This document shows, piece after piece, positions 1 to 64,000 of a DNA stretch of 64,000 nt (position 1 is the first letter of the stretch; every line of letters starts with the position of its first letter). Below the pieces are notes generated by a model that worked only from the letters and a program-made list of their open reading frames with translations, did not search any database and was not told where the DNA came from. The position numbers and the translations under genes are program-made. The stretch is from Polytrichum commune (taxonomy: Eukaryota; Streptophyta; Polytrichopsida; Polytrichales; Polytrichaceae). Location: assembly GCA_950295325.1 (NCBI GenBank), contig OX485805.1:7130501-7194500 (forward strand), written 5' to 3'.

Positions 1-1076
1 AATTGGCTGGTGTGATTAGCCCGGTACTATTGAAATGATCTTTAGTATCGACATTCTCATCCTTGACAATCTTTAATGGAAGATGACATATCAACATAAT
101 CATCCAAGGTCACAATTGCTTTTTCATCTCAATGCCAATTCCTACCATATATTCATGGCATGTTGCCTTGGGATTCACTTTCATAATGAATTGGTTGATA
201 GGGGGTTTTTTTCCTCAAGGGTGCATAAATCATTAGGTCCACTTTACATGAGGAGTTGAGGCCTTCAAAATTTGAAGCCAATTCACACGAAATATTAATG
301 CAGGCCAAGAAGGAAGGAAGCTTTGATGCAACCCCAAGGAAGCAAATTGGGTTTTCATTTTGGTCCAACCTATTTCTCTTCCCTTGGGTCGTGTAAGATT
401 TTGTCTTTAGTGTATTGGAACATAGTTTCATCTCATTAGAGCATGAATTTCAAGGAATAGCTTTGGCTTCATCATGTAAAGGCCTTGACTCCTCATGTGA
501 AGCGGTCCTTATACACTGTTGCATTCCCCTCCTTCAATGCGAAAGTTATGGGGGTCCCTTTAACAACCTCTATTGTTTTGCCCATCTTTGATGACAACCT
601 CATACTTGCATAGATCAATTAAACTTGTTATGGTCTGCCCATATCAATTGTCAACATCTTATGTTTGACAAGTTTGAGTAATCGTACAAGCCGAAACAAA
701 CCTTGAAGTAAGGCACGCGTAAAGCGACATGCTAAGGGTTTTTGCTAATTTTGTGTTCTTTGACATTTAGAAAGATTACAAGAAAGTTGATCTAGGTTGG
801 CAACTGGGTTAGAAACATGCTTGTTAAAATAAAATAAAATAAAATCCTTTGTGACCTTTATAAATTATCAAGTGCACTATGTATGTCATTGGGGCTTTTG
901 ACATCACATAAGGGAATACATTGATGGTGGATTGTTAGATAAAAACCATCACAAAATCAACCTCATATAATGTGAAAGTCTTTTATTAGATGAGGGATAT
1001 TGTTTGCCTTTTATTGAACACTTTTTACACCACCTTGTTAAACAAGTAAATCCTATACTAACCATTCTGATGAACC
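1..1076. other. Intergenic, no gene recognised
   Basis: AT-rich sequence with only short accidental reading frames. The longest, on the minus strand at 153-431, has no motif I know. A run of AAAAT repeats lies near 825-845. I see no RNA gene or element boundary until the LINE target duplication at 1077. Confidence 0.5.
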
Positions 1077-1092
1077 AAACTTGATGATCTTC

Positions 1093-2013
1093 TCTAGATG
1101 CCTGAGGGAATGGGAACGTCCACAAGGGGAGCTTGAGGGGTTCTTCCACAAAGTTAAGACTATCCACACTAACCGGGGGCCTAAGAGAGAGGGGAAAAGG
1201 GAGGAAGTTATCTTCTTCTACGGCAAACTTGCCACCCTTGAGTGGGACCCGGATAGGTGGCGATGGATTGATGGGAGCCACTTCCTTGACTATACGACTA
1301 AGGATGGCCGTGACAACATCCTTAATAGGAACCAGGGCACCACGCGGGTGGCGGATAAATGGCAAGGTTACCTCCCAGGGAATTACAAGTTTTATTGGTC
1401 ACAAGTATGGGATCCAATGCGATCGGGTAAGGAAGCCGCATTCATTTGGTCCATTTGGCACAAGGCAGTGGCAGTTAATGAGTGGAGGGCACGCATTGCT
1501 CCGGTTTCTATCTCCAAGCAATGTGTGTTTTGCTTACCTAACACTAGCGAATCGGTTAAACATAAATTTTGGGATTGTATCCAAGCTAGACGGGCATGGA
1601 GATGGGCTACTTACATCATGCACGAAATGTGCGGGGTTAGGTCCGGTAACTATGACTGCTTCAACTGGAAGCAAGTGGTGTTCGGGGAAAGAATTCCCAA
1701 AAGATACGGGAAAGTGATTAAAATCTGGCACCTTCTTAGAGGCATTACTCTTTGGACCATTTGGATTGAACGGAATGACAAAGTGTTTAACCAGACACAA
1801 TGGCATGAATCCAAGGTCAAACAACAAATTTGGGATGCTTTGATCATCTACGCTAAGATGGCCTGGAAGAGGGTGTTGGAACATGTTAAGATTAGCAGCT
1901 TCTCCAAAGAGGCGTTGGTGCGTGGTTTCGACAAGACTTGGGGCGCGAGGGGAGTCCTTTGTCGACGTCATGATTTACACATGAACTGGAATTGGAAGAG
2001 ACAGCGTAGGTAG
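1093..2013 (+). pseudogene. LINE ORF2 C-terminal fragment (zf-RVT region)
   Basis: This open frame of about 307 codons ends at the TAG at 2011-2013. It matches the part of plant LINE reverse transcriptases downstream of the catalytic domain, the zinc-binding zf-RVT type. Visible marks are the segment AAFIWSIWHKAVAVNEWRAR, then CVFC, ESVKHKFWDC and RAWRWA: two Cys, a His and a Cys spaced as in this zinc-binding module. A Trp-rich tail (LWTIWIERND) follows. The frame runs into the target-site sequence upstream, so there is no native start. Polymerase and endonuclease domains are absent. The frame has no stop, which suggests a recent insertion. It cannot move by itself. Confidence 0.85.
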
Positions 2014-2270
2014 GGAGGGGACCCTTGTTTGGGTCCCGGGGGGTTTGGTGGGTAGGGGGTTGTCCTTGGTTGGTGGGGTGGGGGTTGTCCTTGGTTTGGG
2101 TGATCCGGGGGTTGTCCTTGGGTGGGGTCGGTGTTTTCTTTTCTCTTTTACGTGGCGGTGTTCACGCGTCCGAGGGGCCCGCCTCCCCTCTGTGAGGGCG
2201 CGTGTTTTTCTTTTGTGGTATCCATTTTGGCGCTGGCCGTTTGGCCTTCTGTCTCAAAAAAAAAAAAAAA
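1093..2270 (+). mobile_element. 5'-truncated LINE with poly(A) tail and target duplication
   Basis: A non-LTR retrotransposon 3' end. It begins abruptly inside the coding sequence, ends in a run of A residues at 2256-2270, and is flanked by the direct repeat AAACTTGATGATCTTC at 1077-1092 and 2271-2286. The first As of the right copy cannot be told from the tail, so the duplication is 13-16 bp. Truncation, A tail and duplication together are the signature of target-primed reverse transcription. The 3' untranslated part (2014-2255) is G-rich. The same 3' end occurs reversed at 12609-12679, and a decayed relative of the coding part lies at 20446-21208. Confidence 0.93.
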
Positions 2271-2286
2271 AAACTTGATGATCTTC

Positions 2287-3026
2287 ATAGACTATTCTTA
2301 TATTCTTCTCATTACACAACCAAAATTATGATTGTCAACCCAAATAATGCCATTTTGTACCAATTGCCATATATAGTTAGTGGCTTTCAACTTTTGCTCC
2401 CTTTATGTGCCGTGATACTCATTTGGTGACAAATTGAAGGATGAAAAATAGACACCACTGTTAGGTGAGCAAGGTGCTTTAAGAACTGCTTACTTTAGAC
2501 CTGATAAAGGATGCTGAATCTACGTAACCCCCACTCAGTTGAATAATCTGATATAATTCTAATCCCTTCATCACATGTCCCCCAAGGTGTGGAGAGGGAT
2601 GGGGTCCTCTTTCCAACACTTCACTTAGGGCCACTTCACACATGAGCCAAGAGCCGTGACCTTGTAATGGTGAGGACCCTTGACTCTCATCCAAAGGTTG
2701 TACCATGGGTGTTGGGAAAGCCATTTTATGTAGGCACAGGCCCTCATGCATAGTGTGAAGTGAGAACCTCGCATATGATGAGGACCCCCACCTTCATTGC
2801 CTAGAACCAACACAACATAGTTGGGTACTAAACCCAAACTACATCAAAGCCCAAGTAGTAATGGTACGCAAAGCCACACGGCTACCTCCATGATCCCACC
2901 ATGTTCGCTTACAAAACCATCACCTTGCATCCTGGGAACCGACCCCCTTGCATCCCGGGAAATGGCCATGTTGTGCTTTGTGGGCCTACCTCCTTGGCGT
3001 TGTGAATAGAATGGCTAGAATTGGCA
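2287..3026. other. Intergenic, no gene recognised
   Basis: Between the LINE and the hAT element. Short frames on both strands lack recognisable domains. The sequence is less AT-rich than its surroundings at 2570-3000, but I see no gene or repeat in it. Confidence 0.4.
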
Positions 3027-3220
3027 TTGGCAAGCAGTGTATATGTTTGACAAAGTTTTTGCAAGTTTTTCTCTTTTGACACGCAAAAACTTGCACACAA
3101 AAAAAATGCACGTCAATTGACACGCACAATCTAGAAATTGACACGTACTGTGACTTGTGAAGAAAAAAACCACGCGTCAATTGACACTAGAAATTGAAAT
3201 GACACATATTACTTGAGTAC

Positions 3221-3227
3221 TATAAAG
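3221..3227 (+). promoter_or_regulatory. Possible TATA box of the hAT transposase gene
   Basis: TATAAAG lies 187 bp inside the left end of the hAT element, followed by a non-coding leader-like stretch. Position and sequence fit a promoter for the deleted transposase gene. This is only a motif match. Confidence 0.3.
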
Positions 3228-4062
3228 TGCAGCTCAAGTATCCGGAAAACATAACCCATAACAGTAGGAGAACTTCCTACACTCACTCACATACTTAAGT
3301 TCAACTTTGCTCTTGCAATTTCCTTTGTAACTGGGAGCTACGACGGTGATTGGAGAGCGAGACTAACTAGGAACATGGCGAGGCAAATGTTTGTATCACC
3401 ATGGTGCTTGCACATCCTCCACTCCATCTGAGTTTTTTCTTGCTTCCAACCAATGTGAGTTTTTCTTGCTTTCAACCAAAGTTGTTTTGAGCAATTCCCT
3501 TTGAATCGCAAAGCTCCCTTGTTGAAAGCATCTAAATCCCTTTGAGCTTTCTTGGAGCTGGAGAGGCTTCTTATTGCAAAAATGACGCAGAAGTGGCACG
3601 AAGATCAATGCCTGCTTTCGGTTAGGATTGATTGTAGCGCACTTTGTTCCAGAGTGAATTGTTCTGTTGGGATAATTAACTTGTAATTATGAAGTTGTGA
3701 TTGTGTGGTTGCTTTCCACTTCCCCTGCCTCTCTGGAAACACCTGGAACCAATTAATTCCCAACGATAATCAGTATTCCTTCTTGTAACAACCTTTTGTT
3801 GGCTAGCGCACTAGAAGCGTTTCTATATTTCACAATTCCAGTTCAGAGACCTAGATCAGACCTCACCAATTGAACAACTTTTTACCACTAAAGGATATAA
3901 TATGCTTCAAGAGGATATCGGTTGATATTGATTGTTCAGCAGATAGGTAGATAGATAAATAGATACATTCAACTAGAATCAAGCAAAGGGAGGAGCATAC
4001 GTAATTGTGAGCCTAAAAGCCTCCACTTTGAAGTGCAAGAGAGTCACCCATGTTGATCACCT

Positions 4063-4518
4063 TTGAGAGTTTATGTCCGTAATTATCCAAGCGATGATAG
4101 TGACCAAATCACAAATACCGAATTGTGGCTCGAAAGGATATTGTTGAAGTTTCAATACACTGAAGAAGAGAGTGACATGTGTAAGGGAGAACTCTTGGAA
4201 TTTACGGAAACACTTCAACATGAGTGTGAGAACAAAACGATATTTGAGGCTTGGCGCATATGTGGTAGCAATTTGGAATGGCACACAAATTGGCCTAAAC
4301 TTATGCAACTTTGACAAAAAAAAATTGTGCTCATTCCATCAAGTATAGCTATTTGTGAGAGAGGGTTTTCCAAACAAAATGCAATCAAAAGCCACTTGCG
4401 CAATAGGTTGAACTTGAAGACCCTTGATGCCCTTATGCGGGTTTCTCTTTGTGGGCTAGAAGTGGATGCAATGGATTGGGCTACCATCTTCAACATTTGG
4501 AGAAACATGCGAGACTGA
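4063..4518 (+). pseudogene. hAT transposase remnant (C-terminal dimerisation region)
   Basis: Two abutting pieces, 4063-4314 and 4327-4518, separated by a stop and an A run. The second reads SSIAICERGFSKQNAIKSHL followed by RNRLNLKTLDALMRVSL. This is the hAT C-terminal dimerisation motif (usually SSTAECERGFS...K...RNRL...TLDALMRI), best known from hAT-derived ZNF862-like proteins. The BED zinc finger and the catalytic DDE core are missing, deleted between the 5' leader and this fragment. It sits inside intact terminal repeats, so the element could still be moved by a transposase supplied in trans. Confidence 0.85.
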
Positions 4519-4753
4519 AGGATACTTATGCTCGATTGATAGTTTTTTTTTTGTTACAAATCAAGTTTGTTTTTTATTATTCAAAATATTAGTTTTCTAA
4601 AATATTGTGTAAGCCAAAAATTGAGGTGACATTTTGGAATAAAATGTAGATGTCAATTGACATTCGTTTTTGTTTTTGAAAACGTCACGTGACACTTTGG
4701 ATTTGAGGTTGAACGTCACATGAAATTTGTCAAACATACACACTGTTGGCAAG

Positions 4754-5314
4754 CCACCCTAATCCCACTTTCAACCAACCTGAGATTGAGTGGAGCCCGT
4801 TACCTACCCTACGTGGAGGTAGTGGAGGCCACTATAAAGTGGCACCACTAATGACACCTAAAACCATCACTCCGTGGGCCCAGACTCCTACACCACCAGG
4901 TATGGTTCAAGGTCGTACAGTGTTGGCAATTGGGAGACGTTTATAGGTGTTGGTTTTGAATGGGGTGTTGGTTTTAGCACCCTCTCTACCTTAAGATGTA
5001 CGAGGAACCTGCAGTTGCTCCATTTGCTTCCCCTTATCCTTTCTGGTATGGATTTCTAAATTAGTATAGAGTGACTCTTGTCACTTCGACATGAAACTCG
5101 ATCAGTCTCGAGTTTAAAGTAGGTTAAGGGCATAGAAGCCAAGTCTTCACATTTTGTGTTAGCTCCAAAAGAAACTGCAGAAGAGTAGCTTGACATCTCT
5201 CATAGTTGAGACATAAATGTCTGGCAAAGTCACTTCTACCTTATTAGGGCAAGCAGCAAAGACTTTCAGTGAGTTGTCCATATCTTCGTCCTGACAAATG
5301 GTTCTTAAGCCTTC
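4754..5314. other. Intergenic, no gene recognised
   Basis: Sequence between the hAT element and the long inverted-repeat element. No domain-bearing frame, RNA gene or repeat was recognised. Confidence 0.4.
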
Positions 5315-5362
5315 AAGCAATTCTTTATGAATATTCCTCTCTGAACACCTCAGGCGAGGTTA

Positions 5363-5807
5363 GGGGCGGTTTACACTATGGACCATGAAGTCGTCCCAAG
5401 GCCGTCTAGGCGATGTGATTGGACGTTGAAGTCGTCCCGGGACGACTTGGGTTTACACCAAGGAAAAAATGGCAGAGTGACCACGGAGGTTGAGGTCCAC
5501 AAAATATTATTTTTTAAGCCTACTCTATCCACTGCCATGGTCCAACGGGTTTTCCGTTGGGACAAGCAAAAGAGGTGGTCCGGGAAAAAGAGCAAGGGCC
5601 CATGTCAGAAAAATGCCGTTTTAAGCCTTTTTGGTGCATGGTCATTCTTCATGGTCCACATTCGGTTTACACCTAGTGAAGGGCCCATGAACCATGAAAA
5701 CTAATATTTTAGTAACTCGGACCATGGAAGTTGTCCCATGAAGTTGTCCCACGCAAAATAGGCCTCTTACGTGGGACGACTTCATGGTCCATAGTGTAAA
5801 CCGCCCC
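5363..5807. mobile_element. PIF/Harbinger-like MITE, TTA target duplication
   Basis: Ends are GGGGCGGTTTACACTATGG (5363) and its exact complement ending at 5807. The inverted repeat is about 36 bp, and TTA flanks both sides (5360-5362, 5808-5810). A 3-bp TTA duplication with G-rich ends fits the PIF/Harbinger superfamily. The GGTTTACAC motif recurs inside each end (near 5450 and 5664), so each terminus carries two copies. It has no coding capacity. It interrupts the left arm of the long inverted-repeat element. A related, longer element lies reversed at 16467-17588. Confidence 0.85.
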
Positions 5808-5989
5808 TTAAGCTAACCTTCTCCCACCTTCAAACCGACCTCATCAAACATTTATTTTTAAACATCTTTTTATGAACATTTGTCCCGAGATTAGTCTAGC
5901 CTCCTTCGACCTTCAAACCAACCACATCAAATATTTGTTTCCAAACATAGGCTCACAAGCTTCATCATGTTCGATAAATGAACACATTG

Positions 5990-6523
5990 GAGTTATCCGT
6001 AAAGTAAGCTGGTGTTTTGACAGATTTTGAGTGCACTATTCACACAAACCCATGGAAACGCAAAGTAAGGCTCTTGAATTCCGGGGCATAATACACAAGG
6101 CCATGGTTTAGGGTCAGAGCTGGTCTGCTTGTTTTTGGTCAGCCACGCCTTCATCCTTGATCCCCCACAAAGATGAGAGAGAGCCACTTGTTTTTTCCTT
6201 TCCTTTGCTTTGCATCGCCACCTTCCCCCCTTCCCCTGTCCACCATCACCCCACCATCGCCATCGCCATCATGCGCGTCTTGTTTGCACCCCTAACAGAA
6301 TTAGCGAAACAGGAGAGGGCCCTCTGACAAAGCGACGCTAAATTCCCGGGGCGCGCTCGCAACACAAGAGCAATTTTTTTTTCCACCATTTCCGGTCCCT
6401 CAAAAGATTTGTGCCTGTGTTTTTTTATAGCTACAGACACCTGCTCCACTTTTAGGGCCTGTCACACAATTTTCTCAAATCCAGGCCCAAAACCCTCTCT
6501 TCAACTCACATTACGGATAACTC
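5990..6523. mobile_element. Small non-autonomous element nested in inverted-repeat arm
   Basis: The ends GAGTTATCCGTA (5990-6001) and TACGGATAACTC (6512-6523) are perfect inverted repeats. The interruption is proved by alignment: flanking sequence up to 5989 and from 6524 joins smoothly when compared with the uninterrupted right arm near 7226-7250. A short ATTG repeat flanks both sides (5986-5989, 6525-6528). Superfamily unknown; no coding capacity. Confidence 0.65.
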
Positions 6524-7540
6524 TATTGTGTCCATCATTTATTTGGAACATGTGAGTTTCCATGTAAATGGTACTAAATTAACTTAATCGAAACTCTAAA
6601 ATGAAATCCCACTCGAAAGATAAAGCATGAGCAACTACAAAAGAGGAGATGAGGGTTACAAGAGAGATCAATGTATTCTTTTTATCTATGGTGCTTGCTC
6701 TCCAACCTCCTCTCCATAGCTCACGGTTGGGTGATTTGTGCTGCTAAGGCTCCTCTACAGTCCTAGATTGTTACAAATATGTTAGAGTATTTACACTAGG
6801 TTTTTGCAATTTTCTTTGAAAAGATGACTCTTTAGTATCTATTGTTATTTATGACCAAAATCTTACTTTCTCGCATATTAAGCTAATATGGATAACTGAG
6901 TAGATCTACTAGGGAATAACTGACGTTCCACTAGAAACCATAGTGTGACAAAGGTAGGGTCCCATTGATGTTTCAAAGTTAAAAGTATGAATCATTAGAA
7001 GAATTTAGGGTACTCATATTTCTATTTAGAACATGTATATCATGTATATCATGTATATTTCAAATTTTTATATTAAATATGCAAAATAACCCATGAATAT
7101 GCGCATTATTTCATAGTCCCCTTAAAACTACCCCTTTGTCTCATGTGCTATGTCTGTAACTCTAGAAGGGATTTACCCCCATGTAAATCTAGTACGATTT
7201 ACATGGATACTCACGTGTTCCAAATACATAATGGACACAATATGCTCATTCATCATGTTGCTTGTGAGCCTATGTTCAAAAAGAATTGTTTGATGAGATC
7301 CGTTTGAAGGTGCAAGGAGGCTAGGGTAATCTCGTGAGAGATGTTCACGAAGAGATGTATAAAAATAATTGTTTGATGAAGTCCATTTGAAGGGCAGAGA
7401 TGGCTAGCCTATCAACCTTGCAAGAGATGTCCATAGAGAGATGTTTTAAAAATAAAAGTTTGTCGAGGTCGGTTTGGAGGTCGGAGAAGGCGAGGCTCAC
7501 CTCGAAAGATGTTCAAGAGAGATATTTAGATTGTCTAAGT

Positions 7541-8455
7541 GTTCAATGAGGCCACTTTAAAGGTCCACCTATATTTTGGTCCAAAAGTGGGCACCTATGT
7601 GCTTCAGAAATACTATAAATCTTAAGACTAAGAATCAAAACGCACTCCAATGGTCGAGGGAGATAAATAGTCAGCAATCAACATTGTTTGCTTGGGGGAG
7701 AGGGAAAACTAACCACTTTAGATAGCAATTTTTTTGTTGAGACTTTTATCATCTAATCCCATCTAAATCACTTGATGTCAAAATTTAATTAGCCTCAAGT
7801 GCTCAAGTGTCTCTTATATGCACAATTACCTTAAGTGCTATGATGAGCTTATTAATTGGATGAAATTGCCCTATCTTGTTGTAATTATGTCAATAATTTT
7901 TTTTTGCCAACCTTGCCATTGAGATCTCAATGTAGAGGTTCTACTTGTCATGCTTTTTATATATAGCATATTTGGATTACGATCTACAAAGATTGGAGAA
8001 TCCATGTGTGTGTATTTAACTTCCATTAAATAGACTTCTAATCTTCATACTTGGGTGCATTTGATACACACAATATTTGACAAGTTAAATTTAGTGATTG
8101 TTGGGGAAAATTTGTTGTCAACAACTAGCACCGCCAATAAGAACTAAAAAAAAAAAAAAAACTAATATAATCTTCCAAGCCTGCTCCCTCGACTTAGAAT
8201 GAAACACACAACAACTTCTTGTTACCTTCGGTTTTAACATTTCTACCCTTCTCTATAGACACATATGTAGAAAAAGAAAATACATGTTGTTAATAATTCC
8301 CCTCAAATTTGCTCATTCCTCTTGAAGACTACATGCTTCTCCATGGAGCATCAAGCGATTGTCCAACGCATACCACAATTAGGAGCAACCCAAGAGATTT
8401 CACTATGACACTTGCTTACAATAAAGTACATAGGCCTTAGAACATGGTCATTCTT
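7541..8455. other. Intergenic, no gene recognised
   Basis: AT-rich sequence with no supported gene. A run of 17 A residues lies near 8147-8163, without a recognisable element before it. Confidence 0.4.
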
Positions 8456-8459
8456 CTCA

Positions 8460-8650
8460 ATCAAACACCTATGACATCTGAACGGTATATGGCAAGGTTT
8501 GTGTTAAGAATCAACACCAATAAGACATGTGTTATAATGAGATTGGACTATGTGCGCAAAATACAACCACCATTCTAGGTCCAATAGTTAATACAATAGG
8601 AGGGTCTATGTTAATATAATAGTTAATACAAATGAAGAGAAAGACACTTT
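8460..8650. repeat. Dispersed repeat family D, copy 1 (diverged)
   Basis: Shares the ordered blocks AACACCTATGA, CAACACCAATAAGACATGTG, GAGATTGGACTA, ATTCTAGGTCCAATAGT and AATA-rich tail with copies at 15840-16150, 25585-25930, 27955-28320 and 34740-34900. Ends are not defined, so the element class is unknown. Confidence 0.55.
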
Positions 8651-9028
8651 TCACTTTGACCTCTTATACCTTTCACATCTCAATTCCATTTCCAAACGTG
8701 ACTACATGACAACCGGGTGAGGCATTTCCCAATCCGATCCAACAACCAAATTTGTTTGTGAAGTTGGAAGTCCCCACAACAAGGCCACATGTCTTACTTG
8801 AACATGAATCCAGACAAGACTTCCACATCTAAGCAGGAACCATCTAGCTTGGAAGAAAGCAAAGATTCCAACGGGCCTAACATAGCTCTACCAAAGGCTA
8901 ACCAATTTATTTTGAAGCTCTACACCCTGAGCAATCGCTCCTGAGTAGGTGTACTCGACAAATTGTTGAATATAAACGAAACTCCCAAGAAATAGTTTGT
9001 GAAGGGCTGATCCATGTCCATATGCAAT

Positions 9029-9376
9029 TCATTTGGCCCAAAATTTCCAAGCTCCAAATCTCTTTGGACCTGTTTGGTTAGGATTTGCAGTCATCGACAA
9101 AGAACCGCGGGCCACTTTGTCGACAATATATGTGCCATTCGCATCCTCCTTGATAGTGATTGACTGGTTATCTGCACACTCATCTGAGTTGATGATGAGG
9201 AGATTCCCATTGCGGTCCATCCCCATGTAATATTCTTGGTAAGTTGCGTTCGTATCAATGTGCACGGTGTACTCATTGTCTTTCTCCACCACTGTCAAGT
9301 CGGTGAATACAAGGTTGTTGCCCACCTTCAACTTCAAGTCTTTCGTGGTTTTGTTGATGATCTTTGTTGAACTCAT
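9029..9376 (-). CDS. Uncharacterised small plant protein, 115 residues
   Basis: An uninterrupted frame. I chose the ATG at 9376, which starts MSSTKIINKTTKDLKLKVG; an upstream in-frame Met exists but its 15 residues look like leader sequence. The protein is hydrophilic with alternating beta-prone segments, for example NEYTVHIDTNATYQEYYMG, then DRNGNLLIINSDECADNQSI. This suggests a small beta-rich fold. There is no signal peptide or membrane segment. I recall similar short proteins in mosses, annotated only as a domain of unknown function, so I give no role. The codon pattern, low gap content and higher GC than its surroundings argue for a real gene. It is 720 bp from the end of the next minus-strand gene. 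It could be a single-exon gene or the last exon of a longer one. Confidence 0.7.
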   Translation of the reverse strand: MSSTKIINKTTKDLKLKVGNNLVFTDLTVVEKDNEYTVHIDTNATYQEYYMGMDRNGNLLIINSDECADNQSITIKEDANGTYIVDKVARGSLSMTANPNQTGPKRFGAWKFWAK

Positions 9377-9421
9377 GGTTCTAGGTGGCTCAAAATCGCA
9401 AAGAATGCTACAGAAAACCAC

Positions 9422-10098
9422 ACCGAAACTTGAGTTGGTCAGTGCTGAGAAGTAACAAACATGTAGGGCTTGATGTAGATGGACAATTCTTCCAGGTTGA
9501 AATCAATAAGGTCCACATGCAAGGCGTCACTGATTTCAACTTTACACTTGAGCTTGAGGGCTTGAGGGCCTGACTACCAAGGTTCACCTTAAAGAGGTGG
9601 GTCTCACACAAAACCAGGTGACCATGACAACTTCAAAATCTCACAACCTTTGAATTATTATAACTTTTATATCGTGTAGAAGGGCCCACATGCATAGAAT
9701 GGTAATGAAATTGCATCCGATTTCTTTATACTACACTTGAAAGCCCATGACCACACAAATCTTTAATTTCCATGGACGTACAACCTTCATATAAGTTTGA
9801 CTTTTCACAACTTAGCTTAACTATTGGCCAAGGGTATAGGGTATAGGGTGACTGTGACCATGAAGTTTTGATTATGCTAACTAGCCATAGTTACACAGAG
9901 TGGCCCTTTGGTTTAGGGGAGAAGAACTCAAGGAATTGTGGCAGATTGAAGGTTGGTGATGCTTAAACTACTAATACTATTTATTATCAAGTCTAATTCA
10001 TGGTCCAAGAAATTACTTGTAAATATGAAGAGGAAGATTGTACCAAATAATAGCAAAGTCTTGTGTTGGAATATTATGCAAAGAGGTTTTGTAACCCT
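9422..10098. other. Gap between minus-strand genes
   Basis: No further coding exon was recognised. On the minus strand this would hold the 3' untranslated region of the gene at 10099-12150 and the promoter of the 115-residue gene. A tandem GGGTATA lies near 9834-9848. Confidence 0.35.
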
Positions 10099-12150
10099 CT
10101 ATGATCCTGGTCCTGGTCCTGGTTCACAAAGGATACGCATGCACGAGGCCAAGAAAACTGCAGAGAATGCCAACAAAACGCTAATCACTGCCACCATGTA
10201 TGCGATCAAAGAAAGTCCAGGTTTATTTCGATTTTTCTCCTTCCCATCAACAGCGTGCAAATTGAAGATGAACTTTGATGGTCCCTTTACTTTTACGTTA
10301 TTGATCCGCTTTCTTAACACCTGCAAATTCAATATGTGTTTGTTATTCGAATATGATGGATCGAACCCCATATCAAAGAAAACACTTACCTAACAAATGC
10401 CAAACCTTAGCTTTAACTTAACTTATTGATATTGAGTATTCAAATAGCATGGACATTGGTTGCAAGCATAATACGAACTAGGAAATGGATGTGGTAGGTG
10501 TCTAGGACAACATATGTCCATTGCCGGATGTATGTAGCAATCAGAAAAAACATTTGGCCTTGCCAATACAAAACTAACAGTTCTTGATGTTCTTACTAGT
10601 CTTTTTCCGTAATGGAAGGCCAAGATATTTTCTTAACATGTTTATTTTCCATTGGATGCAAGGAAGCACTTTATCATCCGTAATCACTGGCCATGCCATG
10701 ATCTAACCACTACATCTAGTAATGGACATGCATGGCCTTGCCATATTAGTTGTAATGGGCACCTACTAATGTTAGCTTGGGATTCATGGTGTCTACATAA
10801 ACTCATCCATTGTGGAGGTGAAAACATAGTGAATTATATTACAGCATGTAAATGACTATTTTGAGAATTTTTACTCCAAAAATAATATAAAAAATTCAAA
10901 TCAATCTAATGTACTCCAATTGTAAAAATCTTGGTTTTATTAAACCCCCTTCATCCATGATGGATAAGTTTACATAGATGTCAAGAACCCCAAGGCCCCC
11001 AACCTACTTGCTAGTACTCTTGTTTGTGGTGGTCAGGCCAAGATATATTATTGACATGTTTATTCTTCGTTGGATAAGAGGAAACGCATTATCATTCACA
11101 ATCGATGACCACTACATCTGGTAATGGTAATGGACATTTGTGGCCATGTCATCAATGAGCACCCAATACCTACCTGCCGCCATCACGGTTGGATAGGTTA
11201 GGCACCTACTAATAGCATGTCCACCCTAGGCTAATCGCTACCCCTTGACAACATAAGGAGTCCCTCTTGATAGGAAAAGTTCATCTCTTTCGAAACTTTA
11301 CAGCTATCGGTAAGGATTTTTCGTCCTAATCATAATAACCTCACCAAATATAATGTATTGCACTTTCGCCCGTTCACTTCATTGCATACAAACAAACCAA
11401 AACTCCTTTCAAAATGGAAACTCTCCCAACAATGTGGGCCAATCGCTGATCCTAGTGTGAGCATCCTGTAAGTTACAATGATGCGCAAGTGAAAAAAGCA
11501 TTCACCTTCAATGAGAGCTTCTCGTTGGCAATGGTTTTCTCCAAGGCCCACTGTGCGGAGAGCTTCTGCACGACTGCACCGATCGTGACGACGGACGCGA
11601 GCAGGGACAATGTGAACGACGTCCACCAGTTGGTGCACCGCAGGACGGCTGCTTGCGCAACGGCCGTGAACACAACGCCCTGGAACACAATGAAGAACCC
11701 GATCAGCTGGTAAATCTCGTTGCGGATGTGGCCACGTTGCGCTTCCTTCACCTCGCTCCGCTTCGTGAACATGTGAAACCCCGCCTCCCACTCCTGAAAC
11801 GCAATATGGAGTTTCGGGTGCTTCCCACTATTGAGCTCCAACAGATTGTTGGCCACTACCTCGGACACGACCAGCTCCTCATCATCCCCTGGCAAAGAAA
11901 GGCCTGTGTCGATCTGAACAGGCACAGAGCCTTCGTCGTTATTGCTCACACCTGATCGTGGCGTTGCAACTGAATCAGCTTCTAAATTTCGACCCCTTAC
12001 TTCAGTGCCGGTCTCCCCATCTGCTGCTGATCCTTCCCTTCTACGCGACCGGACACCCTCTGGCAAACTTTCTCCGTTGAAGCTTGACTGCTGCTGATGA
12101 TATAAGCAAGTGCAAGTGGAACAATGGGCTGCTTCGAGAGTGGGCGCCAT
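10099..12150 (-). CDS. Three-pass membrane protein of unknown function, copy A (two exons)
   Basis: Exon 1 is 11506-12150 and exon 2 is 10099-10320, joined in phase 0 across a 1,185-bp GT-AG intron (donor GTGAAT, acceptor TTTGCAG). The product is about 288 residues. The N-terminal 140 residues are polar and probably disordered. The conserved core starts RNEIYQLIGFF, with membrane segments near residues 148-166 and 178-195 (IVFQGVVFTAVAQ, then SFTLSLLASVVTIGAVV), around a conserved CTNWW. A third segment near 251-274 is in exon 2 (LIAYMVAVISVLLAFSAVFL), followed by CMRILCEPG. The paralogue at 45092-47465 has the same layout, with the intron at the same codon. I know this family only as uncharacterised proteins of non-seed plants. 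No catalytic motif is visible. Confidence 0.8.
10615..10800. repeat. Dispersed repeat family E, copy 1 (in intron of gene A)
   Basis: Blocks AGGCCAAGATAT, ACATGTTTATTTTCCATTGGAT, CACTACATCTAGTAATGGACA and GGGCACCTACTAAT recur in the same order at 11020-11230 and, more diverged, at 23525-23750. Both copies in the intron point the same way. Ends and class are not known. Confidence 0.6.
11020..11230. repeat. Dispersed repeat family E, copy 2 (in intron of gene A)
   Basis: Second copy of the family described at 10615-10800, about 400 bp downstream in direct orientation, with CACTACATCTGGTAATGG and TTAGGCACCTACTAATAG as clear landmarks. Confidence 0.6.
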
Positions 12151-12608
12151 AGCCCAAATTACTTGAACAAATAACCAGGCTGCAAGGTGGTAAGGAACTT
12201 GGAAGCTTCAAGGCGCCTCGGGGGTGTCAGGAGAATAAATGCAATGGGGAAAGACATCGATCATAATCTGTGGATTATACAAGTTACGTGCCCAGGAATC
12301 TGCCGCGAGCTATGCATCATGCAGGGAGGGTGTCGTTGAAAATTGAACCTGAGCGCAGTGAGCGGCATCATCAACAAGTCTGTATCGATTACCGACAAGT
12401 CTGTATCTGAAGAAGAGTGGGCCCAGTTACCTATTTAGCATTGAGTACAATAGCCAAACTCTAATTCTGGTGAGGCATGTTGCCCTGTTATAGTGGGCTA
12501 CATCTTGAGCAATTTTTTCTATTTATGTACATCAGCATTTGCCAAGGATTTTGTTCTTCGATGTGGGCCCTCGAACTATAACAGTCGGATGTTGGGAGCT
12601 CAGTTAGA

Positions 12609-12679
12609 TTTTATTTTATTTTTTGAGACAGAAGGCCAACCGGGCCAACGCCAAAATGAATACCACAAAAGAAAATCAC
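12609..12679 (-). mobile_element. 71-bp LINE 3' tail insertion with target duplication
   Basis: On the minus strand this reads as the last ~55 bp of the LINE at 1093-2270 (GTGGTATTCATTTTGGCG, GGCCTTCTGTCTC) followed by an A-rich tail. Exact direct repeats AGCTCAGTTAGA flank it at 12597-12608 and 12680-12691. It is an extreme 5' truncation from the same LINE family. Confidence 0.9.
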
Positions 12680-12691
12680 AGCTCAGTTAGA

Positions 12692-13235
12692 ATTTGAGGC
12701 TCCCTATATAGCTTTTTGAGCATCCCATTGCTATATTTTGAGAGCCCACTAAACGAGCACTAAGTGTTAAGTAATGTTATGAAATTCATGCCATATTATT
12801 TTAAATTTATTCAACATTTTTAAAATTAGTTATGAAATTTTAAAGTATTATGCTAGAGTGTGCTATAGTAGATTTCAAAAGGTCTCGTTTTGGGATTAAG
12901 CAACTCTTACCATAGAATCAAATCTTGTTTACTAATTACCTCTAAGTTTATCTTTACACACACATCATGTGTCTTGGAACTTGACACTTAAAGAGCTAAT
13001 TCCACACTACCTTAGCTCTAAATACACTCACCAAGTGTGCTATATCCGACACCCTAGCCAACCAATCATAGGAAGAGGAAGGAATTTTCTTGGGTTTGAA
13101 ACCATGCTCACCTTGTCATATTTAAAGAGATTGTGTTCTTTGTTTTTTGTACTTGTTTCTCCCAAGGACGTGCTTCTAAATTTTTTCTTGGAGATGGGCT
13201 CCACCTACAGTAACTCCGACACCTCCCCTCCCTCC
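12692..13235. other. Intergenic, no gene recognised
   Basis: AT-rich sequence; no supported gene or element. Confidence 0.4.
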
Positions 13236-13238
13236 TTA

Positions 13239-14580
13239 GGGCCAAGTTCCATGTACCGGTCCCAGTCCGTTTTTTAAATGGGTGAGAAACGGGTGACATC
13301 ATCCAAAAAAGGGTGATGTCACTCATTTTATGGAGGGGTACTTCTATGTGGGGTGTCGGTTTTTCGATTTCCTACTTTCTAACTAAATTTGGTGAGTGAT
13401 AAGACATGACACTTTATGAAGGTCACCATCAATGGAGGTCATCATCATTTAACTTTTCATAGTTGATTTGCACATCAATTCCCATACATTTTTTGAATGA
13501 ATTCCAAATTATGTGTTGTTGATATGTGTAGGTTGGTAAAATTGTCATCTATAGAAATATGTAAATATTTATATATATTATTTTTAAAGTTGAAATCGTC
13601 ATTGTACATTGTTTATAAGTGATTTTTAATACTTTTTTTATTAAACCCAACACGTAACATGGGCCATCATTAGTACATATTGACTAGAATTAAGATGACG
13701 GTAGTCTAGAATGAATTTAAAGTAAAAGCACATAGTTCATTACTTTTGCATTAATAGATTTGCAAAAATAACATGTGTTTACATGGTTTAGGGTTTGTTA
13801 CATGGTTTGTAGCATGGTTTAGGGTTTGCCTCATAAAATAACTGAATTATTCCAGAGGAGAGATTCCTCATGTGATTGTCAATATGTGGTTTAGCTTATT
13901 GACGTAATCCATGAATATTCTGATTACTTTGGCCAAGATTGGGTAAAAGGCTATAGCAGGACAACCTAATTTAAAATCATAATTAATCTAAGAATGTCAA
14001 CAATTTTGATTAATGTTGACCACATTGTAAATTTCAAGTTATACTAATTTTTCAAAATTAAATGCAAGAGTATGAACTATACCCAAGTGCCCCCGGTTTT
14101 GGTAAGTAAATGGCCTACTCATTGCCGGATTGTTGTTTGGGTAATTAGAGTGAGGCGAGTGGTTGTCAACATTGCATGTATTGATCCATTGAGATTTTTT
14201 AAGTTTATACCTCTAATTAATAAGATATAGTGTTAAGATCTAGATTCTAAAAACATCATAAAATACGCATCCCCTAGGAGTACTCCTCAAAAGAAAGGAC
14301 TTGAAGAACAAAGTGGCCTTTAGTACCCAAGGGTGTACCCTAGGTGACTGGCCGATCCGGTCACCGGAGCTTTCTAACCGGTACATGTCCTTCTTGTGAC
14401 CATTAGGACTGCCGGTCCTTTGGCAGCCGTTCTTGCACAACACAAAATGTGGGGCACCCATCCATGGGGGGTACCGGTCCTTGGGTGAGAGGGATGGGCA
14501 CATGGCACCACCCTCTTTTTACCGGCCCACTCGTTTATTTAAAAAAAAATGGACCAAGACTGGTACATGGAACCTTGCCC
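13239..14580. mobile_element. PIF/Harbinger-like element, TTA target duplication
   Basis: The left end GGGCCAAGTTCCATGTACC (13239) pairs with the right end, whose complement is GGGCAAGGTTCCATGTACC (ending 14580). The imperfect repeat extends about 40 bp through a GTCC...TTTTTTAAA stretch. TTA flanks both sides (13236-13238, 14581-14583). There is no transposase; the middle is AT-rich with short frames only. A GC-rich part with several ACCGG/CCGGT motifs occupies 14340-14530. Ends differ from those of the elements at 5363 and 16467, so it is a separate family. Confidence 0.78.
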
Positions 14581-14583
14581 TTA

Positions 14584-15835
14584 GTTCACTACATCGGAAC
14601 TTTGGGAACCCTAGGACCTTTAAGTTTGGTACGTAGGGAATAAGATAGGGAATCATACCTTATTATTTGTGTTCGGCCATCATGACCAAACACCCACCTT
14701 TTTTAGTTGGGCCCCCACTACTATTACCCAAGGTTAAACGCAGTCAATTATTATAGCATGTACCTTTTCTATTTCTAATCAAATTAACACGATAATTAGC
14801 ATCAGATGCCCTGAATTAGTCTAGATGAATCCACTTGAGATGAATTAATCACAAATCTATGGAGGGGGGGGGGGGCAGTTTTTACCATGCCCCCATTACC
14901 TTGGTAATAATGGTGGGGATCTAGCTCAAAGAATTGCATGTCTAGCCCTAACCCTATAATTGTGACCTCCATGTGCACTAGTGTAAGCCATTATTCATTT
15001 TGTTGTAGTAGCCAAAGTGGTGATCATCATCAATTCTTCTTATGTGAGTTTACTTAGATGTAATGTGAAAACTCATCCTAGACTCTACTAATACTACTAC
15101 TTTGGGGGCAATTTTATCATTTATAAAAAAATCAAGATTTGTCAAAAATAGATCTTATTTGGACAAAATATTCCGTTATTAAGTTTGAGGTAGGCATTTT
15201 GCAAAATTTTGTTGATGTGCACCAAGCCTTGGCCTTGGCAAGTTGTGCTTTTGTCCCTCTTGAATATGACAACTCTTAAATATGCTATTGCTTGGACACT
15301 CCTTGTTAATATGAAAGTGCACATAATATTATTTCGCTATGTGGGTTGGATCCATGACCTAGGAATATGTCAATTATATTCTATGGGCCCTTGAACAAAT
15401 TGGGAATACTTGTTTATTATTCATACATACATGCTGAACTTGGAAATTTTGGTGGAGGTATATTCCCGGCATTATTTGTAGGAAATTTTTGTTCATCACA
15501 TGATTTTCCGTAGGAAACATTGTTCATCCCAATATGATTCCTTGGAATTATTATTAATGAAAGCATTATCAATAAAAATACCAATATTTTTCACAATATT
15601 CTTACTATTCAAATTGGCACTATCCATTATTCATATCACCATCAGTTTCTTCCTACTTTCTAAGTTTCTTCCCATAAGGTAAGATAGTGGAGGCCCATGT
15701 CATATGTTAAATATAGAATGAAACTCAACCATATAGTTGAATAATGTTATCCATGGGAGATCGCTAAATTAAACTAATATAATCATTATCATGTCGGTGT
15801 CTTCCTGTGTTAAGAGGTTGCCACTTAAGGCAAGA
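14584..15835. other. Intergenic, no gene recognised
   Basis: AT-rich. A run of 12 Gs lies near 14865-14876. No gene-like frame was recognised. Confidence 0.4.
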
Positions 15836-15839
15836 TGTG

Positions 15840-16150
15840 CACCTAATTCAATAATTTATCTTAATTAAACACCTATATTTGAGTGGTGTATGCTTGGTGT
15901 GGATCTAAAAACAAACACCAAAAGACATGTGTTGAAAAGAGATTGGACTACATTCCCAAAAGTTGTTAATCATTCTAGATCCAATAGTCAACATAATTTA
16001 AGAGGGAGGGGGACTTATATGATCATTTAATAACTCATAGAATGAAGTTCACTTTGATAATGAATAGAATATTCATACGAGCTCCAATTTTTTTGAGGAA
16101 TGAGGGTACAGACTACAGACACGATTGTATATGTTAATCATCTCTCACCG
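15840..16150. repeat. Dispersed repeat family D, copy 2
   Basis: Contains AACACCTATATTTGAGTGG, GGTGTGGATCTAAAAACA, GAGATTGGACTA and CAATAGTCAACATAAT in the family order, the best-preserved copy with that at 27955-28320. Confidence 0.65.
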
Positions 16151-16231
16151 ATTGTGTGTTTCATAGATTCCTTTGAGAAGTGGACCCATTGACCCTTCCA
16201 TATAAGTCAAACTTGCCTAAGTTAACCCACC

Positions 16232-16451
16232 CAGTTCCCGGGAAGTTTTTGGGCATAGTGGGTCAACATCCTAGTGCTTCTAAATTAAGCCGGTTTGATC
16301 CTCCAGTTTTTCTTTCTTCATTTGAGGCATATTCTTCTATAGATTCATCTAAAATGATTGGTAAGTCTCCCGAAGACTCGAACTTCAATCGGTTATTTCT
16401 CAAACTCAACCGGTTCATCTGTAACTAGCTGTCGGCTCTCCCTGAGCAGTG
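16232..16451. mobile_element. Small hAT-like MITE (family H), copy 1
   Basis: A 220-bp element beginning CAGTTCCCGGGAAG and ending in CTCCCTGAGCAGTG. The 8-bp flanks AACCCACC (16224-16231) and AACCCACT (16452-16459) match at 7 of 8. The body carries repeated CCGGTT motifs near both ends (AACCGGTTCATCTGTAACTA). CAGTG-like ends with 8-bp duplications suggest hAT. Copies also lie at 30524-30751 and 44259-44484. Confidence 0.75.
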
Positions 16452-16466
16452 AACCCACTCATATGA

Positions 16467-17588
16467 GGGCCAGTTTACACTAGGGACCACGAAGTCGGAC
16501 CACGAAGTCGGACCATGGAAAATGGCCTTTGTCAATGGTCCGAGTTCATGGTCCGATTTCCATGGGCCGACTTCATAAAAAATCAGTTTTGAGAGCCTTG
16601 GGCCCCTCACTAGGTGTAAACCGAATATGAACCAAGAAGAATGACCATGCACCAAAAGTGAAGGTGCTGATTTTTTTTAATACATGCCCAAAAAGGGCAA
16701 TTTTGAGAAAAATTCAAGTTTGACCATTCTCTTGTCTTCTTTTGGGCTTCACTTGTCTTCACTTCTTGTTAAATGTGTCGAAGATGTGGCTTGCAAATCT
16801 TCTCACAACAATTTTTACAAAAAAATGAGCGATCTAATTTGTACATGTTCAATGTAATTTACATGTGACATGTACCTTGTGTTGTCACTACACTAAATAG
16901 GATATTTAGTGTTTGATTATACTCAATGTTGTTACCACCCTACCTTGCTCAACACTAAAATTCAATTCTTTGATAATAAGTGTTAGAAGATTTCCCATTG
17001 CGGTTCTTTTGACCACCCTGATTTACAGTCACTAAACGACTACATATTTTTCTTTTTCATTATGAAACTATAATTTAAAACATTTTGGAGCGTGTAATAT
17101 ATCGTTGGAAAGGTATTTTCAAGACCTTTCCAATGATATGTTACAAGCCCCCAAATTCCAACCATTTCAATTAGTAGAGCAAGAAAACAAATCTGCACTC
17201 AAATTCTTGAGTTTAGATGTCCCACGTTGTTTGGTGAAACACGTGGGAGCCGGTTTAAGGGGTAGGGAAAGGTAGTAATGATATGTCTCATGGGCTATGA
17301 TATGATTAAAGCACATAAAGGGTATATTTTTAAATTTTTTATATTAAAATGGCATTTCTTTGCCGTAGGCCCTTGCCTTTTCCTACTAGACCACCTCTCT
17401 CACTAGAAAACCCATTGAATCATGTTAGTGCATTTATTAGGCCTTAAAATTTGTATTTTGGGGACCTCGACCTTCATGGTCCCTCTGACATTTTTTCCTT
17501 AGTGTAAACCAAGATGTCCCAAGACAACTTCAACAGCCTATCAATTGCCTTGCAGAGCCTTGGTCCATAACTTAGTGTAAACCGGCCC
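16467..17588. mobile_element. Harbinger-like element related to the one at 5363-5807
   Basis: The left end GGGCCAGTTTACACTAGGG (16467) pairs with the right end, which reads GTGTAAACCGGCCC (17575-17588). TGA flanks both sides (16464-16466, 17589-17591), a 3-bp duplication slightly off the usual TWA. The segment 16600-16660 (CCTCACTAGGTGTAAACCG, GAATGACCATGCACCAAAA) is the reverse complement of 5630-5690 in the shorter element, so the two are relatives in opposite orientation. About 700 bp of unrelated AT-rich sequence fills the middle. No transposase. Confidence 0.72.
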
Positions 17589-17591
17589 TGA

Positions 17592-18700
17592 GCAGGCACC
17601 ACCCACCCACATTGTTCAAGGTTGAAGTCCTCACATGCATGTCCAATGGAAAGGCACCAAACTAAATGCAAGTTCGCATTAAAAAATCTTATACTTATTT
17701 AGAATACTCCACAAAAAATTCTTAATGATGTATAACTTGCCAACATGCTAATCTAAAACCTTCAAAGAACCACTTTCTTCAAAGCCAGCATAATTTGGTC
17801 ACATAAATATGATAGATCGCGTGCATCTGTGTGGAGTCCACTTGTCAAAATAATAGCCTACGATTCTTGGTGGTTTTCAAAGTCACAAAATAGTAGCCCA
17901 ATCTCCCCCCCCCCCCCCCAAAAGAAAAGAAAAGAATAAACAAACAAAAACACAAGGGCAAGGGAACTTTGACCACTAATTTCACATGTTGATCAAATCT
18001 TTATCCAAGTAAATTATATTTAATCCCAACACTACTAGAGAGAAAATAAACGCTGACCTTAGTGGGATTAGTGTGATTGAAATGTCCGTTCGACCCACCC
18101 TTGGTATTATGTCCACTAAATATAATATCAGTGGTGCAGGCTACTAACCCCTCTCGAGTGGGCACTATATATAGTAATCAAGGTGACCAAAGTGACCATG
18201 GGATCTTAATGATTGGATGTTCTGTGTATTGGTGGGGCTAGTGCGGTTGTAGTGTTGTAGGGGTATATGATCTCTTTTCTTCGTGAGATGGCCGCCGAGT
18301 CATGGAACTTCTTAGTAGTTCATTGTATGCGAGGGTTAGTATCACATGTTTAGTGGTTTGGGTTCCATTCCTAATGCCTTGTACGCGCACTATATTATGA
18401 TGTAGGTGACTTGGCATCTACTATGTGAGTTACTTGGCAAAACAATATGGCCATCGGCCCTTACCATGAGTTGCGACAGTTCCTTAGCCAGTGTTAGCAT
18501 TAATTCTTTTGTTATCTTAATTATTTATTGGTTGGTGGATACTTGGGGTTGCTATGGTGGTTGTGTGTTTTTTGGTAGCGCTTCATTGTTTTTTATCCTT
18601 CTTTTGTGTAGAATTTATAGACATAGCATATTATATGGCGATGACGTTGATTTCGTCAAATGTGTGTTTGATGCTTAGTGTAGGGATTTGAAATGTTCTA
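17592..18700. other. Intergenic, no gene recognised
   Basis: Includes a run of 14 Cs near 17906-17919 followed by an A/G-rich stretch. A 90-codon frame at 18406-18678 has no recognised motif. Confidence 0.35.
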
Positions 18701-18736
18701 TCAATATTTTCTATAGAAGGGGTGTGTGTGGCTGCC

Positions 18737-20027
18737 CTAGCACTGCTCGTGATGACTATTAGTGGATTTACCTTCCATCCTCTGTTGATTATATCGTCTA
18801 TTAGTGGATTCTATTTTTCTATTTTTTCTAATTATAGTTTCATTTGGTATTCTATCATTACAGTATGTGATTTCCATGAATTGTATTGTTAGATTATCAT
18901 TAGGTTTTGTTGGTGGTGGGGATTGATATGGTAGTCTTTTCACATATAAGAGGTCTGGTTTGAATATGACATTGCAGTGACATCTTTGTTTGCCACACGT
19001 GCAAGGTAATAACCATGGGGGGACTGTGTTTTTTGGGGGGCAATTGTTGAACGTGCATGTATTCATTAGAACATAGCACCTTGACTATTGTGATGGCACT
19101 ATAAGTTTTCTTAACTCCCATAATGCCTTATTATGTCTTTTAGTTCATAGGGCATGTATGTGGTGTTGTTTGCACTTTAAAATTACATGTAGCCATGTAT
19201 CAAGGTTTGAGGACTTACATATAGGGCATGCAATTGATGGGAAGGCTTCCCTACCAAAGAACAATTGTTTTATGGCGTTCCCCATGTATTGACCATGTCT
19301 TAGTTTTAGAAGGCGTGTTTTTTGAGATTCAGTTATGTTTTTGTTTGTCCAAAACTTATTTGATAACTCATTATCTATTTTCTCATTGGCTATCCATTTA
19401 TCTATGTTGGGATATAGTATGGGGATCATTTCTAGATATATATTCTTATCATATTTCATGAGATGTTTTTTCAAGGAATCTAATAAGTCCTTTGTCAGGG
19501 GTTGTTCCCATTGACGGCCAATCGTCTCTTTGGTAGTAGTACGGTGTTGAGTGGGCAAATTCATGTGGTTGTGAGGCGTTGGAGTGTTCTTTTGATGTAC
19601 CCTCTTTAGCAAGTGTGTTGGCTTCTTCGTTTCCTATGATGTTTGCATGTGCTCTTACTTTGTATAGTGTTGTGGGTTGAGTTCTTTGTGTAAGGAAGTT
19701 GACTATTTCTTCCAAAATGGTTTCATCGGGGTGGTTGTTGTGTAGTGCGGGGTGTTTTGTTTGTTTTTTTTTGTTTTTTTATCACATTTAGGTCATTAGG
19801 GCAATCTATGAAGATATGTGCGGGTTCATTTGGGAAGTCTTTATTTATTATTGTAAGGGCGTGATGTATGGCCATTAATTCTAGTCTAAATATGTTTTGT
19901 AGGCCTGGTCATTGTATTGCCAATTTAATATTTTTTTCGTGGTTATATACACCGTATCTAGCTTCTTCCAGTAGCCATATATCGCCTACTTTTTTTGGAG
20001 GGTTAAAGGATCCATCTGTGTAGAAGC
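18737..20027 (-). pseudogene. Decayed LINE (RNase H family), RNase H and CCHC end
   Basis: Read on the minus strand from 20027. First comes an RNase H start FYTDGSFNPPKKVGDIW, then LELMAIHHALTII. After frameshifts follows LYKVRAHANIIGNEEANTLA. These are three RNase H motifs; the last catalytic Asp (usually EAD) is Asn here. Next come the basic segment LLKLRHGQYMGNAIKQLFF and a zinc knuckle CPICKSSNLDTWLHVILKC (C-x2-C-x9-H-x4-C). Last is FKPDLLYVKRLP followed by FMEITYCNDRIPNETIIRK. The polymerase part is missing. It is the same family as 37020-41440 and 33000-33680. Several stops make it a dead copy. Confidence 0.82.
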
Positions 20028-20445
20028 CTCAATACTACTAACACTAATGAATCCCATTCAATGTAAGATTCATGACCCCATTGAATATTATCTACTTCCA
20101 AAATCTAGCAAGTACAAAAACTTGTCAATTTCTCACTAGAGCTAGAGAGAATATTGAGAATCTCAAGAATAACTCAATGGCAACATGTTTTAGCAAGGTT
20201 GAATCTTGAAATGTGAATGTGATTCAATTTAAACTTCAAATTAATAGAATAACGCAAGTCTCAAATTGTAGTTTGTCTTGTGTTTTGCAGATAATAGAGT
20301 TAAATGTAAAGTGTGGGCATTAGTTGGGTCAAATGAGGGTTCAAACCCCCAATTGGAATTAATCATGAAACTCTACCTCCAGTTCATTGAAGTAATGACA
20401 AATTACCGTCATTGCATTAATTTGACTATGCTCATTGGTGGTGGC

Positions 20446-21208
20446 CAAAGGTTACCCCCTTCCTCGTTTTCTTGGCCAAGGAGGGGAGGAAGTAGATTAC
20501 TAAGCAAACGATCCTTAAAAACCCACTCTTCGCACAAATGGTAGAATGAAATTCCTCCCTCCACCTCCCCCAAGGGGAATATCATCTGGCACAAAGCTAA
20601 GACACAAAAAGAAGCAGCTTTCCTCTGGTCGGTGATCCACAAGGCAATCACAATATATGAATGATGCAATAAAATCTCGTTGGAGATTGACAAAAGTTTG
20701 CCCCATTGTGGCCCTACGTCGGTGGAATATGTGGAACATAGGTTTTACAGTTTCCCGCTGGCCCAACAAAGGTGGCGATACGCGGCCAACATCATTTGGC
20801 AATTTTTTGCAAAACAAAGGAATCTCAGCCCACGGAAGTCCTTTTTTCTATGATACAATTTCTCTTTGATCAACCTCTATGCAAAACCCTTAGGCGGTTC
20901 AACCGCCATTGGTTCTTTATGAGGAGTAATCTCCCGTGGATAATCTGGCGTCAACAAAACGATCTGGTCCTTTACAATTTGTAGAGGTCCATTGAGAAAA
21001 CACGTCAAGCCATTTCGGACACCCTGCAAGATTATGGAAGGATTTCGTGGAAACAAACTCTCAAGGATCTTGAAGAGGCACTAGACGTGGGCTACCAAGA
21101 CGTCATGAATGAATTCGATTCGACCTGGGGTGTCAAAAACCTTATTGTGACCCAAAGTAACTTAGTTATCACTTGGATGGATAGGCCGCAAATGAGCATT
21201 ATTTCTTG
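20446..21208 (+). pseudogene. Decayed LINE ORF2 C-terminal fragment, family of 1093-2013
   Basis: The translation lines up with the fragment at 1093-2013: EAAFLWSVIHKAITIYE against EAAFIWSIWHKAVAVNE, then YVEHRFYSFPLAQQRWRYAA, NLPWIIWRQQNDLVLYN and NEFDSTWGVKNL. Most zinc-binding Cys residues are lost, and stops occur near 20663 and in the middle. The A-rich stretch after 21295 may be what is left of the tail. This is an older copy of the same LINE lineage. Confidence 0.8.
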
Positions 21209-21499
21209 ATTTCCACTTGGGTCACGTTGGGTCGCCCGGGTTGATTGTATTTTGGGTTCCTTCTTACAATTGAATTTTCAATATGTGCCAAAAATTTAAA
21301 AAAATAATAATGACAGACAAAGGATCCAACCAAGTTGAGAAGGCCTAGCAAAGCCTTGATGTGTACATGGGCCACGTTAAATGGGAATTTGACATGCCTA
21401 CAGTCAATCACACTTAATAAGTTCAAATATGTATGAATACCTGTGAAAGTAGAAGGTATGAACTAAACTATTATAAGCTAAGAAAACTAAAAATAGCAC

Positions 21500-21900
21500 A
21501 AAATATAAGTATTATTTTAGAATGACAAAAGACCCTTTCAAATGGTAAGCCACATACATTATAACCTCAACGCTAATGAGAATTTTGTAAAATCTTTTAC
21601 TTTCAAGTTCATTACATGCTTTTAGTTTCAACTTGGGAATGAAATCCTAGTCAATTACTTATTTACTAAGGGGAAGTGAACATATTTTGAATTTTGGGCC
21701 TTCAAGGTGAAATGCACTCAATATGGGATTTGTGGACAAGCGACCTTCAAAATTGCAAGGGCGAATCTTTTTTTGGGAATTGGGCGTGGTGGAGAACAGT
21801 TGTCGGTCGAGATAAAAAAATAAATAGAAATTGGCAGGATTACCCGGGGGTGCTAGATCGAAAGCCTTGGCCCTAACATCCCCTTCCCCCCATGATGGGG
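21500..21900 (+). repeat. Dispersed repeat family F, copy 1
   Basis: Shares GACCCTTTCAAATGGTAAGCC, AATGAAATCCTAGTCAATT, GCACTCAATATGGGATTTGTG and GACCTTCAAAATTGCAAGGGC with 42035-42500 in direct orientation and with 41860-41960 in reverse. It is part of the fold-back family described at 41690-42650. Confidence 0.65.
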
Positions 21901-22319
21901 TTATGGCTCAGCTGGCTGGGGACCGCCCAAATGGCATGAACTCTAGCCCCAGCCACAATAACACGTCACAAAACCAAAGACAATCTAGGCTGGCAATTTT
22001 TTGAGGTTTCAATTGTCATAACCTGGCTTCAAGTATCAAATCTTGGATACTTGGACTTAATTTTGTATGGTAAGTACTACTGACTGGCATTTGGAGACCA
22101 TTCACTGTTGAGATGTTCCAAATTCATTTTTTTGGGTAGAGTTCATCCATTTAGTTGAAGTTCTGAGAATTTAGGTTAGGGCATTACAAGCATCAGAATA
22201 AATAAATAAATAAATATTATAAAAATCACACCCAATTAAATTGTTGACGATATTTTTGGTCATGCATTAGTGTGGAGATAATGAAGAGATTCCCCACAGC
22301 ATTTTGCAAGAATCATTAA

Positions 22320-23470
22320 TTTGACAGGGAAATCATCACTTTCTTCACTCCACTTGGTCAACAACAACATGGGCAAAGAGAAAGCATTGATCTGCGCTTG
22401 TGCTCATAATCTACAATTGCGACAGCAAAGAATGCTATCAGTTACATACACAGTGGCTGTTCAATGTCAGGACCAGCAGTTCCAGGGATTGCAGGTCGAA
22501 GGAGGTCTTGGTATGTTGAGCACCATGACATGTGCTTATGGAAGTGTTATGTACGGGGATGTTACCTTCATCCAAGATCTCAAAGGGTCTCCAAATTATT
22601 TTCAGACACATGAGTCCCACATAATCGTGACATTCCAAGCTGTTAACAATCATCTTCAGAAGCTTGAATTTTGCACTAATCCTGCACCATCAAAGGTCAC
22701 AGGCATGTGTAGCCACTACAATCCCTGCAAGACATGTACCTAATCCACCTGGGCATTATTGTGCTTATAGAGTGATTCGAGGGAAAAGACAGTAATCTCC
22801 TCTTCCTACATGCTTGAACAGGCCAAGGACGTGTTTGTGACTTATTATTGTAGTCTTCAGGCCGAGACACTGGTGCCTTTTGAAGAGGGGATATTTTTCT
22901 GCAAATCTGCTCAAAAATTGTCTCGAATAATTATTCTATCACCATGTTCGTCACCGAACTATGAGTTGTGAAACCTCAACACAGCATGTATGAACAATAC
23001 TGCTGACAGTTGATGTGCAAGCTTCAAAGGACCGTCTCATTGTTGCACCGTTGAACTCAAAAGGCTGCAAAGAGTGTTTCCAAAGTCTGGTTTTGATCGT
23101 GTCTCAGTATGGTTGGACACCAAACTGCAACTGTCATCTCAGTGGATCTCCATCCTGTTCAATTCTCCACCAAAACTGATGACCTACTTGTGGCAACATT
23201 CCTTTGCAAAAAGTTGGTCCAAACACACAATTTTGTACCTCATTCAGAGGGATTGTGTTTGCACCCTGTACAAGAGCCTCAGAAGGAAACAAATGCTTTT
23301 CATAGTAGTCATGGAGCTACACACCAGGGTGCCAGCAAGAAACTCACTTTTTCCCGGAAGAGCTTTTCAATCTTATTCTGCACAGCTTTGCTGTTGAGTA
23401 GACTGTAGCCGAATGCCTCGTCAAAATCTCACCATATGATTTTCATTCGATCTAGGGATGCCTGTTTGAT
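22320..23470. other. Unassigned, gene-like but unrecognised stretch
   Basis: GC content and codon-like texture are higher than in surrounding DNA. A 140-codon plus-strand frame (22321-22743) contains VQCQDQQFQGLQVEGGLGML, and two overlapping frames occupy 23074-23408. I recognise none of them. The stretch lies just downstream of the minus-strand BTB gene, so part may be its 3' untranslated region, or it may be a broken gene. Confidence 0.25.
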
Positions 23471-23524
23471 GATTCGTGGGGGATGATGTGGCGTTGCCAA
23501 ATGCCGTCAGCAACATCAGAATGC

Positions 23525-23750
23525 TCCAGTGCTCATTGTGGTCAGGCCAATTTTTTTTGCCAATGTGTATGTTTCTGTTTGAATACAAGGAGGCACATCA
23601 TCACCCGGAATTGACGACCTTTTCATGCCTGATCACTACATCCAGTAATGGACACATGTCGCCCTACCATCGGCTGTAGTAGGCACTCAGTACCTACTTC
23701 AATGTGCAACCGAGGCTCCGTAGGTTGGGCGCCTATTATAGCCCGTGGCA
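23525..23750. repeat. Dispersed repeat family E, copy 3
   Basis: Diverged copy of the repeat in the intron of gene A: GTGGTCAGGCCAA, CACTACATCCAGTAATGGACA, TAGTAGGCACTCAGTACCTAC and GGTTGGGCGCCTATTATAGC in the same order. It ends about 20 bp before the stop codon of the BTB gene, in its 3' flank. Confidence 0.6.
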
Positions 23751-23769
23751 GGGCTCTTCACATCCATAC

Positions 23770-26700
23770 CTAGTTCATAACTGATGGATCCAACTTCTCA
23801 CCCACTCTGAGCTTCAGATCCAGTTTCAAAAAAACAGGACCATTGATGGTGAGGTTCCACCTCGGCACACTAAACCCACGTTCAATCCCCCAACCCGAGA
23901 AGAAGTCCGTGAAAGGGATGCAACACCCTGCAAGCTCTGACGCTGTCAAATTGAAGGTACCACTGGTTTTCGTGTCATAGTTTTGGGAGTAGTCCCGCTT
24001 CGTGGCGATCGTGTACTCCACAAACTTGTTGCCAGAATCGTTTTCGAATGCTTTCCAGACAGTTTCACTACAAGGAGGCAGGATGAGGTTGATGAAGCAC
24101 GTAAGCTGCTGGTTGTAGCTTGTTTTCACTTGACCGTGACGCGCCTCAAGGTAAAATGCATACTTGTCGCAGAGATGGAACGTGCGAGACTGGAAGCTCT
24201 GGCCTGTGCATATGACCATCTCGAGCGGGAACTCGAAATACACTTGGCAGCTGCCGTCCGGTTGCTTCACTTGAAAAGTTTTGGAGTTTCCCCAAAAGTT
24301 TTCCAAAATCATGGGATTACGTGGCCGGTAACGGTTGTGGTTTGTCTTTTTCCATAGCATCTGTTGCTGTCTGGCGTGGGTGAAGCTCTTGAACTTCAGT
24401 GCTTCCATCACCAATTCCTAAAGACAAAATTGAAGCAGATGTGTAGGTTCAGATCCTGTGGGAACTCCACAATTAAGACGCAGAAGGCCAGAATAGTGCT
24501 CAGATGAATGACCATTCTGTGCACTTGATTTCCAGCACACTCTACCACTCTATGGTCCACCAAATTTAGTGGGAGTATCCAGGTGAACCGGATATTTTCA
24601 TCCAACCATGTGGGAACCCAGAGGCTTGCCCTTGGGGTAGATAGGTGCAGGCCAGCTTGTCTGCGCCCATTCAAGGTGGTTCACCTTTGAAAGGAGGCAG
24701 TAGTCTTTGCGGGGGCCTTGTGATTCTTGTGATGCCCGAGTCGGGATTACATATAGAGTTCGACCAACTCGAACTTGAAGCAAAGCAACACCATTATTCA
24801 TGCCCGTGGCAACATCAGAGTTATCTCTTTTCTGTATCCTCATTGGTTGATTTAGAACAGATTTCTCTAGAATAGGATGTATGGGTGTGGCATTGTTGTG
24901 TGAAAATTAGTGCTGATTAAATTCATCATACACAAATATTGGAGTCAATTCTCTAGAACCCATCCATCTGGGTGGAAGATCAACCAACCTGGCATGTTGC
25001 ACTTTGCATCAGGGGATTCATTGACACAACATCGACAAGAAAGTCGCCTGTCATCCATGGGAACCGAATCACACACGCGACTTCCTCAGCCGCCTGCTGC
25101 TTCTCCTCTGCTGTCTGACAATTCGCGTTCACCCAGTCAAGGAAAATCTGAAATACTTCCTCCTCATATGAAACCATCAGAGCGTCTCTGTCAAGGATAA
25201 CCTTCACGCCCTCGATCGAAAGGGACAGAAAGTCCCCCTTCTTTGATGCAATGTTCTGAAACCACCATGCAAAAGGATCCACGCGAGAATTGAAATTCAG
25301 ACCACATCACATGTATACAGATTACCTTTTCTTACGCATTTAAGTAATAAATACTCATACCAGTAGTAACTGAAATCCAAAAACTACTGTCCACTCATTT
25401 CAAAAACCTAAACACTAGGAACATCCCACACGCAGTTAAGCAGCCAGTTATTATTGAGGCCATGTATACAAGATAAACCATCAAGCATGTCATCATTCAG
25501 TTTCACTTCTGCACTATAATTCTCAAAGCTTGGAAGGGAGGAGTTCGGACGATTGTAAGCTTCTGCGCCACTTCATATTCCCTACACACAATTTAACCTC
25601 TAAGGTAAGCATGTCCAATTCAGGCACTTATCTTGATCAGACACCTATGAGTGGTGTGTGGTCATGTTTGAATCTAAAAACGGACACCAAAAAGACGTGT
25701 ACTTACAAGAGATTGGACTCTGAGCTCAGAATTTGTTGACTATTCTAGGTTAAGTAGTCAACATAATTAGAAGAACCTATATGATCATGTACGAAGAAAA
25801 AGGAAATCTTCAATTTTGATATCGAATAAGATAATCCTTTGAGCTCCAAAAACGATCGGATAATGACTACAGCCTCATACTAATTGTATGTTAAATATTA
25901 TAGGAGAAGTGGGTGCAGAGCCAAAAGTTTACCTTTAAGGCCCACTTACTTTACTGAACATTCGCGATTCAAGCAACGGGTCCACAAGGGTTACATTTTT
26001 TAGAGATCCACAGAAAGAATGTATGAATTTTGCTGAGGAGAATGTTAACAAGAGGAAACATGCCTGGAATTCTGCTGCAAGATAGTTGCAGCAATGCTCA
26101 ACCACAGGTTGCACAGCCCGATCGGCTTTCAGAGACTCTGGCAAGCCAAGAATAAGCAAGCAATCGTTCAGTGTGCTCGGAAACGTCTTCAACACATTTG
26201 CCAGTGGTTCCATGCATGATGAAATAGCGAATCGGTCTGCCAAGCAGAGGAGTGTTACAGTGCCTTCCACATCTACTGGCTCCGCGAGTCGCCCCGTGTA
26301 CATGTACCGAATGAGCTGGTGAAGTCCCAATTTCTCTACACATTGTAAGGAAAAAGAGGAAAATCGGTGTACGCAATTATGCAGAATTCTGAGTTGATGA
26401 GACCAAAATTCACATGCTCTTATTTTATCTGTGTTCTAAAGTGCTGAATTGACCCAGAATGCTTTCAGCTGAATGGATAAGGAGGAGAGTTAAGGTTTAA
26501 AACACCACACCTTCTTCAGAAACTTTCACTTTCGCGACCCCCGAGCTTGACTCGCTCATGCCATTGGAGAACAGACTCATGAAGTAATCTGAATGAGCAG
26601 CCAGTATAACAGAATTGATATGCATTTTCTCTGTTTTCTGTCCGTCTGCAACGTCAACCTTGTCTTCTTTGTCACCACCTAACACCTGTTCCAACACCAG

Positions 26701-27100
26701 GAGAAATAGACCCGCGTGACCTGAAATTCGATTAAGGAGCTGAATGCACCTTCCTAAGAGCTCGCATATTGTCGGGAACTGAAGCTCTGCTACAAGACTT
26801 TCTTTGCAATTACATCTCTCCGTTTGCAGCAATAAGGTCACATTCTTTCCATTGATGTAACCTAGGCTCACGTAGAGTTCTTAAGATAGTGGGGAGCTCA
26901 CTCTTTTGATTTTGAGTGTAGGTATGAATAGAGTAAAATTGGCAGGAATGATTTACGCTTTCAAGATTCAGCCTTAACTCGGTGAGGAATGGGCCATTTT
27001 TCTTGGGTATTAAGAAGGGGTCCCTCCCAAGGAAACTCAACAAATGATATGCAAATTCTTGGCCATTAGGTCTCAAATTCAATAGAGAGTAATGGAATTT

Positions 27101-27139
<39 letters not shown>

Positions 27140-27389
27140 ATGTCTAACAATGCTGGCAGATAGAGAGCATCCTGCATTAACTATGTCCCAAAGGAAATCA
27201 TCATTTGGAAGAAAAAACAATGGAGAAACATTTGCAAAAGAGTGGTGTTGGAGTCACCTCCAACTGAAGTACACGGTCCGAGAACTCAGGATTGTCGTAA
27301 GCAAACTCGAAGCTCACCATCTTGTCAATCCCTCCACCATCACCAAAATTCAGCCTCTTTGAACTTTCCTTTCCCGAATCAAATCGCAT
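23770..27389 (-). CDS. BTB/POZ-BACK protein, POB1/LRB-like (five exons)
   Basis: Exons are 27258-27389, 26511-26685, 26064-26335, 24989-25255 and 23770-24417; the phases agree and give about 497 residues. It resembles Arabidopsis POB1/LRB proteins, nuclear substrate adaptors of CUL3 ubiquitin ligases. The N-terminus has FEFAYDNPEFSDRVLQLE. The BTB domain (about residues 36-125) has KMHINSVILAAHSDYFMSLF, SNGMSESS and LIRYMYTG. A BACK-like region contains VIRFPWMTGDFL. The C-terminal domain (about 300-497) begins NRYRPRNPM and ends near FLKLDLKLRV. The start is the first in-frame ATG after a stop; a non-coding first exon is possible. Intron 3 uses a GC donor (CAG|GCATGT); the others are GT-AG. 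Acceptors are clear (TTTAG, TTTCAG). Function is inferred from the family only. Confidence 0.9.
25585..25930. repeat. Dispersed repeat family D, copy 3 (in intron 3 of BTB gene)
   Basis: Lies wholly inside the 808-bp intron 3. Landmarks: CAGACACCTATGAGTGG, AATCTAAAAACGGACACCAA, GAGATTGGACT and AAGTAGTCAACATAATTAGA. Confidence 0.65.
27104..27138. repeat. (GA)n microsatellite in intron 1 of BTB gene
   Basis: About 17 uninterrupted GA units, read as (CT)n on the coding strand. Confidence 0.95.
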
Positions 27390-27946
27390 ATTAAACCCTA
27401 CATCTTGAATGTACAGAGCCTCCAAGAGATGGCATTCACAAGCCACTGGCCTGACTCAATTGCAGGCACATTCTCTTGAATGATATGAAGCAATTCACTA
27501 TCTCATATGGGTAAAATCGAAGAAATATCACGCAGAATTGATTGACCAGGTCACAACGTAGAACTCAGAAGACAATTCTTGCTTTCCTGGAAAATTGCTG
27601 AAAGTGGACCAACTTCGACATGTCCTACAACTACAGCTACAACTAGAGCAGAAAGCCTTCAGATTGGTTTCTAACTTAACCTACCAAAATTCAACTCACT
27701 TGGATCACGCCTTAAAATAAATTTTGGAAGGCTCCACTTCCATACCCAGCTTATAGATCTACTCACACCAGGCTGGTGTGATCGAAGGAGACAATTTTCT
27801 GTGGCGAGATTCCAAACGAATGCAAGTGAAAGTGGCGTCTTGAGATGCTTGACGGACACTCCAAGCTGCTTGAGATGTTCGCCGTGGGTACATCTTGGGG
27901 ATCCAAAGCGTCAGCGCGTGTAGACTCTGCTGCTTGACTCTTGGAG

Positions 27947-27954
27947 TATATAAT
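27947..27954 (-). promoter_or_regulatory. Possible TATA box upstream of the BTB gene
   Basis: ATTATATA on the minus strand, about 560 bp upstream of the ATG, which leaves room for a long or spliced leader. TATATA reads both ways, so the direction is uncertain. Confidence 0.25.
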
Positions 27955-28320
27955 GTGAACGTGCCTAATTCGGTTACTTAAATCTTAATTTGACACCTAT
28001 ATTTGAGTGGCATGTGATTGGGTGTGGATCTAAGGACGGACATCAACAAGACATGTGTGTAAAATGGATTGGATCACGTGTCTACAATGTGTTAACCGTT
28101 TTAAGTTCAATAGTCAAAATAATTGGGGGGACTTATATTATCATTTAATAAGAAAGAAAAACTACACTTTCATAGTGACCTCCATATTAAATCATGCGGA
28201 AAATGGATACATGTGCGATTTGGATTTGATAATCACCTTGCATGTTTCATATCCTATGAGAATTGTGTCTAGAACTATAAGTGTTTGATTAAGACCCGCT
28301 TAGAGCCCACTTATCTTCTT
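27955..28320. repeat. Dispersed repeat family D, copy 4
   Basis: Contains GACACCTATATTTGAGTGG, GGTGTGGATCTAAGGACGG, CAACAAGACATGTGTGT and CAATAGTCAAAATAATTGG. It lies directly upstream of the BTB gene. Confidence 0.65.
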
Positions 28321-29459
28321 GTATAAACGAGGACGGGCAGGTATTGACATTCCAGAGTTCCAGAGCAAACCAACAATCAACAACATGTAGAGTGGGCATC
28401 GGGGTGATGGTTAGGGATACTTTATTCATATGCACGGATGCATCAAGTTGGGACAAAACATGCTCACATCAACAACTATACTTTGAGAACCTTGGAACAA
28501 CGTGGGATGGCCTGGGGAAACCAATTCACGTGCAAGGGTGCAACATGCCAGGATAATACACACCTAAAACTAATACATTATGTATAGATGCATGCATGTA
28601 TGTATGTATTTACACAATTTTTTTATAATATTCATAATTATTGTCTTGACTGCTTCTCAAATTAACAAGTTTGGTAAGTTAGTTTAAATTAGCAATGCCA
28701 AAACTTGCATAATTTCCATCATACTACTGTAGTGTAATAAGGTAGAAAAACCATAACACATGAAAATAAGGTAACTCGCATTGAAGATTTGGTCTAACAA
28801 TCATGAGATAATTTTCCAAGATAGACGAGAAGGATTCATGAAGAATGCAAGTTGTTTCAAAAAAAATCCGCCCTATACAAAAAATGCTACAATTTTTCCA
28901 AGTGGAAAGTTGTCCAAGCTCCTACTCATTCACTAGATTCTCCCTACACTGAACACAGTAATCCGCATTTTCATACAGAACATCGCCTAAATTGGTTACC
29001 TCGTGAGTACATTAACACTTGACTCCCATTGGCTACACTAAGTGTGCACGCATTGAAGTTGCCGCCGAGCCATGATCGGTTTTAGAAATGACACTTCACC
29101 ATTATGACGGTGGTCTAGTGCATGGCTAGAGGGTGGTTAACGGGTTATGATATTTCTACCTTAGATGCCTTCTTATCTCTTATTCTAGTTCCAATTTTCA
29201 CATATCTCAATTTGTGCTTGTAAGAGCCAAGACCTTTCCAAACCTAATAACAAACCGCACGCATCAAGGCTCGACAAGTTTAAAAGGTCGTGATAGCATG
29301 CAGCATGTGGGCACCACCGCACTTGCTTCCACAACCCACAAAGTTCATTACACTACATTATTAGAACTTGGGGTATGCCTAATAGTCAAGTGACTTTTAC
29401 GAAGGTGAGGGATATATTTACATACATAAGCAAATCATGTAGTACACAATATGAACGAA
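28321..29459. other. Intergenic, no gene recognised
   Basis: AT-rich apart from 28330-28560. A short GCATGCATGTATGTATGTAT stretch lies near 28588. No gene recognised. Confidence 0.4.
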
Positions 29460-29828
29460 CTACACTAACTATAATATTTAGTGTCACCGATTCTAATTGT
29501 CTTGTTCAATACTAATTGTAAAACCGTGGTATAGTGTCACCAACACTAAATGTTAACCCAACATTATTTGTCATTCTTGTTAAAAAATCGTGGATTATAC
29601 ATTTTCAGTGTTGTAATTACTGTCACCTACTAAGTGGTTTTTATTGCAATCGTCCATGACAATATTTTCACCACAAGTTGTTGATAAGAGAAGGTATTGT
29701 CAATGGATGAACTCATCCGTCATCCATGACAGTATTTGTTCAGTTATTCATAAGAAGTGTCAGCCAAAAAGGTACCATAGTGACATCAAATACCATATAT
29801 ATGACACGAAATATCATATTTAGTGTAG
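29460..29828. mobile_element. Small inverted-repeat element (family X), copy 1
   Basis: The left end CTACACTAACTATAATATTT (29460) is the imperfect complement of the right end ATATCATATTTAGTGTAG (29811-29828). The body (CACCGATTCTAATTGTCTTG, AATGGATGAACTCATCC, ACCATAGTGACAT) recurs at 36370-36733. Both copies are followed at once by a piece of MITE family H in reverse (here 29829-29880). No coding capacity. Confidence 0.65.
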
Positions 29829-30523
29829 TTATAGATGAATCGGTTGAGTTTGAGAAATAACCGGTTGAAGTTCAAGACATGATGATTCAACATAACCAAC
29901 AAATTAATCCTTAGGCACAACAAGTCTTCACATGCTTGGGTTTAATAATCGCAAGCGGGGATTTTGGTTTTGGAAGTTGCACTCTGGAGAGGAACATATT
30001 TGTTAGCACATATTGAAGTAGTTTTACATCTAACACCATCGCCCTAGGACAAGACCAAGGATGTCTTACAAACATACATTCTATTCACTCCAGCCTTGTA
30101 CGGAGACTGGAGTTCTTCTTCTTAGCATCGCTCAAGTCATAAGAGCCCTTCCCACTAAGGTTGGTATATCAACAATAACATAACGTAACGTTTATCCAAC
30201 TTCAATTTGTATGAAGCCATGAGCACTTGATGATCAACACATGATGTTATTTGTAAGTATTGCTTACAAATCCATGAATGTAGTATTTATAATAGCATAG
30301 GTGATTCCAAAACGTTGTTGTAGTTGGCGTGATGGGCATTCAAAAAAAAGTGTCATGCAAAGCAATGAGGTAAAGGAGTCATCATGTTGGCAAAGAATGG
30401 TGCATGCTAAATTGCCGTGAAAAAGAAGTGAGGCATTTGAATGCTTAGGTGGTGGTTCAAATTCTCCTATCACCAAGGTTGTCGAAGCAATAGAGGATGC
30501 CCCTATGCAATAAGCTTCAAAAG

Positions 30524-30751
30524 CAGTGCCCGAGAAGTTTTTGGGCATATATAGTTGGTGAAGATCCTAGTGATTCTAAATCCAGCCGGTTACATGTTGA
30601 CATCTTCTGGCTTGCTTTATTCATTTGAGGTATATTCCATAGATTCCTCTAAAACGATTGGTAATTCTCTTAAAGTCTCCAACTTCAACCGGTTATTTCT
30701 CCAACTCAACCGGTTCATCTGTAACTAATTGCCGGTTCTTCCCGGACATTG
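30524..30751. mobile_element. Small hAT-like MITE (family H), copy 2
   Basis: Begins CAGTGCCCGAGAAGTTTTTG and ends TTCTTCCCGGACATTG, an imperfect inverted repeat. Flanks are TTCAAAAG (30516-30523) and TTCAAAAT (30752-30759), 7 of 8 identical. The best-preserved ends of the three copies. Confidence 0.8.
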
Positions 30752-30759
30752 TTCAAAAT

Positions 30760-32990
30760 ATCTTAATTTATTAATATAAATTAATCACATCTAGATATGC
30801 AAAGTCAAATATAAAACATAAATTCGAAAAATCTAAAAGAAATAAACCAATTGAAAGAACGCATATGATTTTGTATACACAAACATTTTTCAGTGAAACA
30901 TTACATTCATTATCATCAACAGCACATATTACATTACAAATAGATAAATTAGTTTCCCAAGTCATATCATCATATTCTATTTATAGAATGTAATGGTTTA
31001 TGATATTGGTTCAATTAAAAAATGATTTAATCTTCTGGAATATTTTTAGTCATATTCTCAAATAATACATGGAATTGCATAAATAGAAGCACAAAGCATA
31101 AAAATTGAAAGATTTGTTTCAATTCTAAAAAAAAGTATGTTTAAGCCATAGTGTGATAGTATAAATGGAAAATATATGATTTATGATATGTTTATGATAT
31201 TTATTTTAGATTTTTTTGAATATTGAGAAAATAAACATAAAATTATCAGTCTCTTCCATTTAAGTGTATTTCACCTAAATCTTGTTATTTACTTGATAAG
31301 ATTTTTTTTGGAGATATTCAGAATATGATTATTTATTCTAAATCGTAGATTATGAAATCTTCAATAAATTTCACAAAACTTCAACTAATCCAGAAATTAG
31401 AGACTAATTACATGTTATGTAACATATGTAAAAAAAAAGGAGTTATTCAATCGACCATTTGGTTTGTTAAATTGACCACAAAGATGCGTTGCATAGTCAC
31501 ATGACTTGTCAAAAATTCAATTTTTTTTATCATACCTTACATATCAATTATTATTGTTTTAACCAATGTGTGGTTGATTTACCAACCCCCTCAAAGAACT
31601 ACCATGATTAGGTTGATACATAAATATGGAGATCCAGTAGAATAACATGTCATGTATCGTGATTATATATTTGAGATATGTACAACTTGCAAATGCAATC
31701 AAAAGATTATATTCTTGTTTTTATGGTTCTAGTAACCCCAAAGGACCATGTGCATAGCAGAGTAATATTTATCACAATTTTCACATGTTTGATTGGGGAT
31801 TTTAAAGTTTTCTCATAAATTGTTCATGGGCAACTCCACAGACTTTAGCCGTGATGGTTATTAGTGGGTATACTCAGTAAACCCGCTCCGAGTTCACATA
31901 TGAACTCGAGGCCATGATCAAGGTACATCGTCCCTCATTCATGCCATCCCAAGGAGTTGGTTCTCTCTCTCTCTCTCTCTCTCTCTTCAATTTGGTTGTT
32001 TCATATATACACATTACTTTGTATATATGTACAAACATATGAATAAATAAGCTCAAATGGGTTTGTTTATACATACTAAAGCCATCATAATATAAGGCCT
32101 TGAGTACAACTAACTAAAGTGGCTCATAACCATATAATATTCTAAATATTGGCTAAACAAGTAGATTTGACAAGTACCCAAAGTGTATATGGAAAAAAGT
32201 GACAGCCGTACCTAAGGCCCACACCTACGAAACCCGGAAGCATTTGCAAAGTGGGCCATGTGGAGGCTATTTAGTAAGGGCGTACTACTACAAGATATGG
32301 GACGTCCAAATTGGAACATCTTAATCGTTGCTTCCTAAGCAAGGTCATTTAGGATTAGGGGAACCCTAAACCCTTAAGCATTATTTAACACTAAACAATG
32401 AAAAGTAGCCCATTCCAAGAGGTAAGTGTTGTCCAAAGTATGTTGAGTTGTGGATTGGTGTCGTGAGCAGTCACAACTACATGTATGATGGCAACATTTA
32501 AGGTGCAAAGAGTTTTTTACCTCCATTGTAGAGCAAAGTTATAGACATTGGACACAATCATAAACATGTTTCCCTCTTGTTATCAAAGTTTAACTATATG
32601 TATGCATAGATGTGACATCTATAACACGTGGAACACTATTGCGAACATCCGGTGTACACAACTAACCTCATTTTTTTTGTTGATGTTTGGGTGGGCAAAT
32701 GTGAGATAGTTCCTTTAGGGATGCAGTCATAAGAGCTTGTTGTTAGGAGGAAGGAGGTTATGTCTATGTTGTGTGGCATCTTGTGTTCTACAAAACCAAT
32801 AGAGAAGGCGTTGATTTGATTGGAGTATGTAGATACATTATTTTTGCCATTACCTCGAGGGTTTCAGCATAAACTAAGTGTCTAAGTCTGCACAAATGTT
32901 GTCAAGGTGAGCAACAAATGCCCAAACTGCAACACAACCTAGTTGTTGTAAGTTGGTATTTTTGCTACAACAAGGGATAAACAACTTGCG
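30760..32990. other. AT-rich intergenic stretch, no gene recognised
   Basis: Mostly very AT-rich with homopolymer runs. A (CT)n microsatellite of about 12 units lies at 31963-31986. No frame with a recognisable domain. Confidence 0.45.
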
Positions 32991-32999
32991 CATCACATA

Positions 33000-33680
33000 G
33001 CAAGTTTTGAACAAACCTCGCATTTTTCTTAGAATTGGGACATATAGATTGTTTGACAACTTTGAATTTGAATCACGTTTCTTTTGCAAAAATAATAAGC
33101 AAGAAAATAATCCCTCAAAAGAGGGTGATCCCACCCACCTTCCCGGGTGTCTCTTGTTTAGGGGGTATGCATCCCAACCCCTTTGTATTAAATAGGTTCT
33201 TAGTTGGTCATATTTGTAATGTTTACTGTTGATGGTTATTTGGGCACCAATTATGCATAGAATCTCTAGTCTTGCAAGGAATTGACATGGTGGGGTGTTG
33301 CAGTCGCATGGTAGTAGATACCAAAATTGTTGAGTTTAAAGGTTTGTCATTGGTGGATCTTGCATTTTTTTAGTGTGCTAATATGTTGATTTGAAGAGTT
33401 TGAACTATGAGGTGTATGGCTTTGGTGTGCATGGCTATCCGTAGTTTTTTGATGTGTGAGTTTGTGCACATAGAGAGGAGGTATGACCATGTGGCTTTGT
33501 TGTTATTTGGGCAAAGGGTACAGTTGGGGTTGGTATGGCTGAGTGCCCAAAAGATTTACAAGGGGTAGTAATTATGTGGCACTAGTGCTTTATGCTTATA
33601 GCGTTTGAGATTGTTTTGATTATCAAGATTAGTATGTAAAAACTCAACAATGAAAAACAAAGAGGATGTTTGAATCTAAG
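33000..33680 (-). pseudogene. Decayed LINE (RNase H family), C-terminal piece
   Basis: On the minus strand NCTLCPNNNKATWSYLLSMC aligns with the zinc knuckles of the copies at 40830 and 19200; the conserved His is Tyr here. Before it is LKRYKHKALVPHNYYPL, matching LLKLRHGQYMGNAIKQLFF of the 18737-20027 copy. After frameshifts come HYKYDQLRTYLIQRGWDAYP and NNLYVPILRKMRGLF, matching the end of the 37020-41440 copy. The rest of the element is absent or unrecognisable. Confidence 0.65.
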
Positions 33681-33689
33681 TTTTGGCTT

Positions 33690-34735
33690 GTGTTGCCTTC
33701 TTGATGGTCAAAATGCTTTTTTTGAGACAATATTTTGCCTTCCCAACCTCCGCATGTGAGTTCATCTTGACATGTACAAAAAGAAGTTACATTTTTGAAG
33801 TTTTATTTACTGATTCTCTAGGCTTGCTATGCGTAGATGTTAAATATGAGTTGATTTGTGAATTTTATTCGATAGAAAACACATTTCCCAATTACTCAAA
33901 TCCAAACAATCCATGAAAATATACATGTATTTAAAGACATCTATTTTTGTTTTTGTTTTTGTTGGAGTCCATATCAATTCTATTTGAACCTATCCACAAA
34001 TACATGCCTTGATGCCAAAATGCTTCCAAAATGTCAAAAAAACAATTCCAACAAATCTACATGTCACCATGCTTTTTGATAGGTAAATGAACATATTTAT
34101 TGGAAGTAAGTGTGCCCTTACATTGCGGAAACCCCCATATATGCTTGTTTTTTTGCAAATGGATTCAACTTATGTCTTGTGGACCTTGTTAAAAAAACCC
34201 AAAAAACCCCAAATCTGGCCTTATGGTCCTATGGGGGGGTAATTGCAATAGAAAGTAAACATTAAAATTATCATCCCATTGGTTGAGTATTTAGAAATTT
34301 CAATAGTGATAATTTAGATGAAGTAGATTTAGAAATTATGTTAAATGAAACCATTTTTCATTCTATATATAATTCCAATCAGTGTGCAGTAAAAATATAA
34401 GTAAATTTAAAATATTAATACATACCATTCATAGTTAATCATTGTTGTCAAACATGTGCATATCCAATCAATTGCTCGTTTTGCAATGGGTTGAGCTAAC
34501 TATGGATTTGATATCACACCCATAGTATAGATGACATTAAAATCTTATTTTCATACTTGTTGGGAGTTTGTACGAATGCCTTTTAAAAACAAACTGGGTT
34601 GTTAAGGTTGAAATATAAATAGTTCGGGATTCACACATCATACTTTAACCTAGGCCTATTTTCAAGGATTTTATATATGTTGATGTAGGCCCGCATAATC
34701 TACTAGTTTCTTAGATCATGTAATCAAAGAAACAT
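33690..34735. other. AT-rich intergenic stretch, no gene recognised
   Basis: No recognised feature; short frames only. Confidence 0.4.
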
Positions 34736-34739
34736 AAAA

Positions 34740-34900
34740 TTAATGGGCTTAATTTGGTTACTAATCTTAATTGGACATTGAAATTAATAGGGTGTTGTGT
34801 AGTTATTTGTTAATCTAAAATTGGATATCAAAGACAAGTGTTTAAGACAAAGTGGACTACATGCTCGAAACTTGTTGATTACTTGAAGTTGAATATTGAA
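34740..34900. repeat. Dispersed repeat family D, copy 5 (weak)
   Basis: Landmarks are diverged: GTTACTAATCTTAATTGGACA, AATCTAAAATTGGATATCAA, AAGTGGACTACATG and GTTGATTACTTGAAGTTGAA. It is placed in the family by order of blocks. Confidence 0.4.
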
Positions 34901-36365
34901 CATGAATGGGGGGAGATTGCCATACCAGAGCATGAGCACGTGAAACATGTCCCTGTCGCTTGCCATCCATCTGGAACTTTGTAATGGCTCATGTGCCCTT
35001 GCCAATCAAAGTTCCCAAATGTATAAAAGATAGTTTGGACACGTGTTGTCCCAGGTCTTTGCACCCCTACAACTGAATTAGTTGTTTTGACCATCCCCAC
35101 ACCATTTGCTCAACAAGTGATTGTCAACTAGCAACCATTCTAGAACTTCAAAAAATGGCTTTGTCATGCATCCTCGCCATTCCAAAGTTTCAAAAGTTAT
35201 AGTAAATTGAGATATATGACTTGGGACGTAGTATAGAATCAAATTGAGTGGGACTTTGTTCTCCATCAAGTACATTGCTTGGAAAAGCGGGCTTTAGAAA
35301 CGGGACACAATGTGAAGTGATCCTCAATGTTTTTCATGTGTGGATCTAGGGGTTTGTGATGCACATGAAATGAAGGGATGTACCTTGTTAGATTGGTATC
35401 ACTTGGTGCATTGTTAGCCACAACATATTAGCAACCTACCAAAGCCCTAAAATCATGCACCTTAAGTACATATTGTTTTGAAGATGTCCACCACCTTGAC
35501 CCTTAACTTCCCAAGGTTTTAAAAGGCCATGTTTCTAGTGGGCTTTGTTCGTCCAATGTATAGATTTTTCACTAATGAATTAGAGAGACTATAATAAGGT
35601 CAGTGCTCCTCATAAGATCTTGAAGTATGTGAGGTAAAATATTTCCATGAAAAATATAGAATTTTTCACCCTATGATTTACAAGACTATAAGATTTGCAA
35701 TAAAGGGTGCTAAGAAAAATGGTGATTTTGGTCAACAACATACATGCTTCCATGAGTCGCATATAATAGTTGTTTGAATGTATAACTTGCATCTTTCACA
35801 TGTTAACTTGAACATTCAAATAAATAACTTCATAATTTTTTTGTGGATTATCATTCAAATTTTAATTTCGTATGGAATTTGCAATGACAAAATTTGAAGT
35901 GCTACATACAACTAGTAACTATAACACCTCAAATACTCATTGAAAGTGAGACATAGATACTCATTGAGAGTCGGTGTTCCCATGTTGGTTTTGGGTCATT
36001 TACAATAAAGACTTTGAACCCCAATAACTTTCTCATATGAAATTCTCATGTGACATGCTTTGGTACGTTGGAATCCCCTTTTCTATTGCTAAAGAGAAAC
36101 ACCTTGACCTTTATAAATATAGTAATATATGTGCTCAGCACTTAAAGTGACAGTTCTAGCACCACTAGCATTGGACACTTGCATACAATATCCTTAAATT
36201 CATCCTCAGAGTTATAAGTTTGTGAGAAAGGTATACACCTACTTAGCCACTTGCAGGCAGCAGCATTGATGAAATTCTGAACACACCTCATGTGACAACA
36301 GAAGACAAGAGATACAGTACAAGCTAGTGAGCCTTTGGGACCATGCAATGAAAGGGAAGAATCAA
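34901..36365. other. Intergenic, no gene recognised
   Basis: Several 60-85 codon frames on the minus strand (near 34880-35275 and 36142-36396) have no motif I know. No RNA gene or element end seen. Confidence 0.35.
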
Positions 36366-36369
36366 CCGC

Positions 36370-36733
36370 TAAACTAAATATGATATCTAGAGTCACCGAT
36401 TCTAATTGTCTTGCTCAATAATAATTGTAAACCATGGTATGTGTCATCAACATTATTTGTCATTCCTTGTAATTTGTTGGGGGATTAAAGATTTACAGTG
36501 TTGTAATTATTGTCACTTACAAAGTGAATTTTCATCCAAATTTCAATCATCCATGATAATATTTCATCACAAGTTGATGACAGGAGAAGGTAGGGTTTTT
36601 GCCAATGGATGAACTCATCCTTCATCTATGACAATATCTGTTCATTTATTCATAAGATGTGTCAGTTAAAAAGTTACCATAGTGACATAAAATGCCATAT
36701 GAAACTAAATATCATATTTAGTGTAGTTACGGA
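36370..36733. mobile_element. Small inverted-repeat element (family X), copy 2
   Basis: Same order of blocks as 29460-29828, ending ATATCATATTTAGTGTAG. A 100-bp reversed piece of MITE family H follows directly (36734-36830: CGGTTAAGTTTGAGAAAATA, ACCGGTTGAAGTTCAAGACT). Confidence 0.65.
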
Positions 36734-37019
36734 TGACCCGGTTAAGTTTGAGAAAATAACCGGTTGAAGTTCAAGACTTCAGGAGAATAACCAATCAATT
36801 TAGAGGAATCTATAGAATATATTTCTAATTAATAAAGAATCAAATTGTAAAGTCACACCATGGTACCTGTTGGACTTGAAACACTAGAATTTTGACTGGA
36901 TATGACCAATAAAATCTCCCTGGACATGCATCGAGACCATAGCAGTGTGCAAGAATTTATTGGGAGGAATGAAGTTGATCCCAAGCAAGTAAGAAATGGT
37001 CATCCTAGTACATAGTGTA

Positions 37020-40000
37020 GGAGCAAAAAAGAAGATCCTCTCTTGATAACAAATGACTAACCCATAGCCTTGGCAAACACAATCTACAATCTTTACACAA
37101 GTTTCCTCACTTCCCTATTGACTAGCTATGGAACACAACACACAATTTTACATTATAGCGAAGGAGGCATTTGCCCACAAAGAAATACCGCACGCCAATT
37201 CCAAACACTCATAGCAGCCCTAGAAGACGTCAAATACACAAACCAAGACATCTACATAGCCTACATCGACTTCTGTAATGCTTTTACCTCCATTGACCAC
37301 ACACAACTCCTAGTCATAATGGAAGACCTCGTCTTCCCACTAGATGCCATAGAAATAGTAGGTGATATTTACACGAATTCCACAACTACATTTTACAAAA
37401 GCTACTTCGGTACCAACCCCCCCCCCCCCCACACACACACACACACAATAAACATTAGTAGAGGGACCATACAAGGGGGCACCCTCTATTCGTACGTCTT
37501 CATATTCTTCCTCAAACCACTCATGAGATAGTTGGAAACCGAGCTGCTAGGCTACCACTTCAACACCTCCCACAACACATGCGCCTCGATAACACACACA
37601 TACAATCCAACATTGCTCACAAATAACATCCAAAACACGCATCCCCAAATAAAAAAACTTTAAAAAATTGTGGAATGGGCACACATGGACCTTAACCTTG
37701 CCAAATGCACCATCGCAAGAAACTCCAACAAAGCCAAACTTCAACCCACCATTTTCAAAGCGTACATACAAGTACAAAGTATCATGTACAAAGGGAAACA
37801 ATTCCCAATCCACTTACAAAAGAAACCATATACCTACCTAGGATTACAATTAGTAGCATAACTAAAATGACAAATTCAAAAAGACATCACCATGAACATG
37901 GTAAGAGAACAAGCAAACTCCTAATAGCCTCATTGGCCACCATCCGACACAATCAAAATTCTCAACACCATCATCAAACCGGAAATAGCCTATGCCTACT
38001 ACCAAGTACCATTCTCCAACCCGTATATCAAGAGAATTGACATAATACTAGGCAAGGTCACCAAAAGCATGTGTAAACTACCGAACATCACAACCAACAT
38101 CCTCACCCACCTCAATAATCAAGACTTTGAAATTAACACCACATAATTCCTACCTGACTACCTAACATACATAGGCAAACAATTTATCCAAGCCCTTAAT
38201 GACCAAGGTCAACTAAGAAAAATACATCAAGGACTAACTAAATACATAGTAACAAAATACATTGGGTCCCTCAACCTCCCAAAACTCACACACTAAGCAT
38301 GCACCAGATCTTCTATCACTTGGACCCCCTTTTTATTAAAAAATAAAATTCAAAATCCATGTAGACACAACAAAAACCTCCTTCCCTATATGACAAACAC
38401 AATTAGAAACACAACGGCTCAACAACATCAACTATGCACAACTACCCCGACAAGAAGAAGAAAAAAAACCCACACCAGAAAGTGCCTCGATGAACTATAC
38501 CAATACAGTTATATAACCACCCTCCATCAAACCCAAAACTAAGCATGCACCACAATAATCTCCCCCACATAATCCAAACAATAATATAAAAACCTCTCCC
38601 AAACTATCAAAAAAGCTCTAAAACAACAAACATCATATTTACCCCCACTCAAAATAATAATAAAATAAAATAAATAAAAAACCACCACAAAACATTTGTA
38701 AACTAACACAAATACACAACCAAGCAACCGCAAACAACATACACACCCACCAAACCCAACCACCCACCACAAACGGAACCCCCCATACATGAAATAAAAA
38801 ACAAGCAAACCTAAAAAAATAAAAGACAAGTGGGTTGCAATAGCCTACACAAACAATATTGCGTCCATGTGGACCACCCCTACAAGAAATATTGTAAAAT
38901 GGGTTGACAAACAACACATCCTCAACCAAGACAACCTAACTTATGACCGCAACCTTACATTAGTCAACAAATTTAATCCGCAACCAATATAACAATAATT
39001 GCTTGCATGAAAATACAAACAATTTCAACGTGCCCCAATCTTCATACACAAGACTTGTACAACCACCCATCAATGCACCTCTACTTGCCCTCATCACTCA
39101 AGATTGCAACTCAAATAACGACATATGAACCACAAAACCAACAATGCAAAAGCAACAATAACACGCCCTAAACTTTGACCACACTAGTGCACATATAACC
39201 ACCATAACCATAGAAAGACTATGATATGATGGCTTTGGGATGACCACACTATAAATATAAAAAAACCATTCTTAACTACACTCCACCCACCACCACAAAA
39301 CTTTGAAACATAATCGGTATGGCTCTTGCACAAATATACCACCATACTCCCAAGGAAAAAACCAAAACACATCCTCCCCATAAACAAACACCATACCATC
39401 CACCAAGCTATCACCAACCCTCATCCAATCCTTCCAACTCACACACTTGTATTATTGATCACCACTCATATGTCCAACCCTGCTACAAAGATACAACTCA
39501 CCCCATCAAAAAGACACGATATTCAAATCACAAGGCAATTCCACATCATCAAAATGGAACGGATCATGATACGCACACCTAATGAACCACCAAACCTTAG
39601 CATATTCCATACAATGGGCTAGATTTTCAAAGAAGGCCCCCAAAACCTCACCATCATGATCCTTCAACCACAAAGACTGGACACCCCATTTTAAATTATC
39701 CTCCAACGGTCATCAAGACATACACATCATTGCCACAATCCCCCCAAACATTGCCCTATACTCCCATGCCCCACAATGGCCTAGTTGTTACAGTCAACCT
39801 AAGGCCGCCCTCAACACAATCCTATGCATCCACAGTCGATATACTCCACCCACTCACCACACATATGCCATGTTACTACACCACATTCTTCAAGAAACAT
39901 ACAACCTAACATTATCAATTGACAACCCTGCAATTACCATAACACCATATACAGTCAAAACCTCAAACAAATGGTCAAACTCCTTGCTCATTAAATCCCC

Positions 40001-41440
40001 CTCAACATCCCAACCTGCACCACAATCCTCCCACCCACACCACTCAATTTCCACAGACAAAACCCCCCCAAATACAACCCACTTCACAACATATGCACCC
40101 ATGGCTCCTCATACTTCCTCATAGGAAAGGCCATGGAAATGTAGCCGGTTCCAAGGTACATAACTTAATAAATAACTTGCAACTAGCCGAAAGACTACCA
40201 GGTTCCGAAAACATATTACGTGCATAATTGTATGCCATTTGACTAGCCCTAGCAAACACACAAAATACTCCCCATGATATACACTTATTAAAAAACAACC
40301 TCAACAATTTCTACCTTATAAACAACCATATCCAAAGGCCATCCTCCCAACACAACCATCCCAACAAATTACTCATAGCCTTCATAATATAATTCATCAC
40401 ATGGTTCCAATATATATAAGATCATTATACAAAAATTTAGAGCACACACATGCATCCAAGGCAACGAAAACGCATACACACTGGCAAACGAAGGCACCAT
40501 CAAAAACCCACAACCCTAGTATCATGAATTCATGTTGCACACAATCCCATGTAGACTAGCCAAATCCCCTCCCCCCCCCCCCCCCAAAAAAAAACAACAA
40601 ACCTCATGGGCATCATTAGAAACCTTCAATCCTTCGTACAAAAAGAACATACTCAATTTCTAATCAACAAAGCCAAAAAATAATGATCAAATAGACAAAG
40701 AACTCTGAAACCACTATTGGAAATCCACACACACCGTAAACACCCAAATAACACAAATTCTTTGATTCCGCTTTGCACAATACATGGAAAACCATAGAAA
40801 AAGCTTATTTTGGCCACATATACACACAAATTCCAATTGCACACTATGCCATAGAAATGACAAAGACACATGGCCGCACCTCCTAACCCTTTGCGAGAAC
40901 AAAAGTCCTAAAATGGCTTTGAATAACACAACACAATGCAACCGTTCATCAAATTACCGACCTACTCATATCATGCATACACACAAGACACTACACACTC
41001 ACCAACGCATGAACAAAACAAAACACACCCTGTGACGACACCAACCTGCCATGGGTATTGTGATGCAAATGCAACAACCCCAAATGTACATGTTGAGCCA
41101 ACTCACGCCCATACATCATCTACATCCAAGGCGCCACAAAGAATCAAACCGGACCCTTAATTCCCACACCCGACCTCTCCATACAAATAATCAAATTTAC
41201 ATACACACATGACACATGCATCAACCATTTCATCCAAACCACAAAAAAACTTAACCCATTAAAGGAGAAAATCTGTGCACAAGGTTGGAATGTCAACCCA
41301 CTAATAATTGCAAGAGTAAGAGGCGCCATACACACAAATAACATCATAGAACTTAAAAACCTACACATACCTATGCAATCAATAAAAAAATCCATGAAAA
41401 AAAACACCAAACAACAATTAAAATCTCACGTGCCTAATCC
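37020..41440 (+). pseudogene. Long decayed LINE (RNase H family): RT to CCHC and C-terminal domain
   Basis: The reverse transcriptase starts near 37070 (ANTIYNLYTSFLTSLLTSYG) and has TARQFQTLIAALEDV, then IYIAYIDFCNAFTSIDHTQL (motif A, with FCNAF around the catalytic Asp), and ISRGTIQGGTLYSYVFIFFL (motif B). Motif C, near 37600, is not legible. The thumb follows: WAHMDLNLAKCT and KKPYTYLGLQLVA (37675-37860). Many stops occur in 38000-40600, where traces of RNase H are expected. A zinc knuckle CTLCHRNDKDTWPHLLTLC lies near 40837-40893 (C-x2-C-x9-H-x4-C). The end is IPTPDL (41160) to IARVRGAIHTNNIIELKNLH. A C run and (CA)n interrupt the RT at 37418-37447. Ends and target duplication were not found; the APE endonuclease is absent. 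Confidence 0.8.
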
Positions 41441-41689
41441 TAAATAAACGGAAGCTCGCTAACAAACGAACACCTATACTACCACCCTATGACTACCCCC
41501 CCCCCCCCCCACTTACCATGTGCACCTACACCCAAGGCCCACCTATTACAAGATAAACAATAAACCCATCCTTGTACCAAGAGTACTCTTGAACAAGGTC
41601 AAGCCAATGGGATCAAATTCACGTTGCCCATCAAACCGATGTTCTTTAATTTTTCAATTTTCAAAATTTCAAATTATTTTGCTTTCTTT

Positions 41690-42650
41690 CCTTTATGTAT
41701 GGTAGGATACTAAGTATCCCCATTGAGCTCTTTGGGGGAGGGGTCTATTCATAGTACAAGGGCCGAGGCTTGTGCCATGCAACCCTCTAGCAACTTGAGA
41801 AAAACTTTTTTCGAACCCTACCGAAAAATGTTGCATGTCCCATCCGACTTCAAAAAAAAATTGCACTTGCATTCTTGAAGGCCGTCTTGTCCACAAACCC
41901 CATATTGAGTGCACCACAACTTTAAGGCCCAAAGTCCAATATATATGTTCACTTCCACTTAGTAACTAAATCTTGTCCTTTAATTAGATTTCTTAAAAAC
42001 GAATGCATTAAAATTAGGACATTGTCTGAAGACTAATATTAAAGTGACAAAGGCCCTTTCAAATGATAAGCCTCAACATTATCACCTCATTGCTACATTG
42101 ATTATCCTAATAAGTGTGTGTTACTATTTGGAGTTACGTAGTGCAATAACGTCTTACTCATGAATTTAATTTTTACTAATGAATGTTCAATAGGTTGTTG
42201 GACACTATAGAACATAACTGACTTTGTTTGGTAAAACATTACATTCTCATTAAAAATAGTAGAACTATGTAACTTTGAATGGTTAGGAAGGTTTTTTTCA
42301 TAGCTTTAACTTCCAAGTTAATTACATACTTTATTAACACTTTCCACTTCGAGAATGAAATCCCTGTCAATTTTAAATTTGCTAAGTGAAAGTAAACATA
42401 CATATTGGATTTTAGACCTTGAAATTAAAGTACACTCAATATGAATTTTGTGAACAAGAGGGCCTTCAAGAATGCAAGGGCAACGTTTTTTTTTTTTAAG
42501 TCGGGCGGGACGGGCAGCGTTTTGCAATGGGGTTCAGGGAGGTTTTACTCGGGCTGCCAAAGGATCCGGGTCGCGGGCCCGGCCCTTATTCTATGAGTAG
42601 GCTCCTCCGCAAAAAGCTTGATGGAGATGCTTTAGCGTCCTGCATACATG
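41690..42650. mobile_element. Fold-back element (family F), arms about 250-300 bp
   Basis: The left arm 41690-41995 is the imperfect reverse complement of the right arm 42360-42650, around a loop of about 365 bp. Landmarks in order are ATGTATGGTAGGATACTAAG, TCTATTCATAGTACAAGGGC, TTGCATTCTTGAAGGCC and CCATATTGAGTGCACC on the left, with complements on the right. Copy 21500-21900 represents the right arm and loop of another member. No coding capacity. Confidence 0.72.
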
Positions 42651-44250
42651 GGTTAGGATCTCTCTCTCCTGGTTATGCGGTCGGATGCCTCAAAAGAGTG
42701 TTTTCACACAACAAGTATGTTGTTTTTGGCTTCTTTATTAGTTGAATTTGAAGTTGCTACACAGTTTCAGCTAAGTTAAGGTAGACTGAAAGGGTGTCAG
42801 GATTTGAAGACCAATCTATGGAGAGGATCACATGTCCGGTCGCAAGGAGGTAGACTTGCTTCTAGACGCTTTGATCACTACTTCATCATCTTATGTAGCT
42901 GGGGTAGAGGAGTCATCTGGCCAACCCATTTCGAGGATTGGCGATTTCCTATCGAAGGTGAGCCTCTTTAGGTTACTATAATCCTTTTTGATTCATTTCT
43001 ATGCAGGAGCTTCAGGTTTGATGTGATAAGCTCTAATCTTCTATGCTAAGAATGATACCTGATTTGTCAAGTCATGGAGTTCCTTGAGAGAGAACTGATC
43101 CGTACAATGTTGAAATTTACCGACAGCTGAGAGTTTGAGAGCATTAGAAGGAGTGATTTATCAAGTGAGCACTAGTCTCACTGGGGATAGTGTTAAAAGC
43201 CATTTGTACTCACTGTAGCAGGGTTTTGCAAGGAATCCTACTTTTGAGTGGCGTCAACTACTGCAATACTAGAAGCATGCCAAAAGTTATAAAGGTTGCT
43301 CAAAATCTTGTACACACGATAGCGGTATAGCCCGTTCCAAGATGAAGTGCTAGAAGTAAGTGCAAGTGGGATGGTTGATTGGATATCGACGCTCAAAATA
43401 TTAATTCAACAGCATATCCTTATTCGAATCCACTGTACCTTTACATACTCGCGAGGTTAGACTGCAGAAATTTGGGGAGAGGACGATAGGTACTTTCGTA
43501 ATCTCCAGACAAGGATGAAGGAAACCCCAATCACCACACTCTCGTGATAGGGTATTGTAATGGGATGTCTGTCTGTGTGGGGCTAAGAGTTTCTTCTTGT
43601 CAGATTTGGCCTCTCACTTGGTCACTGTTCTCGTGGAAGGATCTTAAATCACACCATAAGTTGAGAGGAAAGAGATTCGGTAACATTCATATATGTGTTC
43701 CACAGAAGAGACATTAAAATAGATGTGGCTTCATGATCAAATACACAGTGATGCCAGTTGGTTTTACTTTTTTACTTGTTTCGTGAATTGCTGTTGTCTA
43801 CAGGTTGTGTGTTTGGACTAGGGATAGAGTGCTGCAGAGGGGGATCCCATCTCTCTCTGTCCTTACCTTCTTAAAGTAGGGTTTAGGATTTCTTGCAACC
43901 TACCATGCAAATCCTACGGAGCGGAACGAGTAAGAATGAGTAAGATTTCAAACGCCGTACCGTCGTGTTTAAGGTTCTTGTACTAAATCTTAAGGATGGA
44001 CACCACATGTACGGATTATTTACAGAAAAAGATGGTCAGGGTGTGTGAGCAGTAGGGAGTAGTGAGATTTGAAGGTTGCAAGAGGCCTTAACCCAAAGAA
44101 ACGGTGGGCCGATCGGGATGAGGTCTCCTGTGCAACACTTTTCTTGGATTCCCATAGGAGCTGCGACAGTGAAGAGTGGATGTGGCTTCATGATCAACTG
44201 CCTCTCAATCTCTAGTTGGTGCTTCTCTACATGTTTTCATAAATCCCTGC
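42651..44250. other. Intergenic, no gene recognised
   Basis: Two related stretches, near 43715-43800 and 44180-44240, share GATGTGGCTTCATGATCAA and following words, so a short diverged direct repeat may be present. No coding region recognised. Confidence 0.35.
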
Positions 44251-44258
44251 ACAGGGAG

Positions 44259-44484
44259 CAGTGTCCGGGGAGATTTTGAGCAAAATTGGTCGAGATCCAA
44301 CTGTTGCCAAGTCCAACTGGTTACATATTGAATTTTGTTGGTTTTTCTTTATTGATTTAAGGTATACGCTATAGATTCTTCTAGAATGATCGCCGATTTG
44401 CCTAAAGTATGGAACTTGAACTGGTTATTTCTCAAGCCTCAACTGGCCCATCTGTAACTAGTGGTCGAATCTCCCTGTTTGTAG
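44259..44484. mobile_element. Small hAT-like MITE (family H), copy 3
   Basis: Begins CAGTGTCCGGGGAGATTTTG. The right end (CTCCCTGTTTGTAG) has decayed. Flanks ACAGGGAG (44251-44258) and ACAGGGTG (44485-44492) match at 7 of 8. The internal CCGGTT motifs are mutated, so this is the oldest-looking copy. Confidence 0.7.
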
Positions 44485-45091
44485 ACAGGGTGTGTGTTCA
44501 AATAGGAGCTTGCATGTTTTGATTATTGTGCTCAAATTCTGAAATCGGGAAATCTTGGTTTCCAGCCCGGGTGGCAACCATTTGTAGCACCCGCAGGGGT
44601 CAGTGTCTCTTAGCCCCTGGTTTGGAGCTGCTAGAATATTTTAAAAATCACTACTTTGGAGCTGTTTTCACATCATAGGCATTTTCAAGACCAAATTCAA
44701 AGAACGTGAATTTTTTTTCTCAAAAGTGGAAGTAAATACCTGGGGATGTGGATGTTTAACCCTGTCTTTAGATAAATTGTCTCTGAATATTTCTAAGAAC
44801 GACATTTGAAAGTGTTAACCAAACACAAAATGGTGTCAATGGAACCTCTGAATGCCCTCTTTCCAAGCATGTTGCCCCTGTGTGTAAACCAAGTAGTCAC
44901 CAAATCATTAGAAGCATAAGAAGTCACAATGAAGAAATAATTGTTCAGAAGGGGGAGAGTTGCCACCCCGGGGTTTCCAGCTTGTCTGATGTGCAAATCT
45001 TGGATGTACTTGCCCAGGCTAATTGTGAGCAGCGAGGATGTGAGCTGCAGGGCTTCATGAGAAGCTAATACGAAGAATTGGCCTGTGAAGA

Positions 45092-47465
45092 ATGGCTACC
45101 ACTGGGGATGTTGTTCGAGTTAGTTCAATGTTGCAACCTGATCATGGCGAGTTGAATGTGGCAGACACAGAGTTGAAGGTGCCAACTGGTTCGATTCCAC
45201 GGGAGTCGACAGTTATTCAAATGCCTCCTGATTCTCATGCAGACGGGCTTCTGAAGGATGATAATACTGAAGCAACCGTGAGCTCGCAAGACCCCGATGT
45301 GATTAATCAAGAAACATTACCTCAAGAAACAGATGCATTGCTTGGGGCCAGTAGGCTAGAGGAGCAGAAAGAGCTTCTCTCAGAAGCTGAAATCCGAAAC
45401 ATCATGTGGATCAAGTTCGGGCCGGAGGAGCTGGAGAGGGTTGATGGTGGTGAAAAACACCTCTTGTACAATGAGGCCCTGGCGCATTGGGAGGCGAAGG
45501 ACAAGCTGTTTGCAACGAGGGTGGAGAAGAAAACGAAGCAGAGCTTGTCGGTCCGCAATGAGATTTATCAGCTGGTCGGATTCTACAGTGTGTTCCAAGG
45601 GGTGTTGCTCACAGCTGTCGCGCAATCGAACTTGCTGCACTGCAACAACTGGTGGAGTGTGTTCACCTTATCGGCGTTGGCCTCCTTTGTCACAGTTTTC
45701 GGTGTGAAACAGAAATTCGAAACCATTTGGGGACTCGAGAAGACCATCGCAACCGAAGATATCTCACGCAAGGTATTATATCACTGCTTCATTGCCATGC
45801 TCTGTACACTGTTATGTTTAGGGGCCCTAAACCCTGAACCTCTGCTCAAAAAAGTGGGCCTCATTTTCCACCAAACGGTGCATCGATCGGGAGTGTGTGG
45901 AATGCCTGGCCTGTTGGAAATGTTTTTTTCCCATCTACTGTAAATGCCCAGGAATTTATAACACAGGATAAATGAGGTCAGGTTTTAAAAGGACTAGATA
46001 ACGAGTGAGAGGAGAGTGGATGACCATTCGCAAAACGGCGAGCCATCCACCTACTCAAGTTGCTTATCAGACATAATTGATCAGCTCGTGGACATAATCT
46101 GGGAGTTATAGATGGAAAAATATGACGAGTTTTGATGACCATTCTGCTCTTGGATGAGCGTTTGGTTATGGTGAATATTGTGGGCCATTTGTAAACAAGG
46201 AAACCGGCATCAAACCCATCAGGGAGATTACTACGGATGCACACTGTATTCCAACTCACAATATTGAACATTGGAGGATTACGTTGTAGGTGTACCAATG
46301 CACTATGGATTCTAATGTACCTGTCCAGGTGCTTTCACATGTAAGAACCCTTGAGCTATAGCCCCCGGGAGGTATGTGCATTTCCGAGTTGTACTCAGTC
46401 AAAATATTGATGTCTTAGAGCATCTCCACTCATGGAGTTGCAAATGGGCCTCTTCCATTGGCTTTTTAGGTCTTTAAGGCCAGAGTCACTGCATGCCACA
46501 TCCCATTTCTGAATCCCATAGAGGTTTATCCAAATTCCGAATTGTTGATCAATTATGGACCGGATAACCAACAAGAGGAGTGGATGACGAGCCGTGGAAG
46601 CATCCCGTCATCCTCGTACTTGAGCTGGTTTTTTATCATAATTGATAAGCTCATGGACAAAATATGGGAACTATGGATGATGTTGCATCTCCATGGATGA
46701 AAAATTGGGGCTTGGTAACCCCTTCGCTCTTGGATGAGTGATCGATTATGTCACATAGGCCCTATAAAAAGAAGCCTTCGGCTCACTATACTTGGGCTCA
46801 CTATCACTAACATGAGTCGTCCTTTGAGACCTTGCCCTAAAAAGTCTAAAAGCCAATGTAGAGAGGGCTGCATCTTTGTGGCTCCAAGAGTGGGGTAATG
46901 TAGCCGAAGGGGTAGCATTGAGATGAGTGGTTATGGGTCAACCTATAGATTGACTTTGTGTAACCCCAAAATCTATGCTTCAAATTTGTAGCAATTTCCA
47001 TATTCATAATTTAAAATAACATAAAATTGCATTCTCTTTAGAATTTGTTTCTCTTTGCAAGAAAATAAATTCCCCGCTATTACTCCTGCTAAATCAGGTG
47101 CAAACCCTCTTGTTTTATTGGTAATGGATGCCTCAACCTTATCTTACTGATGATAAGGATCCTATGTGTAGAGTTAATTGAATAGGTTCACTAATGGTAT
47201 GTTTTAATTTTATTTGCAGCAAGTTGTAAAGTGGCTCTCGTGTCTAAGAATTAAAGGGCCGGAATTCTCATTCAAGGAGCATGCCCAGGATGGTGAGTTG
47301 TCTGCAGACAAAGGGGGTTCTTCACCTCGAAGGAATGGCAAAAAATTGAAGTTATCCATCTTTGCTGTAATTGTTGTGTTGATCTTATTCTCAGGTACTT
47401 TTTTGGTCGCCATCCGTCAGATATTGTGCAACCCGGGCCATTCCTTGTTGCCAAGTAACCGTTGA
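45092..47465 (+). CDS. Three-pass membrane protein of unknown function, copy B (two exons)
   Basis: Exon 1 is 45092-45772 and exon 2 is 47220-47465, joined in phase 0 over a 1,447-bp GT-AG intron (donor AAG|GTATTA, acceptor TTTGCAG). The product is about 308 residues. The first 150 residues are polar and acidic. The core begins RNEIYQLVGFYSVFQG near residue 155, with membrane segments about 160-178 and 190-205 around HCNNWW. A third is near 271-292 (LSIFAVIVVLILFSGTFLVA), then IRQILCNPGH. It matches copy A (10099-12150) across both exons, including intron position, the NWW motif and the terminal ILC-PG. The two are inverted relative to each other. If the intron were retained, a stop follows about 57 codons later. 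Location is probably a membrane; the activity is unknown. Confidence 0.85.
46005..46195. repeat. Direct repeat in intron of gene B, unit 1
   Basis: Blocks GGAGAGTGGATGAC, GAGCCATCC, CATAATTGATCAGCTCGTGG and GCTCTTGGATGAGCG recur in order at 46570-46770. The inverted-repeat element at 46412-46890 overlaps the second unit. Confidence 0.6.
46412..46890. mobile_element. Inverted-repeat MITE-like element in intron of gene B
   Basis: The left part (TTAGAGCATCTCCACTCA, CCATTGGCTTTTTAGGTC) pairs imperfectly with the right part near 46835-46885, whose complement reads AAGATGCAGCCCTCTC and ACATTGGCTTTTAGACTTTT. The GAGCATCTCCA start is common in plant MITEs. Exact ends and target duplication unclear. 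Confidence 0.5.
46570..46770. repeat. Direct repeat in intron of gene B, unit 2
   Basis: Second copy of the unit at 46005-46195 (AGGAGTGGATGACGAGCC, CATAATTGATAAGCTCATGG, GCTCTTGGATGAGTGATCG). Confidence 0.6.
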
Positions 47466-49780
47466 AGGTGGTTGTGATTTTTGTTTGAATTCTAGCAACT
47501 TGATATTCCAGACCTTGTACAATTGTATCTCAAGTTAAAGCAAGCTCAAAATGTATGTCTGACTGAGTGGTTATAAGCCCCAAATATTACTTGGTGACTA
47601 CCAAGTGGTTACCGCACAACTTGCTGGGAATTCATAGAAGTGTATGGTTCTACCAAAATTTTGGTGCCTAATTTATGAGTTGCCTTTTTGAAGTTACATA
47701 TGTGTGTCTCTCATGTCTTGGTTGTCCAACAATACAATTGGACAAAAACCCAATTTTGGAAATATGAACTAGGACTACAAAAACACTATTTCGAACAAAA
47801 ATGAACTAGGATCATGTAAGAGAAACATTTGAAAGATAAAGGTAACATCTCCTGCACTGCAATAATATCTATGAAAACATTAAATTTGGTCAGACAACTC
47901 TCGGAGTTTCATGCGATATTGCAGAAATAGTAAGCAATGGACAGTTGAATTTTTTTACATTCTATTGATAGCAAACATGTGGATCTTAACAAAACTTTGA
48001 AATGCTCTGATGTAGATTAAAATTTTAAATGGACTTTGGCAGTTTTACTGCTGACATAAGTAAGGGCCCGTTCTTTCTAGAGTTTGTCGAGATGGTTTAC
48101 CCCAATTGAGTCAGCTCCTGGAATTTCTGGTGTAGATTGACAGATCTGCTTAAGATCTTTTGACGAATCATGTAAATGGAACCAGAGTTTGAAGTACAGG
48201 AATCAGAACTATTGTTAGTTCTTAACACACAATTCTTTGTGAAGATCAATGAAAAGTTTGTGTGACACTTGGTATTTATTAGCTTGTCAGTCGCTATAAC
48301 CCAACAGAAGTACAATGCAATGGAGCAATAATAACATAAAGTGCAACCAGATTGAGGCCTAAGAAAATAATTGTTGGCCCTGGAACACAAAGATTGATGT
48401 GTACGTGGTGTTGCCTCAAGGAAGTTTCCGTTCTTTGAACTTGTTGATATCAAATCTCTGGGCCCATTGAAATGAAATGAAGCGAAATTGATTACAAAGT
48501 TTGGGAAGCCAAAAGGCTAATGGGTCTAAAAGTACACTAGGATGGTATCAAACTGGCTAACTCCCTAAAGTGGAGGAGTATGGTAGCTTCCATGGGATAG
48601 AGGCTAATATAAACTTGATGGTCCAATTGAAAGAGAGACTTGAGACTCCCTAATATTACATTCTCAACATATGATTGAAACTTATCCCTAATATATAAAG
48701 TTGTATAGGGGACACTCCAACACAAGTGTGTCTCATTTTCAACTACATCATAAGAGCGAAAGTGTCATAATATATTATCTCTAGAGATAGGGATAGTCGA
48801 TCATTATCTAGTTTCAATGGCAAGTCCATGATTTGAGGTGTGATAAATGGTAATGATCTTGGGTTGTGGTGGTGTCAATGGTTGCTTCAAGTACAATTCA
48901 CACTCATATTTAAAAAATCCTTGAGGTGAATGTAATCTAGTTTCTTCCCTAACAAATGGAAAGAGTTCCACTCTTTAGCAAGAGCCTCCTTGAGAGAAGC
49001 CTCATTGTGTAAAGGCAAAGCTAGGGTAGACATACATGCATACATACATACATACAAACATACATTTCACATATTGCTAATCTAGAACTTGTCCTTTGTA
49101 GATGTGTGGACACTAACTGCCAATAATATGAACACATGTCATGTTGTCATTGTACATCTTGCAAATCCATCATATGATGTTGGTCTCCCCTCAACACTTT
49201 TAAGGATTGGTCCTCTGGTCTTATGGTTTGAAGTAAAATTTTAAAAATGAACTTGAGTAGTGTGAGAAATAATGTGCTATTTGTGAACATTTTTAACGTT
49301 TTAGAATATTGTACTCAATACATATTTGACCCAACTTTAGATGTTGATTTGACTCAAAATAGAAATAGTTGGAATCTACTTAGAAATCAATGTTTGCACC
49401 CTCCCCAATGACATATGTTGTGACATGTACCTAAGTCTCGTGTATTTGGTGCATGTTGGGTGCCAATCTTCCACCTTTCCTCCTCCTAAGGTAAAGGGTG
49501 TTTGGATCAACCATTTGGCTGATTTAGCCTATTTCGGAGTCCATTTGGAATAAGAGCATGGATAATTGACTTAGCAAATTGACTTAGACATGGTAGGAAC
49601 AAAAATAAAATAAATTCTACATCATATGAATGTGCTACAATATTTTTGGAGTCACTTACCTCTAGCTTTCTAAATCCATCCCTAGACCCACATTTTCCCC
49701 ACTACAATCAACTCCCAAAATTGTCTCAATATTCGCCCAAAACTGCTCCCATTTTATGCACAAACCAACATTCCACCTCC
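47466..49780. other. Intergenic, no gene recognised
   Basis: Follows gene B, so its 3' untranslated region lies at the start. A CATA-rich microsatellite lies near 49031-49066. The 118-codon minus-strand frame at 48097-48453 has no recognised domain. Confidence 0.4.
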
Positions 49781-49783
49781 ATC

Positions 49784-50360
49784 ATGGGGGGGGGGGGGGG
49801 TATTTACCTACTATAATGGATTATAAGGCATGTTAATTTTTCAAAATAATGGTAAATTGCTTTGATTACTAGCACCCTATGGGTAATACTAAATTATTGA
49901 ATGATTAAATTAAAAGTACCTTATATTCATTACATGTAGAAAATCCCCAATTCCTCAAAGTCCTTAAAGTGTATGATAAACCATAAGCCCCATTCACCAC
50001 GTTGAAGCTTTTCCCAATGACAAAAGAATTATGAAAACCTTATCTTTAAGTCATTAGGGGGATGATTTCACAAGTGATTTAATCCACCCCTCAATTCCAT
50101 AAAATCATTGTCCAAAATTATACACCTGAATTGCAAGGTGTATGATTTTTCATAACTAGCCCCTCATTTCCATGGTACTTTATATGTATCACTTAGGTAA
50201 TTTATGATGTTATGTCAAATGCTATATTATATGTTATAATGTTTCACACACCCATAACACCCTATACTATATGTACTTACTTTCCAATTTGACCCAAAAG
50301 TAATGCATTAGACACTATATATTTTATTGCACGTAGTTCTATGTTATTTGCTATACTAAA
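49784..50360. repeat. Repeat related to the G-run element at 62459-63781
   Basis: After a run of 15 Gs comes TATTTACCTACTATAATGG, ATAATGGTAAATTGCTTTGA, TAGCACCCTATGGGTAAT and later TGTCAAATGCTATATTATAT and ATTGCACGTAGTTCTATG. These match the reverse complement of 62500-63720. The ends are not visible in this copy. Confidence 0.6.
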
Positions 50361-50459
50361 TATAACAATTGGTGAGGGTGGGAAATTAGTGAATGTAATA
50401 CTAATTACTATGAATTAGTGCCACCTAAAAGATCTAAGAAGGATATTTCATCTCAGTAG

Positions 50460-50578
50460 TTGGCACTATTCACTAAAAGTATTGGCACTTGGCACTATTC
50501 ACTAAAGTATCGGCACTTGGCACTAATCAACAAAAGTATCAACACTTGGCACTATTCATTGCCAAGCATGTGGCACAC
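50460..50578. repeat. Tandem repeat, about 29-bp unit, four copies
   Basis: Units start TTGGCACTATTCACTAAAAG and end in TGGCAC; the third and fourth are diverged. Confidence 0.8.
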
Positions 50579-50900
50579 ACTAATCACAAGCATGCACTAA
50601 TCTTCCTAAAATCTATGGTAAATGAGCATAGAATTAATTGTAAGTTATGAATTTAGTCACTTAATGGGGATATTAACTAAAATGAGCCAATTGGGCCATT
50701 ATGAGACAATTCGTACCAATGGGAACGTGCATTGGGAACGTGGTTCACGAGTAAATATCCGTGAATTGCCATCATTGACAAGGTTTAGAACAAGAGGAAG
50801 GTCATCAACATAGACTAGGGCACTATTTCATGCACATTGGTGTATATATATAAGCTAAAATAATGCTTATTCTAGCCCACATAAAAACTTAGCCCAGTTG

Positions 50901-51150
50901 TCACCATGGGTGTTCACTCGTGACCAACCAACACCCCGCAACAGATGAGCCTAGTATATCCATAATACAACATAAGTCGATACCACTAAGGAACAACCAT
51001 GCGCATGTCAACAACTGTATGCAAATATAATGGGTCTAATCATAAAAGCTATCATGGGCACTTAATACTACTCAGAGAATACAAATACATCTAACCACGA
51101 GTGAACGCCCGTGACCAATCAACGCCATGCAACACACGATGCAAGATCCA
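50901..51150. repeat. Two degenerate copies of the palindrome with shared flank
   Basis: CACCATGGGTGTTCACTCGTG (50902) and CCACGAGTGAACGCCCGTGA (51096) are imperfect versions of the palindrome found downstream. Both are followed by the same flank (CCAA-C-AACRCC, then CAACA, then ATCCATAAYAC), so the pair is a longer direct repeat about 195 bp apart. Confidence 0.65.
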
Positions 51151-51276
51151 TAACACATGAAGGAAGGTCTACATGTCATATCCGACTACACAAATGAGGG
51201 TCAAAAAATCATTTGATTGAATCATAGATGCCACAGTGGGCACAAAAAATGTGAACAAAGTATATGAATTGTTGTA

Positions 51277-51298
51277 TCCACGGGTGAACACCCGTGGA
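51277..51298. repeat. Palindrome family P (isolated copy)
   Basis: Perfect 22-nt inverted repeat, core CACGGGTGAACACCCGTG, just downstream of the minus-strand frame ending at 51323. Confidence 0.95.
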
Positions 51299-51322
51299 AA
51301 ATCTATCACCATAAAGGTCCGG

Positions 51323-51907
51323 CTATCTACAAGAGGAGTATGAATCCTTAATCATTTTCAACATCTTGTCATGAGGTTGTCTTTGAGCTATAGTACATTG
51401 CTTGCGCTTGACTTCTTCAAGCCGTTTTTTCTCCTCCATCAAAACTGTAGCTTCTCGAAGTTGTTTCACCCTTGCAGCCACGTAATCAGACATGGATGAG
51501 GTGGTATTGGGTGAACTACACCTCCAACATCCAGAACTATTTCCCGAGCCCGTGGGCTCATTGGGGTGAGTGGTTTGGAGAGAAAGGTGTCTCTTCACCC
51601 GAGCGCGTGTGACCGGACCCGCAACATCGACCGGAACAGCCTCCTCAACCGCGACCGGAACAGCCACCGCAACCGCGAGCGCAACATCGTGTGTTTGGAG
51701 CATATGTGTCTACCACAACAAACGACAAATTGATATTAGAATCCCTGGGATGAAACACAACTAAAAAAATTGGGATTCATGTGGAAAATGAATTACCTTA
51801 GGGCATGGAGATGTCACTTCGGCGAAGTCGGCGTTAGCATCCGGAGGACGTTGTCGACATGGTGGACTGGCAATATAGTTCTTAGGTCGCGTTTGGAATG
51901 GGGAATG
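51323..51907 (-). CDS. Partial gene model, two exons, Ala/Val-rich then basic coiled segment
   Basis: Exons are 51797-51907 and 51323-51709, joined in phase 0 by an 87-bp GT-AG intron (AAG|GTAATT to TGGTAG). The upstream acceptor (CCTAACAG at 51908-51915) implies at least one more exon further upstream. The translation has a low-complexity VALAVAVAVPVAVEEAVPV stretch, then a charged, probably helical part (ARVKQLREATVLMEEKKRLE, then EVKRKQ). It lies downstream of the H3-tail gene on the same strand. It could be an alternative end of that gene or a separate gene. I recognise no domain. Confidence 0.4.
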
Positions 51908-52128
51908 CTGTTAGGATACAATAACATAAGAGTCCATGGAAGAAGGACATTATGTGCAAGAGGAGCCCGTCCGTTGCCCTTTAGTAAAGATGAACATGTT
52001 CAAAACATATGAATTATAGCCGACTAAGTCCTACATATTAAAATTCGCTATGACAACCATAATTCCCAAAAACACAACTAACATTGTCCAAGTGGCCTGA
52101 TACATTCATTGAATCAACTACCACATTG

Positions 52129-52148
52129 CCACGGGTGAACACCCGTGG
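52129..52148. repeat. Palindrome family P (3' flank of H3-tail gene)
   Basis: CCACGGGTGAACACCCGTGG, perfect 20-nt palindrome about 245 bp beyond the stop of the last exon. Confidence 0.95.
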
Positions 52149-52391
52149 GACAATGCCAGACATTCACTGTGGTCGGAAATAGTCGGGTATTCTCTAACAC
52201 CGCAGTGTTGCAAAGTAGTAGACTCCCAGTGAGATACATTCATGACCATGACATGTTTGCATGAAGAAAATCCACAAAACCAAAACAAGTTTCAAATGAA
52301 GTTGAAAGGCAACAAAGTTTCAGATCCACTCATTTCAAATACAATGTACCGATAGTGCAAATGTGCACTATAGGCGGCCCCAATAGGGAAT

Positions 52392-53174
52392 CTACATTAA
52401 CATCTGAGCCTCTGGAACCATACGGGCAGAAGTCAGTATTTTATGTCTAACTAATGATTGCTTATAAATCAGAGAACTTGGCAGCTCTAGATTGAAGGGT
52501 CCCTGTCCTGATGGATAAGGGTTGCTCCCCACAAAATCTGGCACATACTGTTGAGAACTCAAGAGCCTTTGCAGGTAACTATGCAGAGTATCCAAGCTTT
52601 GGTTTGACATAAATGGTACAGGGTTAATGTAGCTCCCAGGAGGGTTTGGGATGCATTTGTAAGGGGAGTCATCAACAAGTAATGTAGTCCTATGACTGGG
52701 TTGCTTCGTATGCGGCACTGGATGCGTCCGGCTCCACTCAAAAAATGCGCACAGGTCTTTCATGAAGAAGCTTGAATCAGCATTCATAGGACTAGGAAGA
52801 ACTTGTCCTCTCTCATCCTTCAGAGTGTGACACAATTCTTGCCCAAACACATACTCTGGATGTCTACAACCATTGAAGAAGTGCCGGACAATTGGCTGAA
52901 GATTCTTCATAAGCTTCGACGACCAGATGACAACATGGAAGTTTGAGAGAACAAAACGCAGAAAGCGTCCCAGTCCTCTCCTAGGTATGAGGGCACTATA
53001 TGGGAGAAAGAGTGGAACCAACTCCCCAGTTATCTGAGGGCTATGTTGTGATTCAAGAGTCTTCCTGGTGTTGACATTGTCGCACTTTGTTAACCTCACC
53101 AGGATCCCGTTCACATCCAGCACTAACCATATCTTCTCTCTCCGATGGACAACAGTGGTTGGAGAGGTGAGGAT
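52392..53174 (-). pseudogene. Last exon: FCP1/NIF-type HAD phosphatase-like domain
   Basis: Phase-0 exon of 261 codons after the acceptor CGCCAG. It carries HAD motif I as LDVNGILV, where the usual DxDx(T/V) has Asn for the second Asp. Motif II is IWSSK, and motif IV is LLVDDSP followed by a Pro-rich SYINPVPF. FCP1/NIF-type domains dephosphorylate proteins such as the RNA polymerase II tail; several plant relatives I recall also read DLNG. With the second Asp changed, activity is doubtful. The frame itself is open, unlike exons 2 and 3. Confidence 0.7.
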
Positions 53175-53434
53175 CTGGCGATGACAAAATTGAAAGTCAT
53201 TGTAAAGAATTTCTATCTAAGGAAAAAGTATATTCTACATGATTTTTATCGAATGAAACAACACATTGGGTACACATGAGTATGCAAGATAAAAGAATGC
53301 CTCCACATTTATGGATTAGTTTTGCGAGATCGAGGAAAATATCGTACCGAAGGTGGTATTCCGGCAGTGGCTGTATGACCTGTGACCACATGCACACATG
53401 ACTTATGAGATCCACACGCTCAAACCCATAATCT

Positions 53435-53456
53435 CCCACGGGTGAACACCCGTGGG
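53435..53456. repeat. Palindrome family P (intron 6)
   Basis: Perfect palindrome, core CACGGGTGAACACCCGTG, 56 bp upstream (minus-strand sense) of the small exon 53348-53379, in the intron following exon 5. Confidence 0.95.
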
Positions 53457-53534
53457 CACAATATCAAAAGTCCCTTATATAAATATTACTCGAGAGATAA
53501 CAATTTGTATGGAAATTGAAAAGTATAAACAGGT

Positions 53535-53562
53535 GGTCCCACGGGTGTTCACCCGTGGGACC
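53535..53562. repeat. Palindrome family P, 28 nt
   Basis: Perfect 28-nt palindrome with TT centre, extending the core by GGTCC and GGACC. It is 32 bp past the donor of exon 5, in the same intron as 53435-53456. Confidence 0.95.
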
Positions 53563-55045
53563 AATTGCATTCAAATAACACTATATATGATACCTTGAGC
53601 TTGGCTTAGGGGGGGATCCCCACCATGTGCAGGGTCGTCATGAGAACTCGGTGGAATGACATCCCGTTCTGCCGCAACCAACACCTGTTGCAAAGACACT
53701 TTTAGAAATCTTGACGAGTTTGCTTCCACCGCCAAACACAATATAGCATTGGAAAGGGAGTATGTATTACCATTTCGGACGATGCCGGTTGACCCTCAGC
53801 AACACGTTCGACATGAGGGCTTGAGGACTCCGCAACTGCAACATTGACTTCCCTCCTTGGAGACTCTGGCACTCCAGTAATGTCAATGATCTCCAACGTA
53901 GAGTCCACAACACTGCCGGCTTGAGCGGCCGAGGACCCCGCGAATTGACCTCGTTCATCACGATGTTTGGGAGCTTCGAACGCTGTCCATCTCTTTCTCA
54001 TTTTCTTTAATGCAGCGGCATGAAGAATATGTTTCACCTTCACTGCTTCACAAAACGCTGGTGTGGAGAGATAAGCGAACATCTTGTGATAGTCGTACGA
54101 CGTGTACAAATGCGCAAGATTCAATCGCACGTTCTCGGGCACATCTACCAAGTATTTGTCCACAAATGGGGCAAAATGCACCTTGTCCTTCCCATCCGAT
54201 TCCTTGCCCATGTCAGGTCTCCCAGCAAACACCGGGTGAGGGTCATCAACAAAGTTGAGTTTCACTCTGTTGTACCCAGGCTTCCCATAATCCTCATCCT
54301 CGGAATCATCCGTCATGTAGTCCGCAAACGTCCCCCGAACCCGATGTGGAACTCGATCTCTCACCTTCACCCTCACGTCTAGTTCTACGCATCTTTCGGG
54401 CACATCGTCATCACTATCCAAGCATATGACTTCGGTTCGAATAACCTCCTCTGCTTCATTGGATGGTGCCGCTACAGTAGGCTCTTCTGCAACCACAACA
54501 CCAGGTGAATCACGATTTGATCGCCCATGTCCTAGCACCTCGAGAACGGCAGCGGCAACGTCCTCAACAGGTGAGCTGACGTTCAAATCTGTGTTTGTCC
54601 CTTCAACATGCACAGCTTCAGACATGATTGCATCCCGCGGAACATCCGCTTGGCCAGATTCAACCTCGCGATAAAGACCAGAATGCTCCGTTGCCTCCGA
54701 AGACCGCGAGTGATCTCCAACTCTAGCAGGACGTAGAGATGACCTTCCCCTTCGAGGAGCTTTCATTTTCTTTCTTGCAGTCGGTTTCGATGCAGACCTT
54801 GCAGCAGGATTAGCTGACTGCGGACGCTCATCCTCCTCATATTCTTCCATAGGTTGAACATCTAGTTGTTCTTGACTTCGTCTAGATGTGTCAAACTGTG
54901 CAAACCCGCGGCCGGGTGTAGATGGGATCCCAGACGAGAAAGATCCCACAGGGTGATGGACACTGTGCTCGGCTTGTGGACGACCAACTTCCTCTAAGTT
55001 GGAAGCATCCTCTTGCCGCTCCTCCTCACCCTCCCCCTCCCCTTC

Positions 55046-55069
55046 CCCCACGGGTGAACACCCGTGGGG
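55046..55069. repeat. Palindrome family P inside coding exon 4
   Basis: Perfect 24-nt palindrome read in frame on the minus strand as PHGCSPVG within the acidic region. Its length keeps the frame open. Confidence 0.9.
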
Positions 55070-55197
55070 AACCTGCTCCGGGGACATGGCCTCCAAAGAG
55101 GCCTCCGCCATGGCTGACGCCTTGTAATTGAAGGCCTCCTCCTCCACCTCTGCCATGACCTCAGCCATGGCCTCCGCCAGTGCGTCGTCCATGACCA

Positions 55198-55340
55198 CCT
55201 CTTCTTCCTCTTCCTCTTCCTCTTCCTCTTCCTCTTCGTCGGCCACTTCCTCTTCCTCCGCAGACTCCCCTAGGACAACAACTGGGTCATCTTCCTCCTC
55301 CACCTCTTCCTCCTCCTCCTCCTCCTCCTCCTCTTCTACG
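55198..55340 (-). repeat. Trinucleotide tract encoding poly-Glu in exon 4
   Basis: Runs of GAA/GAG codons (TTC/CTC on the plus strand) interrupted by VADEEEE and DDPVVVLGES, a low-complexity acidic tract prone to length change. Confidence 0.9.
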
Positions 55341-55727
55341 TCCTCTTCATTTATGTCATTCGCACGCTTTCTTCCAATCTCGCGCTCAATGATGGAATCC
55401 ACATCGATACGCCCTTCTTCCTCTTCCAAATCCTGGGCAGCGAATTTTCCTTCCTCATTCCACCTTTGTATGCTCCAGTCAACTGCGGCAATCATCTTCG
55501 TCTTCGCCACCTCTAGCATCTCTGCCGGCACAATATTCAACACCTTCATACCCAATGCCTGCAAAAACCAAGGCATGAGATAAATAACTTCTCAATCAAA
55601 TTAGTCTACATCCAAAAGCGAATAGAATTAAACCAATAGTCCCAACTATTTGTCTACCAACTAATTGTCAGGAAAGCTATCGAGAAGGTGGCTATCAACC
55701 AGGTGGATATAAAGCAGGTGGATGTCT

Positions 55728-55755
55728 AGGCCCACGGGTGTTCACCCGTGGGCCT
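55728..55755. repeat. Palindrome family P (intron between exons 3 and 4)
   Basis: Perfect 28-nt palindrome, core CACGGGTGTTCACCCGTG with AGGCC and GGCCT beyond it, in a 299-bp intron. Confidence 0.95.
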
Positions 55756-56831
55756 CCCAACCTGGTTTATGGTTAGGTTATCCAAAACACCATCCAAACC
55801 AACGATAATATTCAGAAATTCAAGAACCACTTAGGGGAAAAGATGCTCATTACTTACATGTGCCACTATGTGCGCCTTATTGCCTCCACAAATATTGAGA
55901 AAAGAAGACCCCTCAAGACATGAAGGCTTGATGATATCTATGTAGGTCTGCATCCTCAACTCCCCCTTGAATAAACACTTGGCCTCCTCATTGGAATACG
56001 CCCTTTTCACTGAATAACGTTTATATCGCCCCGGGTCATGGACGTCCAACATCTTCCGGCCTTCACAGAGCCGCACAGCCACCTCCGAACTTGATTCGCC
56101 CCTATTGGGAAAAATGCAGTTTGTAACCCGAAGAGCATTTGATTCGAAGAAGCAATCGCGAGATGCAATTTTCTCCTCTTTAGTGCCATGGTATAAGGCG
56201 TCACAAAATCTGGCGTTGCTCAGAAGGTGCGCCTTCAGCACATTGTGAATGAAATGCCGATCCGGATATTCTGAAATCACAGTCCACAATTGGGGGGAGT
56301 TTAAAATGCCTGGGAAATCACGACGAAGACCTTGCAGAGTGGAATCCATACACTCCTTCACACGCCCCCCAGTGTCTTTTCCCGCCTGGACTCCGGGGAG
56401 AAACCTTGTGTCCATGTACGCGTGCAGGACTGGTGCAAACACTGTCCCACCACTGATCTTGTAGTTGTTGTCAATAGACAACACGACATGCTCGGGTGTA
56501 ACCTCGGTGTTATGTGTACCTAAAATGTTCCTCACTCCTTCTTTAAACCGGTCCGGAATAGGTACTCTCTTCCTTGTGGGGTTCATAGCGCCAAGAAGGT
56601 ACTCCGCTCCAAGCAAGTCTACAAGTCGTTATCGCTGGAGTTTACCAAACTTATTCGCATACTTCCATACTCTCCAACAATCACGATCAATGGTCTCTTT
56701 CTGATCGACGTGGACAATGTACAATGGAGTCGGGTCTAGACACTGTGCCATCGCGATATAAGTTTCATTCTTCTTTTTCTTGTTCATCGCCCAATCGCGC
56801 ACAGTCTTCAAGGTATGTCGAGGGTGCTCCT

Positions 56832-56917
56832 CTCCATCTCTGGTGGTGAGGATTTGATTCGCTGCCATGTCGAGCTCCATCTCTGGTGGTGAGGATTTGA
56901 TTCGCTGCCATGTCGAG
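56832..56917. repeat. 43-bp tandem duplication in exon 3
   Basis: Two identical 43-bp units starting CTCCATCTCTGGTGGTGAGG, at 56832-56874 and 56875-56917. 43 is not a multiple of three, so it breaks the frame; removing one unit restores an exon of 421 whole codons. Identity of the units suggests a recent event or an assembly error. Confidence 0.9.
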
Positions 56918-57246
56918 CTCCATCTCTGTCAAGCCCCGAAATTGTTTCAGGTCGTTATTGACCACCTTCTTCGACTTAAACCCCTTTGTCTCTTTCATAA
57001 GAGCTTCGGTCTTCGGGTCTACATAGTCACCACTCTCGTAATCCTTGAATATCCGCTCCCACTTCCTCCATATGTCATCGCCCAATACAGGCAAGACGTG
57101 CTCCATGATTAGGTTGGTCTCCTTCTCCACGCGGAACGTCCACATGACGCACGTAATAAATGCCTGTATCAAACACCGGCAATGTATCAATCTCTATGAA
57201 AAAAACCTCCATGTATTTCCAGCAATCACCAACAACATGATAGTCG

Positions 57247-57268
57247 CCCACGGGTGAACACCCGTGGG
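57247..57268. repeat. Palindrome family P (intron between exons 2 and 3)
   Basis: Perfect 22-nt palindrome, core CACGGGTGAACACCCGTG, in the 150-bp intron 57164-57313. Confidence 0.95.
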
Positions 57269-58671
57269 AGTCACAGAAATGAGAAATTCAAAAGTCACAG
57301 GTTTGAAAAATACCTTCCACTTCTTAAAAGCTTCCGTGTTGCTGGCCTTCTCGCGTACAGTTCGGTCAGGTCTTCCTCGCCTAATCCAGGTCTTCCTAGT
57401 GTGCTGAATGCACTCCGTAAATGACGGAAAGTGCTTCCTGTACTCACTATCCAGGTTCAGAACACCAGAGAGGTGGAACAGAGGGTCGTCATCACCTTCA
57501 GGGGCCCAGACCACATTACAAGGCCATTTCGAGAAAAACCTCTTCACCTCATCTGTGCTGCTAAGGTCATTCACATACTCGAGACAGGCTGCTAACGTGT
57601 GCTGTCCATTTACCACGTGGAACGATTTGTCCTTCACCTCCTCAAAATTGAATGGTTTAGTTCGCCTATCCGAAGGAACGATTGTCAAGAAGTTGGGATG
57701 AATCTTCGGAATGAAGGCATAGTTGAATAACCATGTCTTGATCTCCTTCAAATGCGCCTCGGATATGGGTCGGCAATTATACCCTGCATCTCGAATATCC
57801 ACACCCTTTGGTACTTGTTCTTGAACAACTCCATATCCATCAACCTGTCTCCAACCGATTTGTCTGGAGGCCCATGCATTGATCGCTTGGGAATCTTCTC
57901 GAGTTCAAGAAATGGACTATCCTCAGGTGTTTTCTTCTTGCCTCTCTTGGAGACAACATCCTGGCCGTCAGTGTCTTCGACAATCAGTGGTTGTCCTTCA
58001 TCGGGTCTCGTCTTCTTCCTAGACGAGGTGGCACGTACATCAGCAAGATCCTTCCTCTTGCCATCGCGGATTTCCTTCTTCTTCAAAGATGCTTCCAACC
58101 TTGCCGCCTTTGCCTCCTCAACTATAACCTTCACTCGTGCTAGAGCAGACTTGTAGTCCTGCTCGATCATTACTGACCTCTCCTCCACGGACTTCGTGTG
58201 CACATTGGTCTCGCAATATAGTATACAATAGGTGAGGAAATCACCGTTCAATAAGCGGATGTTCTCTCCCTCATTGTTGAGCTCTTCATTCACATCCGCA
58301 TATGAGAAAGTCTCCACGAGTGCTGCAACCTTGAAGTCCTTCTTCCGTTCAGGCGACTTGCACATTATCAATACCCGGCTCCCATCCGCTTGAATGTCCA
58401 GTACATGTTTTGCCTTCATGTACTTTCTCCATGTGGAATTGGGCCCAGTCCTCGTGTAAAGCGAGAGCACCGTTGTCTCTCCGAAACCACTATACTGCAT
58501 GAACCATTGCAAATCTGGGCCCAAAACTTCAACATCGTAATTCACCCGTCTGCCCACACCTCCCGATACTGCAGAAGACAATGCACATGTAAGTACTCAG
58601 CATAGCCCAATATTATCACGGATTCTATAACTCATATAACATTGACGTGCACATAGGTATTGTGGTTATAC

Positions 58672-58702
58672 CTTTACGGGCTGTTTGCTTAGTTCTTGCC
58701 AT
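58672..58702 (-). other. Coding exon 1: histone H3 tail peptide
   Basis: ATG at 58702 opens a 31-nt exon reading M-A-R-T-K-Q-T-A-R-K, identical to residues 1-9 of histone H3 after the initiator Met. The donor AAAG|GTATAA leaves phase 1; exon 2 (acceptor TTCTGCAG, 103-bp intron) supplies the other two bases of the next codon and continues VSGGVGRR, resembling H3 STGGKAPRK. The phase match supports the join. Exon 1 is too short for a random match to be attractive. Confidence 0.8.
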
Positions 58703-58860
58703 CTCAATTCAAATGAGAGAACACTTCGACACCTCTATGTACCTGAATGAAACACCAACTGTCTATCACATGTTTATGTCTAAAACCTTCAAATGCTTAC
58801 AGAGACACACCAAATTTGTCTACATAGAAAATCAAAAAGACATTTATCAAACAAAATCTC

Positions 58861-59035
58861 CCACCCAGGTGAGTGCAAAGGCTCACGGGTGAACACCCGT
58901 GGGCACTCCTAACCAGGTGAGGGCAAAGGCCCACGGGTGAACACCCGTGGGCACTCCTAACCAGGTGAGTGCAAAGGCCCACGGGTGAACACCCGTGGGC
59001 ACTTTCAACCAGATGAGGGGAGAGGCCCACGGGAG
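58861..59035. repeat. Tandem array 1 of palindrome-centred 48-bp units
   Basis: Three and a half units, each CCAGGTGAGTGCAAAGG, palindrome (core CACGGGTGAACACCCGTG), CACTCCTAA. The palindromes are at 58882-58903 (one arm mutated), 58929-58952 and 58977-59000; the fourth stops after the half site GCCCACGGG at 59033. All share the AA centre. Confidence 0.95.
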
Positions 59036-59246
59036 GGCTGATTTTTCACAAAGTTTTAGCTCGTCCACGTCCAAAAACCTTGAATTGAAAGGCAAAAAAA
59101 ATCTCAACCCGTCCCGAAACCGGTAATATCTATACAAGTTAAGTCTCCCTCAAGTTGGTACAAAATTAGGAAAAAAGAACAGAAAAAAACGAAGATGTCG
59201 ACATGTGACCACGGACATGTTAGGGACCTTGTGAAGAATCACCACT

Positions 59247-59412
59247 GCCCACGGGTGTTCACCCGTGGGCCTCTCCACCTTGTGGGTGCAAAAGCCCACG
59301 GGTGAACACCCGTGGGCACATTCAACCGGATGGGGGGAGAGGCCCACGGGTGTTCACCCGTGGGCCTCTCCACCTTGTGGGTGCAAAAGCCCACGGGTGT
59401 TCACCCGTAGGC
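59247..59412. repeat. Array 2 of palindrome-centred units, mixed centres
   Basis: Palindromes at 59247-59270 (TT centre), 59294-59317 (AA), 59336-59371 (TT; extended to 36 perfect nt) and 59389-59412 (TT; one mismatch), separated by TCCACCTTGTGGGTGCAAAA or TTCAACCGGATGGGGGGA spacers. The linkers resemble those of array 1 in alternating orientation. Confidence 0.95.
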
Positions 59413-59837
59413 ACTTCAAATATCCACTTTCAGATAACCGCGTTCACACTAACAGAAAAACTGGGATTTATGTAATGGACACTCACCAGGGTTCTTTGGG
59501 GGGACCATGTCAAAATTCTTTCAATACGAATGTGGTTTCCTGCACAAAACAAAATACAAGAGCTATTGTTTCAAACTATGCCTACATGTGCAATACATTC
59601 ATACTCTCAAACATCTCAATAGGTAAATTCTGCCCTCACATTCTTCTTGCAATCTGGTCTCACATTTTTATGAACATAACCTCTTGTCATTCATCTTGCA
59701 TTCTGATTTGAGCATTTTTCTCACATTTCAATCAACTCTTCACACCCAAGTATCACACAACTCACATGCAAATCTCTAGTATTTCTGGGTTTGAAATTCT
59801 TCAAGCAATTCAAACCCTAGTGCACCAGAAATTTGAA

Positions 59838-59912
59838 ATGCAAGCAAGAGGAAGAATGCATGCAAGAGGAACAATGCAAGCAAGAGGAACAATGCAAACA
59901 AGAGGAAGAATG
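59838..59912. repeat. 18-bp tandem repeat, four units
   Basis: Units of AATGCAAGCAAGAGGAAC with small changes, purine-rich on the plus strand. Confidence 0.8.
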
Positions 59913-60189
59913 AAATTGAAAGAGAAAGCAAAAGAGTGAAAGAGAGTGCAAAACATTGAAAGAGTTCAGAAACTTACAAGCTTGTGGGTTCTCAATTCTT
60001 CATGATTGGAACTTCCCTCCACTTGCTTCAAGGTCGCCTTCCTCTTCTCCACATCTCACCTCTACCACATGCTGGATTGAGCAAGAAACAACTATCCTCA
60101 CCAAGAAACTATCACATATTCCAAGAAAATGCACACTGAATCTATTCCAGGGTTTTCTTGAGAAGAGAATCAAGACAAGGAGTACAATA

Positions 60190-60365
60190 ATTGAATGAAG
60201 AGAAGAGAATGAAGAGAATGAAGAGAAGCAAAGCAAGTTCAGAATTGTGGGAGAAGAGTTTTGCAAGAGCATTCCAGAAAAGTGGAGAGTGGTGAAGGAA
60301 AGAGAGAAAGAATTGGGAAAGGAGAATGAGAGAGAGGGAGAGAGAGGGAGAGAAAGGGTGCGAAA
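60190..60365 (-). promoter_or_regulatory. C/T-rich probable leader or promoter-proximal region of the H3-tail gene
   Basis: On the minus strand a nearly pure C/T tract (CTCTCTCCCTCTCTCTC near 60330-60357) is followed by CTT/CTC repeats. Such tracts flank transcription starts in many plant genes. No TATA box was identified. Confidence 0.35.
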
Positions 60366-60566
60366 TGTTGCCATAATGACGAGTGGGTGGAAGTCGCATG
60401 TCACATAATGCCTCATTAGTACGAAGGGACATGATGGAGGAAATCTCGGGACGCGAAGAGATATGCGATTTGGCGGCTAAAGTACGTTTTGAGGAGGGAT
60501 GGGCGGTATGATGGTATTAGGACGTAGCGATAAACCATTATTGGTACTTTGTAAGGTTCGCCCTAT

Positions 60567-60790
60567 TGGTATGATAATTATTAGTACTTAGTAAGATATC
60601 TAAGTATTAGTGAGATAATTATTAGTACTTAGTAAGATATCTAAGTATTAGTAAGACAATTATTAGTAATTAGTAAGATAACTGCGTATTAGTAAGATAA
60701 TTATCAGTACTTAGTAGGATAACTCATATTAGTAAGTTCATTATTAGTACTTATTAAGATAACTCATATTAGTATGATTGATATTATTTT
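60567..60790. repeat. 41-bp tandem repeat, about five units, then TAGT-rich DNA
   Basis: Units such as GATAATTATTAGTACTTAG+TAAGATATCTAAGTATTAGT decay rightward into simple TAGTAA/TAGTGA-like sequence to about 61080. Confidence 0.85.
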
Positions 60791-61084
60791 TATTGTTAGT
60801 AAATTGTCATATTCACTCTATTGTTAATATTAGTAATATTAGTAATATTAGTAAAAATGATTTATAGTGATTAATAGTAATTACCAGTAATAGTAACTAA
60901 TAGTAACTAATAGTGACTAGTAGTGAATAATAGTGAATGCTAGTGCTTCATAGGTCATTATAGTCATTAATAATGTTTAATAGTGATTAATAATTATGAA
61001 TTACTAATGGCTGACTAGTAGTGATTTATAGTAATAATAATAATCACTTTCAATCGATAAATGGTAATAGTATTGATAATGCTT

Positions 61085-62450
61085 AAAATAGGTTCATATT
61101 ATAACATAGATTCCATACTTTAACATTCTACTCTGTAACATAGATTCCTATTATAACATACCAAAGTCAATTGCACATTCTCATAATATGCGTGTAAGAT
61201 GCTCAATCGCGCTTGACATCAAGCATAGCTATGATTTCCAATTCCTTATTGATGAAGTCGTAAGCATCCATAATAGGCCCACTTTCACCTTAGCCCATGA
61301 ACTCAAGTTCGATTGTTCTCTTGTTTTCTCTTGGACTATGAACCATTAGAGTTCCAAGAATTCAAAATTTTAAATATAACATATATTATGGCAACGAAAA
61401 TAATGGCATGACATAAGAAGCGGCCATGGATACTTATAAAGCATCAAAGTTGCTGGCCATTAGAAATCATCACACATAATACTTGCCGCGCATAATGGGT
61501 ACATGCCCACCTCCCATACCCAATAAACCCTACTGGATAGGTAAATACTACTAGGAATGAACATAAATCGTTTAACATAAAAAAAAAAATTAGGCAATTT
61601 TAGCATAAATCTCTTTTTGGCTTTGCCCTCACCCCCATGCATTGAGAATCACTTCATAACTTGGTTTTAAAGTCATTCTCCTAGCGTTTATTCTTGTAAT
61701 TGTATCTTAAGTTATATTATTACTAGATTCATTATGTGCTCTTCATTGGCTAAGATTTTTGACGTTCATAGTCGACATCTAATATGAACACACATGCTTG
61801 CGATAACACAAATTCAAGAATGACCTTCTCAAAGGCACTAGAGTTATCATTTATCCCACTCAAATTTTTGGGTGGGGGTTGGTTGTTTTGCATGCAACAC
61901 ATATGGACTTAGCCAAAATTAGCGGTCAACTAAAGAGAAAGGACTTTGGAAACTAACATATTGAAGTACAAGGTGATATGCAAGGCCGCGGGAGACATCG
62001 GAATCGAAATCATATTGAGAGGATGACAAAGGAGGTGGCCAACGAGTGGGCCACATCAAGCACCACATGAATCTCGAGCAATATTAAGATTGCATCTCCA
62101 TAACCATACCTCATCGATTAAAGGGAATTCTAAATGATGGCATAAGATTTACGGAAATGAGAACTTGAATAGGAAATGGGTCAAACACTTCAATGAATGA
62201 ATTCATGTAAATCATGTGTACTCTATGAATTGAATGGTTTGTGGAATCTCGTAAAGATACTTTAGCGAGGAGTAGGTTAGGAATACATAAAGTCTTGAGA
62301 CTCTTTCAAATTGAAATATTGAAATATAATTGAATAGAGGAAGAATAATACGTAGGTCATTCAATCCATGAAAGAGATAAAAATAACTCCATAAGTTATT
62401 AGAGATGAGAATGATTTACATGCATGAACACTTAGCTTTGACATTAATGT
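61085..62450. other. Intergenic, no gene recognised
   Basis: AT-rich, no supported gene or element. Confidence 0.4.
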
Positions 62451-62458
62451 CTTAGGGA

Positions 62459-63781
62459 CTCGGGGGGGGGGGGGGGCACTGGCAAAAAATGTAGGAACTA
62501 CGTGCGATAAAATATAGGGTCTTGTATAAAAATTTGGCGTAAAATTTGTAAAATTATTAGATGTAGTATAGGGTGCTTTGGGATTGTGAAACATGATTAT
62601 ATGTAATATAGCATTTGACAAAACATGATTAAATTACCTAAGTGGTACATATAAAATAGCATGGACAAAAAGCGATAGTTTCAAAAATTAAATACTTTGC
62701 CACCAAAATATGGCATGTTCTATATAGGAAGGGTTCAAAAGATAAGGGTGAAGGTTGGTACTAAGTGGGGCAATTGTTGGCAACCCATTGACTTGATGAA
62801 ACGTGCAGTCCAGAACGGAAATAGAGAGACGCTCTTCCCAACTACTATGGCTTACCTCCATTGGTTAAAAAAACAGCTGGGTCTCAACAAATATAAGTAT
62901 GTTGAGAGTGATTGTGTGTGGGTTGATGTGGATGCTATTCTCTCAACAGTGTCTCTAGTAACAATGAATCAACTAGCAAAATCTACACCTTAGATGAGGT
63001 AGATGCAAACTCATTGAATGAGTTCATTTCAAATAAAAAATAAAACCTATTAAATTTGTACTATCTCACACGTGTGGAGATATAATTTGGAGAAAGGGTT
63101 GAATGATCATTAGTATACCTTGAAATCTGTAGTAGCCATTTCAGTTCGATTACCCTCATATCTCCCACATGTGTAAATGGTAGCCTAGCTAGTTTAGGTG
63201 GATTTTGCTTGCATGGCGTGGGATTTTCTACCAATGTGTAGGATTGGAAGATCAAGGCATCAATTGTAGGGCTTCTGCAAACCTTGTAAATGTGACTTTG
63301 AGACACATGTGGCTGGCCTGTTCCCTAAGACCTCAAGGTTTCTAACTGTGTTATCCAACACAACTTTCATTCGTTGGCTCGTGTTGCTTAATGACATGTA
63401 ATTGCAATCTTTTGTTGTTATTGTTTAGTGTTTTGCTTTGCCCGGACTTCAGTGTGACCCTGAACCCTAAACCCTAGTAAATGTTTGTTTCTCTTACTTT
63501 GTACACGTGCTTCTAACGAGAATTCTACTGTATCATACACTTTAAGGAATGGGGGCAATCAGGGGGGAAAAATTGCATATAAGTAATATAGGGTACCATA
63601 AAATCAACCATCCAAGAATTTATAATTACCAATAGGGTGCAAATAATCACAACAATTTACCATTATTTCAAAAATTAGCATCCCTTATAATCCTTTCTCA
63701 TAGGTAAATAGCCCCCATTTTAATAGATCATTATCGCAGGTGTATGCAAAATATACAAGGGAATGCCCCCCCCCCCCCGAG
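62459..63781. mobile_element. 1.3-kb element with G-run/C-run terminal repeats and 8-bp duplication
   Basis: Left end CTC followed by 15 Gs (62459-62476); right end 13 Cs followed by GAG (63766-63781). CTTAGGGA flanks at 62451-62458 and 63782-63789, an exact 8-bp duplication. A reversed relative lies at 49784-50360. Inside is a 98-codon plus-strand frame (62697-62993: VKVGTKWGNCWQPIDLMKRA) that I do not recognise; it may be captured gene sequence. The 8-bp duplication suggests a hAT-like mechanism, but the ends are unlike usual hAT ends. Confidence 0.7.
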
Positions 63782-63789
63782 CTTAGGGA

Positions 63790-64000
63790 ACATCAACTTG
63801 AATTCTAAAGGCACTGACTCACTTAAGAATTATTGGACAAGGATATCATATTGAGATTGGAAATTAGTAAACATATGATCACAGATCCTCAACATAGTTC
63901 ACATGCCAACCCATACCCCATTGTATGCCAGACTATCTCTTCATATGTGAACGCTACATGAGGTATAACTTAGAGCCATGTCATGATGATGGATGAGTTC
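63790..64000. other. Window end, no gene recognised
   Basis: Short AT-rich flank; nothing recognised. Confidence 0.4.

Follow-up and report, generated by a model that had tools for sequence, protein, structure and literature searches.

A DNA transposon of the moss Polytrichum commune that probably imitates the tail of histone H3 to manipulate host chromatin

Histone H3 tail mimics, including influenza NS1, SARS-CoV-2 ORF8, EZHIP and others, are non-histone proteins featuring an H3-like stretch that could engage the enzymes and readers of H3. To our knowledge, most known cases of histone mimicry come from viruses and host regulators, and most of sequence-specific anti-silencing from VANC proteins. 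These two phenomena would meet in a DNA transposon that retains an exact H3 N-terminus under selection. In the VANDAL transposons of Arabidopsis, VANC21 motifs are dense in the introns of VANDAL21 and upstream of VANA21, and occur as C-type and T-type depending on the subgroup (PMC5735166, PMC10398659). Here, we present a moss element that resembles the VANDAL/VANC system in being a DNA transposon with an accessory gene (PMC5735166, PMC10398659) and in having arrays of a short motif within the introns and upstream of its genes, with motif types varying by subfamily (PMC5735166), but differs from it in having a 22-bp palindrome as motif, a presumed DUF7869 transposase and an accessory protein with an H3 tail. 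In contrast to the mimics listed above, the element protein carries the first nine residues of H3 at its predicted N-terminus, and is encoded by a DNA transposon in a plant-like genome, the match being conserved across several subfamilies. Histone H3 itself shares with it ARTKQTARK and the GG at positions 12-13, while the element protein differs in that no histone domain was found in it, S10 is replaced by V, and an exon ends at K9.

The tail exon sits in a many-copy DNA transposon of ~25 kb and not in a single-copy host gene. The window, i.e. the whole analysed stretch of 64,000 nucleotides, includes the 3' part of one copy, with the following element-level features:

50664..64000, continuing ~11.7 kb past the right window edge, minus strand: transposon copy, delimited by the 3' boundary common to three copies, by the opposite terminus and by CTTA on both sides
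50664..50686, no strand assigned: terminal inverted repeat ATGGGGATATTAACTAAAATGAG at the element 3' end, inverted at the 5' ends of copies A and B and of the window copy (L087)
51277..53562, no strand assigned: further palindromes at 51279, 52130, 53437 and 53540, by core pattern
55049, 55733 and 57249: other palindromes, by core pattern
58881..59414, no strand assigned: palindrome array CCCACGGGTGWWCACCCGTGGG between exon 0 and exon 1, with six exact cores and one degenerate

The whole window copy measures ~25,046 bp as computed from its end coordinates (C3:7181164-7206209), copy A 24,961 bp and copy B 25,073 bp. Terminal inverted repeats of 23 bp are present in all three copies examined, with one mismatch at one end of copy A, and each copy is flanked by a 4-bp target duplication (ATCC in copy A, CACA in copy B, CTTA in the window copy), so that the combination of terminal inverted repeats and fixed-length target duplications that defines a DNA transposon is found in 3/3. 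The 407.8-Mb assembly, featuring seven large contigs of 42-78 Mb, a number that would suit a moss of n = 7, was searched with exon 2, and the best candidates scored gave 66 matches, including fragments of one copy, on all seven large contigs at 100 to 52 per cent identity. Many of these matches carry an open frame of ~482 codons; the family thus appears recently active, given its many near-identical copies with long open frames. Copy A carries at its 5' end, on the opposite strand, a gene with a DUF7869 domain (L085:6850-7995, minus strand, E 4.2e-47) that is transcribed away from the H3-tail gene; its equivalent in the window copy would be located ~9-10 kb beyond the right edge. We presume that this gene is the transposase of the element; our literature search found no paper naming DUF7869. 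The element is not filed as a VANDAL, and the eight open reading frames scanned within the 25-kb copy A gave no match to a MULE family. Additionally, two stretches just outside the element show inverted similarity to its 5' part (50169-50351 versus 62482-62665, and 49795-49927 versus 63585-63716), perhaps representing a related or nested element.

The palindromes, 22 bp in length, are closely tied to the element. All 13 cores of CCCACGGGTGWWCACCCGTGGG in the window fall inside the element, in 51279-59392, with none elsewhere in the window, and with its two central bases left free, the full-length palindrome has 644 sites in the genome versus 0 for a reversed control. Among 50 distinct sites listed, all on contig C1, 35 lie in the spans of four T-group copies, which make up ~0.16% of the stretch of C1 holding the listed sites, while none lie in two C-group copies and 15 lie elsewhere. 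In the subfamilies at 65-67 per cent identity the palindrome instead reads CCCACGGGCGNNCGCCCGTGGG, both arms having changed together. T-group loci hold 255 T/T palindromes and no other type, and C-group loci 27 C/C, 2 mixed and 0 T/T; these counts are not independent, as sites in overlapping loci were counted twice. Noncoding motif arrays differing between subfamilies are likewise a VANDAL feature (PMC5735166). Palindromes were absent from the short loci L061, L065, L067, L069 and L070, from the 3' pieces L076 and L078, and from the H3 loci. Copy A has two clusters of sites, one in the intron upstream of exon 1 and one close to the putative start of the DUF7869 unit, and the 12 kb between them contain no exact core.

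The H3-tail gene is read from the minus strand, and its parts in the window copy are as follows:

59978..60100, minus strand: putative 5' untranslated exon, from the splice signal; donor end 59978 (CTT/GTAAGT) marked, start not placed
59487..59539, minus strand: exon 0, ATG at 59508, MVPPKNP plus one base, ending in phase 1; a MxPPKxP-like exon with a GTRAGT donor in 5/5 subfamily representatives
58672..58742, minus strand: exon 1, 71 nt, a 40-nt leader with a stop codon, then the ATG at 58702 and MARTKQTARK, from copy comparison and splice patterns
58569..58671, minus strand: intron 1, 103 nt, GT...CTGCAG, with a TACTAAC-like branch point that a permissive pattern finds in 54/54 copies
57314..58568, minus strand: exon 2, VSGG..., a candidate PH-like domain, a long helix and a candidate ParB-like NGQHT region
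56765..57190, minus strand: next coding block, with a 43-bp tandem duplication (56832-56917) in the window copy
55831..56616, minus strand: coding block, merged with the 56765..57190 block in one open frame in copy A
53702..55576, minus strand: coding block, acidic and of low complexity, with one palindrome read in frame (VPHGCSPVG)
52392..53123 (L073:7941-8672), minus strand: NIF/CTD-phosphatase-like block of the same or a separate gene, near the element 3' end (PF03031, 4.9e-9; 1.4e-9 in copy A)

On the minus strand, 58702-58672 (ATGGCAAGAACTAAGCAAACAGCCCGTAAAG) encodes MARTKQTARK plus one base, exon 2 runs from 58568 onward (VSGGVGRRVNYDVEVLGPDLQWF), and past the 103-nt GT-AG intron MARTKQTARK continues as VSGGVGRRVNYDVEV, the junction to VSGG keeping phase. 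The original prediction of a MARTKQTARK exon joined in phase to a VSGG exon is thereby confirmed and recurs in 54/58 copies, while its 31-nt exon length holds for the coding part at 58702-58672; the whole exon is probably the 71 nt of 58672..58742, and a conserved 3' splice site (acceptor TYATTCAG/GT, matched by pattern in 51/54 copies) precedes 58742. The introns of distant subfamilies seem unrelated by eye, yet TACTAAC-like branch points are kept. Both splicing of exon 1 to exon 2 and translation are predicted. A stop codon lies in frame directly upstream of the window ATG, and 1-3 codons upstream in 5/5 subfamily representatives, which makes initiation at this ATG plausible; with the initial Met removed, the predicted protein would open with Ala1 of the H3 tail. 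The predicted N-terminus of the element protein thus carries the tail peptide ARTKQTARKVSGG, which occurs in A7 and T7 forms (ARTKQTARKVSGGVGRR). The exact 9-mer behind a given Met has p ~8e-12 at the composition of the family, and the window holds 3093 ATGs on both strands.

Conservation was followed in 58 copies (L015-L072), with L016 representing the window copy. Exon 1 is kept in 54 of these, and no recognisable exon 1 was found in L034, L069, L070 and L071, the last with an exon 1 visible with a one-base deletion. The original prediction had named homologues with an unrelated first exon as an outcome against it; this is not the case for the 54 copies, the remaining four being those listed above. 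A non-H3 start exon upstream, in the same phase, nevertheless leaves room for a tail-less isoform. Among the 54 copies the tail reads ARTKQTARK, exactly as the N-terminus of histone H3, in 37, ARTKQTTRK in 13, AKTKQTTRK in 2, and ARTKQTSRK and ARTKQIARK in 1 each, with A1, T3, K4, Q5, R8 and K9 invariant (54/54) and T6 kept in 53/54. Among five subfamily representatives, free of stops over the compared part, every one of the 10 pairs shows 1-5 synonymous and 0 non-synonymous changes in exon 1. Over ~240 codons of exon 2, the same five show dS of 0.55-3.1 (at least 1.8 in 7/10 pairs) and dN of 0.10-0.26, the subfamilies being mostly near-saturated at synonymous sites, and at the exon 2 rate 4.3-5.3 non-synonymous changes would be expected in exon 1 between T and C groups (20.3 non-synonymous sites). 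Counted by hand across all copies, 11/15 distinct codon changes in exon 1 are synonymous (p 0.0001 under equal rates), and 9/11 without codon 7 (p 0.0001), both tests being approximate in that they assume independent changes. This pattern indicates that selection acts on the tail peptide, and we hold with high confidence that the tail is under selection within a mobile element. The predicted H3-tail mimic is supported by the conservation of the peptide against diverging introns, synonymous sites and remaining protein sequence. As a separate observation, A7T is found in exon 1 of 15 copies from several subfamilies (e.g. L017, L029, L045, L052 and L061) and corresponds in some copies to a G to A change at a CAG site; methylated CHG cytosines may have decayed there, or the tail may have a second state that is accepted.

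The exon was compared with host H3 genes and followed in relatives. In the 11 host H3 genes whose start was covered (L001-L011), no intron interrupts K9/S10: introns lie after K23 in L009 and L010 and after about R49 in L011, and L001-L008 are uninterrupted. The closest codon-level match of exon 1 to a host H3 is 24/30 nt. Capture from a present-day H3 gene, the other origin originally proposed, is therefore not supported by the 11 genes and the best codon match; ancient capture from H3 is possible. Of 14 full-length H3 matches, 13 are on contig C4, with nine falling within 31.2-32.4 Mb, and a divergent H3-like fragment on C3 (L012) begins MACSKQTARKSTGGKAPHK. One of 67 relatives, P0005 from a metagenome (71 per cent identical), shows the exon, opening with MARTKQTARK with the intron read through; the other 66 have predicted starts in or after the sequence adjoining exon 2. 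The view that VSGG after the junction argues against chance holds, as the GG of H3 positions 12-13 is kept in 16/17 relatives whose listed start reaches that far; S10 of H3 is V in the element protein, and phosphorylation beside K9 is therefore lost.

The remainder of the protein is not histone, as originally stated, Pfam searches of exon 2 and of the later blocks, with E values up to 1 and 10, having listed no histone domain. The exon 2 frame, open for ~482 codons in many other copies, is broken near 57802 in the window copy and stops early, owing to the absence there of a segment that relatives possess; early-stopping frames are seen in the window copy and in L015 (282 and 277 open codons). 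Since the window copy is damaged downstream by this frame break and by the 43-bp duplication, the finding rests on the family and not on the window copy. In the NIF/CTD-phosphatase-like block, the first HAD motif reads LDVNGILV, with Asn in place of the usual second Asp.

Since selection has retained the tail, we consider it probable that the element mimics histone H3 in order to manipulate host chromatin, the protein probably being an H3-tail mimic with an anti-silencing role. Directly established are the exon and the way it is conserved, the mobile element, and the palindromes with their symmetric difference between subfamilies; DNA binding, reader binding and anti-silencing by the element protein are inferred. 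The 25-kb transposon would encode, along with its presumed DUF7869 transposase, a large protein starting ARTKQTARK-x-x-GG, of which the rest, or a partner, would bind the 22-bp palindromes as a symmetric dimer. Many free H3 tails would thereby be placed on the promoters and introns of the element as decoy substrates or ligands for host enzymes and readers of H3K4 and H3K9, weakening silencing of the element by analogy with VANC of the Arabidopsis VANDAL elements, and a second in-phase start exon may allow the protein to be made with or without the tail. The concentration of palindromes upstream of exon 1 and around the putative start of the DUF7869 unit resembles that of the VANDAL21 motifs (PMC5735166), and was counted in favour of this decoy reading. 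As a whole, with the protein gathering on its own palindromes, showing H3 tails to H3K4/K9 enzymes and readers and aiding escape from silencing, the decoy reading is put forward tentatively, at just under an even chance. The fuller version, a switchable weapon in which an optional exon adds the H3 N-terminus to a protein recognising co-evolving palindromes and the false tails absorb or misdirect H3K4/K9 writers and readers, is conceivable and rather doubtful. An element retaining the H3 N-terminus under selection would supply a natural decoy of the H3 tail, its variants A7T and S10V indicating the contacts that matter, and how transposons outmanoeuvre H3K9 silencing would become directly testable in a moss.

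Other readings of the same data concern whether the tail is made at all and whether its likeness to H3 matters. Exon 0 (59539-59487, ending ATGGTCCCCCCAAAGAACCCTG) ends in the same phase as exon 1. Its pattern was matched in 23 of the 29 near copies that have exon 1 and sufficient sequence upstream, with no match in the other 6; its MxPPKxP-like frame is kept in 5/5 representatives, one reading MSRPKKT. Joined to exon 2 it reads in frame as MVPPKNPVSGG..., while joined to exon 1 it meets a stop after MVPPKNPGT in the window subfamily and an early stop in the other four. We infer that either of two N-termini can be made, one bearing the H3 tail and the other lacking it, so the H3-tail exon may be optional. 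Exon 1 could even be a regulatory or leader exon, with MxPPKxP from exon 0 and exon 2 as the true N-terminus and MARTKQTARK rarely made, as the conservation, phase and in-frame joining of exon 0 and the early stop on exon 1 would allow, but changes in exon 1 are mostly synonymous in the very frame reading ARTKQTARK, and the frame of its ATG also joins exon 2 and is closed directly upstream by an in-frame stop; we regard this as rather improbable. Convergence on a short basic N-terminus, e.g. for nuclear import, with an accidental likeness to H3, fits a peptide that is indeed basic, but any basic peptide would serve import, yet Q5 is kept in 54/54 and T6 in 53/54 copies, and the exact nine-residue N-terminal identity with GG at 12-13 in 16/17 relatives makes accident a very remote prospect.

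If the tail is made and recognised, it could also act in ways other than as a decoy. It could be a tag for targeting or recruitment, to which K4 or K9 methylation is perhaps added, and by which host readers or methyltransferases would steer integration or bring chromatin proteins to the transposition complex, silencing not being countered. Conservation across copies and subfamilies fits this equally, and the exact N-terminal placement suits PHD-type readers, which require a free Ala1, but a tag alone leaves the palindrome arrays and their symmetric subfamily difference unexplained, and we consider it unlikely. The strict retention of R8 and K9 (54/54 copies) would also suit a silencing handle that attracts the H3K9 methylation machinery as copy-number control, or is exploited by the host; elements, however, seldom retain a handle for their own silencing, and the numerous near-identical copies with long open frames speak of recent activity, so that we judge this role decidedly improbable.

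Elsewhere in the window, the open reading frames at 11473-12150 (minus strand) and 45092-45943 (plus strand) have similar stretches in common by eye (e.g. Q.VG...VFQGV..TAVAQ), and are apparently two members of one gene family.
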